Below, piece by piece: positions 1 through 41,010 of a stretch of DNA of 41,010 bases. Positions within the stretch are counted from its first letter, which is position 1, and each line of letters begins with the position of its first letter. Origin of the DNA: Candidatus Uhrbacteria bacterium (GTDB taxonomy: Bacteria; Patescibacteriota; Patescibacteriia; UBA9934; GWF2-40-263); contig JACQWJ010000014.1 in assembly GCA_016209325.1 (NCBI GenBank), positions 1 through 41,010 on the forward strand, given 5' to 3'. The position numbers and the translations under genes are program-made. A model generated the notes under the pieces. That model ran no database searches, was not told where the DNA came from, and was given only the letters and a program-made list of their open reading frames with translations.

Positions 1-25
1 ATAGCAGTGTGATAACGTGCGGATC

Positions 26-109
26 GTACGTTTGTTTGATGGCATACGTATCGGTGCTAACGCCGCCCTGCCGGGCGGCATTAGCATACGGCGTCGCCTT
101 CAAACGTAC
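26..109. repeat. Nested palindrome at window edge
   Basis: A 9-base outer arm GTACGTTTG (26-34) is matched by CAAACGTAC (101-109). Inside it TGCTAA pairs with TTAGCA around a GC-rich hairpin (GCCGCCC, TGCC loop, GGGCGGC, about 53-91). No gene is seen in the first 110 bases. It may be the 3' end structure of a plus-strand transcript entering from outside the window, or a small repeat element; I cannot tell which. Confidence 0.5.
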
Positions 110-110
110 A

Positions 111-133
111 CCCCAGCTTCGCTGGGGGTTTTT
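111..133 (+). terminator. Rho-independent terminator, plus strand
   Basis: A 7-bp perfect stem (CCCCAGC / GCTGGGG, loop TTC) is followed by G and TTTTT. It would end a plus-strand transcript that enters the window from the left; no plus-strand gene for it lies inside the window. Confidence 0.75.
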
Positions 134-143
134 AGATCAAACC

Positions 144-169
144 AAAAATCCCCCAGCGGGGGATTTTTT
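144..169 (-). terminator. Bidirectional terminator after rpmA
   Basis: AAAAATCCCCC and GGGGGATTTTTT form an 11-bp stem with an AGC loop. The A/T tracts on both sides make it work in either direction. It starts 4 bases after the rpmA stop on the minus strand, so it separates rpmA from the convergent upstream unit. Confidence 0.85.
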
Positions 170-173
170 CGTC

Positions 174-461
174 TTACGCGACCTTGGCTGGCTCGACAGA
201 AACGAAGGTGCGGAGGCTCAGAATGCCGTGGAAGTTGGGCATCTTTTTCTTTTTGAATTTGACGATGCCAGCAGTCGAGGCGTACAGCGTGTCGTCCTTG
301 CCGCGACGGACGTTGAAGGCCGGGTGGATCTTGGAGCCACGCTGGCGGACGATGATCTGTCCTGCCCGAATGCTCTGACCGTCGGTAACCTTCACGCCAA
401 GGCGTTGTCCCTGCGAATCGCGGCCATAGGAGGTAGACCCGGCCGCTTTCTTATGTGCCAT
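174..461 (-). CDS. rpmA: 50S ribosomal protein bL27
   Basis: This 95-aa protein is a bL27 family member, a component of the large ribosomal subunit near the peptidyl-transferase centre. It begins [20 protein letters not shown], the typical flexible N-terminus, and carries the family core GQIIVRQRG and FKKKK; the length is normal. No cleavable N-terminal extension of the Firmicutes type is present. The partner gene rplU (bL21), usually immediately upstream, is not in the window, so rpmA appears to be transcribed alone from the strong promoter at 491-519 and terminated at 144-169. No Shine-Dalgarno motif is visible in the short leader. Identification is certain from sequence alone. Confidence 0.97.
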
Positions 462-490
462 AACGTAGTATCAACAAAATAATCGTGCCT

Positions 491-519
491 ACTATAAAAC
501 CTCCGTTCGGAACTGTCAA
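491..519 (-). promoter_or_regulatory. Sigma-70-type promoter of rpmA
   Basis: Reading the minus strand, TTGACA (519-514) is followed by exactly 17 bases and TATAGT (496-491). This is a full-consensus -35 and a 5/6 -10. Transcription would begin near 484, about 22 bases before the rpmA start codon. The first two bases of the -35 lie in the target-site duplication of the adjacent mobile element (522-664). Confidence 0.85.
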
Positions 520-521
520 CA

Positions 522-664
522 GGGACCTCTGCAAATGGGACCTCTGCAAAACTGCGTCTTTTCGTCTCGCGGGCACCCGTCCACCCCATTCAACGTACCT
601 TTAGTACGTCTCATGGGGCTGGACAGCCCGCTCAACGAAAATCCATCGATTTTTCAGAGGTCCC
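522..664 (+). mobile_element. MITE-like element, copy 1
   Basis: A 143-bp non-coding element begins GGGACCTCTGCAAA and ends TTTTTCAGAGGTCCC, so its ends are inverted repeats. The terminal 15 bases are doubled at the left end (522 and again 537). AACA is present on both sides (518-521 and 665-668), which fits a 4-bp target-site duplication. An inner hairpin (ACGTAC / GTACGT type) lies near 593-609. It has no coding capacity. Copies at 3876-4034 (opposite orientation) and 40956-41010 (cut by the window edge) share its sequence. It sits between the pyrG stop and the rpmA promoter. The transposase that would move it is not in the window. Confidence 0.85.
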
Positions 665-668
665 AACA

Positions 669-697
669 GTCTTTCAAAAACATTGTCTTTCAAAAAC
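669..697. repeat. Tandem 13-bp direct repeat after pyrG
   Basis: GTCTTTCAAAAAC occurs at 669-681 and again at 685-697, a 16-base period, just downstream of the pyrG stop. No clear hairpin terminator for pyrG is present here. It may be a slippage product. Confidence 0.55.
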
Positions 698-705
698 CGT
701 CCGTC

Positions 706-2337
706 CTACCCCCGCAGGTTCCGTTTCTTTCCCGCCGCGGCCATGAAGGCGGAAAACAGGGGATGCGGACGCATGGGACGGGACTGGAATTCGGGGTGGA
801 ATTGGACGCCGAGGAAGAAAGGATGGTCCTTGAGCTCGACGATTTCCACCAGGTCTGACTCCGGATTGACCCCGACAACCGTCAGCCCCTTCTCTTCCAA
901 GGCCTGGCGGTAGGTGTTGTTGAATTCGTAGCGGTGTCGGTGACGCTCCTCAACGAACTGGCTGCCGTAGGCCTTGGATGCCTTGGAACCGAGCTTGAGG
1001 GCACAGCCGTAGCTTCCAAGGCGCATCGTCGCGCCGTATTTCTGTTCGAGAATGTTTTTGGCCTGAAGAGGGTTCAGTTGGATGACGGGATGGGGGGTTT
1101 TCGGATTGACTTCGACCGAGTTGGCTCCGGCGAGTCCAGCCACGTTTCGTGCGAACTCGATGCAGGCAAGCTGCATGCCGTAGCACAGACCGAAATAAGG
1201 GATACTCTTCTCGCGGGCAAAGCGGATGGCATTCACAATGCCCTCAATCCCGCGTGACCCGAAGCCGCCGGGGACGAGGATGCCGTCGAATGTGCTCAAG
1301 CGGGACACGGAGGTGGAATCCTTCTCGAAGTCCTCGGCGCTCACCCAGTGCAGGTCTGGACGACGGCCGTGGAACCAGGCCGCGTGCTTCAGCGACTCGA
1401 TGACCGAGATGTAGGAGTCGGCCAAGGTGAATTCCCCCGTGCCGAAGTACTTGCCGACCACGGCGATCCGCACGTCCCGCTTCGCCCGCTGGATGCGTCC
1501 GACGAACGTCTTCCAGGGGGCCAGATCGGTTGTCCGCGGCTTGACGTCCAGGTCCTGGAGGAGCTTGTTGCCGAGATCTTCCTTCTCCAGCAACAGGGGA
1601 ATGCGGTAGATCGAGTCCACGTCTGGAGCCGCAATGCAGCGGTCCCGGGGGACGCCGCAGTGAATCGCAAGTTTTTCCCGTCGTGGGGCATCTAGCTCGA
1701 GGGGTCCTCGGGCGATGATCACGTTGGCGTGGATGCCGACGCTGTTCAGGGCCCGGGCCGCATGTTGGGTGGGCTTCGTTTTCATTTCCCCGAGGTGGGA
1801 AGGCACGGGCAAATAGCTTACAAGCACGAAGGCTACGTCGTCCGGGGTTTGCAGTTTCATCATACGTGCGGCTTCGAGAAACAGGATATTCTCATATTCG
1901 CCCACGGTGCCGCCGATCTCGATGATCGTGATATCCGTCTTGTTCTGATCCGCCGCCTTGATTCGCCGCATGATTTCTTCCGGAATGTGGGGGACGACCT
2001 GCACGCACTTGCCGCCGTACTTCATGGCACGCTCGTTTTGGATGACGGTCTGGTAGACCCGCCCCGTGGTCATGTAGTTTTCCGACCCGAGATCCGTGTC
2101 CAAAAACCGCTCGTAGTTTCCCATGTCTTGATCTGTTTCGTCGCCGTCGCGGGTCACATAGACTTCCCCGTGCTCGATCGGGTTCATGGTTCCGGCGTCA
2201 ACGTTCACGTAGGGATCAGCTTTCACGGCCGTCACGCGGAATCCCTTGGCCTTGAAGATGGCTCCCAAGGACGCGGAGGTAACGCCTTTTCCCACACCGG
2301 ATAACACACCACCGACCACGAACACGTATTTTCGCAT
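706..2337 (-). CDS. pyrG: CTP synthase (glutamine hydrolysing)
   Basis: CTP synthase converts UTP to CTP with ATP and glutamine, the last step of pyrimidine nucleotide synthesis, in the cytoplasm. The 543-aa length is normal. The N-terminal synthetase domain starts MRKYVFVVGGVLSGVGKGV, with the SGVGKG phosphate-binding loop, and continues to about residue 270. The C-terminal class-I glutamine amidotransferase domain has the nucleophile Cys in FGLCYGMQLA and the HPE part of the triad in VQFHPEFQSRP. The ATG at 2337 gives the family N-terminus directly. The gene follows the rplI terminator, so it probably has its own promoter in the AT-rich 2338-2380 segment, but no convincing hexamers were found. 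No recognisable terminator follows; a direct repeat and a MITE-like element lie downstream. Confidence 0.98.
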   Translation of the reverse strand: MRKYVFVVGGVLSGVGKGVTSASLGAIFKAKGFRVTAVKADPYVNVDAGTMNPIEHGEVYVTRDGDETDQDMGNYERFLDTDLGSENYMTTGRVYQTVIQNERAMKYGGKCVQVVPHIPEEIMRRIKAADQNKTDITIIEIGGTVGEYENILFLEAARMMKLQTPDDVAFVLVSYLPVPSHLGEMKTKPTQHAARALNSVGIHANVIIARGPLELDAPRREKLAIHCGVPRDRCIAAPDVDSIYRIPLLLEKEDLGNKLLQDLDVKPRTTDLAPWKTFVGRIQRAKRDVRIAVVGKYFGTGEFTLADSYISVIESLKHAAWFHGRRPDLHWVSAEDFEKDSTSVSRLSTFDGILVPGGFGSRGIEGIVNAIRFAREKSIPYFGLCYGMQLACIEFARNVAGLAGANSVEVNPKTPHPVIQLNPLQAKNILEQKYGATMRLGSYGCALKLGSKASKAYGSQFVEERHRHRYEFNNTYRQALEEKGLTVVGVNPESDLVEIVELKDHPFFLGVQFHPEFQSRPMRPHPLFSAFMAAAGKKRNLRG

Positions 2338-2384
2338 ACTCGTTTATTACGGAGCTTATTTTTTTACAACGTAGACGCGACCCA

Positions 2385-2412
2385 AACGAAAACGCCGGAG
2401 GGAAATCCGGCG
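2385..2412 (-). terminator. Terminator after rplI
   Basis: On the minus strand a 7-bp stem (CGCCGGA / TCCGGCG, 6-base loop) directly follows the rplI stop and is followed by TTTTCGTTT. The T tract is imperfect, but the position at the end of the five-gene run supports it. Confidence 0.75.
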
Positions 2413-2414
2413 CC

Positions 2415-2870
2415 TTAGGCGCTGCGTTTGGAAGAAGAGACGCGGATCGTGATCGAAGCCTCGAATCCGTGAGGGAGCTGCACGGTTGCCGGATGCTCTC
2501 CGACGTCCTTGATGGAATGGGTCAGCTGGATCATGGAGGCGTCCACGGTGAACTTGGCCTTCTTGAGGGCGCGGGCCACCTCTTCCGTCGTCACGGCCGC
2601 GTATAGCACCCCCTGCTCGTTCGTTTTTTCCACCAGTTCGAGCTCGAAACCCTCCAACTGGGACGCGAGCTTGGCGGAAGACTTGAGTTCCTTTTTTCCC
2701 TCACGTTCGGCACGGTCTTCCCGTTCCTGACGTTCCCGAAGCGCCTCTTCTGTAGCCTGCACGGCCAGGTTTTGTGGAAACAAAAAATTGCGCGCGTATC
2801 CTTCGGACACCTCGACGATGGCGCCTTCCTTACCCTGGGTTTTGACGTCGCGCAGGAGGATTACTTTCAT
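2415..2870 (-). CDS. rplI: 50S ribosomal protein bL9
   Basis: bL9 is a two-domain protein of the large ribosomal subunit. The N-terminal domain begins [20 protein letters not shown] and includes [11 protein letters not shown], the rRNA-binding signature. A charged helix (about 50-75) connects to the C-terminal domain, which ends near residue 151. Length is normal. Many Patescibacteria have lost bL9, so its presence is mildly informative about lineage. The gene is 16 bases after ribH. No Shine-Dalgarno is visible; instead an extended -10 (TGATATACT) overlaps the ribH stop 10 bases before the ATG, so rplI may also be expressed as a leaderless mRNA. Confidence 0.96.
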
Positions 2871-2880
2871 AGCCAGGGCC

Positions 2881-2889
2881 AGTATATCA
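2881..2889 (-). promoter_or_regulatory. Extended -10 promoter of rplI
   Basis: The minus strand reads TGATATACT, a TGn-extended -10 whose TGA is also the ribH stop codon. It ends 10 bases before the rplI ATG, so the transcript would start within a few bases of the start codon. There is no good -35, as expected for an extended -10. Confidence 0.5.
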
Positions 2890-3369
2890 CACCCCTCGCG
2901 TCCATCCCATGTTTCGCCGGAGGGCTGCCATCTCGACAGCCGCGAGTGCTGCCTCCCGTCCCCGATTCAGGGGTCCGAACCCGGAACGGGCTTCCGCCTG
3001 CGCCCGATTGAAGCAGGTGAGGACACCGACGCTCACGGGAATGCGTTGCGACATGATCACTTCCCGGATACTGTCCATACAGAAGGAAGCGAGATATTCA
3101 AAGTGCACCGTCTCTCCCTTAATGACGGCTCCCAAGGCAATGAGGACATCCGCGGTTCCTTCCACGGCGCATTCATTTAAGGCATAGCCGATTTCCATCG
3201 ATCCGGGGACCTCGATGACGGAAACGTGTTCCGGCCTAACCCCGGCACCGCGCAGCGTCTCTGTGCACGCGTCGAGGAGCCCTTGCGTCACGCCCTCGTT
3301 AAAACGCGCTCGCACGATCGTAAAACGAAAGGGAGAACCGTCGACGGGAGAATAGTTGTTTGCGTCCAT
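2887..3369 (-). CDS. ribH: 6,7-dimethyl-8-ribityllumazine synthase
   Basis: RibH condenses 5-amino-6-ribitylamino-uracil with 3,4-dihydroxy-2-butanone 4-phosphate, the penultimate step of riboflavin synthesis. The 160-aa product matches the family in length. Signatures seen are [40 protein letters not shown] and [14 protein letters not shown]; the last replaces the usual VLT-(T/P)-x-(T/N)-x-x-QA. The chosen ATG at 3369 has AGGGG about 10 bases upstream. The frame stays open further 5' (to 3570) only because the palindromic repeat lacks stops. It lies between the riboflavin kinase and rplI genes. No ribA, ribB, ribD or ribE is in the window, so pathway completeness cannot be judged. Confidence 0.95.
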
Positions 3370-3383
3370 AATACTGCATATAT

Positions 3384-3439
3384 CCCCTGAGCTTGTCGAA
3401 GGGGCGTGATTTGGAACAAAGCCTTCGACTGGCTCAGGC
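3384..3439. repeat. REP-like inverted palindrome
   Basis: Two 17-base arms, CCTGAGCTTGTCGAAGG (near 3386-3402) and CCTTCGACTGGCTCAGG (3422-3438), are inverted copies with 15 of 17 matches. They fill most of the gap between the riboflavin kinase stop and the ribH start and would form a long mRNA hairpin inside the operon. Similar TTCGAC..GCTCAGG palindromes are widespread in environmental bacterial genomes. Confidence 0.7.
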
Positions 3440-3460
3440 AATAAGAGAGTGACAGGAACT

Positions 3461-3850
3461 TCAGATGTTTTTAAGATACTTTCTTGCCTCGAACCATTCG
3501 GTCGCATCCGAGATATCGTTTTGGATGAGTTTACGCATCGCCGCTTCGGTTGTCCATGGGACGAAATCACGGAGCTTGGCGCGTGCTTCCAGGCGCATGT
3601 CTTTTTCCCTGAGATCGACGTCCACCTCTAGGACGTGCGTTTCGACTTTTACGTTCCCGCCGGAGCTTGGCGGATGCACGCATACAAGCGCGGGGGCGCG
3701 TTCAGCGTCCCATGCGGCGTAGGCGACATACACACCCGGATCGGGCGCGCCATCTTTGCGTTCCAGAACCAGGTTCGCCGTCGGACATCCGAGATCCCGT
3801 GCCCGTCCCATACCCGAACACACCCTCCCTTTCGCGATCCATTCTTCCAT
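3461..3850 (-). CDS. Stand-alone riboflavin kinase domain
   Basis: This 129-aa protein corresponds only to the C-terminal riboflavin kinase half of the usual bifunctional RibF; it would phosphorylate riboflavin to FMN. The flavokinase signature is clear: GRVCSGMGRARDLGCPTANL (G-x-V-x-x-G-x-x-x-x-R-x-LG-x-PTANL) near residues 8-27, followed by GVYVAYA, a conserved beta segment around THVLEVDVDL, and the LRDFVPW region (family pattern L-R-x-x-x-x-F). The adenylyltransferase domain that makes FAD is absent. The gap to the NUDIX gene upstream is occupied by a MITE-like element; the gap to ribH holds a REP-like palindrome. The neighbouring ribH supports the assignment. An alternative, a remnant of full RibF, is less likely because the domain is complete and starts cleanly. 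Confidence 0.88.
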   Translation of the reverse strand: MEEWIAKGRVCSGMGRARDLGCPTANLVLERKDGAPDPGVYVAYAAWDAERAPALVCVHPPSSGGNVKVETHVLEVDVDLREKDMRLEARAKLRDFVPWTTEAAMRKLIQNDISDATEWFEARKYLKNI

Positions 3851-3875
3851 ACCAGGAGATCCCGTTTGGCTTAGA

Positions 3876-4034
3876 GGGACCTCTGAAAAACTGATGGATT
3901 TTCGTTGAGCTGGCTGTCCAGCCCCATGAGACGTACGAACAGGTACGTTTCCACCAAAGGCGGATCCGCCTCCGGCGAAGAATGGGGTGGACGGGTGCCC
4001 GCGAGACGAAAAGACGCGGTTTTGCAGAGGTCCC
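3876..4034 (-). mobile_element. MITE-like element, copy 2
   Basis: A 159-bp copy of the element at 522-664, in the opposite orientation. Ends are GGGACCTCTGAAAAA and TTTTGCAGAGGTCCC. TAGA flanks both sides (3872-3875 and 4035-4038), a 4-bp target duplication. Relative to copy 1 it has an extra segment of about 30 bases (around 3949-3978) with its own GGCGGATCCGCC palindrome. It inserted at the NUDIX stop codon: the stop is now TAG, made of two bases of the duplication plus the first base of the element. It separates the NUDIX gene from the riboflavin kinase gene within one operon. Confidence 0.88.
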
Positions 4035-4561
4035 TAGACGATTTTTGGATGGTTCCTCACATATCCCAGCGCGCGCTGGATGACGGGGATGAGGTCGGGA
4101 TAAAACGACCGCGACAACACATCCTTGGCTGGAACCCACTCCACTTCCTGTACGTGCTCATCAGGTTGTAACGATAGGATCGACTCCGTCGGCGTCACGA
4201 AGAGAAAGTAGGAGATGTCCTTGTGTACCAGCGACCCCTTGCGCTCAAATCGGTCGCGGAACCAGATCGTGATCTGGCCCAGGGGTTCGAGCAGACGGAT
4301 TTGTTCCAAGCCGAGTTCCTCCATGGTTTCCCGTGCCCCTGCTTCCTCCACTTCCTCTCCCGCTTCTCGTCGCCCCTTGGGAAACGTCCATTTTCCGTAA
4401 GAATCCTTCATCATGGCAAAGTAGACACCGCGAGGTGTCCGCTTGAATACCAGGCCTCCGGCCGATATTTCATGCACGACAGTGGTGTCCTTTCGCGGGG
4501 AACCCGTTGGTCTACCACTTGATCTTTTTTCCCGATGACGCTGGGTTCCCATAGAGATCAC
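4034..4561 (-). CDS. NUDIX hydrolase
   Basis: A NUDIX-family pyrophosphohydrolase of 175 aa; such enzymes cleave nucleoside diphosphates linked to another moiety. The NUDIX box is complete: GRREAGEEVEEAGARETMEE followed by LG, fitting G-x5-E-x7-RE-U-x-EE-x-G. It is preceded by SAGGLVFKR and WTFPKG, typical of MutT/Ap4A-like members. The substrate cannot be told from sequence. I prefer the GTG at 4561, which overlaps the ctpA stop (GTGA) and has GGAG about 8 bases upstream; an ATG at 4552 has no such site. The stop codon is formed at the boundary with the MITE-like element. Confidence 0.9.
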   Translation of the reverse strand: MISMGTQRHREKRSSGRPTGSPRKDTTVVHEISAGGLVFKRTPRGVYFAMMKDSYGKWTFPKGRREAGEEVEEAGARETMEELGLEQIRLLEPLGQITIWFRDRFERKGSLVHKDISYFLFVTPTESILSLQPDEHVQEVEWVPAKDVLSRSFYPDLIPVIQRALGYVRNHPKIV

Positions 4562-5805
4562 GGGACGTTCTCCAATAAAAGCTCAAGAGCTTTTTCCATC
4601 TGAGGATCCGCAGCAGCTTCCACTTCGTTGGTCGGTTTCCATTCGACGAGAACATCAGGGGTGATACCGATGTGGTTGATAGAGCGACCCATGGGTGTGA
4701 GCCATTCCGCAACCGTAATTTTGACGGCGGAACCGTCAGGCAACTCTGCGTAATCCTGAACGGACCCCTTACCGAACGTCTGTTCTCCAACAAGCTTGGC
4801 GAGGCCATAGTCCTGGAGCGCGCCCGCGACGATTTCCGAAGCGGATGCCGACCAGGCATTTACCAGGACGACCGTGGGGATGTCTTTCAGCCGCGCCGAA
4901 CCCGTGCCGGAAAACGGTTGGGTTTCTCCACGCACGCGCTGGAGCACGACCGATTGGTTTCCAACCCAGGCACCCGCCACATCGATCGCAGAAGACAGAA
5001 GTCCACCGGGATCGCTGCGCAGGTCGAGAATGATTCCTCGCGCACCTTGTGCAAGCGCGTCGTTAGCTGCTTCCGCAAACTGAGCCGGCGTGTCCTCGTT
5101 GAACGTGTGGATACGGACGTTCATGACGCCGTCTTCCCGCATATCAGCGTCCACACTGCTAATCGTGATCGTGTCGCGGATGATGGAAACGTCAAAGGGT
5201 TCCGCGACGCCGTCCCGACCAAGCGTCAAAATGACGGTCGTCCCCCGTTCTCCCCGAATGTGGGAAACGGCTTCCTCTACGCTCATGGAAATGGTTTCCA
5301 GGCCGTCAATGGCAAAAATGCTGTCTCCAGGCAACAGTCCGGCCTGTTCAGAAGGGCTTCCGGGAAGCGGTGCTACGACGCGCAGCTGCTCGTCTTTCTT
5401 GTCGATTTCCGCTCCGATTCCCTGGAAGCTTCCAGATAAGTCTGACAGAAACGCTTGGGCCTCGTCCGGATCGAAGAATGTTGTGTACGGATCTTCCAAT
5501 CCGTTTACGAGTCCGTGCATGGCGCCATAGAACAGAACCTGGTCGGATACAGGCTGCTGATAGTAGTCCATCTTTAGACGACTCCACACATCCCAAAACA
5601 GGGCGAAATCCACGTCCTGTGAAGCGGAGGAGGGAATTTCTGACTGATTGAGTACACGTCCTTCTCCGGCGAATGCATCACGTCCCATGCCTTGGTGTCG
5701 GCCGAGGTAGAGTCCGCTGACAAACACGCTGGCGAGTATGGCAACCGTTGCCAATCGTGAGAGAAGAATAAATGGACGTTTTTCGAGGGGTAACGACTGG
5801 CGCAT
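4558..5805 (-). CDS. S41 family C-terminal processing protease
   Basis: A CtpA/Prc-type serine protease of 415 aa, anchored outside the membrane. Residues 13-35 form one N-terminal transmembrane or signal-anchor segment. A PDZ domain spans about 125-200 (GSFQGIGAEI, LLPGDSIFAIDG). The S41 peptidase core follows, with ILDLRSDPGGLL, the catalytic Ser321 in NAWSASASE and Lys346 in GEQTFGKGSVQ, 25 residues apart as in Prc. The frame is open to 5877, but the ATG at 5805 gives a sensible N-terminus and lies 9 bases after a good -10. It heads the run ctpA, NUDIX, riboflavin kinase, ribH, rplI. It may process cell-envelope proteins. The substrate is unknown. Confidence 0.93.
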   Translation of the reverse strand: MRQSLPLEKRPFILLSRLATVAILASVFVSGLYLGRHQGMGRDAFAGEGRVLNQSEIPSSASQDVDFALFWDVWSRLKMDYYQQPVSDQVLFYGAMHGLVNGLEDPYTTFFDPDEAQAFLSDLSGSFQGIGAEIDKKDEQLRVVAPLPGSPSEQAGLLPGDSIFAIDGLETISMSVEEAVSHIRGERGTTVILTLGRDGVAEPFDVSIIRDTITISSVDADMREDGVMNVRIHTFNEDTPAQFAEAANDALAQGARGIILDLRSDPGGLLSSAIDVAGAWVGNQSVVLQRVRGETQPFSGTGSARLKDIPTVVLVNAWSASASEIVAGALQDYGLAKLVGEQTFGKGSVQDYAELPDGSAVKITVAEWLTPMGRSINHIGITPDVLVEWKPTNEVEAAADPQMEKALELLLENVP

Positions 5806-5814
5806 AGTTCCCAC

Positions 5815-5843
5815 AGCATACCCGACCCGCAGACGCCCATCAA
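5815..5843 (-). promoter_or_regulatory. Promoter of the ctpA operon
   Basis: The minus strand reads TTGATG, 17 bases, TATGCT. The -10 ends 9 bases before the ctpA ATG, so the transcript would start at or next to the start codon. It overlaps the region serving the divergent PEGA gene. Confidence 0.6.
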
Positions 5844-5847
5844 GGTT

Positions 5848-5856
5848 TGCTACAAT
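5848..5856 (+). promoter_or_regulatory. Extended -10 promoter of the PEGA gene
   Basis: TGCTACAAT fits a TGn-extended -10, about 41 bases before the ATG at 5898. No matching -35 is seen 17 bases upstream. It lies back to back with the ctpA promoter. Confidence 0.5.
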
Positions 5857-5897
5857 AAGCACATCCTTCCGTACCAAGGATTTTTGCCGCCTCCCGT

Positions 5898-7289
5898 ATG
5901 AACCAACGCGTGCGTACCCTCCTGTATCTTTTTTTTCTGTGCTTGTTTCTTGTTACGGCACCGGCCGTCGTCTTGTACACGGCCGGATACCGGCTCCGGC
6001 TGGATCGTTTTGACGTGGTTCGAACAGGTCTCCTGTCTGTTTCAACGCTTCCCAAAGAGGCTGTTGTGACCATGGATGGTCGTGCGTTTGAAGAAACGAC
6101 TCCGGCGGTGTTTTCCGACATTCCCCCCGGGGACCATGTGGTTCGCATCCAGAAAGAGGGATATCTTCCATGGGAAAAGGTCCTACCTGTTCTGAAAAAC
6201 ACAACAACCTTCGTTCATGGTCTAGTTTTGTTCTCCCAAAGAGAGGCGGTATTGCGCCTTCCGGGCACGGTCACGGATGCCGTCTTGGACCCGACGGGCA
6301 GGCATATCGCTTACGCAACGACGGAAGAAGCATGGGTGGAAATTTGGTCCCGGAATACCACGGAAGGCGAGCCGGTCCTCCTCTTGCGCTTCCCCGCTGC
6401 ACAATACCGCGACGTCGGCCTTTTTTGGTCGGCTGGGGGAACGTACTTGCTCGTACAGGGGAACGCTTCCGACGCTCCTCCCCGCCTGATGGTAAGCAAC
6501 ACAGACGGTCGCTTCCGTTTGGACGTCAACCAACTCCTGTCTTCCGCGGTCTTGAAATCTGGCGTTTCGGAGAAAAAGGTGACCCAAGCGTTCTTCGATA
6601 ACCAGCTTGACGATCAGCTCTATGTGCAGACCACGGATCGTCTCCTCTCGCTTGCGATGCCCGATGCCTCTGTGACGACTTTTATCGACCGTCCCGTCGT
6701 CGCCACCCATACGGGAAGCGATATCGTGACTGTCGGGGAAGTCGAAGGAAGAATGACGGTTTGGCGCCAATCAGAGGACGGTTCCCGACAACGCATCCTC
6801 GCATATGTCCCTTATGGGGATTACGTCATCCTTCCTTCCCCAAACGCGTTCGTCCTGCTCATGGACCGAACGTCTCGGCGCATTCTCCTCCTCGAGGCAA
6901 ACGGCACGGATCGCCCCATTCTGCTCCACGCGTCCGCCGAGTGGGCCTCTTGGAATCCTGCCGGAGGAAACGAGCTCTTGTACGGGGGCGACTTCGAAAT
7001 CCACGTGTATCGCACCGAAGACCATACGGACGAACTTCTCACACGTCTCAGTCGTCCCGTTCCCACCGCCGTCTGGCATCCACACGGGACAGCGGTCATC
7101 TTTACCGACGGTCAGGAGATATCTGCTGTTGAATTGGACCGCCGCGGCGGAGGACGCAACGTAACGCCTCTGACAAACCTGGATCATGTCTCCCATCTGT
7201 GGATCGACCCTCGTGGAAGGACACTCAGTTTTGTGGGAGCGCGTGGGGATGAGGAGGGTATCTTCGAGCGGAAGCTACAGCGTCGTTGA
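5898..7289 (+). CDS. PEGA-domain propeller-like membrane protein
   Basis: A 463-aa protein of unknown function. Residues 8-30 are a single hydrophobic segment anchoring it to the membrane. A PEGA domain follows at about 44-95 (GLLSVSTLPKEAVVTMDG, PPGDHVVRIQKEGYLPWEK), a small beta domain common in surface proteins. The rest has recurring beta-propeller features similar to TolB/WD40-like blades (VLDPTGRHIAY, LFWSAGGTYLLVQ, WASWNPAGGNELLYGG, LWIDPRGRTLSFVGA). The domain combination is frequent in Patescibacteria. It stands alone on the plus strand, divergent from ctpA and convergent with the KGG gene 9 bases after its stop. It is probably a cell-surface scaffold. No catalytic residues were recognised. 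Confidence 0.85.
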   Translation: MNQRVRTLLYLFFLCLFLVTAPAVVLYTAGYRLRLDRFDVVRTGLLSVSTLPKEAVVTMDGRAFEETTPAVFSDIPPGDHVVRIQKEGYLPWEKVLPVLKNTTTFVHGLVLFSQREAVLRLPGTVTDAVLDPTGRHIAYATTEEAWVEIWSRNTTEGEPVLLLRFPAAQYRDVGLFWSAGGTYLLVQGNASDAPPRLMVSNTDGRFRLDVNQLLSSAVLKSGVSEKKVTQAFFDNQLDDQLYVQTTDRLLSLAMPDASVTTFIDRPVVATHTGSDIVTVGEVEGRMTVWRQSEDGSRQRILAYVPYGDYVILPSPNAFVLLMDRTSRRILLLEANGTDRPILLHASAEWASWNPAGGNELLYGGDFEIHVYRTEDHTDELLTRLSRPVPTAVWHPHGTAVIFTDGQEISAVELDRRGGGRNVTPLTNLDHVSHLWIDPRGRTLSFVGARGDEEGIFERKLQRR

Positions 7290-7298
7290 CGAATCGTT

Positions 7299-7514
7299 TT
7301 ATGCATCGTTTTTATGGCTCATGAGACCGGCTGCTCGTGCTTCTTCGGCACTAAATTCATGCGCGCGACCCCGCTCGTGGGCGATCTTTTTCCCCCCTTT
7401 GCTTCCTGCTGCCGCCGCCCGTCCGGGATTGTTCGCGAAATTCCCCGGGTTGTTCAATGCGTCGTTTGCCATAGAAGCATGTGTTAGGAGTAAGAGAGCA
7501 CTCATTGCACTCAT
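7299..7514 (-). CDS. KGG-motif stress-type small protein
   Basis: A small hydrophilic protein with the pattern NNPGNFANNPGRAAAAGSKG followed by GKK, then AHERGRAHEFSAEEARAAG. It resembles the glycine-rich KGG repeat of Con-10/GsiB-like general stress proteins, here with about one and a half repeats. Such proteins are linked to desiccation or stress tolerance, but the mechanism is unclear. The start is uncertain. ATG 7514 lies exactly one transcription-start distance after an extended -10 (TGCTATGAT, 7529-7521) and would be leaderless. ATG 7472 gives MANDALNNPGNF, closer to how such proteins usually begin. The first 14 residues of the longer form are hydrophobic and atypical. Confidence 0.7.
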   Translation of the reverse strand: MSAMSALLLLTHASMANDALNNPGNFANNPGRAAAAGSKGGKKIAHERGRAHEFSAEEARAAGLMSHKNDA

Positions 7515-7520
7515 TTTTTC

Positions 7521-7529
7521 ATCATAGCA
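7521..7529 (-). promoter_or_regulatory. Extended -10 of the KGG gene
   Basis: The minus strand reads TGCTATGAT, matching TGn-TATAAT at all but one base. It lies just after the end of the broken GST gene and before the KGG gene, so the KGG gene need not depend on GST transcription. Confidence 0.5.
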
Positions 7530-7537
7530 CTCCACGT

Positions 7538-8366
7538 TTATCGGTGTGTCAGGATGCGGAATACCACACGTCCATACATCACAGCCATAGTTCCGAATGG
7601 AAGCGCGTTACCTGCCTGAAAACGCGCAAAAATCGGCCGTACCTTCAAGCGAGCGTAGTATTCCTCGATACGCTCCATGCCATTGCCGTGGGGCAAACGG
7701 AAATAAGCGAGACGGTTGAGGAAGACAGTCCATACGGCGTCACCAAGACTGTAAGACGATCCCGCGCACCATGGGGTTTCTTTCAGTCGCTCATCGAGTT
7801 CGGACAGGAGTATGTCCAGACGTTCGCTCAACTGCGTCCGACAGACCGGATCCATAATCGACGCTTCCCATGCGTCGATGTCGTCCAGTCGGGCTTAGTA
7901 CCGCTTGGCAAGATCGGGATGCGTGTCGCGTAGGCGCGTCAGCGTCCGACGTCGGACGGAAAAAGATTTTCGAATCAGGACACCGCATGGGTCCGCGGAC
8001 GTTACCGTACGAGAACTCCCGCATGGGAAAGGCGTCCAGTTTTTCCAGCCATGTCTCCATGGCCGCGCGTTCGTCTGCATCGGAAGGAGTCAGTGCATCC
8101 AAAGGGGCAAACGTGGAATCGAGATACCGAATGATCTGGAATGCATCCGTAACGATGTGATCTCCATGTTTCAGGGTAGGCACAACCCCGCGCGAATTCA
8201 GACGGACGTACCATGGCTCGTAATTCTCCAGTCGGGGTCCGATGTCGATAACGATCCCGGCGTACGGAATGTCTTTTTCTTCCAAAACGAGACGGACAAT
8301 TTGGGAATAGAAGGACAGGGGAAAATGATAGAGCGTGACATTTGTATCCGTCGTGTGCAGGGGCAT
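7538..8366 (-). pseudogene. Glutathione S-transferase-like gene, broken
   Basis: The N-terminal part (8366 to about 7988) reads as a GST thioredoxin-fold domain: NVTLYHFPLSFYSQIVRLVL, a cis-proline motif region RGVVPTLKHGD and DAFQIIRYLD. Near 7985-7988 the reading frame must shift by one base to continue as VLIRKSFSVRRR...HPDLAKRY. A TAA stop (7897-7895) then interrupts the same frame, which continues as ARLDDIDAWEASIMDP into the C-terminal helical domain ending at 7538 (SYSLGDAVWTVFLNRLAYF). One frameshift and one nonsense codon make it non-functional unless they are assembly errors. The intact protein would have been about 275 residues. GSTs are unusual in Patescibacteria, so the gene may be a transferred one in decay. 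Confidence 0.82.
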
Positions 8367-8376
8367 AGCACTTTCT

Positions 8377-8406
8377 ATTCTATCTTTTGTGAACACAGAT
8401 GGCCAA
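8377..8406 (-). promoter_or_regulatory. Promoter of the GST pseudogene
   Basis: The minus strand reads TTGGCC, 18 bases, TAGAAT, with the -10 ending 10 bases before the ATG at 8366. The -35 is weak. Confidence 0.45.
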
Positions 8407-8439
8407 CGTCGTCAGTTTTATTTTGTCGGCCCTTCCTAG

Positions 8440-8445
8440 TAGAAT
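8440..8445 (+). promoter_or_regulatory. Candidate -10 of the ABC-F gene
   Basis: TAGAAT ends 11 bases before the ATG at 8457, with a poor TTTTAT at -35 distance. There is no Shine-Dalgarno site, so a leaderless start is possible. Confidence 0.4.
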
Positions 8446-8456
8446 GGCTGCCAGCT

Positions 8457-10241
8457 ATGAAGCCACTTCTTGAGGCCGTAAACCTGTGCAAGACCTATGG
8501 GCGTCAGACTGTGCTCGACGGGCTGTCGTTCGTGCTGTCCGAAGGAACGCACGGGGCGCTCATCGGACGAAATGGCTCGGGCAAGACGACCCTTCTTCAC
8601 ATCCTGGCCGGCGACGAGGAGGCGGACAGCGGCACGTTTCGACTCATGCCGTGGACACGCCTCGGCGTGCTCCGACAGCACGAGATCTTGCCCGACGAAG
8701 GGACGACGATCGGGTACCTGAGCGGGAACAGCGGGAAACCGGAATGGAAATGCGCCAAGCTGGCGGCGCGTTTCGGCATCCGTCCCGCGGAACTCGGCCG
8801 GGCGCCCGCGGCGCTTTCCGGCGGCTATCAGATGCGCGTCAAGATCGTGCGCATGCTGCTTGACCAGCCGAACCTGCTCCTCCTCGACGAGCCCGTCAAC
8901 TACCTCGATCTTCCGACACTCCTTCTCCTTGAGGCGTTTCTTCGGGACTACCCCGGCGCGTTCGTCATGACCTCCCACGACCGCGAGGTGCTGCAAAATG
9001 TCTGCACCTCCACCTGGGAAATTGCCGCGGGAAAACTCGTCACGTTTCCAAGCGACGTGGAGACCTACCTCGACTGGAAGGAGGAGCAGGCCGAGTACAC
9101 CCGGCGCACCAACCGGCGGGTGCGCCGCGAGATGGCCGACGCGCAGGCGTTCGCGGACCGTTTCCGCGCCAAGGCCAGCCTCGCGACCCGTGCCCAGAGC
9201 AAGCTTCGCCACATTGCCAAGCTCCGTACCCAGCTGCGCGAGCTCGGCGGTGCACTCCCGACTGCCGCATTTCGCATTCCCTGCCCCCCGTTTACGGCCG
9301 GTACGGCGGTTCGTGTCGAAGGACTAGCTGTCGGATACGGAAGCGCGGTCGTGGCCAAGGACATCGCCCTCGAGGTTCCGCGCGGCGCGAAGGTCGGCAT
9401 TGTCGGCGAGAACGGCCGTGGCAAATCGACGCTCCTGAAGACACTCGGGGGGACACTTGCTCCGTTGGATGGAACCCTCAAGTGGTGGCACCGCGCGGAT
9501 ATCGGATTCTTTTCGCAGCATGCGGAGGACACGTTGTCACCGCAGGAAACCGTCCTGCAGGCGCTCACGCGCGCCGCGCCTCCCGATGCGCCGGCCGAGC
9601 GCATCCTGTCGGCTGCAGGCGCGTTCCTGTTTCGCGAGGACGATCTCGAAAAGACCTGCGGCGTTCTCTCCGGCGGCGAGCGCGCGCGGGTGCGCCTGGC
9701 CCGCCTCGTGCTCCAGGAACACAACGTCCTGCTCCTCGACGAGCCGACGAACCACCTGGACGCAGAAACCGTCGAAGCACTTGCGGTGGCACTCAAGGCC
9801 TACCCGGGAACGGTGTTCATTGTCTCCCACGCCCGCACGTTCATGAACGCGATCGTCGACCGCCTCTACGAAGTCCGTAACGGTACCTTGCGTCATTGCC
9901 TCGGCACCTACGAGGAGTACGTTTTCGATCTCGCGAACCTGGCCGAGGAGGCTTCGCATGCAACGGAAGGGTCGTCCGCAGGAGTCTCCTCCGTCTCGGC
10001 GGACGGCCGCGCCGAGCGGCGGGAACTGTCGCTCCTTGCTCGCGAACGACGCCGTTCCCAGCAGCGCCTCGAGGAGAAAATCAAGAAGCTCGATCGCGAG
10101 AAGAGCGAGATCTTGTCGTACTTTTTCGAGAACCCAACAGACTACGCACCCGAGAAGTCGCGTCGTCTCTCTGAGATTGAAGAGGAAATGGCCCTTTTTG
10201 AGAAGGAATGGCTTGATCTCGAAGCGAAGGCTGTCGTATGA
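8457..10241 (+). CDS. ABC-F family ATPase
   Basis: A soluble protein of 594 aa with two ABC ATPase domains and no membrane segment, the ABC-F architecture. These proteins act on the ribosome, as translation factors or in antibiotic resistance. Domain 1 has Walker A GRNGSGKTT (37-45), a degenerate signature SGGYQ (121-125) and Walker B LLLLDEP (140-146). A basic interdomain linker (about 205-265, RRTNRRVRREMADAQAF) matches the ABC-F tRNA-interaction linker. Domain 2 has GENGRGKST, LSGGERARVRLARL and LLLDEPTNHLD. A C-terminal coiled coil (about 520-594) ends the protein. Its frame is open upstream to 7905, but family alignment requires the start at 8457. The stop overlaps the next gene's start (ATGA). 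Confidence 0.92.
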   Translation: MKPLLEAVNLCKTYGRQTVLDGLSFVLSEGTHGALIGRNGSGKTTLLHILAGDEEADSGTFRLMPWTRLGVLRQHEILPDEGTTIGYLSGNSGKPEWKCAKLAARFGIRPAELGRAPAALSGGYQMRVKIVRMLLDQPNLLLLDEPVNYLDLPTLLLLEAFLRDYPGAFVMTSHDREVLQNVCTSTWEIAAGKLVTFPSDVETYLDWKEEQAEYTRRTNRRVRREMADAQAFADRFRAKASLATRAQSKLRHIAKLRTQLRELGGALPTAAFRIPCPPFTAGTAVRVEGLAVGYGSAVVAKDIALEVPRGAKVGIVGENGRGKSTLLKTLGGTLAPLDGTLKWWHRADIGFFSQHAEDTLSPQETVLQALTRAAPPDAPAERILSAAGAFLFREDDLEKTCGVLSGGERARVRLARLVLQEHNVLLLDEPTNHLDAETVEALAVALKAYPGTVFIVSHARTFMNAIVDRLYEVRNGTLRHCLGTYEEYVFDLANLAEEASHATEGSSAGVSSVSADGRAERRELSLLARERRRSQQRLEEKIKKLDREKSEILSYFFENPTDYAPEKSRRLSEIEEEMALFEKEWLDLEAKAVV

Positions 10242-11479
10242 AGATAGCAGTTATCGGCGGTGGTGCGGCGGGGCTTATGGCCGCTGCGACAATTCTGGAA
10301 TCCGATCCAACGGCTGAAATTTTTTTGATTGAGCACAACGACGGTCTGGGCAAGAAGGTTATCATCTCGGGCGGCGGGAGGTGTAACGTCACGACCGGCA
10401 TCCGTGACGTCCGCGCCATCCTCACGAAGTATCCGCGCGGGAATAAGTTCCTCTCTTCCGTCATGCACCAGTTCTCTCCGCAAGACGTCTACGAGTGGTT
10501 CGAGGCGCACGGCGTGCCGCTCAAGACCGAGGAGGATCTCCGCGTCTTCCCCCAGTCGGACAACGGACGGGACATTGTGGGTGTCTTCGAGCGTCTGTTC
10601 CATACCTCGAACGTCCATGTGCTGTTGAAAGCCCATGCGGTTCGGGTTCACAAGAACTCAGATGGGTTTGAGATTTTTCTTAAAAATTCGGAAGATCCCC
10701 TGCGCGCAGATAAGCTCGTGCTGACGACCGGCGGCCAGGCGTATCGCCAAACGGGCTCGACGGGAGACGGCTACGCGTTCGCCATGTCGCTCGGTCACGC
10801 GATCACCCCGTTGGCGCCCAGCTTAAACGCCTTCTTTACCCGGGAAACGTGGCCCGCCCAGATTTCCGGCTTGTCCTTCGCGCGCGCCAGGATTGCCGCC
10901 AAGCGGGAGGGTATGCCTTCCTTTACGGGTCCGTTTCTCTTTACCCATAAGGGCGTGAGCGGTCCTGCGGTCTTTGCCCTCTCTTCTCTGGTGGCATTTG
11001 AAACATGCGACGCGACGCAGCCGCTGGAAATCTCCATCGACCTGTTTCCGGACGCCTCGTCCGAGGAGCTGCAAGAAAAGATGCACTCCGCTATCTCGGC
11101 CAATCCCAGGCGCAGCTGGCTAAACGCCCTTTCCGCGCTCGTTCCTAAATCACTGGCGGAAATCGCCTGCCTCCAGCTTCGCCTGGCGGCGGACAGGCGC
11201 GCGGGCGAAGTTTCAAAGAAGGAAATTCTCGACACCGCCTCCTGGCTCAAGGCGATTCCGCTCCACGTTGTCGCCCGCGGCGCCGGCGACGAGTTCGTCA
11301 CAGCTGGAGGGGTGGAACTCAAGGAAGTCGACCCCTCGACCATGGAGTCAAAGATCTGCCCCGGCCTCTATTTTGCAGGGGAAATTTTGAACGTTGACGG
11401 CTTTACGGGCGGATTCAACCTGCAGGCCTCCTGGGCGACGGGGCGCTTGGCGGGACGGAGCGCTGCCGTTCATGAGTGA
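10238..11479 (+). CDS. HI0933-like FAD-dependent oxidoreductase
   Basis: A 413-aa flavoprotein of the HI0933/BaiN-like family (NAD(P)/FAD-dependent oxidoreductase). The N-terminal dinucleotide-binding motif is VIGGGAAGLMAAATIL (4-20), followed by the hallmark GLGKKVIISGGGRCNVT. Later segments include LVLTTGGQAYRQTGSTGDGY and the C-terminal GLYFAGEILNVDGFTGGFNL, which completes FAD binding. Its substrate is not known; family members reduce bile-acid intermediates or unknown compounds. It overlaps the ABC-F gene by four bases (ATGA), so the two are translationally coupled. No functional link between the pair is obvious. Confidence 0.92.
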   Translation: MKIAVIGGGAAGLMAAATILESDPTAEIFLIEHNDGLGKKVIISGGGRCNVTTGIRDVRAILTKYPRGNKFLSSVMHQFSPQDVYEWFEAHGVPLKTEEDLRVFPQSDNGRDIVGVFERLFHTSNVHVLLKAHAVRVHKNSDGFEIFLKNSEDPLRADKLVLTTGGQAYRQTGSTGDGYAFAMSLGHAITPLAPSLNAFFTRETWPAQISGLSFARARIAAKREGMPSFTGPFLFTHKGVSGPAVFALSSLVAFETCDATQPLEISIDLFPDASSEELQEKMHSAISANPRRSWLNALSALVPKSLAEIACLQLRLAADRRAGEVSKKEILDTASWLKAIPLHVVARGAGDEFVTAGGVELKEVDPSTMESKICPGLYFAGEILNVDGFTGGFNLQASWATGRLAGRSAAVHE

Positions 11480-11600
11480 TGTGCAGCAACCTCCTCAAAA
11501 ACAAGAGCGCACCCGACGGACGGCAACGCCAGATTGGCTCTTGCCGCCCGCGCGAATGCGCGAGCTAATCCTGGCCTTTCCTAGTACCCAATTAAATTAA
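11472..11600 (+). CDS. Possible 42-aa protein
   Basis: A short frame overlaps the flavoprotein stop by 8 bases and encodes MSDVQQPPQKQERTRRTATP, followed by a tail with PDWLLPPARMRELILAF. It has a weak GGAG upstream. The proline/charged head and hydrophobic tail are unremarkable and no family is recognised. It could be a real small gene of the plus-strand operon or the chance extension of a 3' region. Confidence 0.3.
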   Translation: MSDVQQPPQKQERTRRTATPDWLLPPARMRELILAFPSTQLN

Positions 11601-11630
11601 TTTTGAACCTTGGTGAATTGAATAGGGGGT

Positions 11631-11915
11631 TTGGGTGGAAATAGGCAGGGGGAGAAGACCTGGCGGTTTATCGGTCTTCAGGCAGCGGCCCAGCTCCAGG
11701 CGCTTCTGAATCAGCTGATCAACGCGGATGAACACTGGAATCAGGACAACGACCCGTCGGATATCATTGGGGTGGCATGCTCACTTCTCGTTCGAGACGA
11801 TCACAATCCCTTGAGTATGATCGTCTCCGCCCCGCAGCCGTGGAGAGGATGCGGCCTCCGCCTCGAGTCGGCTATCACACGAATCCTCAGGGAGCTGCAG
11901 AGCGTCGCCGAGTGA
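11631..11915 (+). CDS. Hypothetical protein, 94 aa
   Basis: A small soluble protein of unknown function. The segment WRFIGLQAAAQLQALLNQLI looks helical, followed by a polar stretch with NQDNDPSDIIGVACSLLVRD and a C-terminal helix LESAITRILRELQ. The only in-frame start near the front is TTG 11631, with AGGGGG too close upstream (2-3 bases), so the true start is uncertain. The frame ends six bases or so before a very good plus-strand terminator, which is the best support that it is real. An AT-rich stretch at 11585-11620 may hold its promoter, but I cannot define hexamers. Confidence 0.55.
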   Translation: MGGNRQGEKTWRFIGLQAAAQLQALLNQLINADEHWNQDNDPSDIIGVACSLLVRDDHNPLSMIVSAPQPWRGCGLRLESAITRILRELQSVAE

Positions 11916-11923
11916 CGTCCTTG

Positions 11924-11949
11924 CCGCATTCTCCTCGAATGCGGTTTTT
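11924..11949 (+). terminator. Terminator of the 94-aa gene
   Basis: CCGCATTC and GAATGCGG form an 8-bp perfect stem with loop TCCTC, followed by TTTTT. It closes the plus-strand unit. Confidence 0.88.
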
Positions 11950-11955
11950 CAAACA

Positions 11956-11982
11956 GAAAGACGGGGATAGACCCCGTCTTTC
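11956..11982 (-). terminator. Terminator of eno
   Basis: An 11-bp perfect stem (GAAAGACGGGG / CCCCGTCTTTC, 5-base loop) lies 12 bases after the eno stop on the minus strand. The following T tract is short (TGTTTG). It is back to back with the plus-strand terminator, as expected between convergent genes. Confidence 0.75.
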
Positions 11983-11994
11983 GGAAATCCGGCG

Positions 11995-13254
11995 TTAAGC
12001 CGCCAGCTCCTCCTCGATCTCAAGCAGGCGGTTGTACTTTGCGGTGCGCTCGCCGCGGGACAGCGAACCCGTCTTGATGAACTCGGCGTTCACGGCGACG
12101 GCGAGGTCGGCGATCGTTGTGTCGCAAGTTTCACCCGAGCGGTGCGAGACAGAGACCTTGTAGCCGAACTGCTGGGCGAGCAGGATCGCGTCGATGGTTT
12201 CGGTCAGCGTACCGATCTGGTTCACCTTGATGAGGATCGCGTTTGCCACCTTCATGTGAATCCCCTTTTGCAGACGCTGCGAGTTCGTGACGAACAAATC
12301 GTCCCCCACGAGCGAGACCTTCTTCCCCACTCTCCGTGTCAGCTCCGCCCAATTGTCCCAGTCGTCCTCCGCGAGGCCGTCCTCAAGCGAGATGATGGGG
12401 TATTTCTTGAGCCAAGTCTCCCACATCGCGATCATCTGGGCCGAAGTCATGGTCTTCCTGTCGAGACGAAGGGCATACGTCTTCTTCTTCGCGTCGTAAA
12501 GCTCCGACACGGCTGGATCCATGGCAAGAACGACATCTTTCCCTGCTGCATACCCCGCATCCTTAATGGCCTGCACGATGAGCTTGAAGGCTTCCTCATT
12601 TTTTTTCAGGGGTACCGCGTACCCGCCTTCGTCCCCGACGAGGGTCGAGAAACCCTTTTTCTTGAGGAGCTTCCCGAGCGCGTGGAAGACTTCGGAACCG
12701 CAACAGACGCGCTCGCGGAACTTCTTCTGCTGCGGGACGATCATGAATTCCTGGAAGTCGATGATCCAGCCGGCGTGCGCACCGCCGTTCATGACATTCA
12801 TCGTGGGAAACGGCAAACGGTAGCCCGTGTGCTTCAGGTCGTAGGCCCAGCGCAGGTACTCGTAAAGCGGGACGCGCTTGTGTCGCGCGGCTGCGTGCGC
12901 GCAGGCAAGCGAGACGCCGAGAATCGCGTTCGCACCGAGGCGGCTCTTGTTCGGGGTACCGTCGAGCGCGATCAGCTGCGCGTCGATTTCGCGCGGCCGT
13001 GCCGCGTCCATGCCGACGAGGACCGACGCGATAACCTTGTTCACGTTCCATACCGCCTTCAGGACACCCAGGCCACCATAGCGCTTGAGGTCGCCGTCGC
13101 GAAGTTCCAGCGCCTCATGGATACCTGTCGAAGCGCCACTCGGCACGGATGCCGCGCCGGTCGTTCCGTCAGACAGCAGCACAGCAACCTCAAGTGTGGG
13201 ATTCCCGCGCGAATCCAAAATCTCATGCGCATGAACGGCTTCAATCTTTGACAT
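11995..13254 (-). CDS. eno: Enolase
   Basis: Enolase interconverts 2-phosphoglycerate and phosphoenolpyruvate in glycolysis. The 419-aa product starts [20 protein letters not shown]. It has the substrate loop [10 protein letters not shown], the metal ligands in [18 protein letters not shown] and VGDDLFVTN, and the signature [14 protein letters not shown]. One oddity is [11 protein letters not shown], where the family nearly always has GETEDT. The frame is open to 13314, but the ATG at 13254 fits the family. The gene overlaps the end of the upstream coiled-coil gene by 14 bases and is the last gene of the pgk unit. Confidence 0.97.
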
Positions 13255-14572
13255 ACACATCATTTGGTAAAAAAAGGGTACGTAAATATTCAAGAATCTC
13301 TGTGGCATCCCCAAGACTGTCCGTGCGGAAAAGATCCCAAAAACGATCTATATATCTCTGTTTCTCGTCCTCCTGAGAAAAGCGCTCGATAACCGTCTCC
13401 GTCTCATGTTCCACCATCCAGATATACACTTCCTCTTCCATACGAGAATCTTCCTTCTTCCTGTCTTTCAGTTGCATAAGACTAAAACGCCTTTTGACAC
13501 ACTGAAGAAACAGAATGCAAAATTCGTCAGGTTCAAAAAAACGCAGAATCTCGGCAATCTGTTGACGTGCCCGGTCCTCTGTGCGTGAAAATTCTTCAAG
13601 TTTTTCACGCGCTTTATTGCAATCAGATTGAGTCCTGGCTCTTTCCCCATTAAGAGATTCCGGAGTCGAAAATGAAGAAAACTGGGGATTTCGTTCAAGA
13701 AACTCTTTTATCAATTTTTCGATCTTTTCCAATTTTTTCTTAAATGGGTGTCTTTCGTTCTTCGGGATCTTTTCCATGCTCCGCTGGGTATCCCTCTGCT
13801 GAATCAGCAGCTCTATCATCGACCTCGTTTGATCGGATTGCTCTTTCGCTCGCTGATACGCCTCTTGCAAGTTCACAATTGCCGCTTGGGAGAAACGCGG
13901 TCTTTCTTGGGATGGATTTGACCTTGCCTGCCAGAGAAAATCCAACATCTCCCGATACGCCCCAGGTTGTTTAAAGCGAGCCGCACCGACGATGGAGGAA
14001 CTCAAAAAAGTATTCAAGGCGGCAAACAAAGACGCTTCCTTTTCGTCCTTGCTCAACTCAGAGGGGCGGACAGCGTCTCTTGTTTTCGATTGCGCCAGAA
14101 AAATCTCTTTCTGCAGATCATCGGACAACGTGTTAAACACCTTCAAACATTCCGGAGAAAGTTCCGCCTTAAGCTCTTCAATCGAGAAGAATTGCTGTTC
14201 TCTCAACGCCTCCTTTAAAAGACGTTCGTCCATACGGAATTGAAAGTGACTTTTCTCTTGATAGGGAACATGTCTTCGCAGCACTCTCAAAGAAAAGGGA
14301 CGATCCGGAAGATTTTCCTGCAGCAACTCCAGCAAACATTCAGCTTCTTCTGAAGGGACGTCCATCACACCGCCGAGGGATCGGGCGAGAGGCACCGATA
14401 TCTCCTTGCGTTTATCTATAATAGATCCCAAAATTATTTGGGATCCGTCTGGGTGTTTGACCACAACGTCAAATGAACCATTATTGTTGGACAACAAACG
14501 CAAATCCGTTTTAGTAATCCTAAAAGAAAAAACACGTTCTGGGTTGTGGAGAAACTCCATAGATTCTGTCAT
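13241..14572 (-). CDS. Hypothetical coiled-coil protein, AT-richer
   Basis: A 443-aa protein I do not recognise. It has no signal peptide or membrane segment. It is rich in Glu, Lys, Arg and Gln, with long helical stretches (about 235-330, for example [20 protein letters not shown] and [17 protein letters not shown]) that look like coiled coil. The N-terminal 60 residues appear beta-rich. The start at 14572 is well supported by GGGAGG 8 bases upstream. By eye its base composition is clearly richer in A and T than its neighbours, which suggests later arrival or relaxed selection. It lies between pgk and eno, 37 bases after pgk, and overlaps eno by 14 bases, so it is co-transcribed with glycolytic genes. 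Confidence 0.75.
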
Positions 14573-14609
14573 TATAATAAACCTCCCTGCGTAAAAATGC
14601 CGTGAGATA

Positions 14610-15794
14610 TCATGTCTCCAACGCCACCAACCCAGGCAGCTTCTTGCCCGCCAAGAACTCCAGCATGGCCCCACCCCCGGTCGATACCAGCGAAAACTTG
14701 TCCATGAGCTGGGCGTCCTCAAGGATGGGCACGGTGTCCCCACCCCCGACCACGGTCTTCGCCTTACCGGTACGGGCGGCAATCATGCGCGCCAGGGCGC
14801 GGGTACCTTCCGCGAACTTCGGCACCTCGCAGTAGCCGAAGGGGCCGTTCCAAATGATGGTCTTCGCGCCCTGCAGGACAGCCTCGTACACCTTCAGGGT
14901 CTCGTGGCCGACGTCGACGGCGTAGTCCCCCGCCCCGATGCGGTCGCAGGAGACGTGGCGGACGACGGCCTGGGAGCTGAGGCGGCTCGCCGCGGCGACG
15001 TCGACGGGAAGATGAATCTTGCCAGACCAGTCGCGGAGCAGGCGTTTCGCGACCGCCACGCCCTCGGGGTCGTAGGCCGAACGCCCCACCGCCTTCTTTT
15101 GGGCGACGAAGAAGGCGTGGGCGAGCGCGCCGCCGATCAGGACCGCGTCGACCTTGGGCAGGAAGCGCTCAAGGACCGGGAGCTTCGTATCCATCTTGAG
15201 ACCCCCCATGACGAGGACGACGGGCGGCTTCGGAGCGGCGCTCAGGGCAGCCAGCACGCCGACCTCGTGGGCCAACAAGGGACCCGCGTAGGAGGTCAGC
15301 TCCTCGGTGACGGCGTCGACCGAGGCGTGGGCGCGATGGCTGACCGCAAACGCGTCGTTGATGTACAGGTCGCCGAGGGCGGCCAACTGCTGGGCAAACG
15401 CGCGGCTGTTCCGCTCTTCCCCGGGATGAAAGCGCAGGTTCTCGAGCAACAGCACGTCACCGTCCTGGAGCAACACAGCCATCTGCTCCGCCTTCGGACC
15501 AACGACTTCGCGCGACAAGCGCACGGGGACACCGAGGAGTTCGCTCAGGCGCTTGGCGACGGGAGCGACGGTGTACGCGGCCATGCGCTTGCCTTCCGGG
15601 CGGCCGAGGTGGGTCATGACGACGAGCCGCGCTCCCTGCTGACGGAGCCACTCGAGGTCGACCGCAACCCGCGCAATCTTCCCTTGGGGCCCGTCCACGA
15701 CCACTCCCCGCTTCACAGGCACGTTACCGTCAATCCGAACCAAAATACGCTTACCTTTGAGGGATTGGGAACAACGAAACGTATGAAGGCGCAT
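14610..15794 (-). CDS. pgk: Phosphoglycerate kinase
   Basis: Phosphoglycerate kinase makes ATP and 3-phosphoglycerate from 1,3-bisphosphoglycerate. The 394-aa product has the normal length. Motifs are LVRIDGNVPV, VVMTHLGRPEGKR, LENLRFHPGEERNS, INDAFAVSHRAHAS, the hinge segment VLVMGGLKMDTKLPVL, IWNGPFGYCE, the nucleotide site VVGGGDTV and the C-terminal STGGGAMLEFLAGKKLPG. Several positions depart from the commonest residues (FAVSH for FG-x-x-H, GGLKMDTK for GGAKVSDK), but the catalytic Arg and Asp positions look intact. It starts the pgk, coiled-coil gene, eno run. Its promoter must lie in the 328-bp gap upstream; I could not define it. Confidence 0.97.
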   Translation of the reverse strand: MRLHTFRCSQSLKGKRILVRIDGNVPVKRGVVVDGPQGKIARVAVDLEWLRQQGARLVVMTHLGRPEGKRMAAYTVAPVAKRLSELLGVPVRLSREVVGPKAEQMAVLLQDGDVLLLENLRFHPGEERNSRAFAQQLAALGDLYINDAFAVSHRAHASVDAVTEELTSYAGPLLAHEVGVLAALSAAPKPPVVLVMGGLKMDTKLPVLERFLPKVDAVLIGGALAHAFFVAQKKAVGRSAYDPEGVAVAKRLLRDWSGKIHLPVDVAAASRLSSQAVVRHVSCDRIGAGDYAVDVGHETLKVYEAVLQGAKTIIWNGPFGYCEVPKFAEGTRALARMIAARTGKAKTVVGGGDTVPILEDAQLMDKFSLVSTGGGAMLEFLAGKKLPGLVALET

Positions 15795-15973
15795 AGCATG
15801 AATTCCGCTTCAGGATACAGGAAAATATTCAGAAGTGAAAGACAATTGGGCGTAACCATTCACCTTTTCCCAGCGAACTTCTCCAAAATGTTGTAAGATA
15901 GAGTTGATAGACTTCAGAGGAGGAACAAAAACTAAGATGGTCTGGTTTGTCTAGACAGCTTTTAGGCTGGTAT
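15795..15973. other. Gene-free stretch upstream of pgk
   Basis: Together with the inverted-repeat element this forms a 328-bp gap with no convincing gene. The first 100 bases are AT-rich and must carry the minus-strand pgk promoter. On the plus strand AGAGGAGG (about 15915-15923) precedes only a five-codon frame (MVWFV) at 15937, ended by TAG. I see no tRNA or riboswitch. Confidence 0.4.
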
Positions 15974-16147
15974 TACTGACCTCTCCCACATAGCTTAATT
16001 ATAGAACGTACTCGCTTTCAGGAATCCTTGCAGCAAATGACGGTCATTCATTTTTCGGCGGCAGCGCCTCAGCTCGCGACCGATGACCTGGAGTTCCGGC
16101 GTCAGGTTGGTGAGATGACTTGTTAAGTTATGTGGGAGAGATCAGTA
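15974..16147. repeat. 25-bp inverted repeat around a 48-codon frame
   Basis: TACTGACCTCTCCCACATAG and the next five bases (15974-15998) recur inverted at 16123-16147 with 23 of 25 matches. The right arm includes the last codons and stop of the 542-aa gene. Between the arms the minus strand has an open frame (16138-15995) ending in GRELRRCRRKMNDRHLLQGF and LKASTFYN, without a convincing start. It looks like a short mobile element or the remnant of one. No direct target duplication was found. Confidence 0.55.
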
Positions 16148-17751
16148 GAGCGCGCAGGGGACGACGCAGCTGGCCGCGTCGCATTCTTCGCGCTGCCATC
16201 CAACACAGGCAATGGTCCAGGAAATACGAAGGGATGCGTCACGGACTCCTCCCTAACCCGCTCGGCGGCGTTCCGAACGGCAGTCCCCATGACTTCGGAG
16301 ACATCCCAGCCCTCCTGCCATTTTTCTTCGATGACAGCCTGATCAGACTGTGTGAGATCCATGTACGCCTCAAAAAATTTCTTTTTAACGACATCAAACT
16401 GTTTCAGAACGTCGGCCGGGACATAGTCTTTTCCTCCTGCTTCTTCGATCTGCTTGAACAATGCACGCCGCTCTTTCAACAACTTACCAAAAGAACGGGC
16501 GTCCGTTACGATACGTTCGATATCCTGCCGCGCCGCGGCGATGCGCTTCTTATCAAGCAGCTGGTTCAGCTGGGCATACGACAGCGCCTCGCCCGTCTCG
16601 GCTTCGTACCGCTTGATATGCGCCTCGAGCTGGCTCTTCATCTCTTTGGCAACGACGGAACCGATCCGCATCGCGTCTGGTTTTCCTTCCTTGGACAGAC
16701 CGTCAGCTGCGAAGGCAACCTCACGGAAGCGGACGATCTGACGCAGAATGTCCTGCGGCCCGAACTCGCGGATCCGAGGGACTTGCATACCGTTCTCGTG
16801 GAGCGTCTTCCCGGCCGCGGCGATCTTTTCCGGCTTCAGCTCGGCATTCATAGCATCCCAGTCAACAGGCTTGCCGGCCTCGATGGCATAGAGCGTAAGC
16901 CGCTCATCCACGGCCTCCTGCGCCTTGTGCACGAGAAGCCGAGCTTTGTTCATATCTTCCGACCGAGGATTGGAAACGCCCCGCTCAATCCCCTGGGCGG
17001 CAAACAAAAACTCGCGCGCCTTGACGATCTCCTTCCAGATTCCCTTCGGATCACGCTTCGGACGCTTGGCCTCGGCTTCGCGGGCGGCTTCCGTCTCCTT
17101 TGTCTTTTGCTCTTTCGCCAGGCGGTCTTTTTCCTTCTGGTCCTCCGCCGCCTTAGCCGCCCGTTCCGCTTCCTTCTTGTCCGCATCCGCCTTATTCATG
17201 GCGGCCACATCCTTCGCGGTTCCCTCGAGCTGCTCGTCGATGAACCGCTGCTCCCCCGCGGTACGATGGCGATAGGTGGAAGCGATGACGATGCGTCCCC
17301 GATCCAGTTCGTTCTGAGCCGTATCGCGTCCGATCTGCGCCCGCCGCATCAAGGAAAGCGTTTCGGCGGTAAAATTTTTCAGCTGGGCGTCCTGACGGAC
17401 TCCCGGCAGGCGGCTCAAGATGTCTTGGACAAGGCGCTGAGAGGTATCCAACCTTCCTTCAAACGCCGTCATGCGGTCCACGACAAAATTCGTCAAATAG
17501 CCGAGCGTTGTCTCAAGCGCCTGAACCTTGACTGATTCTTTGGACCCCTTCCCTTCTTTTCCATCGGCTGCCGTCTCCTTGGGTAGGTCTTCCGTTAAAA
17601 GCCTCTCATAAACGGCTTGCGCGTCTTCGGCCTTGGCCAGCTTCTCCCCTTGTTTGCCCTTTTTTCCATCCGAACCCCGGTCCTGCTTCCTCGGCGCTTC
17701 TTGTTGCGCGGGACGAACGTCGGCAACGGGCTGGGCGGCGTCGATGGCCAT
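16123..17751 (-). CDS. Hypothetical charged coiled-coil protein, 542 aa
   Basis: A soluble, highly charged protein that I do not recognise. Residues about 1-75 are low complexity and rich in Lys, Gln and Ala. A helical segment follows (80-190), then a long Lys/Glu/Ala coiled coil (about 195-245, KKEAERAAKAAEDQKEKDRL). The C-terminal half has helical segments, and parts of it look repetitive (IVKAREFLFAAQGIERG and IVRFREVAFAADGLSKEG are about 110 residues apart and similar). There is no signal peptide or membrane helix. The last residues (TDLSHIT) lie in one arm of the 25-bp inverted repeat, so the original C-terminus may have been altered. The start is one base after the stop of the 70-aa gene; both follow pyk. 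Confidence 0.75.
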   Translation of the reverse strand: MAIDAAQPVADVRPAQQEAPRKQDRGSDGKKGKQGEKLAKAEDAQAVYERLLTEDLPKETAADGKEGKGSKESVKVQALETTLGYLTNFVVDRMTAFEGRLDTSQRLVQDILSRLPGVRQDAQLKNFTAETLSLMRRAQIGRDTAQNELDRGRIVIASTYRHRTAGEQRFIDEQLEGTAKDVAAMNKADADKKEAERAAKAAEDQKEKDRLAKEQKTKETEAAREAEAKRPKRDPKGIWKEIVKAREFLFAAQGIERGVSNPRSEDMNKARLLVHKAQEAVDERLTLYAIEAGKPVDWDAMNAELKPEKIAAAGKTLHENGMQVPRIREFGPQDILRQIVRFREVAFAADGLSKEGKPDAMRIGSVVAKEMKSQLEAHIKRYEAETGEALSYAQLNQLLDKKRIAAARQDIERIVTDARSFGKLLKERRALFKQIEEAGGKDYVPADVLKQFDVVKKKFFEAYMDLTQSDQAVIEEKWQEGWDVSEVMGTAVRNAAERVREESVTHPFVFPGPLPVLDGSAKNATRPAASSPARSTDLSHIT

Positions 17752-17752
17752 A

Positions 17753-17965
17753 TCACTTGCCGGTCAAACGCGAAAAAATCGAAACGAGCCAAGCATGGAT
17801 CCGGTCGACGGCGCGGCCTTCGGCATCCTTGATCGTTTTTTCGATGAGCCGCTGCCGATTGGCTTCGAGCACATCCATCTCGCGCTCAAAGGCCTGCACA
17901 GCCTGAACTGCCTGCTCCACGATCTGGTCCGGAGACGCGGCGGGTGGGGAAGAAACGTCTGACAT
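17753..17965 (-). CDS. Hypothetical 70-aa helical protein
   Basis: A small protein of unknown function with a predicted helix covering most of its length (QIVEQAVQAVQAFEREMDVL, then RQRLIEKTIKDAEGRAVDRI). The C-terminus AWLVSIFSRLTGK is amphipathic and could touch the membrane. The ATG at 17965 is 45 bases after the pyk stop. The stop is one base before the next start, so it is very probably co-translated with the 542-aa coiled-coil protein and may be its partner. Confidence 0.7.
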   Translation of the reverse strand: MSDVSSPPAASPDQIVEQAVQAVQAFEREMDVLEANRQRLIEKTIKDAEGRAVDRIHAWLVSIFSRLTGK

Positions 17966-18010
17966 AGTGCGCTAAGGATACCAACTCCCTTCCCTTCTGG
18001 AAAGGCGGGA

Positions 18011-19432
18011 TCAAACCTTCACGAAGCGAATCCCGCCGTGCGGCGGGCCGCCGGAGAGGAGGGCGAGGCAGGTGCCGGGAGTGACGAGGCCCTGGCGACG
18101 GAGTTGGGTGACCGCTTTTCGGAAAAACACCTCGGGAGCGTCCTTACGCGCCAGAAAAGGATGAATCCCCCAACGAAGATTCAATTGCTTGACTTCGCTT
18201 GGCGTTTCAGCCCCTAAAAAGAGGGGGACTTCGGGGCGCAGCACCTGGAGGCGGGCGCTCCAGGGGGCAAGAAAGGTAGCCGATAGAACGCCATGGACGT
18301 GGCCCTGCGCGGCAAGGTCGCGGAGCGCATGGCTGAAGGCCGCCTCGATGCCGAGGCCAGAGGCGCGCTCCCGGCGTCCGAGGTCGTCGTAGCGGGAGGC
18401 CTCGGTCTCCCCGATGATGCGCGCCATCATCTGGACGGCTTCGAGTGGGTAAGCGCCGGTCGCGGACTCGCCGGAGAGCATGACCGCGTCCGCGTGGTCG
18501 ATGACGGCGTTCGCGACGTCCGAGACCTCGGCCCGGGTGGGGCGCGGGTTGCGGATCATGGAATCGAGCATCTGGGTCGCGACCACGACGGGCTTTCCGG
18601 CCTGCCGGCAGGCTTCGACAATTTCCTTCTGGCGGATGGGGACTTCCTCGGCGGGAATCTCAATCCCGAGGTCGCCGCGGGCCACCATGATGCCATCGGA
18701 AGCTCCGAGGATGGCTTCAAAGGAACGAATGGCTTCGTGTTTCTCAATCTTGGAAATGATATTGGGGGGCAACTGCCCCGGAGAAAGAACCTTGGAAACG
18801 ACCGCGCGCAAACGCTTCACCTCCCGGGCGGACGTGACAAACGAGAGCGCGATCCAGTCCATTTCCTGACGGATGCCAAACGCGACATCTTGGAGGTCCT
18901 TCGGGGTCAAAGAGGAAATAGGCAGCGTGGAATCGGGAAAATTCATCCCCTTGTGCGAGGTGACCACGCCCCCATTCACGATCTCGGCGTGAATCGCGCG
19001 CTCCGCGACCTTGCGCACGCGAAATGCGAGCAGGCCGTCGTCGACGAGGATGCGGTGGCCCGGCGCGACGTCCTTGTGGAGACTGGCGTAGGTGACGGGC
19101 AGAATCGGAACCTGCCCAGAAACGAAGGCGGAAGATCCCGTACGCAAAACGAGACTTTGTCCCGCTAGGAGCTCCACTCCCTCTGGCGGAAGGCCCCCCA
19201 GGCGGATCTTGGGACCTTGGAGGTCTTGGAGGATCGCGATCGGCCGGCCTTCGGCCTTGGCCGCGGCGCGGATGCGGCGGATGAGGATCCCATGGTCCGC
19301 GTGGGTCCCGTGGGAAAAATTCAAGCGGGCCACGTCCATGCCGGCACGTATCATGGCGCGGAGAATGGCCGGTTCCCGGCTGGCCGGACCGATCGTGCAC
19401 ACGATCTTCGTACGTTTCATACTCTTTGACAT
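18011..19432 (-). CDS. pyk: Pyruvate kinase
   Basis: Pyruvate kinase transfers phosphate from phosphoenolpyruvate to ADP, the final ATP-yielding step of glycolysis. The 473-aa length is typical. It begins RTKIVCTIGPASREP, followed by ARLNFSHGTHADH. The B domain is present. The active-site Lys is in NIISKIEKHEA, the metal and substrate residues in VARGDLGIEIPAEEVP, and the loop is KPVVVATQMLDSMI followed by NPRPTRAEVSD. A C-terminal allosteric-type domain completes it. Two starts are possible, 19432 (MSKSMKRTK) and 19420; neither has a clear Shine-Dalgarno site. The two downstream coiled-coil genes appear co-transcribed. Confidence 0.97.
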   Translation of the reverse strand: MSKSMKRTKIVCTIGPASREPAILRAMIRAGMDVARLNFSHGTHADHGILIRRIRAAAKAEGRPIAILQDLQGPKIRLGGLPPEGVELLAGQSLVLRTGSSAFVSGQVPILPVTYASLHKDVAPGHRILVDDGLLAFRVRKVAERAIHAEIVNGGVVTSHKGMNFPDSTLPISSLTPKDLQDVAFGIRQEMDWIALSFVTSAREVKRLRAVVSKVLSPGQLPPNIISKIEKHEAIRSFEAILGASDGIMVARGDLGIEIPAEEVPIRQKEIVEACRQAGKPVVVATQMLDSMIRNPRPTRAEVSDVANAVIDHADAVMLSGESATGAYPLEAVQMMARIIGETEASRYDDLGRRERASGLGIEAAFSHALRDLAAQGHVHGVLSATFLAPWSARLQVLRPEVPLFLGAETPSEVKQLNLRWGIHPFLARKDAPEVFFRKAVTQLRRQGLVTPGTCLALLSGGPPHGGIRFVKV

Positions 19433-19453
19433 ACGGGAAAAACGATTGGGGGG

Positions 19454-19489
19454 CGAATTACGAATTTGTACGAATATGCGAATGTGAAT
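19454..19489. repeat. Cluster of spaced CGAAT motifs
   Basis: CGAAT occurs at 19454, 19461, 19471 and 19479, with TGAAT at 19485, all just upstream of pyk. The spacing is 6-10 bases. It may be part of the pyk promoter region or a decayed repeat. Confidence 0.4.
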
Positions 19490-19500
19490 CGGCGCGTTCT

Positions 19501-19521
19501 CCTCCCCTTACGAAGGGGAGG
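19501..19521. repeat. Palindrome between htrA and pyk
   Basis: CCTCCCCTT and AAGGGGAGG form a 9-bp perfect stem with loop ACG, 10 bases after the htrA stop. There is no T tract, so it is a weak terminator at best. Similar CCTCCCC..GGGGAGG palindromes are common intergenic repeats. Confidence 0.55.
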
Positions 19522-19531
19522 TCCCTATTCT

Positions 19532-20776
19532 CTAAAGAGACGCGTCCATGAACTCATCCAGCATGACTTCCACGTCAAAGGTCTCGCCGTCACGGAGGAC
19601 GGTGAGCGTGACCGCGTCGCCCGGCGCGAACGCGCGCACCGCGCGCGCCAGCGAATAGGTCTCGCTGAGCACTTGCCCATTCAGATGTGTGACGACGTCG
19701 TTCGGACGCAGATCCGCTGCATCCGCCGGGCTGCCCGGGACGACCGACGCCGCGCCGGGCTCACCCGGGGGAATCCAGGCCCCCTCGGAAACCGGGAGGC
19801 TGTGGAACACGGCGCGCTCGGACGTAAGCATGACGAAGCGCACCCCCAGCCACGGGCGGACGATCCGGCCGTGCTCGCGAACCGAATCGACGGCATGCAC
19901 CACTTCCCGAATGGGAATCGCGAATCCGATGCCTTCACCTTCGGCACTAATCGCCGTGTTCATACCAATGACCTGGCCGCGCAGGTTGATGAGGGGACCA
20001 CCGGAATTGCCGAAGTTGATCGCGGCGTCGGTTTGGATGGCGTCTTCGATGAGCTCGCTTCCCGCGTCCTCGTCGTAGGCCGAGACACTGCGATCGAGGC
20101 CGGACACGACGCCCTTCGTCACGGTGTTGCGGTACTGAGAAAGCGTGTTGCCGATCGCGATGACCGTCTGCCCGATCCGGACCTGTTCCGCGTCTCCGAG
20201 GACGACGTAGGGGACGGGAGCGACCGTTTCCACCTTCAAGATGGCAACATCAAAAAAGGGATCCAGATCGAGGACAATGGCGGGGAGCTCCCGTCCGTCA
20301 TTTGTCACGACCGTGTACGTGGCGTCCGGATCCGCCACGACGTGCTTATTGGTCGCAACGAGCCCGTCCTCGGACACGAAGAACCCCGTTCCCCCCGCCA
20401 CCTCCACTAGACGGTCGGGATCGTCTGGTGGAAATGTCTCGTCGGAAGGCTCAGGGAAAAACAGGAACTCCTCGAGGGAATCCTCCGGCCAAGGTTCGAG
20501 GTCGGCGACACGCTTCTTGGCTACGATACTGACGACGGCTGGGGTGACGCGCTCAACCACCCCGATCGTGGCGGTTTCTTCCTCTAACAATTCTATGATA
20601 CGAGAATCGTCAGACGGGGCACGCGAACCAGAAAAACCCGACAATGTCGAAAAGGTGGATGGCAGGACGCCCGCGGCCACGAACCCGCCCGCAGCTCCGG
20701 CGAGCGCAGCAACGGCCGCTGTGAGGGCGATCCAAACGGCAATAATCGTCGACGGAGATTTAAGAGGCAAAGACAT
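19532..20776 (-). CDS. HtrA/DegP-like serine protease
   Basis: A trypsin-like HtrA protease of 414 aa, membrane-anchored with the catalytic part outside the cytoplasm. One N-terminal transmembrane helix (about 9-40, IIAVWIALTAAVAALAGAAG) is followed by a flexible linker. The protease domain has the catalytic His in VATNKHVV, Asp in FFDVAILKV and Ser in NFGNSGGPL. A single PDZ domain lies at about 310-405 (GWLG-type start RPWLGVRF, DLRPNDVVTHLNG). It would degrade or refold damaged envelope proteins. The open frame extends to 20926, but that part overlaps nrdR; ATG 20776, one base after the nrdR stop, is the right start. It is co-transcribed with nrdR. Confidence 0.93.
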   Translation of the reverse strand: MSLPLKSPSTIIAVWIALTAAVAALAGAAGGFVAAGVLPSTFSTLSGFSGSRAPSDDSRIIELLEEETATIGVVERVTPAVVSIVAKKRVADLEPWPEDSLEEFLFFPEPSDETFPPDDPDRLVEVAGGTGFFVSEDGLVATNKHVVADPDATYTVVTNDGRELPAIVLDLDPFFDVAILKVETVAPVPYVVLGDAEQVRIGQTVIAIGNTLSQYRNTVTKGVVSGLDRSVSAYDEDAGSELIEDAIQTDAAINFGNSGGPLINLRGQVIGMNTAISAEGEGIGFAIPIREVVHAVDSVREHGRIVRPWLGVRFVMLTSERAVFHSLPVSEGAWIPPGEPGAASVVPGSPADAADLRPNDVVTHLNGQVLSETYSLARAVRAFAPGDAVTLTVLRDGETFDVEVMLDEFMDASL

Positions 20777-20777
20777 A

Positions 20778-21290
20778 TCAGGTGGACGACCGAACGCGGG
20801 ATTTGGCGGACCGGCGGCTGGCGACGGACTTGGACTTCTTCGCAGACGATAGCTTCCGAAGTTCATCTTCAAACGTATGCAGATCGCCGAACGAGCGGTA
20901 CACGGAGGCGAAGCGGATGTAGGCAACCTTGTCGAAGCCGCGCAAGTGCTTGATGACGAGCTCGCCGATGTCCCGACTCGTCAGCTCCCCATGGCCTGTC
21001 TTTTGGATGTCACGCTCGATCTTGTGCACGAGCTGTTGGAAGTCCTGGACCGTATAAGGACGTTTCTCCAATGACTTCTCGAGGCCGCGGACCAGCTTCT
21101 CCCTGGCATAGGACTCACGCCGTCCATCGCGCTTCACAACCGTAAGACCGAGAATTTCGATCTCCTCAAGCGTGGAAAAGCGAAACTCGCATGCTTCGCA
21201 CGCCCTTCGACGTCGCACACTCGCCCCGTCGGTGGACAAGCGGGAATCCACGACCTTCGTGTCGGCATGGTTGCAGGCGGGACAGTGCAT
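20778..21290 (-). CDS. nrdR: Transcriptional repressor NrdR
   Basis: NrdR represses ribonucleotide reductase genes in response to nucleotide levels. The N-terminal zinc ribbon has two CxxC pairs (MHCPACNH and RACEACEFRF), followed by the ATP-cone domain (VVKRDGRRESYAREKLVRGL through about residue 135, with VAYIRFASVYRSF). The length of 170 aa includes a basic Ser/Lys/Arg tail of about 25 residues not needed for the family. No nrd genes are in the window. It begins the nrdR-htrA unit. Its promoter (21303-21331) places the -10 only 12 bases before the ATG, with no Shine-Dalgarno site, so translation is probably leaderless. Confidence 0.95.
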   Translation of the reverse strand: MHCPACNHADTKVVDSRLSTDGASVRRRRACEACEFRFSTLEEIEILGLTVVKRDGRRESYAREKLVRGLEKSLEKRPYTVQDFQQLVHKIERDIQKTGHGELTSRDIGELVIKHLRGFDKVAYIRFASVYRSFGDLHTFEDELRKLSSAKKSKSVASRRSAKSRVRSST

Positions 21291-21302
21291 AGGAACCCGG
21301 AC

Positions 21303-21331
21303 AGTATACCAACGTGTCCCAACCGGGACAA
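21303..21331 (-). promoter_or_regulatory. Promoter of nrdR-htrA with internal palindrome
   Basis: The minus strand reads TTGTCC, exactly 17 bases, TATACT, and the -10 is also TGn-extended (TGGTATACT). A palindrome TGTCCCAACCGGGACA (21315-21330) covers the -35 and much of the spacer and could be an operator. Transcription would start within about 6 bases of the nrdR ATG. Confidence 0.75.
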
Positions 21332-21353
21332 ACAGTCACGAAAGCGATCACAA

Positions 21354-21387
21354 CACAAAACCCAGGAACGCATTCCTGGGTTTTGTG
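21354..21387 (-). terminator. Terminator of ftsZ
   Basis: A perfect 15-bp inverted repeat, CACAAAACCCAGGAA / TTCCTGGGTTTTGTG, loop CGCA, begins one base after the ftsZ stop. The A/T runs are inside the stem, so it can act in both directions. Confidence 0.88.
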
Positions 21388-21388
21388 G

Positions 21389-22624
21389 CTACATCATCTT
21401 CTTCCGGATAAAGGCGGGAATCTCCAGTTCCTCCTCTTCCTCGGCAGCCGGTGCCGCGGCCGGCGGCCTCGCGAGGGGCTTGGGGGGATAGGCGGGGACG
21501 GGCCGTGACTCCTCGGAAATGGGCTTGGGTTTGAACGCGGGGGGCGGCGGGGACGAGAATGCCTTCATGCGCTTTTCCCGCTCGTCTTCCTCGCGGGCAC
21601 GGAGCACGGAGCTCGGCGTCCAGGTTCCTTGGACCGGGACTTCCGCGCCCCCGGAGGTGCGGCGACGCTCGTGGCGGTCGAAGCCAGTCGCGACCACCGT
21701 GATCCGTACCTCGTCCTTGAGGTCTGGATCGACAATGGCACCGAAGATGATGCGGGCGTCTTCGTCAGCGGATCCCGTGACCACCTTGGCGGCTTCGGCG
21801 ACCTCGTGCATACCGAGGTCTTCTCCACCCGAAATCGTAAACAGAATACCCTTGGCCCCGTCGACCGACAGCTCGAGGAGCGGACTCGCGATGGCCTGCT
21901 TGGCCGCCTCGACGGCGCGATTCTCGCCCGAGGCGCGACCGATGCCCATGAGCGCGGAACCCGCATTTTCCATAATAGCCTTCACGTCGGCAAAGTCGAC
22001 GTTGATGAGGCCTGGGATCGTGATGAGCTCGGAGATACCCTGGACACCCTGACGGAGCACGTCGTCCACGATGTTGAAGGCGTCAATGAGAGAGGTCTTC
22101 TTGTCGATGATCTGAAGCACCCGGTCGTTCGGGATGGTGATGACTGTGTCCACGTACTGGATCAGCTGGTTGAACGCCTCGTCCGCGATGCGGCGGCGCT
22201 GCGCCCCCTCGAACGAGAAGGGCTTGGTGACCACCGCGATCGTGAGTGCCCCGATGTCTTTGGCGAGCTTCGCAACTTCGGCAACGCTGCCGCTTCCGGT
22301 CCCGCCTCCGAGCCCGCAGGTGAGGAATACCATGTCCGCGCCATTCAGCGCGTTGCGGATCTCATTCTGACTTTCTTCGGCCGCGCGCCGGCCGAGCTCG
22401 GGGTTCATGCCGGCTCCGAGGCCGCGGGTGACGGTCTTGCCGATCGGAATCTTCATGGCAGCCAGGCTGTGATGAAGCGCCTGAGCGTCGGTGTTGATCG
22501 CGATGAAATCCACACCCTTAATCTTGTCGGTAATCATGCGGTTCACGGCCGCGCCACCACCTCCGCCGATGCCGCAAACTTTGATCTTGGCGAACGTCTC
22601 AATGTCCGGTTTTACTTCTGCCAT
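21389..22624 (-). CDS. ftsZ: Cell division protein FtsZ
   Basis: FtsZ is the tubulin-like GTPase that forms the division ring. The 411-aa protein has the N-terminal nucleotide-binding segment [16 protein letters not shown], the tubulin signature [17 protein letters not shown], and the synergy loop region with [12 protein letters not shown] Pro/Ala/Glu-rich linker (about 320-395) leads to the conserved C-terminal peptide [12 protein letters not shown], which binds FtsA and other partners. AAGG lies 6 bases before the ATG. It has its own promoter (22715-22743) and terminator, although ftsA lies directly upstream, so the two can be regulated separately. Confidence 0.98.
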
Positions 22625-22714
22625 AGGATACCTTATGCACGAACCAATTTCTTAGAGTTCAAGTTGAACAATATTTTTATTCAAATTTCGCTTCGTTGTG
22701 CAAAAATCGGATAC

Positions 22715-22743
22715 ACTGTAGAGCGGGCTCAAAAAGTTGTCAA
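22715..22743 (-). promoter_or_regulatory. Promoter of ftsZ
   Basis: The minus strand reads TTGACA (full consensus), 17 bases, TACAGT. Transcription would start near 22708, leaving a leader of about 84 bases. That leader includes the palindrome GTTCAAGTTGAAC (22657-22669), which could bind a regulator. Confidence 0.8.
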
Positions 22744-22752
22744 ATTCAGCCC

Positions 22753-22784
22753 AACGAAAAACGACCGCTCAGGCAGAACGATCG
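22753..22784 (-). terminator. Terminator of ftsA
   Basis: On the minus strand a 9-bp stem (CGATCGTTC / GAGCGGTCG with G-U pairs, loop TGCCT) is followed by TTTTTCGTT. It lies 36 bases after the ftsA stop and just before the ftsZ promoter. Confidence 0.8.
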
Positions 22785-22819
22785 CAATTCCGAGACGGGA
22801 AGAGAGGAGGTGCAGACAA

Positions 22820-24085
22820 CTACGGCCGCAACGACTTGAACCATCTTCCGAGGCCAGTGGCCACTTTTTTGACGCCTTTCATGCGGGAAAAAACCTGTCC
22901 CAAACGTCCTTCGTCGGCCGCGGAAACGATGTTGTGTCCCCACAGCACGAGGCCGACGGCAGTTCCTATAGCAGGGTCACTGATGCGGTCGACGACGGAG
23001 GTGACGCCGATCGGGGTCCCAAGCGAGACCGGCAGACGCAAGGCCTGCTTGGCTGCGTCAAGCATCCCCGAGAGCTTAGCGCCCCCGCCCGTCAGGACGA
23101 CGCCCGCCGGCAGCATGCCGGAGCGTTCGACGCGGGAAAGTTCGGCATCGATCTTTTCAAAAATTTCCTGAACCCGCGCTTCGGTAATGTCGGCAATAAA
23201 GCGACGTCCCACAAACTCCTCGTCCGGCGCCCCGAGCTCGGCCAGGTTCACATCCTCCTTCTTCTGAATCTGATCGGGAATTGCATGGCCGTAGCGCACC
23301 TTGACCTGCTCGGCTACCTCGAGGGAGGTGCGCAGTCCAATCGCGAGGTCCGACGTGATGTGGCCGGAGCCGATGGGGAGGACTGCGGTATGCAGGACAT
23401 CCCCTTCCTCAAAGATAGCAAGGCTTGTTGTGGAAGCCCCGATGTTGATGACACAGACCCCAAGCTCCTTCTGTTTGTGGGTGACCACGGCCTCGGAGGT
23501 GGCCAAAATGGAAAAGACGAGATCCTCGATGTCGAGGCCTGTTCGATAGACGCACTTCGTCAAGTTCTTGATCTGGGAGCTAAGCCCCTGGATGATGAGG
23601 GCGTCAACCTCGAGCCGGATGCCATTCATGCCCACGGGATCCTTGATGCCGCGCTGGCCGTCGACGGTGAAGCTCTTCGGAATGACGTGGAGGATCTCGT
23701 GGTTCGTGGGCATGGCCACAGTGCGCGCAGCCTCGATGGCGCGCTCGACGTCCTCCTCCCGGATTTCGCCGTCGCTCCTCCCCACCCCGACGACCCCGCG
23801 GCTTTCCTGGGCCATGATGTGGGTGCCCGAAATGCCGACCCAGGCCCGATTAACGGGGAGGCCAGTCAGGCGTTCCGCTTGCTCCAAGGCTTTGGAGACC
23901 GAAGAAACGGCGTCTTCGATGCTCGAAACCGTCCCTCGGCTGATGCCTTCAGAGGGAACTTCCACGGCCCCGATGATATGCATCTGAAGATTCTTGGCGT
24001 CGGATGCCGCAGGCACCGGCTGGCCGACCGCGATCCGGATCGCATGAGAGCCAATGTCCAGTCCCGCAATGATGTTCTCAGGCAT
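22820..24085 (-). CDS. ftsA: Cell division protein FtsA
   Basis: FtsA is the actin-like ATPase that ties FtsZ filaments to the membrane and recruits the divisome. The 421-aa product begins MPENIIAGLDIGSHAIRIAV, the phosphate-1 motif. The 1C domain (about 85-165, with WVGISGTHI) and the second ATP-binding segments (VINIGASTTSLAIF, VVLTGGGAKLSGM) are visible. The last 25 residues (VFSRMKGVKKVATGLGRWFK) form an amphipathic membrane-targeting helix. The frame continues to 24160, but ATG 24085 fits the family. It is the last gene of an operon with dgkA 25 bases upstream, then ybeY and two TSP3 membrane proteins. Confidence 0.97.
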   Translation of the reverse strand: MPENIIAGLDIGSHAIRIAVGQPVPAASDAKNLQMHIIGAVEVPSEGISRGTVSSIEDAVSSVSKALEQAERLTGLPVNRAWVGISGTHIMAQESRGVVGVGRSDGEIREEDVERAIEAARTVAMPTNHEILHVIPKSFTVDGQRGIKDPVGMNGIRLEVDALIIQGLSSQIKNLTKCVYRTGLDIEDLVFSILATSEAVVTHKQKELGVCVINIGASTTSLAIFEEGDVLHTAVLPIGSGHITSDLAIGLRTSLEVAEQVKVRYGHAIPDQIQKKEDVNLAELGAPDEEFVGRRFIADITEARVQEIFEKIDAELSRVERSGMLPAGVVLTGGGAKLSGMLDAAKQALRLPVSLGTPIGVTSVVDRISDPAIGTAVGLVLWGHNIVSAADEGRLGQVFSRMKGVKKVATGLGRWFKSLRP

Positions 24086-24110
24086 AGTTGGTAGGAAGTA
24101 TAGCGGCTTT

Positions 24111-24482
24111 TCAGGCGACAAACAAGGCGAACAGGTGGGGGAGGAAGACGACCGCCCCAATCACGCAGGCCGTCAAAGAAGCAAACAGGACTGCAGCTGC
24201 CATGATGTCCTTGATGTCTCCGACCACCGGATGCATGCGCGGCTTCAAGGCATCAACCAAGCGCTCGAGCACACTATTGACCATCTCGAGAACAAGCACG
24301 AGGCCGATCAGGAGCAAAATGACGACTGCTTGAAAGCCGGAAACGGGAAGGATAAGAAGCAGCAAGACCGCCAAGGTCGCAAAGACACACTGAAGGCGAA
24401 AGCTCTGCTCGCTCCGAAACACGACGCGGACGCCACGGAGCGCATGGCGCAGGCTCCGTATGAAACGCGAAAAACGAGTCAT
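24111..24482 (-). CDS. DgkA-family lipid kinase
   Basis: A small integral membrane kinase of the prokaryotic DagK family, 123 aa; such enzymes phosphorylate undecaprenol or diacylglycerol. Three transmembrane helices are seen (about 30-47, 50-72, 95-122). The conserved catalytic region is LEMVNSVLERLVDALKP followed by HPVVGDIKDIMAAAV, equivalent to E-x-x-NTAIE-x-x-D and the K-D-x-AAGAV segment. Members in Gram-positive-like cells usually act on undecaprenol for wall lipid recycling; I cannot tell which lipid is used here. It overlaps ybeY by four bases, a pairing seen in many bacteria. Confidence 0.92.
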   Translation of the reverse strand: MTRFSRFIRSLRHALRGVRVVFRSEQSFRLQCVFATLAVLLLLILPVSGFQAVVILLLIGLVLVLEMVNSVLERLVDALKPRMHPVVGDIKDIMAAAVLFASLTACVIGAVVFLPHLFALFVA

Positions 24483-24961
24483 AGCGCGGAGTGACGACGA
24501 ACCCGGGGAGAGACTTCCAGCTCGGGCGGTTCCCAGGCGATACCAAGTTCCTTCAGCGCCCGAACCTGCAGACGAAACATGCGGCCACGGTCGGTCGGGA
24601 CCTCATGGTCGTGGCCAAACACGTGGAGCAGTCCGTGGACGAGCAAAATGGCGATCTCGGTGTGTAGGCCGTGGGCCTGCTCGGAAGCCTGACGGACGGC
24701 CTGAGGAACACAGATGACGACTTCCCCTCGGACCTCTCCCTGAGTGAATGGGAAGGCGAGAACGTCGGTCACGCGGTCCTTTCCCCGATAGGTGCGGTTC
24801 AGACGGCGCATGGTGGGGCCGTCAACGAACGCCACGGACACGAAAACCGGGGCCTTCAGGCCAAGCGCGCGGTCGACGGCGCGGCAGATGCACGACAGAC
24901 GCGCAAGCGGAACCCGCTGCCCGCCCCGCAGCCCCTGCTGGTTGGCCTCGACGCGGATCAT
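24479..24961 (-). CDS. ybeY: Endoribonuclease YbeY
   Basis: YbeY is a metal-dependent endoribonuclease for 16S rRNA 3' maturation and ribosome quality control. The 160-aa product has the family substrate segment DGPTMRRLNRTYRGKDRVTD followed by VLAFPF, and the three-histidine zinc site in LVHGLLHVFGHDHEVPTD (H-x3-H-x5-H). A short C-terminal tail is basic. It overlaps the neighbouring genes by four bases on both sides, so translation is coupled through TSP3 protein, YbeY and DgkA. Confidence 0.95.
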   Translation of the reverse strand: MIRVEANQQGLRGGQRVPLARLSCICRAVDRALGLKAPVFVSVAFVDGPTMRRLNRTYRGKDRVTDVLAFPFTQGEVRGEVVICVPQAVRQASEQAHGLHTEIAILLVHGLLHVFGHDHEVPTDRGRMFRLQVRALKELGIAWEPPELEVSPRVRRHSAL

Positions 24962-25971
24962 AAGGGAGCTGCCGCAAGGAGAGACAGGCTGTTGACCATC
25001 ATCTGGAACGTCTGGAGATAATCGACCGTCGACTTCGTCCCGACGGCGTACCCCACGAGGATCACAAGGGCTCCGCCGTCGACGTAGGCGGTCATGTGAT
25101 CGGGAGCCGTGAGGGCGGGATAGCCATTCTTCGTCACCGACGGAACGAGCTCGTCCGCCCGCTTGCCCGGGTTCGTGGACGCGTACCAGGCTCCCAGGGT
25201 TTGGGAAGGATCCTTCGCTTGGACACTCACGGCAAACGTCTCACCGCTTGGAGCCGAAAAGACCACTCGCAGGGGATCCTGAGGAAAGGCCTGGATGAGC
25301 CAGGGAGAAGGGTACAAGATACGATATGCAGGGGGAGCCTCATGTGCCTTCACGAGGCCTGACTCAAAGAGCGTCAACGGGGCTGTCCCTTTGGGATTGT
25401 AGCCATTGAAAACTTCGTTGCCATCAAGATAGCCGTCGGCGTCCGTATCCGGTCGGCCGGCCTGCGTGCCGTATAACACCTCTTCGGCGTCCGTAAGGCC
25501 GTCGCTGTCGCCATCCCGTCCCGGTTGGGTGCCCGTAGGAAACGGGGACGACGTCTTCGGTTCTTCTTTCGTCGGAACGGGAACAGTCACCGGGGATGTC
25601 ACTTTCGGCTCTTCCTTCTTGACAGCGATGGGGGAAGGAGTGGGAACGGGTTCCTGACGCACAATCTGGATGGGACGCAACGCAATAAATACGTAGGCAG
25701 CCGCCCCTGCCAAGGCGAGAAACAGGCCAATGCCTCCCCAGACGAAAAAACGGGTGCGCCTTCTACCCCCCTTGCCGGTTGATTTTTGTACCGGACCAGA
25801 AGGAGGAACAAGGGGCTTTGAGGGAGGAGGAATGCTGGGGGAGGAGGGCGAAGGAGAGGGCCGTTGGGAAGCAGCCAAACCACGATAGGGTTCCGGCATC
25901 GTAAAAATCAGCGGCTCCTGGGCAGAAGACGCGGGAGACGAACCGTTGGTATTCGGCATGTCCGCAGCCAT
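24958..25971 (-). CDS. TSP3-repeat single-pass membrane protein, 337 aa
   Basis: A predicted membrane protein of unknown function. Residues 1-72 are a Pro/Ser-rich cytoplasmic tail ending in a basic patch (GKGGRRRTRFF). One transmembrane helix lies at about 76-97. A Pro/Lys/Glu linker leads to calcium-binding thrombospondin type 3 style repeats at about 150-195 (DGDSDGLTDAEE and DTDADGYLDGNE). A C-terminal globular domain (about 205-337) follows. ATG 25971 is 15 bases after the 216-aa gene and the stop overlaps ybeY by four bases. It shares tail, helix and TSP3 architecture with the two genes upstream. Confidence 0.8.
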   Translation of the reverse strand: MAADMPNTNGSSPASSAQEPLIFTMPEPYRGLAASQRPSPSPSSPSIPPPSKPLVPPSGPVQKSTGKGGRRRTRFFVWGGIGLFLALAGAAAYVFIALRPIQIVRQEPVPTPSPIAVKKEEPKVTSPVTVPVPTKEEPKTSSPFPTGTQPGRDGDSDGLTDAEEVLYGTQAGRPDTDADGYLDGNEVFNGYNPKGTAPLTLFESGLVKAHEAPPAYRILYPSPWLIQAFPQDPLRVVFSAPSGETFAVSVQAKDPSQTLGAWYASTNPGKRADELVPSVTKNGYPALTAPDHMTAYVDGGALVILVGYAVGTKSTVDYLQTFQMMVNSLSLLAAAPL

Positions 25972-25986
25972 ATGCTTCTCTCCGTG

Positions 25987-26637
25987 CTAGAAATTCGGAA
26001 CGTCAAACAGCTTTCCAGGACCATTCGGATTGTACCCGTTGGAAACTTCTGCGCCGTCGAGAAAGCCGTCGCCGTCGGTATCCGGATGCAGGGGATTGGT
26101 CTTGTACACTTCCACCTCTTCCCGATCGAACAAGCCGTCGGCATCGGTGTCGGGCTGGGAAGGACTCGTACCGACTTCGGCCTCCTGCGCGTCCGACAAG
26201 CCGTCCTTGTCCATGTCGGGTTCAACGACCGAGGTCGGTGTGGGAAGGGGCGCTACCGGAGAAGGAACCGCCGCATCCGCGGCGGAATCGGACGCCTTGC
26301 CGGCCGCGCCTTCGGCATCCCGGACAGGTTCGGCCGCCGTGGAAGGCGTTTCGGTTGAAGCGCGACCAGCCAACAAAACGTAGGCAAGACCGGCTGCGAC
26401 GGCAATCGCAGCCAACGCCCCGATCACAAGAAAAAGGGGCTTCCAGGGAACGGAACGCGGGGAACGTTCCTCTTTTTCAGGAAATAGCGCGGCTGGTGGA
26501 GAAAAAGCCGCGGGAGAAGCAGGGACGGTTCCGGACGGTATGGGACTGCCCATGGGAGGGACGGGCGGAAGCGGCGTGGGCGCACCTCCTTCCATAGACG
26601 CAAACATGTCTTCCGGAGGTTTTACGTTTTCAAACAT
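25987..26637 (-). CDS. TSP3-repeat single-pass membrane protein, 216 aa
   Basis: A paralogue-like membrane protein of the same design: Pro-rich N-terminal tail (1-65), one transmembrane helix at about 68-90 (LFLVIGALAAIAVAAGLAYV), an Ala/Pro/Ser linker and three consecutive D-x-D-x-DG-x-x-D-x-x-E units (DMDKDGLSDAQE, DTDADGLFDREE, DTDGDGFLDGAE). These are typical calcium-binding TSP3 repeats. It ends soon after the last repeat (NGYNPNGPGKL), without the extra domain of the 337-aa protein. It is the first gene after the promoter at 26695-26723, in an operon that ends with ftsA. Confidence 0.8.
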   Translation of the reverse strand: MFENVKPPEDMFASMEGGAPTPLPPVPPMGSPIPSGTVPASPAAFSPPAALFPEKEERSPRSVPWKPLFLVIGALAAIAVAAGLAYVLLAGRASTETPSTAAEPVRDAEGAAGKASDSAADAAVPSPVAPLPTPTSVVEPDMDKDGLSDAQEAEVGTSPSQPDTDADGLFDREEVEVYKTNPLHPDTDGDGFLDGAEVSNGYNPNGPGKLFDVPNF

Positions 26638-26694
26638 ACGATCAAATGGTGAGTGAAGCGCGTGCTTCTTCGGTCATGGAACGGATCGCCTTCC

Positions 26695-26723
26695 AGTATA
26701 ACGCTATCGTTTCCCTTCTCCAA
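26695..26723 (-). promoter_or_regulatory. Promoter of the TSP3-ybeY-dgkA-ftsA operon
   Basis: The minus strand reads TTGGAG, exactly 17 bases, TATACT. The -35 lies inside the end of the 291-aa gene. The leader to the ATG at 26637 is about 50 bases. Confidence 0.65.
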
Positions 26724-27579
26724 GGGGATTGTAGCCAGCTTCCGTTTCGGCACCATCTGAAAAACCGTCGCCATCGGTGTCCGGATTGGTCGGATTCGTC
26801 CCCCAAAAGGAGATTTCCTCCGTGTCCGTGAGTCCGTCGGCATCGGTATCTTCCGCCCGGTCGTCGGTTCCGAGAGCCGCCTCTGTCTTGGCACTGAGAC
26901 CATCATGGTCGATATCGCCCGTTCCGACCGCGTCCAGACAGGCCGTACGATCCCCTTCGTTGGACAAGGCCTGACACTGGAGGGGATCGCCGCTTGCAAA
27001 CGCTTGCTCAAAGGCCTGCCACGCCGCGCAAACGGACGCGTCCAGCGCCGCCGCGCAGCCCTCCGTGCGCGCCAGGCGCCGGGAAACGGTCTCCACACAG
27101 CGGTCCCGTGCGATGACACTTGTAACCTTCGCGCACAAATCGAGACGCTGTTCGGCGCGGGCGGCCTGCAGATACACCGAATCCGCACAGGATTGGCGCT
27201 TGGCTTCGTCTGTGATTTCCCCGCAGGCTTCCGGATCATGCTGGGCCACGGCGACACCCCAGACGCAGTCCTCTACCGCTTCGGCTTCGAGCTTGCCGCA
27301 GACGCTCGCGGATCCCACGCGAAGCGCCGCTTCTTCTACACGTTCCTTCCGGCAGCCGTCCGGATTCGGAGACGCATCACAGACGGGAAGCGACCGATCA
27401 AGTTCCTCAGAGGCCGTCTGCACAGCCGCCTGCTGACGGAGCTCGACGCGGCGCCCGGCCACAAAACGCGCGAGTCCCCAGATGCCCGCGACGAGAACGG
27501 TCAGAATGGCAATTCCCAAGAGAACCCGCTTCCACAGGGGGAATGACCGGAACGGAAGCAGATGTTCAAACGTATCCAT
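26704..27579 (-). CDS. Cys-rich TSP3 membrane protein, 291 aa
   Basis: A membrane protein of unknown function. A short basic N-terminus precedes one transmembrane helix at about 17-43. The extracytoplasmic middle part (about 65-210) is mostly helical with pairs of Cys 12-13 residues apart that repeat (CGKLEAEAVEDC, CGEITDEAKRQSC, CAKVTSVIARDRC), which suggests a solenoid stapled by disulfides. The C-terminus has TSP3 units (DIDHDGLSAKTE, DTDADGLTDTEE, DTDGDGFSDGAE) and ends NPLGEGKR. It starts 12 bases after the giant gene and shares the TSP3 end with the two downstream genes, so it may link both groups. Confidence 0.78.
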   Translation of the reverse strand: MDTFEHLLPFRSFPLWKRVLLGIAILTVLVAGIWGLARFVAGRRVELRQQAAVQTASEELDRSLPVCDASPNPDGCRKERVEEAALRVGSASVCGKLEAEAVEDCVWGVAVAQHDPEACGEITDEAKRQSCADSVYLQAARAEQRLDLCAKVTSVIARDRCVETVSRRLARTEGCAAALDASVCAAWQAFEQAFASGDPLQCQALSNEGDRTACLDAVGTGDIDHDGLSAKTEAALGTDDRAEDTDADGLTDTEEISFWGTNPTNPDTDGDGFSDGAETEAGYNPLGEGKR

Positions 27580-27591
27580 ATGAAGACGACG

Positions 27592-30500
27592 TTATTCGAC
27601 CGGGCAGTACGTCAGGTTGATGTCACTCAGACGCACAGTTCCCGTGCCTGAAAAACTGAGACGCACGGGGATCGTCCATTCTCCTGTAGCCTTGCAATCA
27701 AATCCCGTCGGAAACGGCAAGACGACATCATCGCCTTCGGTGACCACCCCAGAAGTAAACTGAGTTTCCCCGCCGAATTCGGTCGTAAAACCGACCGTGA
27801 CCCCGAGAATGCTGTCCACGATGGTCTGGTACATCCCCTCGAGTTCCTCGGCAGTCGCGGCACTATAGGCGTACTCGACGTTGTCCTTCGGTTCGCAATC
27901 GTCGCGATCCTCATACACGGGGCAAGAACTGCCGCATGCGGAAGTGCACTGGCTCGTACAGACGTCTTCGCATTCCGTGTCCGTCACCGTACATGTGTCT
28001 TCGCATGCATTAAATTCATCGACACACACCTCATCACAGGGTCCACACTCCGCGACACATTCCGTATAAGCTTCTTGTAACAAGCCGGTACACGTCACCT
28101 CGACACAAACACCGCCGCAGTTGTCCGTACATGATTCAAGCGAGGTCCCGCAATCATCCAAGCATACCTCGTCCGTCACCGTTCCTCCATCACACTCGGC
28201 CGCACATTCCGTATTGCAAGAGTCTTCGCATGCGTTACATGTGCCGCAAACATCGCTTGAAAAATGGGCCATGTAGCCGATGAGATCAGCGTCGCTCGTC
28301 ACGGCGGCCGTAAAGACACTTACCCCGTCGCTGATCAAGTCGTCCCGGACGGAAACGACTTCGGGAACGTCGATAACGTAACTTCCAGCCAAGTTGACGG
28401 TCGGATCGCCATCGCTGAGCAGGATGACCACCTTGTGGTCCGCGGTCGAGCTCGCGAGGACCGTTTGGGCGCATTTCAAGCCAGCCGCAGTCGGGGTCGC
28501 GCCGTTTGCGCGGTCGACATAGGTCTCCACGCCCGTGTCCGGGTCGTACAAAATTTCCCGTTCGACCGTCGAGGAACCGAGACCATGATCGATCCAGGAG
28601 AGAGCTGCTTTGGTCGACGTTCCCAAATAACAACCATCGCTATTTTCGATCGTTGTATCCCCGTCGGTATCGACGCCGTCCGTAAGCGTATTGGTAAAAC
28701 TGACGGTGGAGATACGCATTTGAGCCGCGTTGCCAGCATACTCATCAAACAGATCCTTCACAGCCTGGACGGTGGAGTCCACGGTTACCTCAATCCGGGA
28801 ATCGCCCGTCTGTGAATCCAACGTCGTATTCATACTACCCGAAAGATCCGTAACGAAGACCACGTCGACGGACGGGGGCGTCACGCCCGACATATCCACG
28901 TCGGCAGTGACCTGGGTGCCGACCGTACAGGCGGGCATGAAGAGAACGGCCGTGTCCGGACTTTCGCCGGAAAGATAGCTGTAGAGCTCCGCCGACGTCT
29001 GCTTGGTCGCACCCGCCAATTCGGTCTGAATGAGGAGCGCACTCTGCTCGTAGGTAAAGGGGCAGGAGGAATCACAAGAATTCGCGCAGGAGGCGCTTAC
29101 GCAGGTCCCCGCCGTCGTCCCGGCGTCGGTATTCGTTGTCCCGCAGCGCGCATTTGAAGCCGTGCTACCTGCCGCGCACGGCAGCCCATTGTAATCGACG
29201 ATAGAAGCGGTGTCGCCGCTCCCAAACAGCTGGGATCCACTGTCGCATACCCCAACGCCCGCTGTGCACACATAACCCGCCGTTTCATCGCAATCGTCAT
29301 TTGTGGCGCATGTGCCTGTCACGGCACGCTCACTCGGCGTATCCGACACCTTGAAACAGCGCATGGGCAGGTCGTCGGCGTCGCAAAACTCATCCCCGTT
29401 CACGACCGTGTCACCGCAGTAGGCTCCGGACACGACCGCGTATTGGCAGCGGACCGTGCAGTAGGCACAGGTGTCTTCGTATTCCGCGGTGCAGGCGACA
29501 CCGTTTTCCCCGCCCTCGTCGCAGGTTTCCTTCCCCTTGTACGTCGAACCGTCGCCGCAGACGTTCAGGGTGCAGGCGTTCGTACAAGCATCGGTACTGT
29601 CGGTATTGCCGTCGTCGCAGGCCTCATCGCCCTCGACAAGACCATTGCCACAAGCCTGGCTCCCACCAACGCAATCGGTCCAGCCGTTCCACGTGCAGGA
29701 CGGATCACTTTCCGGGTTGTCGTCGCACGTTCTCGAACGTGTCAGTTGGTAGGAAAACGCCGTGTCACACTTCCCTTCCTCCGTGAGCATCACTGTGCAT
29801 CCCGAGTTGGCGCTGCACTTCGTGGAAGAGACGTCACAGTCGGTGTCTTCGGTGCAGGCATCTCCCGTATTTCCGGAAGTACAGACCGAGGCAAGAGGAC
29901 AGACATCACCTCCTTCCCCGCATGCGCTGTTGTCACAATCCGCGTCCGTCGTGCACGGATCGTAATCGTCGGCGGATCCGCACAGACGTCCCGAGGTGGA
30001 CGCGTATTCCCCGTCACATTGCTCGTCCCCGTTCAGCTCGCCGTCGCCGCAGGAAGGACCAGGTTTCGCACAATCAAACGTACAACTGGTATCGAAATCT
30101 TCGGCATACTGTCCGTTCGGGGCCTCGCAATGCAGGGACGAGGAAGACCAGGCCCCGGCGTCCATGGCTGCTACATCGCTCCCACAATCGCAGGCTTCCC
30201 CGCCCGCAATGCTGCCGTCGCCACAATAGAAGGCGGTGGCAAGCGAACAGTCCTCCCCACACGCGCCATAAGTGCCATTCTCCGACCCGTCGTCGCAATC
30301 CTCCCCCGGGTCGATCACGCCATTCCCGCAAGCGTAGGGAGTGCAGACCACGCCAGCCGCCTCTGCTTCGGATTCCGTCTGATAACGAGAGCAGTCGGAA
30401 ACACATCCGGCAGAGAGTATTCCATCAACGCCATCTGAGGTTGTACAAGGCAATGGGTCATCCTGACCGATTTCGCAAGACTCCGTCGAAGACACGACAC

Positions 30501-33500
30501 CATCCCCGCACAGACCAGAGCTTCCAATCGGAACCCCGTCGCAGCGCTGGCCGTTGGCGTAAAAACCGAGCGGGGAGCTGGCCCCGGCATACTCGGCGTA
30601 GATAGCGCCATGATCCGTCTCATCCCGGTCAATCGGATAGGCCCACGTCGCTCCTTCCCCGTATTCAAGCTGGAAGTACAGGTCGTAGGATTCACTCGCC
30701 ACGCTCTGGAGCAAATAGACGTGAGAGCCTTCGGAACACGAGAACGTCCCTTCAGAACCGTTCCAACAATAGGTCTCGTCAGATCCTTCGGGACAGTCCA
30801 CAAACACGTTCAAAGGATCCTCAGGCAACGCCGTTCCCAAGGCGTTCCCAAGTGCCGCAGACCAGGAGGGCCACGTGCTCGCGGTAAAGCCCCGTAAGAA
30901 CGTATTTGCGGACAAGGAGGGAACGTCTGGCAAGCAAGTTTCCTCTCCTGGACAGGTCTCGTCGGCGACGCAAGCCTGTCCTTTTGTTGAGGAACAATGA
31001 CCATGGTCTTCGCCGTAGGCATCAAGAATGTCCTGGAAGCGGGAGGCATCGGTCAGGCGCCGCATATCGCGCGTCAACTTCGCCTTTTCCGCGTCGCACA
31101 CGGCGTCCGTAAATTCCGCCGTCGTTCCATCGCTGTAGGTGACCTCCGCACAGTCCTCGTCCGAGATGCAGACAATGAACTCCTCGGTCACGGGATCCTG
31201 GACGTACGCACCGTCCGCGTGACACACGTTTAGATCCGTCACGGTGTCATCATTGGCGTTGAAGCTCCAAACGCTTTGGATCTGTGTGGCGATATCCTTC
31301 GTCTCGGACGAGGCATCCTCGTTCACGGAAATCACGTACACATTCGGATAGATAACGCTTCCCGACTGGTTGGCGGCAGAAACGTAGAGCGTATCCTCGT
31401 TTTGGACCGCCTCATAACCGTCCAGTTCAAGCGAGCTGGCCGAACCAGCAAACACCTCCTCGTACCATCGATCCGGGGACAAATAGTCGGGGTTGGAGAA
31501 CACACGGACACCGATCGCGTCATCCGTGCCATCGACAAGGAAAAGCAGCTCCTTCGAGACGTTGGACAAGGGAGTCTGGGGCGTTTCAACGACCGTCAAA
31601 GCTGGAAGGAGTTCCTCTCCGTCACGACAGTAATAGAAGGAAAAATTGGTGTAGGGATCCGACAGACCGAAAGCGGAGGCGTTGTCCGCCGTGTCGGCAA
31701 AGGGAAACGGCAGGGCGTCTGGATCGGGCCATGGGTGCTCGCACAGAAACGCCGTCAACGAAACCGTTCCCGTCACCGCGGAGCCGGTCGTTCCGGACAG
31801 CGTGTCCACCGTGACCGTCGCTGTGGCCGCAGCGGTCTCCTGGCCGTTGGCTACCGCCGTGGCGGAAGCGGACACATCATCTTCCCCCGAGACCGAAATC
31901 GCGTTGGATGCATCCGTATCTGGAACGCTTGAAACCCAGGACCAGACCCATTCGTAGGCTTCGGGGATTTCCTGAATCTCCTCGCGGGTGGCGCCATGCA
32001 AGGTATAGGGAGTCGCAGCGAGCGTATGGAGCTCCCCGGCTGTTTGGAAAAATTCCGGGGACGGGTCGTCGAAGTCGCTGGTGGTCTCTTTGCCTTGGTC
32101 GACCGTCCCGACGTATTCCAAGGCGCAGACTTCGGTTCCGACCGCAAACGTGCTCGTCCTGCCTTCCACGAGGCCGACACCGTAGATGCTGGCAACCCCT
32201 TCCACGTTTTCATCCTCGATGTTCGTATCGCCTTCCACCACCAGTTGATAGGTGGCATTTGCCTCAAGGAGGTCTGTGTACGTGAGCCGGGCTTTCGAGC
32301 CTCTCTCGATCTGTTCAACGTCATAGGAAACCGGAATCCGGCACGAGACCTCTGCCGCCGAGACCGGATGGAACAGACGGGCAATTCCCTCCACAATCCA
32401 GTGCCAGGCGCGGACCAGAAGACGCGCATCAGCGTCGCTCGTGGCGGCCACGGAGACGTCGTATGTCTTGGGGCAAAGCGTCAGGTAGTTGGAGTCGTCA
32501 ATGACCGTCCCGTTTACGGAGACCAGTTCCAAAAAGAGTGTCGCCTCAGTCTCCCCAGTTCCCCCATCAACGGTGCGGACAAACGATTCCTCGTCCATCA
32601 TCTGGTCAAACGAGACCCAGATGGCGGTATTCCGACACAAACCCGACTCGTCCTGGGACGGACTGGTCTCCACGACTGTGGGACGCTCAAAGCAGCAGTT
32701 GGCTTCTCCACAACCGTATTGAACCGTGTCTCCGCAGGCGTAATCGGAGGCGCACGAACAGTCCAGGGTCAGGGTGGCAGAACCGGAAATCCCAGATGCG
32801 GTCTCGGTCGCTGTCACCGTCGCTGCGGCCGATCCCTCTCCGCCCGCCAGCACTTCCTGCGGAGCTTCCTCGGTAATTTCCGCCACAGCAAACGAAGCAA
32901 TCTCCGTCCCTGCTGCGACGGCATCACATGCCTCGCCTGTCTCTCTGGCGCCGTCGACACAGATGGAAGGCACCTCGTAATAGATGCTCGACCCCTCAAA
33001 CAGACAAGCTTCAGAACACCCATCATCGTCTTCCGTGTTTCCGTCGTCGCAGTCCTCGCCGGTCTCGACGCATTGGCCGAAGGCGTTGCACGCCCGGGAG
33101 GCACAGTCCGCGTCCTTGGAACAGGTCAGCGTGTTGTTGCCACAGGTTGAGGCATAGAGGCTGGAAGACCCCTCGTTCCGGCAACTGCTCGAACAGCCAT
33201 CGCCGGATACGGTATTGCCATCATCACAGCCTTCGCCTTCCCCGAGAACGCGGTCCCCGCAAATGGCGTACAGCTGGGTCTCAGGAACGGATCCGAGGTT
33301 AAGGCAGTTAGCAGAACAATTGTAGGAAGCATTGGCATCCCCCCAGTCGCACTCTTCACCGCCAATGGAGTCGCCTTGCGCGACCTTGCCGTCGCCGCAA
33401 TCGTACGTCGTACCCGCTCCCTCGTTCAAACAAAGATCTGAACATTTGTCGTTTGTCAGACTTCCGCCGTCGCATTCTTCGCGCCCTTCCCGTTTCCCGT

Positions 33501-36500
33501 TCCCGCAGCAGTTGACCGCATCCGAACTCGCGCAGGCGACAACCCCCTCGATTAGGCAAATGGACGAGCAACCGTCCCCGTCGTTCACATTGCCATCGTC
33601 GCAGTCTTCCCCCGGCTCCACACATTGGCCAAGGTCGTTGCAGTGGGCCTCCGACCCGTAGCCCGCGCACTGTGCATCTGAGGTGCAAGCAGTCGCGTTG
33701 TTGCCGCACACCGCGAGGGGCGCGCTCGAGCCAGCATTCACGCACGAGCTCGAACAAGAGGCGGGAAGGGACTCGCTCACGAGAATCTTCCCGTCAGACA
33801 AAAGGTCGGCCACATCGGCTTCGGGAACCGCGTCCGGATCATCCACGGCCCCCCACGCGGACCAGGTATAATCCTCCGCCTGCAGGCGCTGACCATTGTC
33901 GGAACACGCATCGGGAGAACCGTACGGAACCGCGGAAAACTTCTGACGGTCCCCGACAAGGGAAAGTTCCGCCTCGCTGGGAGACACCTCGACGCGGCTC
34001 ACGGTACACACCTCGTCCTTGGTCGTAAACGTCCAGGAACGATCGTTGCCGTATGCTAAATCCGTTGAACCTTCCGAGAGGGGAACGCCGCTTTCCGACA
34101 GGCTTTCCCCAGATACCACGACGCGGTAGGAAGCGTCCTTTTCGAGCGTCTGACCTGGGTGGATGGTGAGCGTGAGGAGGTCCGGATCGTAAGCCACGGA
34201 CCGGTCGCTCACTTCGCTCAGCTCTTCGGAAGCGCAGGCCGGATCTTCGCACAGATACAGGCGTACCATCGAATCGCCCGCGGTGTCATATCCCGAAAAG
34301 GTGTCCTGCATGGAAATGTTAAACTGAGCCCCAATCTCGGCATTGATGCACGCTTCGTCGCAAGACGGCCAGAAGCTCGTGATTTCCGGATCGGAAAAAT
34401 TGACGGTGAGCTCGCCCGCATCGCTGACGTCGAATTCCGTGAGTTGTCCCGTGATGAGAACGGGGACCCCGGGCTTGGTTTCGGCCAGGGGAAGGACCTC
34501 TGCGCCGCAGGCAAACAAGGTCGCGATCTCGGCCTTGTCCTCGTCGCTCGAGGAAAAGTCCCAGGTATATTGGGAACAGGCGAGAATGGTGCATTGGTAC
34601 TCGGCAGCGATCGGAGAGGCGGAGTACGCCACCTCTTTTTTCAATTCAGTAGCCGTGTATTCAGCTGGTGTGATATACACCCCTCCAACCGTGCATGGCT
34701 CGTCGTCCGAAGCGGTCTCAAAGAACCAAGTATAATCGTCGGCCAAGAAAGCACCCCCAACACTTTTTACACCATCCTCTCCCGATAGGATCGTCACGCG
34801 GTAACGGCTTCCGGACTCCAGGCCTTCCGCGGGATCCCAGACGAATGCTGTGGCCGAAACACTCGTCGGATACGTAGCGGGAGACATGGTCACGGACGTC
34901 GTTTCGAGACAACTATCATCTAGACATTTCTCCACGCGCACCGTGTCAGGCGTGAACGAGGCAGCATCCATGGATTCCGTAAACGACGCACTGACGCTCG
35001 TGTTGACACAGACGTCTTTTCCGCCTTCCCAATATTCCCAGGGCGTGGGTGAGAGATAATCGTCACTGCATGCGATGACAACCTGCGGCGTATCGGGCAG
35101 GTCGCCGGTCGAAAAGACGTAGGCGTAGTGGGAAACGGGCTGAGCCTCCTCGCACTGGCCATCGGGCCGACAGGCGCCGTCGGTACAGCAGGCTTCCCCG
35201 CTCTCGCAGGAAAAGTCGACGTCGCACATCCCAATTTCAAAATTCACGGAGTTAGAAAATTGTGCATCCACGTCCTTGACGAAGACCGGCCCAGTGCGGG
35301 CCCCTTCGGGAACGCGAAGCGGATCGCTCGTCGTCCCGGAAATCTGGGTCGAGGTCCAGTCTTTTGGAAACACGTCTTTATCCTCAAAGAACGTCACACT
35401 TCCCGCTTCGGTTTCAAACCCTTCCCCATACACCGTGACGTCCGTCCCCGAAGGACCCGCGTCGGGTTCTAAGGCACAGATGCCCGGGCCCGCTTCCCCC
35501 TCGATGACTTCGAAATCAACAGGGTCAGAAACGACCCCATCCTCGCCGCGCACAACCCACAGATCGTGGAGAACAGCTTGGAGCGCGCTGTCGTCCGACA
35601 AGTCGTAGGTCTCCGGCACTTTCACCAAAATCATCCCGTCATCCCAAAAATCGGTCCCACAGACATCCGGAAAGGACGTATCGGCCAAGGCCCGTAAATC
35701 TGTGTCTTGGTTGCGGAAACGCACGGTACCGGGAACGGTCCCGAAGTCGGACCCGTAGATCGTAACGTATTGGCCGACCGGCCCGGCCTGGCCGTCCTCC
35801 TCGCACGTATCACCCAACGTACAGTCCGTGTCCTCTGTGCACATGATGGCGTCGCCTGTGCCGGTGCAACGCAAAATTCCGCTCTGCACATCGGAAATGA
35901 TGGGAGGGCTGTCGGACGAAACCGTGGAAGCAATTTCGAATGCCAACGTATTGGATCCTTCGCGAGTTTCCCCGTCCCCGACGAATAATTGCAAGTCGTA
36001 GGGACCACTATCGAGCAACGGCACAATCGCCTCCAGGTTTTCCGCACTCCACGCGGGATAGCTCGAGGCGGAAGAAGTTCCAACGTAGAGCGTCGAGGAC
36101 CCTTGCGCATCCCCGAAATTGTTGCCAAAGACATCGATGACGTCCTTGGCACTGCCCGAAGCGGGAGACACTTCGCATAGTCCGGGACGAACCGTGGCAT
36201 TGACCACAAAGTCGCTGATCACAGGACCGTTATCGTCGTCCGTCCGATCGGCCAACTGCTCGGCGGTCAGGAGACGGAGCGGACCTCCAGGAGCCTGTTC
36301 CCCAAGCTGAATGATCACCTGACTGTCGGACCACGTGGCATCGCACTGGGCGTACGGAACGTGAACCACGTCGTCGGCCGAATCGTCGGGATCGCCCAGA
36401 AAAACAACCGTACCAGGCTCGTCACCGAATCCGTCTCCCGAGACGGTGATCAGGTTACCAGGAGCGCCATCTCCCGGGGAGACGCGCTGGATTTCGACGT

Positions 36501-37812
36501 CCGCAACGCACACGCCGTCCTCGCACGATCCGGAAGAACACTCACTGTCATCGGTGCAGGCATCGCCGTCACACGCGCCACAATAATATTCACTATCGTT
36601 GTCTCCCCCACAATCGACATCCGTCTCGAAATAGGGATCTCCCGCGTCCAGAACGCCGTTGTCACAGGTCGCAGAACGGAGCACGACGTCAATCACCGCA
36701 GCCTCTGCGGAGTTTCCCGCACAATCATACCCCTCGGCGTCCAAGGCATACGCTTCATTCATCACATAACCGCTCGTGTCCCAAGCCCCGTAAAAATAGT
36801 TGGCTTGAGAAAGAGCCCCGGCCAGACTTTCGTCGAGGCCTGAAGTGTAGATGGTGTCTCCCTCCAGTCGAAAGGCGACCGAGGAAACGCCCGAATCGTC
36901 ATCCGCTTGTGCCTGGAGGAGTGCCTGCTCACCGGCATAGACCGAATCACCATCATCCGGATCGGTCATGGCCATGGTGGGGGCACTGACGTCAATGCCG
37001 CTCCCCGTCGTGAAGTCAAACGAGCAGGGATAGGTGGTCGTACAAGCGAGACTGCGACCCGACGTGCTTTTGAGAAGAGACGAATCCAAGCGAACCTCGT
37101 ATGCGGTATCTGCCTCAAAACACGCTACCGTGCTGCCATCTGAGGCGGTACATGTGGCAGTCGGCGTAAACGTGACGCGGTTCGTCGAAACGGCAAACGT
37201 CCCCGGGACCGCGTCCCCGTCTGCCAGAGAAACGACAATCCCCGGTTGCTCCTGGACCGTCGCGGCAGAGACATTCTGACTGAACACGAACTGAAGCTCA
37301 AGGTTGCGGAGCACCGAAGCGCAAGCCGTATTCAAGGAACGCAAGACGAACGTGGAGGAGACGTCCGACACGTCCTCGTATTCCCCTTCCCCGTCTTCCT
37401 CACTACTCACGCTCCCTCCGACCGCTTCCGTCATGCGGGTAATCAGGTACTGCGCCACGGCAAACGACGAAAACATGATGGCCGTGCCGATCATGGCGTT
37501 CGCAACAAACATCTTGGCCTTGCGAATCTTGGTCTCATCCCCACGGGACATCATCCAGAGATAGCCGCCATACAAAACGAAGCAAACCGCGACAATGCCT
37601 AGGAAGCCCAGGAATGCCCGAATGAGCTTGGCAATCACGAGGGTGATATCCTCCTGTCCAAAACCGGCGGTTTCCGCGAACGTCTCCGGCGAAGCGTCCG
37701 CAAAGGTCTCGTCGGCATTCAATGTCTGGGCAAGGGCTGGCAACACCTCGAACCAACCGGTCCCTGAGGCCACTGCAACCGCGAGGCAGCATGCAATAAT
37801 CCATTTTTTCAC
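27592..37812 (-). CDS. Giant multidomain surface protein with VirB2-like N-terminus
   Basis: A 3406-aa protein starting at GTG 37812. Order, approximate residues: signal peptide 1-29; two-helix VirB2/TrbC-like module (helices 62-88 and 102-125, loop SRGDETKIRKAK); Ig-like domain 155-275; Cys-rich segment 382-434; about four IPT/TIG repeats 440-865 (GNLITVSGDGFGDEPGTVVF, GQYVTIYGSDFG); Ig-like domains with the Big_5 pattern (SASFTESMDAASF) 900-1310; DUF4215-type Cys repeats 1350-1605 (EDCDDGNVNDGDGCSSICL); further beta domains 1625-2430; a second Cys-repeat block 2430-2800 (CGNGVIDPGEDCDDGSENG); VWA domain from about 2977 with metal-site motif DLSGSM, ANGATPTAAG and LLSDGDPT. A 118-residue insertion with 24 Cys (about 3186-3310) splits off the last VWA helix. 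It may act in adhesion. It lies 12 bases after the 643-aa gene. Confidence 0.85.
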   Translation of the reverse strand: MKKWIIACCLAVAVASGTGWFEVLPALAQTLNADETFADASPETFAETAGFGQEDITLVIAKLIRAFLGFLGIVAVCFVLYGGYLWMMSRGDETKIRKAKMFVANAMIGTAIMFSSFAVAQYLITRMTEAVGGSVSSEEDGEGEYEDVSDVSSTFVLRSLNTACASVLRNLELQFVFSQNVSAATVQEQPGIVVSLADGDAVPGTFAVSTNRVTFTPTATCTASDGSTVACFEADTAYEVRLDSSLLKSTSGRSLACTTTYPCSFDFTTGSGIDVSAPTMAMTDPDDGDSVYAGEQALLQAQADDDSGVSSVAFRLEGDTIYTSGLDESLAGALSQANYFYGAWDTSGYVMNEAYALDAEGYDCAGNSAEAAVIDVVLRSATCDNGVLDAGDPYFETDVDCGGDNDSEYYCGACDGDACTDDSECSSGSCEDGVCVADVEIQRVSPGDGAPGNLITVSGDGFGDEPGTVVFLGDPDDSADDVVHVPYAQCDATWSDSQVIIQLGEQAPGGPLRLLTAEQLADRTDDDNGPVISDFVVNATVRPGLCEVSPASGSAKDVIDVFGNNFGDAQGSSTLYVGTSSASSYPAWSAENLEAIVPLLDSGPYDLQLFVGDGETREGSNTLAFEIASTVSSDSPPIISDVQSGILRCTGTGDAIMCTEDTDCTLGDTCEEDGQAGPVGQYVTIYGSDFGTVPGTVRFRNQDTDLRALADTSFPDVCGTDFWDDGMILVKVPETYDLSDDSALQAVLHDLWVVRGEDGVVSDPVDFEVIEGEAGPGICALEPDAGPSGTDVTVYGEGFETEAGSVTFFEDKDVFPKDWTSTQISGTTSDPLRVPEGARTGPVFVKDVDAQFSNSVNFEIGMCDVDFSCESGEACCTDGACRPDGQCEEAQPVSHYAYVFSTGDLPDTPQVVIACSDDYLSPTPWEYWEGGKDVCVNTSVSASFTESMDAASFTPDTVRVEKCLDDSCLETTSVTMSPATYPTSVSATAFVWDPAEGLESGSRYRVTILSGEDGVKSVGGAFLADDYTWFFETASDDEPCTVGGVYITPAEYTATELKKEVAYSASPIAAEYQCTILACSQYTWDFSSSDEDKAEIATLFACGAEVLPLAETKPGVPVLITGQLTEFDVSDAGELTVNFSDPEITSFWPSCDEACINAEIGAQFNISMQDTFSGYDTAGDSMVRLYLCEDPACASEELSEVSDRSVAYDPDLLTLTIHPGQTLEKDASYRVVVSGESLSESGVPLSEGSTDLAYGNDRSWTFTTKDEVCTVSRVEVSPSEAELSLVGDRQKFSAVPYGSPDACSDNGQRLQAEDYTWSAWGAVDDPDAVPEADVADLLSDGKILVSESLPASCSSSCVNAGSSAPLAVCGNNATACTSDAQCAGYGSEAHCNDLGQCVEPGEDCDDGNVNDGDGCSSICLIEGVVACASSDAVNCCGNGKREGREECDGGSLTNDKCSDLCLNEGAGTTYDCGDGKVAQGDSIGGEECDWGDANASYNCSANCLNLGSVPETQLYAICGDRVLGEGEGCDDGNTVSGDGCSSSCRNEGSSSLYASTCGNNTLTCSKDADCASRACNAFGQCVETGEDCDDGNTEDDDGCSEACLFEGSSIYYEVPSICVDGARETGEACDAVAAGTEIASFAVAEITEEAPQEVLAGGEGSAAATVTATETASGISGSATLTLDCSCASDYACGDTVQYGCGEANCCFERPTVVETSPSQDESGLCRNTAIWVSFDQMMDEESFVRTVDGGTGETEATLFLELVSVNGTVIDDSNYLTLCPKTYDVSVAATSDADARLLVRAWHWIVEGIARLFHPVSAAEVSCRIPVSYDVEQIERGSKARLTYTDLLEANATYQLVVEGDTNIEDENVEGVASIYGVGLVEGRTSTFAVGTEVCALEYVGTVDQGKETTSDFDDPSPEFFQTAGELHTLAATPYTLHGATREEIQEIPEAYEWVWSWVSSVPDTDASNAISVSGEDDVSASATAVANGQETAAATATVTVDTLSGTTGSAVTGTVSLTAFLCEHPWPDPDALPFPFADTADNASAFGLSDPYTNFSFYYCRDGEELLPALTVVETPQTPLSNVSKELLFLVDGTDDAIGVRVFSNPDYLSPDRWYEEVFAGSASSLELDGYEAVQNEDTLYVSAANQSGSVIYPNVYVISVNEDASSETKDIATQIQSVWSFNANDDTVTDLNVCHADGAYVQDPVTEEFIVCISDEDCAEVTYSDGTTAEFTDAVCDAEKAKLTRDMRRLTDASRFQDILDAYGEDHGHCSSTKGQACVADETCPGEETCLPDVPSLSANTFLRGFTASTWPSWSAALGNALGTALPEDPLNVFVDCPEGSDETYCWNGSEGTFSCSEGSHVYLLQSVASESYDLYFQLEYGEGATWAYPIDRDETDHGAIYAEYAGASSPLGFYANGQRCDGVPIGSSGLCGDGVVSSTESCEIGQDDPLPCTTSDGVDGILSAGCVSDCSRYQTESEAEAAGVVCTPYACGNGVIDPGEDCDDGSENGTYGACGEDCSLATAFYCGDGSIAGGEACDCGSDVAAMDAGAWSSSSLHCEAPNGQYAEDFDTSCTFDCAKPGPSCGDGELNGDEQCDGEYASTSGRLCGSADDYDPCTTDADCDNSACGEGGDVCPLASVCTSGNTGDACTEDTDCDVSSTKCSANSGCTVMLTEEGKCDTAFSYQLTRSRTCDDNPESDPSCTWNGWTDCVGGSQACGNGLVEGDEACDDGNTDSTDACTNACTLNVCGDGSTYKGKETCDEGGENGVACTAEYEDTCAYCTVRCQYAVVSGAYCGDTVVNGDEFCDADDLPMRCFKVSDTPSERAVTGTCATNDDCDETAGYVCTAGVGVCDSGSQLFGSGDTASIVDYNGLPCAAGSTASNARCGTTNTDAGTTAGTCVSASCANSCDSSCPFTYEQSALLIQTELAGATKQTSAELYSYLSGESPDTAVLFMPACTVGTQVTADVDMSGVTPPSVDVVFVTDLSGSMNTTLDSQTGDSRIEVTVDSTVQAVKDLFDEYAGNAAQMRISTVSFTNTLTDGVDTDGDTTIENSDGCYLGTSTKAALSWIDHGLGSSTVEREILYDPDTGVETYVDRANGATPTAAGLKCAQTVLASSTADHKVVILLSDGDPTVNLAGSYVIDVPEVVSVRDDLISDGVSVFTAAVTSDADLIGYMAHFSSDVCGTCNACEDSCNTECAAECDGGTVTDEVCLDDCGTSLESCTDNCGGVCVEVTCTGLLQEAYTECVAECGPCDEVCVDEFNACEDTCTVTDTECEDVCTSQCTSACGSSCPVYEDRDDCEPKDNVEYAYSAATAEELEGMYQTIVDSILGVTVGFTTEFGGETQFTSGVVTEGDDVVLPFPTGFDCKATGEWTIPVRLSFSGTGTVRLSDINLTYCPVE

Positions 37813-37824
37813 AGGAAGCCGTGC

Positions 37825-39756
37825 TTACTCTTCTTGACCAAGGACTGTCCCTCCGAGCGTCTTACAGGCCGTGTCCGAGGGGATACCGTCGCAGCAGTAG
37901 GGCTGGGATGCGGTCGCACAGAGCGGAAACGCGTCGCTTGTTGTAGGTCCATAGGAGGGATACATGCAGATCTGGTAGGCGCTCTTCACGCCGTTTGTGA
38001 TGACGGGATAATAGGCGTAAAACGTCTGGGCATCCTCGTCGCTTTCCCAAAATTCCGCGTGCTGGATAACGGCCTTCGTATAGATCGCCGATTCTCCCTC
38101 GTCCGGCGTCTGGGAGTCACTGTCCAACAGTTCCTGCTCAAGCGAAAACCAAAGTTCCTGCGCGTGATCGGGAACCAGTTGGATATTCGTGGAATTCAGA
38201 GTAGAAGATTGCATGAGAACACTCTCCCCTTCGTCCGCGTCATAGCTGAACGTGATCTCGACAGCGGCGTTTACATCGACCTCCTCTTCCCCAATCTCCG
38301 GACGCAAAAGGGAGATGTGTGGCACCGCGTCGTTAATCTCGGACGATGTGTCGAACTCCCAGGCGTAGTCGTCGCCTCCGAAGTCGGGAGTCCCGGGACC
38401 CTCGGCTTCGCCGTCACCGTCGCCATCGAGGGAGTTTCCCGCTGCGTCGACCACACCGTCAAACAGGCCCCCGACCACGGAGGCTTGAGGAGCGTCCTCG
38501 CTGAGCGTGGCGGCATGGGCCTGGACCTCAATCGCAGCACTCGGTGGAAGGCAGTAGATGGTGTCGCCGCAGGGATCTTTGCTGCAGGCGTCGTTTGAGG
38601 TGAATTCCACGGTACGATAGACGTTGCTGATCGCGAACGTTCCCTCCACGTTCGTGTCAGATACAACCACTTCGACGTTGTCAAACGTCTTTCCTGCATC
38701 GGGCTCGTAGGTCCCACTCAAGGCCACGGGGTCCATGGCTTCGTTGAACGTAATCTGGATCGTGATGTTCCTCGCGTACGGATCTTCGGACGCCAACGGG
38801 ACGGCAGAAACCACATACGGAGGCGTAAGGTCGACTTCGGTGGAAACTTCGAATGTCCATTGATAGCCCTCAGCATAGGCTCCGGAAAACGCCGCACTGC
38901 CGTCTGTTTTCAGGATCGTCGACCCCAAGAAGACCGTATAATTAACATCTTCCACACCGTCTCCGAGAAGCTCAGCCGGATCGAAGACGAACGTCGTAAA
39001 GTCGTCGCTGTAGGTCATACGGACGCCGAGGCTCGGAAGCGCCACGTCAGCGGGATCGATCCCTGATTCCACGTCCACGGCATCGGTAGGATAGATGAGG
39101 ACCTGATCCGTGTTGAGATATTCCGGCGTGGCGGGATCGCCATCGTAGGCCGCCCCATCGGCTTCCTTGAGAAGGGACGTGGGGTCAATCGCCTCCTTGA
39201 ACGTGACCATGATGCGGGTATTGCGCGGGACGTCGATCGCGTTCCGTGCAGGATAGTGGCTCTCGATGATGCCGGACCCGAGCGATCCCGAAAGCGGCTC
39301 GGTATAGGTCGTGGCTGTGGTCGTGGTCACCCCTCCGCCGAGACCCGACGCGGCCAGCAGTCGGTTCAGCACGTAGCTCGCAAGGGAGTAGGAGGAAAAG
39401 ATAAGAATGATGCCGATGATGGCATTCGTGATGATCGTCTTCGCCTTTTTGGTCTTGGCCGGATCGCCCCCGGCCACCATGTACAGATAACCGGCATAGA
39501 CGATGAGACAAACGAGGAGTACGCCAAGAACAGCGAGCACGGCCCGGATGATCCGCGCGATCACGATAGGCAAACTCTCGGTCGCAAGTCCGGAATTCGC
39601 CCCCAAGGCTTCAAAATTGTCATTTTGCAACTGCGCCAAAAGCGGAACATGGGAAGGAACGAGCAGGCTCATCGCAAACAAGGCCGAAAACGCAAACAAA
39701 CCAAAAAATTTTTTGGTTCGATGCCTCGAATCGCGTGGGGGAGCGCTCTGCGGCAT
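37825..39756 (-). CDS. VirB2-like module fused to Ig-like domains, 643 aa
   Basis: An exported protein with the same N-terminal plan as the giant protein. A hydrophobic signal (about 17-42) precedes a two-helix module: helix at about 65-92 (IIRAVLAVLGVLLVCLIVYA), loop AGGDPAKTKKAKTI, second helix about 108-130. A threonine-rich linker follows. The remainder has two Ig-like Big_5-type domains (NTRIMVTFKEAIDPTSLL, NITIQITFNEAMDPVAL) and a Cys-containing C-terminus (SQPYCCDGIPSDTACKTL). The function is unknown; a surface subunit that co-assembles with the giant protein through the shared module is my inference. A -10 candidate lies about 41 bases upstream. Confidence 0.82.
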   Translation of the reverse strand: MPQSAPPRDSRHRTKKFFGLFAFSALFAMSLLVPSHVPLLAQLQNDNFEALGANSGLATESLPIVIARIIRAVLAVLGVLLVCLIVYAGYLYMVAGGDPAKTKKAKTIITNAIIGIILIFSSYSLASYVLNRLLAASGLGGGVTTTTATTYTEPLSGSLGSGIIESHYPARNAIDVPRNTRIMVTFKEAIDPTSLLKEADGAAYDGDPATPEYLNTDQVLIYPTDAVDVESGIDPADVALPSLGVRMTYSDDFTTFVFDPAELLGDGVEDVNYTVFLGSTILKTDGSAAFSGAYAEGYQWTFEVSTEVDLTPPYVVSAVPLASEDPYARNITIQITFNEAMDPVALSGTYEPDAGKTFDNVEVVVSDTNVEGTFAISNVYRTVEFTSNDACSKDPCGDTIYCLPPSAAIEVQAHAATLSEDAPQASVVGGLFDGVVDAAGNSLDGDGDGEAEGPGTPDFGGDDYAWEFDTSSEINDAVPHISLLRPEIGEEEVDVNAAVEITFSYDADEGESVLMQSSTLNSTNIQLVPDHAQELWFSLEQELLDSDSQTPDEGESAIYTKAVIQHAEFWESDEDAQTFYAYYPVITNGVKSAYQICMYPSYGPTTSDAFPLCATASQPYCCDGIPSDTACKTLGGTVLGQEE

Positions 39757-39797
39757 GGCTTAACTTGCGCTAGTGCGCCTGGGCGCTTACATGCCTT

Positions 39798-39803
39798 ATT
39801 GTA
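39798..39803 (-). promoter_or_regulatory. Candidate -10 upstream of the 643-aa gene
   Basis: The minus strand has TACAAT about 41 bases before the ATG at 39756, in a 106-base gap after the 86-aa gene. The -35 region is poor. Confidence 0.35.
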
Positions 39804-39862
39804 CAGGGATCCGGAGTAAATGCCCAGAAATAGGCACGCCTCGCATGTGGATAATCACGATT

Positions 39863-40123
39863 CTACAGAAGGTTTGAACGTGTAATGGTTGCGGATGCGA
39901 CGATGAAGAGAATCAGCATGGCCATGGTTCCCAAAACCCCGATCACAATCTGGCGCCTGGCCTGCATCACCTTCTCGTTTTTTCCCGACGCGACCATGAT
40001 CTTGAAAGAACCGAGAAAAATCATGTGGATAAACAGGATGGTGAAAAGAAGGGTCACGACGCGTGCGCCCCGAAAAAAAATCTGCGTGACCTCCGGCGTG
40101 AGCACGTGTCCCAGGGAAGACAT
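39863..40123 (-). CDS. Small two-helix VirB2/TrbC-like protein, 86 aa
   Basis: A small membrane protein with two hydrophobic helices (about 22-44 and 60-82) joined by a short basic loop, VASGKNEKVMQARRQIVIG. The loop matches those in the 643-aa and 3406-aa proteins (G-[DK]-x-x-K-x-x-x-A-[KR]). This topology is that of VirB2/TrbC conjugative pilins and related small subunits. It has no clear cleavable signal peptide. It starts 8 bases after yqeY and precedes the two large proteins, so it may be the free subunit of the same assembly. No VirB4 or other secretion ATPase is in the window. Confidence 0.72.
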   Translation of the reverse strand: MSSLGHVLTPEVTQIFFRGARVVTLLFTILFIHMIFLGSFKIMVASGKNEKVMQARRQIVIGVLGTMAMLILFIVASATITRSNLL

Positions 40124-40131
40124 ACCGCGGC

Positions 40132-40575
40132 TTAGGAAAGGATCGCTTCAACCGCCGCCTTGACGGCCGTGCCATCGGCCTGTCCCGCAACAGCTTTCAT
40201 GGCGACACCCATGGCCTTCCCCATGGCAGCCTTGGCGGAAATACCCGCCTCGGCGAGGGCCTGGCGAACCACCTTCTCCACTTCTGCCGGAGGCAACTGG
40301 GCGGGAAGGTAGCGCTCCAGGACCGCGATTTCCGCTCGGGCCTGCGCGGCCAAATCTTCCCGCTTCCCCGCCTCGAACGAGGCGAGGCCGTCCTTCAGCT
40401 GCTTGAGCTGGGAACGTACGACGGCCAACGCCTCCTCATCCGACAGTTCGTGCATGAGCTCAATCTGACGATTTTTCAACGCGGATCTGAGCATACGCAG
40501 CACGGAAAGCTCCACTTCATGGCGGGCTTTCATGGCTTGGACAAAATCCTGATCCAGACGCTTGGTGATGGACAT
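40132..40575 (-). CDS. GatB/YqeY domain protein
   Basis: A stand-alone YqeY-family protein of 147 aa, related to the tail domain of the GatB subunit of tRNA-dependent amidotransferase. It starts MSITKRLDQDFVQAMKARHE, with the typical LSVLRMLRSALKN segment, RYLPAQLPPAEVEKVV, and the final helical domain AKAAMGKAMGVAMKAVAGQA. Its role is unclear; it may act on tRNA. Length is normal. An ATG at 40587 is an alternative start; neither start has a clear Shine-Dalgarno. It follows bS21, and rpsU-yqeY neighbourhood is common in bacteria, although here a terminator separates them. Confidence 0.92.
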   Translation of the reverse strand: MSITKRLDQDFVQAMKARHEVELSVLRMLRSALKNRQIELMHELSDEEALAVVRSQLKQLKDGLASFEAGKREDLAAQARAEIAVLERYLPAQLPPAEVEKVVRQALAEAGISAKAAMGKAMGVAMKAVAGQADGTAVKAAVEAILS

Positions 40576-40601
40576 AGGAGCCAACATTAAGAAAACTTAC
40601 G

Positions 40602-40643
40602 AAAAAACGACGAATGAGAGCCAATGCACTTCATCGTCGTTTT
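40602..40643 (-). terminator. Terminator after rpsU
   Basis: On the minus strand TCGTCGTTTT-type arms (AAAACGACGA at 40604 and TCGTCGTTTT at 40634) form a stem of about 10-13 bp with a long loop, followed by TTTTTT. It lies about 26 bases after the rpsU stop. Confidence 0.65.
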
Positions 40644-40668
40644 CTCTCTTCATGGAATAGGTGACGCA

Positions 40669-40920
40669 CTAGCGCGTGGACCGCGAAGGGCGGCGACGCT
40701 CTTCTTCGACCAAGCGTCCCGTCTTGATGAGGTAGTCACGCTTGACCCCGATCTCCTTGCGGCGGATCGCGCTCTGACGGACAGCGTTCTTGCTCTTCTT
40801 GCCGACGTGAAACCGGATCTTCCTGGCCTGAATCTGATTGCCGCTTTCCTGCACGCGCCGGGTAAACCGGCGGAACATGCTTTCAAAGCTTTCTCCTCTT
40901 CGGCGTTTAATCTCGAGCAC
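40669..40920 (-). CDS. rpsU: 30S ribosomal protein bS21
   Basis: bS21 is a small basic protein of the 30S subunit that contacts the anti-Shine-Dalgarno region of 16S rRNA. The 83-aa product has the family core LEIKRRRGESFESMFRRFTR followed by RVQESG, and a long Lys/Arg-rich tail. The start is GTG at 40920, supported by AAGGAAGGTG 7 bases upstream, one of the best ribosome-binding sites in the window. The C-terminal part (about 35-83) is longer and more basic than in E. coli. It is followed by a terminator and preceded by a truncated MITE-like copy. Confidence 0.93.
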   Translation of the reverse strand: MLEIKRRRGESFESMFRRFTRRVQESGNQIQARKIRFHVGKKSKNAVRQSAIRRKEIGVKRDYLIKTGRLVEEERRRPSRSTR

Positions 40921-40955
40921 AGCTTTTCACCTTCCTTTCATGGGAAATTAATGGC

Positions 40956-41010
40956 GGGACCTCTGCAAAAGTGCGTCTTTTCGTCTCACGGGCACCCGTT
41001 GACCCCGCTC
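40956..41010 (+). mobile_element. MITE-like element, copy 3 (cut by window edge)
   Basis: Starts GGGACCTCTGCAAAA and continues GTGCGTCTTTTCGTCTCACG, the same sequence and orientation as copy 1 with a few changes. It runs off the window. The preceding four bases are TGGC, which should reappear after the missing right end if the 4-bp duplication rule holds. Confidence 0.8.

Follow-up and report, generated by a model that had tools for sequence, protein, structure and literature searches.

Translation in this uncultured bacterium appears to start largely without Shine-Dalgarno (SD) pairing, at AUG codons that are mostly preceded by U, and a minority of the genes that stand first in their unit would be transcribed from a -10 promoter placed so close to the ATG that the message is nearly leaderless. 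On the strength of the sequence comparisons described here, we regard this account as a whole as quite probable, and the near-invariant U at -1 of AUG starts is apparently a trait of the entire class to which the organism would belong.

The window, i.e., the whole stretch of 41,010 nucleotides that was analysed, is one contig (C6) of the source assembly G000 (766 kb in 37 contigs, 89% complete), and the genome-wide counts cover stretches of G000 totalling about 599 kb, window included, on which 505 genes were called. Gene starts were predicted by a simple self-trained hexamer-based gene finder, which is blind to the -1 base and which was also run on stretches of a same-genus genome (G001), a same-family genome (G020), and other Patescibacteria. 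The genes of the window include those for CTP synthase, an ABC-F protein and enolase as well as rplI, ribH, ctpA, pgk, pyk, htrA, nrdR, ftsZ, ftsA, ybeY, yqeY, and rpsU. The closest named relatives of the enolase belong to Ca. Uhrbacteria and to a Buchananbacteria MAG, and from such named neighbours we infer a placement near Ca. Uhrbacteria in class ABY1 of the Patescibacteria (CPR); Uhrbacteria and Magasanikbacteria are grouped as 'ABY1(UM)' within the CPR (candidate phyla radiation) class ABY1 in a published study (PMC12641178). The window also holds a 3406-aa ORF with a GTG start (27592-37812, minus strand) beside a T4SS-pilin/Big_5 protein (37825-39756), with TSP3-repeat proteins in the same neighbourhood (25987-27579, minus strand), and the region 25987-39756 (minus strand) is a predicted large surface-protein cluster.

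The original prediction had missed a general feature of these genes, which is the T immediately before the ATG. In G000, it precedes 90% of 128 within-operon ATG starts, compared with 8% of 2,526 in-frame internal ATGs taken as a control, and it is found at 74% of the first-in-unit ATG starts with a same-strand gap of at least 40 bases and at 65% of the divergent ones. All 17 four-base overlaps (ATGA) have it, as do 43 of 44 genes whose gap is 10-24 bases, 19 of the 21 tabulated starts in the window, and 62 of the 69 ATG starts confirmed by homology, meaning that the alignment of G000 with a relative begins at the first residue predicted in both. The relatives follow the same pattern within operons (82% vs a 23% control in G001; 75% vs 2% in G020). 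The start of rplN is well conserved, and T stands at -1 of this gene in 27 of the 30 genomes of the class sample and in 7 of the 30 of the phylum sample; two of these seven belong to the same class, which leaves 5/28 outside it, and moving the two loci gives 29/32 in the class vs 5/28 elsewhere (Fisher p 8e-9). In small samples, the share was 33-82% in other ABY1 orders and 0-52% outside ABY1, and T stands at -1 of 22% of annotated E. coli starts and 29% of D. radiodurans plasmid starts. The signal is at its strongest within operons, and the simplest reading is therefore that U(-1) works at the level of the mRNA, during translation.

SD sites are not enriched genome-wide in G000, where SD-like 4-mers at the usual distance precede 11% of first-in-unit starts, 12% of within-operon starts, and 14% of control internal ATGs, while the same script recovers 43% vs a 3% control in E. 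coli. Most within-operon genes have neither an SD site nor a -10 element. An SD peak is present in the first-in-unit genes of G001 and G020, and the 16S 3' tails of all 12 relatives that were read end in CCTCCTTT; the anti-SD was read from relatives, and the G000 assembly itself contains no 16S. Since the two relatives have this peak and the relatives' 16S keeps CCTCC, SD initiation has not been lost from the lineage. Several candidate causes were rejected. The CCTCC of the relatives' tails speaks against anti-SD loss, and the presence of a protein with four S1 domains against loss of S1. A match to IF3 (infC) was not found in G000, yet one occurs in 51 of the 57 genomes sampled from the class, and the missing IF3 is most likely a gap in the 89%-complete assembly.

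The original prediction rested on five genes of the window at which a -10 hexamer ends 9-12 bases before the ATG and an SD site is absent. All five hexamers are present at these spacings, and none of the genes has an SD-like 4-mer at the usual distance. The elements concerned are as follows:

2881-2889, minus strand: rplI extended -10 TGATATACT (TGA-TATACT), hexamer 10 bases before ATG 2870; from sequence and orthologues
2868-2870, minus strand: rplI start codon ATG, with T at -1 (2871); T at -1 in 30/30 orthologues
5815-5820, minus strand: ctpA -10 TATGCT, 9 bases before ATG 5805; from sequence and orthologues
5838-5843, minus strand: ctpA candidate -35 TTGATG, 17-base spacer; 4/6 match to TTGACA, weak
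8377-8382, minus strand: -10 TAGAAT of a GST remnant, 10 bases before ATG 8366; from sequence
8440-8445, plus strand: ABC-F gene -10 TAGAAT, 11 bases before ATG 8457; from sequence and position
21303-21308, minus strand: nrdR -10 TATACT, 12 bases before ATG 21290; from sequence and orthologues
21326-21331, minus strand: nrdR candidate -35 TTGTCC, 17-base spacer; weak match
22625-22630, minus strand: TATCCT at ftsZ, touching the ATG directly (spacer 0)

T stands at -1 in all five genes. For ctpA, ATG 5805 was chosen as the start although the longest ORF opens at TTG 5877, because relatives mostly align from about residue 25-42. The GST remnant is real: it is split between two frames (7538-8366, minus strand), runs divergently to the ABC-F gene, and still has an intact start next to the -10; the GST N-terminal domain (PF13417) lies in 7791-8366 (minus strand) and a GST_C_2 piece in another frame (7538-7855). 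TAGAAT is not above chance in the window (4 found vs 6.3 expected), and thus both TAGAAT cases depend on position alone. The 17-base spacing to a -35 that had been put forward for ctpA and nrdR is correct, but the weight of the -35 is slight, with only 6 of 17 near boxes in G000 matching TTGACA in 4/6 positions at 16-18 bases. The idea that a few genes have good ribosome-binding sites held for rpsU, where an SD-like 4-mer was confirmed, and the 337-aa ORF has one besides. The TATCCT at ftsZ has GG in front, as do many ctpA boxes, and a promoter at this place would give a transcript that begins within the predicted gene.

The upstream regions of rplI, ctpA, and nrdR were compared in about 30 genomes each of the same order, with first-order Markov shuffles (500 runs) as a control. 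A TATAAT-like hexamer lies 7-12 bases before the ATG in 20 of 30 rplI orthologues (shuffles: mean 1.6, max 5), and 17 of these 20 boxes have TG one base upstream (TGnTATAMT). The corresponding numbers are 21 of 30 for ctpA (mean 1.6, max 6), where the box is mostly TATCCT or TATTCT, and 11 of 29 for nrdR (mean 2.3, max 7). The ctpA start was picked with a preference for T at -1, which makes its -1 count circular but not its box count. Since the genomes are related and hence not independent of one another, the significance given by the shuffles is somewhat too high, although this is mitigated by the spread of the genomes over four families of the order. The position of the box is kept across species inside upstream sequence that is otherwise poorly conserved, and SD-like 4-mers are rare (rplI 1/30, nrdR 0/29, ctpA 3/30). 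Judged from these orthologues, the -10 placement is a real and conserved feature.

The genome-wide profile of TANNNT, which had been proposed as a check, gave the expected outcome, with a peak at spacers 9-10 in the first-in-unit genes of G000 that have T at -1. Among these 180 candidate genes, TANNNT occurs 14 times at spacer 9 and 12 times at spacer 10, against 3.6 per position (26 vs 7.2 expected, p ~ 5e-8), and strict hexamers occur 8 and 6 times against 1.3 per position (14 vs 2.7), the value of 1.3 being the mean of TATAAT-like hexamers at spacers 14-45. The TANNNT peak is present in G020 as well (19 vs 2.6, p ~ 4e-11), and when the first-in-unit genes of G020 were searched for motifs de novo, with no prior on position, cTAnaAT at 8-12 came out on top; in G000, the same search ranked T-runs and A-rich words above the -10 motif. 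Strict boxes at spacers 7-12 number 17 in the 180 genes and 0 in the 74 first-in-unit genes without -1 T, and the predicted starts of this latter kind look enriched in errors. Without the -1 T filter, the excess at spacers 7-12 is weak in G000 (17 vs about 12 in other windows, p = 0.08) and clear in G020 (21 vs 5.6, p 5e-7). Boxes in this range precede 17 of 254 first-in-unit genes and 5 of 128 within-operon genes of G000. In the homology-confirmed set, which is small (41 genes), the -10 peak was not conspicuous, and pooled other ABY1 orders had no -10 excess (14 vs 13.7). Leaderless initiation had been suggested to be common in this organism, which is not borne out in that form: in first-in-unit -1 T genes, the excess over background amounts to about 5% (strict) to 12% (TANNNT) in G000 and 14-22% in G020, and the -10-adjacent genes are thus a minority. 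With an excess of no more than about 12% in these genes (22% in the relative), 'common' is an overstatement.

The distance between box and start codon bears on what kind of message would be made. In sigma-70 promoters, 6-7 bases separate the -10 hexamer from the transcription start; with a spacer mode of 9-10, a leader of about 2-4 nt is therefore predicted. We infer that such messages in G000 would be near-leaderless and not strictly leaderless, and the T kept at -1 by the -10-adjacent genes fits a transcript that includes this base. TATAAT-like boxes in non-ABY1 Patescibacteria (G098, G110, G154, G159, and G198; L268-L287) peak at spacers 6-9, which suggests strictly leaderless genes elsewhere in the phylum; the difference from this order is modest (medians 8 vs 9, p 0.0035). 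TGn often precedes the near boxes (10/17 in G000, 11/20 in G020), as opposed to 8/43 and 6/21 of the boxes further upstream, and this extension is a more characteristic partner of the near boxes than a -35. G001 had no such contrast (2/20 near vs 12/72 further upstream).

We propose that translation start in the order of Ca. Uhrbacteria would proceed largely without SD pairing and that the tetranucleotide UAUG would mark the start sites. A minority of first-in-unit genes (roughly 1/8 here and 1/5 in the relative) would use a -10 promoter close to the ATG, often TGn-extended (TGnTATAMT), with the end of the hexamer 9-10 bases before the ATG. The mRNA would then start about 2-4 bases before the AUG with U(-1) retained, and the AUG (UAUG) may be recognized directly by 70S ribosomes, or by 30S subunits with fMet-tRNA, while U(-1) may pair with A37 of the initiator tRNA. 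A bolder version, which we regard as possible but less likely than not, would hold for ABY1 as a whole: SD pairing would largely have given way to UAUG as a start word of four bases, recognized through an extended anticodon of the initiator tRNA, and promoters set about 3 bases further back than in strictly leaderless bacteria would let the near-leaderless mRNA keep the U.

The near boxes could also belong to strictly leaderless mRNAs like those of Deinococcus and mycobacteria, transcribed from the A of the ATG after an unusually long discriminator of 9-10 bases, in which case the -1 T would be the usual pyrimidine before a purine start. For D. radiodurans, it is proven that -10 boxes next to an ORF serve as leaderless promoters (PMC12340547), and the spacer mode of 6-8 in the sampled non-ABY1 Patescibacteria equals the strict-leaderless distance. 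However, the longer mode of 9-10 in this order argues against such a reading, as does the fact that -1 T is strongest at within-operon genes, in front of which transcription should not begin, and we consider it unlikely. Somewhat less likely still is that these are ordinary promoters lying near genes by chance in a compact genome, with leadered transcripts from further upstream doing most of the work. The TATAAT-like hexamers that also occur further upstream and the weakness of the G000 excess without the -1 T filter would be consistent with this, but chance placement agrees poorly with a sharp positional peak and with a position that is conserved across species in poorly conserved sequence. 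That the -1 T arises without selection, from mis-called starts or compositional bias, is very improbable: although the starts come from a home-made caller, that caller cannot see the -1 base, control ATGs have 8% T as against 90% at homology-confirmed starts, and rplN differs between the class and the genomes outside it. Start selection through UAUG, joined in a minority of genes by near-leaderless -10 promoters, is thus the reading that we prefer.

With regard to the tRNA partner of U(-1), an initiator-type tRNA-CAU with an unpaired A1.A72 is encoded at L032:17076-17152 (minus strand), and both tRNA-CAU genes on L032 have A37. This base is common and thus does not discriminate. The initiator-type tRNA of L032 has A1.A72 in place of the usual C1.A72, and a U29-A41 pair in the anticodon stem, which leaves it only two of the usual three G-C pairs of bacterial initiators; in G044, a genome of the same class, the tRNA has C1 and its stem differs. 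Our hypothesis is that pairing of U(-1) with A37 of the initiator tRNA probably underlies the UAUG signature, and the cause of the -1 T could also be something besides tRNA pairing.

Extended codon-anticodon pairing reportedly aids initiation at particular genes, unlike the present case, in which U(-1) is close to invariant genome-wide and apparently class-wide. That U(-1) may pair with A37 of the initiator tRNA, beyond the anticodon, is a proposal of Esposito et al. 2003 (EMBO J 22:651), as cited in PMC9841429 and PMC9229432. Among other bacteria, the closest parallels are the TA-led (leaderless) genes, which according to Zheng et al. 2011 (PMC3160421) have TANNNT with its first T about 12 bases upstream, i.e., a spacer of about 6, and make up 19% of genes in Actinobacteria and 39% in Deinococcus-Thermus. 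Both cases combine TANNNT a short distance upstream (about 10-12 bases there) with the lack of an SD site in a minority of genes, and they differ in that the first T here lies at about -15/-16 instead of about -12 and a -1 T is superimposed; Patescibacteria are absent among the groups consulted in the TA-led table (PMC3160421). In Deinococcus-Thermus, the ORF-adjacent -10 has been shown by experiment to be a promoter for leaderless mRNA and concerns about 30% of ORFs (PMC12340547). The -10 hexamer likewise adjoins the ORF here, where it is known from sequence alone, but among first-in-unit genes whose starts are reliable it concerns about 5-12%, its spacing is about 3 bases longer, and it is often TGn-extended. 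Non-SD initiation in Bacteroidetes, Chlorobi, and Cyanobacteria goes with an A/U bias near -10 or a C just before the start codon (PMC5397173). Those groups likewise have little SD signal ahead of many genes but differ from the near-invariant U at -1 observed here, and Patescibacteria do not appear in the table of that study.

In the open-access literature, we found no study of leaderless initiation or start-codon context in Patescibacteria, CPR, or Uhrbacteria, and translation start in CPR bacteria, which have reduced ribosomes and few cultured members, is little studied. TA-led leaderless genes are of an already known kind, and the -1 U signature could be the part that goes beyond it. If UAUG is indeed near-invariant, it would make the annotation of gene starts sharper across many genomes, offer a natural case in which to test extended codon-anticodon pairing, and serve as a guide for expressing CPR genes in other hosts.
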